Assembly (NCBI GenBank): GCA_026712605.1
Contig: JAPORL010000147.1
Coordinates: 1-5,397 of the forward strand
Direction: 5' to 3'
DNA: 5,397 nucleotides
DNA from: Pseudobdellovibrionaceae bacterium
Lineage (GTDB): Bacteria; Bdellovibrionota; Bdellovibrionia; Bdellovibrionales; UBA1609
The position numbers were made by a program, and so were the translations under genes. The notes under the pieces are model-generated. The model was not told the origin of the DNA, did no database searches, and was given only the letters and a program-made list of their open reading frames with translations. Shown here piece after piece: positions 1 through 5,397 of the stretch. Position 1 is the stretch's first letter; each line of letters starts with the position of its first letter.

Positions 1-1
1 C

Positions 2-598
2 AATCTCTCACAGATTATGAGTGGACAAATTCAAGAAAATCGCTGGAGTGATCTTATTAATGCCGCTGGTCAGTTAAGCTCTGCCGATTTTTATATTGAT
101 GATTCTTCTCCTTTGTCTCCTTATGAGATTAGAGCTAAAGCAAGAAGGTTAAAAGCTCAAACGGGATTAGATTTAATTATCGTGGATTATCTTCAGCTCA
201 TGCAGTTATCAGAAAAAACAGAAACTAGAGAAAGAGAAGTTTCTGAAATGTCACGCCTATTAAAATCTTTTGCGAAAGAGTTGAAAATTCCAATTATTAC
301 TTTGTCTCAGCTTAATCGGGGAGTAGAGAGTCGATCTAATCGTAGACCTATCTTATCTGATTTAAGAGAATCTGGCGCTATTGAACAAGATGCTGATTTA
401 ATAATGATGCTTTATAGAGCTGATTATTATGAAGAGGCGCCAGGAGACAATATAGCTGAAGTCATTATTAGTAAACATAGGAATGGACCGACAGGAACAG
501 TAGAGCTGAAATGGGCACCGGAATATGGAACTTTTTTAAATAATATTCCTTCTGAAGATATGGGGATACCTTTGCCAGAAGATCAGGCTCCTTTTTAA
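2..598 (+). CDS. dnaB: Replicative DNA helicase DnaB, C-terminal part (5' end outside window)
   Basis: This is the C-terminal 198 residues of the hexameric helicase that unwinds DNA ahead of the replication fork and recruits primase. The frame is open from base 2, with no stop before the first in-window ATG at 17, so that ATG is internal. What remains is the second half of the RecA-like ATPase domain. It includes the Walker B strand LIIVDYLQLM (about 173-202), the LSQLNR motif (302-319), the DnaB signature DLRESGAIEQDADLIM (359-406) and the KHRNGPTGT segment (473-499) that carries the arginine finger in the family. The Walker A lysine and N-terminal domain lie upstream of the window. The protein ends in a short acidic tail, as is common in DnaB. 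No intein or insertion is seen in this part. tilS follows on the same strand after 22 bases, so the two may be cotranscribed. The family assignment is very secure. Confidence 0.97.
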   Translation, partial: NLSQIMSGQIQENRWSDLINAAGQLSSADFYIDDSSPLSPYEIRAKARRLKAQTGLDLIIVDYLQLMQLSEKTETREREVSEMSRLLKSFAKELKIPIITLSQLNRGVESRSNRRPILSDLRESGAIEQDADLIMMLYRADYYEEAPGDNIAEVIISKHRNGPTGTVELKWAPEYGTFLNNIPSEDMGIPLPEDQAPF

Positions 599-620
599 TT
601 TTTTAGTAAAATTCATTTTA

Positions 621-1553
621 ATGAAATCTCATTTTTTTAATAAAAGCTTAAAGCTATTTAAAGAGTATAAAATTCAAAATAAAAAAATCATTATAGGGGT
701 TTCTGGGGGTTTGGATTCTATTGTTTTACTTGATCTTTTAAAAGAGTTGAGTTCGCCTTGTCAGTTAAAGCTTTATATTATTTATATTCACCATGGAGAT
801 AGTCATCAAAATAAAATTAAAAATTACAGAGATAAAGCTAAAAAGCTGGTTTTAAGTGTATCTCAAAAAAAGGAATTAGAATTTTTGAGTCCTAAAACAG
901 AAAACCAATTGTTAAAAAGTGAAGAAGAGTTTAGAAAACTTCGTCACACCCAATTTAAAAAAGCTTTAAAAAGCAAGCAGGCGGATATTATATCTTTGGC
1001 TCATAATCAACAGGATTTGCTGGAAACCAGATTGATTCAATTAATTAGAGGTTGTGGTCTTCAAGGTTTAGAGAGTATGTCTTACTATGACAATCTTTAT
1101 TTAAGGCCTTTAATTTTTTTTACAAGGAAACAAATTTATGATTATGCCCTTAAAGAAAAATTAAAATGGTTGGAAGACCCTTCTAACAAAGACAATAAGT
1201 TTTTAAGAAATTGGATAAGGAATAAGTGGCTAAAAGATTTAGAGAATAAAAGATTAGGAGCGGTTAAGACTTTATCTCGCTCTTTAGAGGTCTTAATTCC
1301 ACAAAAATATAATTTAGATATGGAGATCTATATAAATTCAAAAGGAATTAAGAGAAAATTTTTAATTGAGCTTTCTTTAAAAGATCAAAAAAGAGTATTA
1401 GCTTTTTATATGAGAAAATTTTTTTTAAGGGGGTATGGGCATTCTCACATAACAGAGATACTTAAGCATAATGAACGGGCAAAAAAAACTTTTTCTATTG
1501 AGCTTTTAAAGAAAACTTGGATTTTTACGAAAGATTATATTAAAATTAGATAG
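621..1553 (+). CDS. tilS: tRNA(Ile)-lysidine synthase TilS
   Basis: TilS uses ATP and lysine to convert C34 of the CAU-anticodon tRNA-Ile to lysidine, so that it reads AUA and is charged with isoleucine; it is cytoplasmic and normally essential. The 310-residue product carries the N-type PP-loop SGGLDS (residues 28-33), the following HHG segment (57-59), the family block AHNQQDLLETRLIQLIRG (127-144), RPL..TRKQI (162-172) and EDPSN...FLRNWIRN (185-201). The expected order and spacing are all present. The block at 127-136 is H-x-x-Q-D-x-x-E-T, where the family usually has H-x-x-D-D-x-x-E-T. At 310 residues it is a compact form, with only a short lysine-rich C-terminal region in place of the long substrate-binding domains of enterobacterial TilS. 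There is no clear Shine-Dalgarno before the ATG, and the codons are strongly A/T-biased, with several runs of seven or eight A or T. It follows dnaB by 22 bases. Confidence 0.95.
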   Translation: MKSHFFNKSLKLFKEYKIQNKKIIIGVSGGLDSIVLLDLLKELSSPCQLKLYIIYIHHGDSHQNKIKNYRDKAKKLVLSVSQKKELEFLSPKTENQLLKSEEEFRKLRHTQFKKALKSKQADIISLAHNQQDLLETRLIQLIRGCGLQGLESMSYYDNLYLRPLIFFTRKQIYDYALKEKLKWLEDPSNKDNKFLRNWIRNKWLKDLENKRLGAVKTLSRSLEVLIPQKYNLDMEIYINSKGIKRKFLIELSLKDQKRVLAFYMRKFFLRGYGHSHITEILKHNERAKKTFSIELLKKTWIFTKDYIKIR

Positions 1554-1559
1554 AAGGAG
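1554..1559 (+). promoter_or_regulatory. Orphan Shine-Dalgarno-like AAGGAG after tilS
   Basis: A textbook AAGGAG sits directly after the tilS stop codon (TAG 1551-1553), where the ribosome binding site of a next cotranscribed gene would be. No gene follows: the first possible start within range, TTG at 1566, is immediately followed by TAA at 1569. It may be a relic of a lost downstream gene or chance. In many bacteria ftsH follows tilS, which is why a relic is conceivable, but no recognisable FtsH coding sequence is present. Confidence 0.25.
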
Positions 1560-1639
1560 TAATATTTGTAAATTTCCTCTCTAATTAATTCAATAGATTT
1601 TTTTATAATCTATATAAAGTATTCAAAACTTAGTCTTAT

Positions 1640-1760
1640 ATTAAAATATCCTAAATATAAGATTAAAAACTCAGACATGCGTTTTGCCACAAAGCGACCT
1701 ATGGTCGCTATGTGTTCAAATCCGAACTCGTTTTTAACCTTATATTTAGGATATTTTAAT
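1640..1760. repeat. 121-bp palindromic element with 31-bp inverted arms
   Basis: Arms 1640-1670 and 1730-1760 are reverse complements over 31 positions, except for one pair (A1662 against C1738). In a minus-strand transcript that pair would be a G-U wobble, making the stem continuous. Inside, 1688-1699 and 1703-1714 form a second 12-bp stem with one A-A mismatch and a TAT loop. Its centre is within one base of the centre of the outer arms, so the whole folds as one long interrupted hairpin. The unpaired stretches are 17 bases (1671-1687) and 15 bases (1715-1729). The arms are very AT-rich while the interior approaches half G+C, unlike the surroundings. No target-site duplication is visible at the ends and no transposase is present. 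It lies between the convergent tilS and acyl-CoA dehydrogenase genes. A palindromic dispersed repeat or MITE is the best reading; a two-way terminator is an alternative or additional role. The structure is directly seen; its mobility is inferred. Confidence 0.85.
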
Positions 1761-1778
1761 CAAGAGAATGTTTTATAA
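1677..1778 (+). other. Open frame through the palindromic element (coding doubtful)
   Basis: The plus-strand frame is open from 1572 to the TAA at 1776-1778, and the only ATG start in it is at 1677, giving 33 residues beginning MRFATKRPMVAMC. No Shine-Dalgarno precedes it, and the frame coincides with the palindrome rather than with an independent gene. On the minus strand the mirror-phase frame is also open, from 1759 down to the TAG at 1612-1610. Translation is doubtful. The frame is recorded because in-frame openness on both strands is what a palindromic element able to sit inside genes would show. Confidence 0.2.
1688..1714. other. Inner hairpin at the centre of the palindrome
   Basis: The stem is CACAAAGCGACC (1688-1699), loop TAT, GGTCGCTATGTG (1703-1714). 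There are twelve positions with a single A-A mismatch, including seven uninterrupted loop-proximal pairs rich in G-C. It should be stable in RNA on either strand. There is no immediate U-tract, so by itself it is not a classical intrinsic terminator. Its near-exact concentric position within the 31-bp arms marks it as part of the same element. Confidence 0.7.
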
Positions 1779-1832
1779 AATTTGAAAGGCTCAAAAGAGT
1801 AATTGAAGACTAGTAAATTTTATTGGAGGTAT

Positions 1833-2987
1833 TTAAAAATTAAATAAATTTTCTTCTAAGATCGCACGAGATAAAATAACGGACATGATTTCATTTGTTC
1901 CTTCTAAAATTTGATGAACTCTGGCATCTCTCATAAGCCTTTCTAGAGGATAATCTTTTATGTAGCCATAGCCTCCATAAATTTGTATAGCCTCATTGCA
2001 AACATGAAAACAAGTGTCAGTAGCAAACTTTTTCGCCATAGCGCAGTAGTTAAGAGCTTGAGAGTCTTTTTGATCTAATTTAAAAGCCGCTAAACGAACC
2101 ATATAACGGCTAGTTGTTACTCCCGTTACCATATCAGCAATCTTAAATCTTAAAGCTTGAAATGAGCTTAAGCTTTTTCCAAATTGTTCTCTTTCTTTCA
2201 TGTATTGTTGAGAGTGATCCACAGCAGATTGAGCAGCGCCTACAGAACAAATAGCGATATTAATCCTTCCACCATTTAAACCCTTCATAGCAATTTTAAA
2301 TCCCTCTCCCTGTTTTCCTAATAAATGCTTTTCTGGAATTTTAACCTGATCTAAATTAACTATTTTTGTTGGTTGTGAGTTCCAACCCATTTTATCTTCA
2401 TTTTTTCCATAGGAAAGACCCTTAACATCATGAGGCACAACAAAACAAGAAATTCCTTTAGGGCCAGGCTCTCCTGTCCTCGCCATTACCACTAAAGTTT
2501 GAGTGGATCCAGCTCCTGACACAAAAGCTTTTGTTCCATTTAAAATCCATTCTCCTTGTTTTTTTTCTGCCGTAGCTTTTAAACCTGCCGCATCTGAGCC
2601 TGACCAAGGCTCAGTTAAGCAATAAGCTCCTAAATGCTCTCCACTGGCTAAACTGGGAACAAAGTTTTTTCTTAAAAAATCAGAGCCAAACTCATCTATC
2701 ATCCAAGCCACCATATTATGAATAGAAATATAAGCTGTTGTGGAAGGGCAGGCTTTTGCCAGCTCTTCAAAAATAAGAGTGGTGTCTAAGCGAGAGCAGG
2801 ATATACCCCCTACATCTTCTTTTAAATAGAGACCACAAAAACCCATTTGAGCGGATTTTTTAATAACTTCCACAGGAAAAATCTTTTTTTGATCCCACTC
2901 GCTCGCATGATCTTGCATTTCTTTAATAGCAAAATCTCTAGCAAGACTTTGAAATGATAATTGATCTTCTGATAAATTAAAATTCAT
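1833..2987 (-). CDS. Acyl-CoA dehydrogenase, probably isobutyryl-CoA dehydrogenase (valine catabolism)
   Basis: This FAD-dependent cytoplasmic dehydrogenase is expected to convert isobutyryl-CoA to methacrylyl-CoA, passing electrons to electron-transfer flavoprotein. Its 384 residues match the family's usual length. Visible landmarks are the FAD/substrate block YCLTEPWSGSDAAGLKATA (122-140), GWNSQPT (201-207), KEREQFGKSLSSFQALRFKIADM (264-286), and the C-terminal block GGYGYIKDYPLERLMRDARV (338-357). QILEGTNEIM (359-368) follows, with E362 as the probable catalytic base. The ILEG-[ST]-NE form and the pairing with mmsA favour isobutyryl-CoA dehydrogenase (ACAD8-like) over butyryl- or 2-methylbutyryl-CoA dehydrogenases, though substrate cannot be settled from sequence alone. 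It begins 9 bases after the mmsA stop with no obvious Shine-Dalgarno, suggesting translational coupling. It is the last gene of the operon before the convergent tilS. Confidence 0.9.
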   Translation of the reverse strand: MNFNLSEDQLSFQSLARDFAIKEMQDHASEWDQKKIFPVEVIKKSAQMGFCGLYLKEDVGGISCSRLDTTLIFEELAKACPSTTAYISIHNMVAWMIDEFGSDFLRKNFVPSLASGEHLGAYCLTEPWSGSDAAGLKATAEKKQGEWILNGTKAFVSGAGSTQTLVVMARTGEPGPKGISCFVVPHDVKGLSYGKNEDKMGWNSQPTKIVNLDQVKIPEKHLLGKQGEGFKIAMKGLNGGRINIAICSVGAAQSAVDHSQQYMKEREQFGKSLSSFQALRFKIADMVTGVTTSRYMVRLAAFKLDQKDSQALNYCAMAKKFATDTCFHVCNEAIQIYGGYGYIKDYPLERLMRDARVHQILEGTNEIMSVILSRAILEENLFNF

Positions 2988-2996
2988 TTTAAAAAC

Positions 2997-4505
2997 TTAT
3001 TTCATTTTAATTGTCATATTAAGTTTTGAGCCTTGATTTTCTGTTTCTGGCCAACGAGAAATAATAGTTTTAGTTTCTGTATAAAAACGAATAGCTTGTT
3101 TTCCATAAGCATGCAGATCGCCTAGAAAGGATCTTTTCCAACCTGTAAAGGAGAAAAAAGGAAGTGGCACTGGGATAGGAATATTCACTCCCACTTGACC
3201 CACTTCTACTTCATGTTGAAATTTACGGGCATGAGAGCCTGAGCTTGTAAAAATAGAGGTGCCATTTCCATAAGGATTATTGTTTATAAACTCTAAAGCT
3301 GAGTCTAGGTCTTTAACTCTCACACAGAGTAAAACAGGACCAAAAATTTCTTCTTTGTAGATACTCATATCCGCTTTTACATGGTCAAATAATGTGGGTC
3401 CTACAAAGTTTCCTTTAGGATAGTGTTTAGACTGAAATTGAGAGCCATCCAATAAAAGACTAGCGCCTTCGTTTTTCCCTTTTTCAATTAAAGATAAAAC
3501 CCTTTTCCGAGAAGCTGGAGAGATAAGAGGTCCAAAATCAGCTTTTTTATCTTTCCAACTGCTAGGATGCAATTTGGCAAGAGATTCTTTAAGCTCTGGT
3601 ATCCAATCGCTGGAAGATCCTACAAAGACAGCCACACTAATGGCCATACATCTTTGTCCAGCGGCTCCACAGCTTGAGCCAGTTAAACTTTTTATGACCT
3701 GATCTTTATCAGCATCTGGCATGACTACCATGTGATTTTTTGCTCCAGCAAAGGCTTGGACTCTTTTTAAACTAGCGCTTGATTTTTTATAGACAGACTC
3801 AGCTCCTTGAGCAGAGCCTACAAAAGATACGGCTTTTATAGTTGGATGCTCTAATAAATAATTCGCTGTATCTACTCCTCCATGAATAACACTGAGAAGT
3901 CCTTTTGGAAAACCACAGTTTTGAAAAATTTCAGCCAGTTTATTAGGAGTGTGGGGATCTTGCTCAGAGGGTTTTAAAATAAAAGTATTTCCACAAACAA
4001 TAGATAGGGGAAACATCCACAAAGGTATCATCGCTGGAAAATTAAAAGGAGTGATCCCAGTGCAAACCCCTAGAGGCTGTAAAATAGAGTGAGTGTCTAT
4101 ATTTCTGGAGACATTTTCTACAGTTTCTCCCATGATTAAAGCGGGAGCATGGCAAGCTTGCTCTACAACTTCTATGCCTCGCCAAACATCTCCTTTAGCG
4201 TCTTCAAAGTTTTTTCCATTTTCTTCAGCTAAAATTTTTGCTATATCATCTTGCTGGTCTTTTAAAGCCTTTTGATATTTAAAAAAGAGGCGCGCTCTTT
4301 CTGGCACAGGGACTTCCCGCCACTGTTTAAAAGCTTCTTTAGCTATTTCAATAGATTTATCTATCTCTTGAGAAGTGGCATAAGGAACATAAGATAAAAC
4401 TTCATTAGTTGAGGGATCATAAACTTCTTTTTTATCAGAAGATTTACTTTGAACAAACTCTCCACCTATAAATAAGGGGATAGTTTTAGGAGATTTATCT
4501 ATCAT
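2997..4505 (-). CDS. mmsA: Methylmalonate-semialdehyde dehydrogenase (CoA-acylating)
   Basis: This cytoplasmic NAD-dependent enzyme converts methylmalonate semialdehyde plus CoA to propionyl-CoA and CO2, the final step of the distal valine pathway (it can also act on malonate semialdehyde). The 502 residues are the normal length. Seen in order are the oxyanion-hole block TPFNFPAM (152-159), KPSEQDP (178-184, NAD site), [15 protein letters not shown] (252-266), [11 protein letters not shown] (280-290, catalytic C286), EEIFGPVL (385-392) and the C-terminal [11 protein letters not shown]...[11 protein letters not shown] signature (453-480). Where hydrolytic aldehyde dehydrogenases have E-L-G-G-K, this protein has F-A-G-A-K-N-H. 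It therefore lacks the general-base glutamate, as expected when CoA rather than water resolves the thioester. A good ribosome site (GAGGT, overlapping the upstream TGA) precedes the ATG. It is the middle gene of a three-gene minus-strand operon. Confidence 0.96.
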
Positions 4506-4510
4506 GTTCT

Positions 4511-4515
4511 ACCTC
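4511..4515 (-). promoter_or_regulatory. Ribosome binding site of mmsA overlapping the upstream stop codon
   Basis: Reading the minus strand, the sequence TGAGGTAGAACATG joins the stop of the upstream gene (TGA, 4516-4514) to the mmsA start (4505-4503). The GAGGT core shares bases with the stop codon and sits five bases before the ATG. This supports the chosen mmsA start and suggests that ribosomes finishing the upstream gene reinitiate on mmsA. Confidence 0.7.
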
Positions 4516-4993
4516 ATTTTTTAGTTTCTATACTTTCATATAAGCGGGCTAACATTTGTGGGGAGTTTATACCGAGCTCTTCAGCTAACTCGGATAAATC
4601 CTCTTTAGTCTGTTTTTTTGATAAATAAAGATGCGCTATTAGAGCTAAAATAGATCGTTTTCCTGAAGCGCAGTGAATAATTGTTTTTTTGTTTGGCTTA
4701 GAGTCTAACAGATGATGAGTTTCTTTAAGAGCTGATCCATTTATTTCAGATTCTTTCATAATGGGTATGTGATTATATTCTAAACCTAATTGTTCACAGG
4801 TATCGGAAAGTTCAAAATCTAAAGATTCCAGCTCTTCTGAATTTCTTAAATTTAAAACAGCTTGCCAATTGGAATTTTTAAACTCTTTTAAATCTTCTAT
4901 TTGAGGCTGTCCGCATAAAGCATACTGATCTTTGTAGCAAATAAAAGAAAAACCATTGCTAAGATTTTTTGTTATAAAATCCTGTGTTTTCAC
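4514..4993 (-). CDS. DUF442-like (phosphatase/rhodanese-fold) small protein
   Basis: The product is 159 residues, cytoplasmic, with no signal peptide or membrane segment. The pattern GQP (28-30), AVLNLRNSEE (45-54), YNHIPI (73-78) and IIHCASGKRS (105-114) matches the DUF442 / beta-lactamase-hydrolase-like family. That family has a protein-tyrosine-phosphatase-like fold and typically carries a HC-R-S-G-T-R-S loop. Here the loop is H-C-A-S-G-K-R-S, with C108 and R113 separated by four residues rather than the five of classical tyrosine phosphatases. Substrate is unknown; phosphatase or sulfurtransferase activity is only an inference from the fold. The start is GTG: TAG lies two codons upstream in frame, no ATG is available nearby, and no strong Shine-Dalgarno is seen. 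It is the first gene of the operon, 8 bases before mmsA, so it is probably coexpressed with the valine-pathway enzymes. Confidence 0.75.
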   Translation of the reverse strand: MKTQDFITKNLSNGFSFICYKDQYALCGQPQIEDLKEFKNSNWQAVLNLRNSEELESLDFELSDTCEQLGLEYNHIPIMKESEINGSALKETHHLLDSKPNKKTIIHCASGKRSILALIAHLYLSKKQTKEDLSELAEELGINSPQMLARLYESIETKK

Positions 4994-5205
4994 AGACTAT
5001 AAGCTTATTCATTTCCAATTTTAAGTCAATTAAATAAAATATTTTTATAGTCTTTTTGATTACGCTTTATATTTTTGTATAGCATTGATTTTTTATTTTA
5101 AAAGCTTATGAGATAAAAATTAAAAGCGAGTTTAGATTTTAAATTAAATAGATGTTGGAAGTTACTTTAGGCATTTTTCAAAATTATCGGTGTAGTTTCT
5201 AACAG
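4994..5205 (-). promoter_or_regulatory. AT-rich intergenic region, expected promoter region of the minus-strand operon
   Basis: These 212 bases separate the cysteine-rich gene's stop from the start of the operon and contain no convincing gene. On the minus strand a TTGACT (5029-5024) resembles a -35 element, but 17 bases on only AAGCTT is found, so the promoter itself cannot be fixed. Many TATAAA-like stretches exist and are uninformative in such AT-rich DNA. A 7-base inverted pair (AGACTAT 4994-5000, ATAGTCT 5047-5053) is present but weak. No clear hairpin-plus-U terminator for the upstream gene is seen. Confidence 0.3.
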
Positions 5206-5397
5206 CTACTCAGGGGTACAAGTATTAGAACTTTTTTCCCAGCTTCCATCTACACATCTGTAATTACATGATCCAGAATATCCACTAGAGCATGATCCAG
5301 ATCGTTTAAGACTTTTCTTAGCCGATAAACTGCAATTTTTTATTGTAGTTGCTTTGCAACTAAGGGCGCAAGTATTAGCATCGGTTCTAGCAACCAG
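5206..5397 (-). CDS. Cysteine-rich repeat-module protein, C-terminal fragment (5' end outside window)
   Basis: Reading leftwards from 5397, 63 codons are open to a TAG at 5208-5206; the frame runs off the window, so the gene's beginning is missing. The fragment is rich in Cys, Ser, Gly and Asn, with seven cysteines at fragment residues 10, 14, 22, 36, 44, 48 and 60. The core reads CSSGYSGSCNYRCVDGSW, and the fragment contains NTC both near its beginning (ANTC, 8-10) and near its end (SNTC, 57-60). This suggests one complete module of about 50 residues preceded by at least one more. The spacing C-x3-GY-x2-C-x3-C-x3-GxW-x-N-x-C recalls small disulfide-bonded extracellular domains such as sushi/EGF-like folds, so secretion or surface exposure is likely; no signal peptide can be checked. 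An 11-base direct repeat (5267-5277 and 5291-5301) encodes the duplicated SGSC. Function is not recognised. Confidence 0.7.
   Translation of the reverse strand: MVARTDANTCALSCKATTIKNCSLSAKKSLKRSGSCSSGYSGSCNYRCVDGSWEKSSNTCTPE

Follow-up and report, generated by a model that had tools for sequence, protein, structure and literature searches.

A dispersed palindromic repeat family with a conserved core and self-matching arms in Bdellovibrionales

A 121-bp palindrome lies at positions 1640-1760 of the window, the whole 5,397-nucleotide stretch of a Pseudobdellovibrionaceae bacterium contig that was analysed here, in the gap between tilS and an acyl-CoA dehydrogenase gene. The question that this locus raises is whether such a structure is a fixture of its intergenic region, as a terminator or a structural RNA would be, or one copy of a repeat found at many places, and, if so, how the two arms of each copy stay matched. 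We propose, with moderate confidence, that the palindrome belongs to a dispersed, probably non-autonomous (MITE-like) repeat, and that the copying of one arm from the other in a DNA hairpin is likely what keeps its arms matched.

The palindrome in the window

The outer palindrome consists of a left (5') arm at 1640..1670 and a right (3') arm at 1730..1760, given on the forward strand, which form an inverted repeat of 31-nt arms that are 97% complementary (30/31) at a spacing of 59 nt. Folded as RNA, the palindrome reaches -47.8 kcal/mol against -14.6 +/- 3.1 in 200 dinucleotide shuffles (z = -10.8), and none of the 200 shuffles is equally stable. A sequence-only reading of the window had described a nested palindrome with 30 of 31 arm positions paired and a symmetry far beyond chance, and both the inverted repeat and the fold confirm it. 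The second stem that it had placed on the same axis is present as an interrupted inner hairpin (1694-1699 with 1703-1708, extended outward by CACA/TGTG), and the interior is, as it had stated, richer in G+C, with 30 of 61 letters in the core at 1670-1730 and 3 of 30 in the left arm when counted by eye. AAAAA and TTTTT tracts lie on either side of this core.

The core (1670..1730, forward strand) is an asymmetric stretch of 61 nt with the consensus YTCRRACATGCGKTTTGCCACA...TCAAAKCCGAACTCR, and it is the near-constant part of the element: in an alignment of 53 copies from several genomes, 38 of its about 61 columns are invariant or at least 90% conserved, and in the arms only four columns reach 90%. 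Within the core, the copy alignment and pair count define an inner stem, P2, with its 5' side, GTTTTG, at 1681..1686 and its 3' side, CAAATC, at 1717..1722; fold, alignment and pair count together define an apical hairpin, P3, GCGACC-TAT-GGTCGC, at 1694..1708, all on the forward strand. The second pair of P2 is a recurrent wobble or mismatch across the repeat family, being U-G in 46 of 47 copies of the type found in carrier genome G001 and T-T in the window copy, and P3 differs among copies, with compensatory change in some. RNAalifold missed the arms when given a mixed alignment, as the arm register moves by one base among genomes.

The two neighbours are convergent. On the left, tilS occupies 621..1553 on the forward strand (TIGR02432, 148.6 bits, over the cut-off), and on the right the acyl-CoA dehydrogenase gene occupies 1833..2987 on the reverse strand (PF00441, PF02771 and PF02770, all over their cut-offs). 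No open reading frame of 60 or more residues crosses the window copy. An Rfam scan of the window up to E 1 returned two chance-level matches (E 0.04 and 0.07), both far under their gathering scores, the better of which (E 0.039), to an unrelated microRNA model, scores 27.8 bits where the gathering score is 130. A tRNA-like element was considered from the core reading GTTCAAATCC and rejected, since ARAGORN finds no tRNA in the window and the motif is, by eye, lost in relatives. Elsewhere in the window, the minus strand of 5206-5397 carries an open, cysteine-rich frame of 63 residues that runs off the contig end and has no family match.

Copies, arrays and empty sites

The genome that holds the window (G000) is a draft of 1.35 Mb in 251 contigs, 89.6% complete and with 5.93% contamination. 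It yields at least 67 blastn matches to the window copy (40 of 183 candidates scored), two of which are reverse-strand echoes. On 41 contigs (309,952 bases), picked because they bear copies, a profile HMM built from the core detects 121 cores in 74 clusters at E <= 0.001, some of the cores being partial. Thirty-nine clusters are single, 25 double and 9 triple, and one has five units; the units of a cluster lie on the same strand, save for two exceptions among the weakest core-HMM hits. Inside arrays, units retain core and right arm but have no matching left arm (for example on contigs L231, 4450-4777, and L255, 4481-5031), so that the arrays look like local tandem growth, which we infer to have started from one complete unit. 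Spacing within arrays is mostly about 128 or about 106 bp, that is, two array types in this genome. For 28 of the 74 clusters a contig end is no more than 150 bp away, which indicates that the assembly breaks there and that the true copy number is probably above our count.

Of the 47 genomes of the family, 7 have strong copies and 5 more have weak matches by a covariance model (12/47 at E <= 0.001; 73 candidates scored per genome). In the order-wide search (24 candidates scored per genome), 7 of 140 genomes, all of one family, have 14 or more matches. In another family of the order, genome G123 has a single core-like match at E 1.5e-7, which may be a distant relative or due to chance. Three genera are represented among the carriers, whose draft sizes are 1.35-2.0 Mb; all of these genomes are drafts, and the named ones are metagenome-derived. 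A pattern scan of a species collection finds at least 92 stretches and, among the matches listed, 80 of 80 come from six assemblies with the title Bdellovibrionales or Oligoflexia bacterium; these six separately deposited assemblies are probably six of the seven carriers. A blastn search of PLSDB and INPHARED at E <= 0.01, with the window copy as query, gave no match, and an exact pattern search of viral contigs gave none either. The bin prefixes RHO and APA we take to denote sponge samples, and the prefix IP30 may stand for Isopora palifera coral skeleton. One report mentions two Bdellovibrionia assemblies from the coral Isopora palifera (PMC9868349), and another describes two reduced Bdellovibrionota genomes from a glass sponge, possibly unrelated to the carriers (PMC9944714).

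If the repeat moves, related genomes should hold the same intergenic regions without it, and the sequence-only reading had proposed that such empty sites be sought. In G003, a non-carrier of the same genus, tilS (54% identical) and the acyl-CoA dehydrogenase gene (79%) are convergent neighbours too, and the element is absent: the gap measures 80 bp against 279 in the window. When neighbours are called by a longest-ORF rule, 44 clusters have both neighbours callable; in 11 of these both are matched in the examined G003 DNA, and in 7 of the 11 they are adjacent there. Five of the seven keep order and strand, representing five intergenic regions, and all five are empty, with gaps between aligned gene ends (own genome/G003) of 226/11, 587/209, 299/32, 405/28 and 279/80, two of the flanking neighbours in this comparison being only 32-33% identical. 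The other two clusters, both on contig L228, share a single region (857/88); there G003 has one of the neighbours in inverted orientation, and the region is not counted. The site of the 299-bp gap is also empty, at 5 bp, in the carrier G054, and the core HMM has no hit at E <= 10 over 718,669 bases of G003. A difference is also seen in the other direction, as the genes for aldehyde dehydrogenase and acyl-CoA dehydrogenase are 457 bp apart in carrier G002, with a copy between them, and 9 bp apart in the window. The earlier suggestion of a dispersed palindromic repeat or MITE family is hence supported by many copies that share core and architecture, by the strong matches in seven genomes and by orthologous empty sites that include the tilS/acyl-CoA dehydrogenase gap; a single copy fixed between these two genes in relatives, the outcome that would have spoken for a terminator or RNA, is not what was found.

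At the two cleanest single-unit sites and in the window the length difference is 199-267 bases, and it is about 380 with two triple units, indicating that the inserted piece exceeds the 121-bp palindrome. In G001 the outer flanks have a consensus, TTTATACCGATC..GTTTGAA.., that points toward the core on both sides, and it suggests a full unit near 230 bp, on a loose motif test: the inverted flank motif stands on both sides in 37 of 40 G001 copies under a permissive search that also accepts 33 of 80 flanks after shuffling and 35 of 80 when the direction is wrong. At G001 loci such as L045 and L162 the palindromes are flanked by a short repeat like TTTATACCGATCCGGTTTGAATTTT, which occurs elsewhere too, with 92 matches (at most 2 changes) in the examined G001 DNA, 36 of them in core flanks; possibly it is a second repeat family or marks the true ends of the element. 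Neither a target-site duplication nor exact ends were found, the empty sites of G003 being too diverged to place them.

Matching within copies and turnover between copies

To describe how the arms evolve, we compared the complementarity of each copy's left arm to its own right arm with that to the right arms of other copies in the same genome. The mean score is higher for a copy's own arms in all seven groups computed: 25.7 against 18.4 in G000 (46 of 66 copies with paired arms), 30.0 against 15.4 in G001 (43/47), 31.1 against 11.4 in G002 (7/7), 24.2 against 13.3 in G016 (13/16), 20.9 against 15.2 in G054 (10/11), 21.8 against 13.9 in G004 (8/9) and 28.6 against 13.3 among ungrouped copies (13/14). 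Counting ties, the left arm finds no better partner than its own right arm in 39 of 43 G001 copies; in G000 this holds for only 16 of 46. In G054 the two arms of one copy match less well (20.9) than left arms do between copies (22.8). Weaker arm matching in G000 indicates that the upkeep is not equally tight everywhere.

The covariation of the arms was assessed in a gapless alignment of 47 G001-like copies, chosen for their register, the length of their core and the pairing of at least 22 of 28 arm sites; 49 copies qualify, of which 2 are left out. In its outer helix 23 of 29 pairs are changed on both sides, and 98.8% of cells are paired, a figure that is partly conditioned by the selection on pairing; among 1363 cells, 2 are one-sided G-U and 16 unpaired. 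Over the whole structure there are 310 double-changed cells against 80.7 +/- 11.1 in shuffled alignments, with none of 500 shuffles as high, and the covariation score is 0.388 against 0.127. Further pair types show no excess over shuffles (53 vs 52.4). Shifting the partner by one column reduces pairing to 44-48%. Relative to the commonest pair, 286 outer-helix cells are changed on two sides, 160 by transition and 126 by transversion (a hand sum of cells, not of reconstructed events), and these 126 cannot be reached through a single G-U pair.

Two-sided change predominates even between the most similar copies of this type. Among 143 pairs formed by 53 G001-like copies that differ at 1-3 paired sites, 212 sites differ in both arms and 92 in one, where 19.5 two-arm differences would be expected if the arms changed independently. 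The picture differs in G000, where one-arm differences lead up to 10 sites, with one-arm/two-arm counts of 111/66, 793/487 and 1527/925 in the three lower bins. All of these copies are related and the pairs are not independent, so the counts are not independent tests.

Core and arms vary largely apart from each other. Distances between copies in one arm and in the other are strongly correlated (r 0.98), but arm distance correlates with core distance only weakly, though above zero (r 0.15, permutation p 0.016), and 11 pairs of copies with both arms identical (28 + 28 sites) have cores that differ at 1-7 of 61 letters. Such loose linkage fits gene conversion confined to the shared core. It was also observed in the alignment of 47 copies that copies of different arm type can have the same inner-hairpin variant (5 shared of 14 and 27 distinct), as though cores had been exchanged.

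Upkeep of the arms, rival explanations and known repeats

Two-sided change, scarce wobble intermediates and transversion-type swaps are together what is expected from the copying of arms in a DNA hairpin. Under this model, a strand would fold into a hairpin and a polymerase would copy one arm off the other, by template switching or quasipalindrome correction, so that a change in one arm would become a matched change in both in a single event and without a G-U intermediate. The core would be what the mover recognises, and gene conversion would swap core sequences between copies, leaving core and arm variants nearly unlinked. Template switching in a DNA hairpin has been described for RNA genes, where perfect hairpin arms can be regained or newly made in one event that changes both sides (PMC8794818); there it is a mutation mechanism in RNA genes, whereas here it would be the upkeep of a whole repeat family.

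Palindromes of this kind would probably persist in hosts without a recognisable SbcD, which is half of the hairpin nuclease SbcCD. SbcD passes the cut-off in none of the 47 family genomes, two of which have weak partial matches, and in 8 of 14 control genomes, 13 of which have some match; from SbcD, as distinct from SbcC, the hairpin-attacking nuclease is probably missing from the family of the repeat. Since carriers and non-carriers alike lack it, SbcD loss was rejected as a carrier-specific cause and offers a permissive background only. The mover itself was sought among two protein families. Six of the 7 carrier drafts lack Y1_Tnp, and the reverse transcriptase RVT_1 is absent from 2 of 7 carriers and present in the non-carrier G003; neither a RAYT nor a reverse transcriptase tracks the distribution of the repeat, both were rejected as its mover, and the Y1_Tnp and RVT_1 searches revealed no transposase tied to it. 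The broadest form of the model, in which self-repairing palindromes have their arms perpetually rewritten from each other and their conserved core swapped among copies, in hosts without a recognisable SbcD, we put forward tentatively, as somewhat short of an even chance.

The strongest rival is selection on an RNA fold: the element would be transcribed, mobility or a function in mRNA 3' regions would depend on its long stem, and the arms would be compensated stepwise. We judge it rather unlikely, yet a serious contender, as the strong covariation in the alignment of 47 copies is what it predicts and the mismatches have a direction: in core orientation, one-arm mismatches are more often A-C than G-U (36 vs 15 distinct genome-position-type events, p 0.0046), in all seven groups with data, as though G-U were favoured on the other strand. 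Counted per copy, there are 66 A-C and 24 G-U mismatches, with ties in G001 and G053. This bias fits selection on an opposite-strand RNA, or strand-biased mutation, better than neutral DNA correction. The excess per copy is 16 to 1 in G016 and 18 to 1 in G004 (8 to 1 and 9 to 3 under a stricter rule); in G004 the A-C mismatches fall, by eye, at recurring positions, and the strand asymmetry is unexplained.

Gene context bears on the same rival from both sides. Where the flanking genes are co-directional, the arm edge lies nearer the upstream stop (median 71 bp) than the next start (183 bp; n = 47, Wilcoxon p 7.6e-6), as an mRNA 3' function would have it; however, in 30 of these 47 contexts the mRNA reads the forward strand of the element, opposite to the strand that the mismatch bias points to. 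The 109 copies away from contig edges are also mixed in context, with 22 between convergent genes, 24 between divergent genes, 47 between co-directional genes and 16 inside open reading frames of at least 80 codons, most of which are probably spurious; of random positions, 4614 of 5384 fall inside such frames. Stepwise compensation is further opposed by the mere 2 one-sided G-U cells in the 1363 of the outer helix, in copies that were selected, and by how common transversion-type differences are. Hairpin-templated DNA copying therefore stands ahead of RNA-level selection, yet not beyond it, and a looser upkeep of the arms than strict correction may also apply, given the many one-arm changes in G000.

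Far less probable is that the arms derive from the target, the core inserting and an inverted copy of the flank being made each time, so that arms are new at each site. The seven G002 copies suit this, with left arms little alike among copies (12.1) and yet matched within each copy (31.1), as does the near absence of linkage between core and arm variants, but the arms share a recognisable consensus and subfamilies within G000, G001, G016 and G054, which argues that they are inherited with the element, and inspection by eye shows no long, nearly perfect hairpin in the G003 gaps, though these are too diverged to align. We give very little credence to inflation of the repeat by contamination or misassembled arrays, in spite of the draft state of G000 and its clusters at contig ends, since the same family recurs in seven genomes and in six separately deposited assemblies and its copies differ among themselves. 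Equally improbable is that the element is fixed between tilS and its convergent neighbour as a transcription terminator or a structural RNA. A bidirectional terminator would suit that position and the A and T tracts beside the core, but this reading is contradicted by copy number and empty orthologous gaps; 24 of the 109 copies lie between divergent genes, and the Rfam matches are at chance level. Single copies may nevertheless act as terminators.

The repeat as described has traits of a MITE, with many dispersed short copies that hold no gene and empty orthologous sites in five regions; its arms are long and central. REP and BIME elements are palindromes with an imperfect stem, clustered between genes. 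The present palindromes are likewise intergenic and clustered; however, the repeat is much longer, and given the absence of the Y1 family of RAYT from most carrier drafts a REP/RAYT route for it is unsupported. Rickettsia palindromic elements (RPE) are dispersed palindromic repeats some 150 bp long that often sit within genes without breaking the reading frame (PMC10969869). The likeness to them that the sequence-only reading had drawn holds, by description, in scale and in one in-frame copy within a gene; here the host is an unrelated bacterial group, most copies are intergenic (16 of 109 are in any open reading frame of at least 80 codons), and there are tandem arrays and arm turnover around a stable core. 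ERIC elements, according to excerpts of two sources, are intergenic, 127 bp long and predicted to form a single long stem-loop, with tens to hundreds of copies (PMC10969869, PMC2267715). Those and the YPAL elements of enterobacteria resemble the repeat, when compared by description only, as intergenic palindromes of similar size, placement and copy number, but they have other hosts, and the tandem arrays and arm turnover are found here. Hairpin-forming repetitive elements have also repeatedly invaded intergenic regions of mitochondrial genomes, as one excerpt has it (PMC2800124); those of sponge and fungal mtDNA are likewise hairpin-forming intergenic repeats, yet mitochondrial and structurally unlike one another, and the likeness is one of description. 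The palindromic repeat is like RPE and ERIC in size and placement, and works like a MITE-like repeat.

The literature searched offered no description of this repeat family, which is no proof of its absence in print; as far as that literature and Rfam show, both the family itself and the turnover of its arms under self-matching are new, and a repeat family is added to an uncultured lineage with small genomes. How long stems stay perfectly paired is an open question, to which one study gives template switching as the answer, on evidence for maintenance that it calls circumstantial (PMC8794818). In one genome group we have dozens of copies where, down to the most similar ones, changes in both arms outnumber changes in one and wobble intermediates are very scarce, and the question of stem maintenance hence becomes testable on natural data. 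If the broadest form of the model holds, quasipalindrome correction has left a natural record in these copies, spread over dozens to hundreds of loci.

One copy also offers a case of a repeat maintained in frame within a metabolic gene. On contig L117 it occupies 6302-6442, inside a gene (5130-7445) for a 771-residue protein like the alpha subunit of the fatty-acid-oxidation complex, and sits between the enoyl-CoA hydratase and 3-hydroxyacyl-CoA dehydrogenase domains. The peptide that it encodes is absent, by eye, from the other 14 of 15 aligned homologues, among which the length of this linker is variable in general, and is recognisable in P0003, a homologue that is 78% identical to the whole protein and known from its protein alone.
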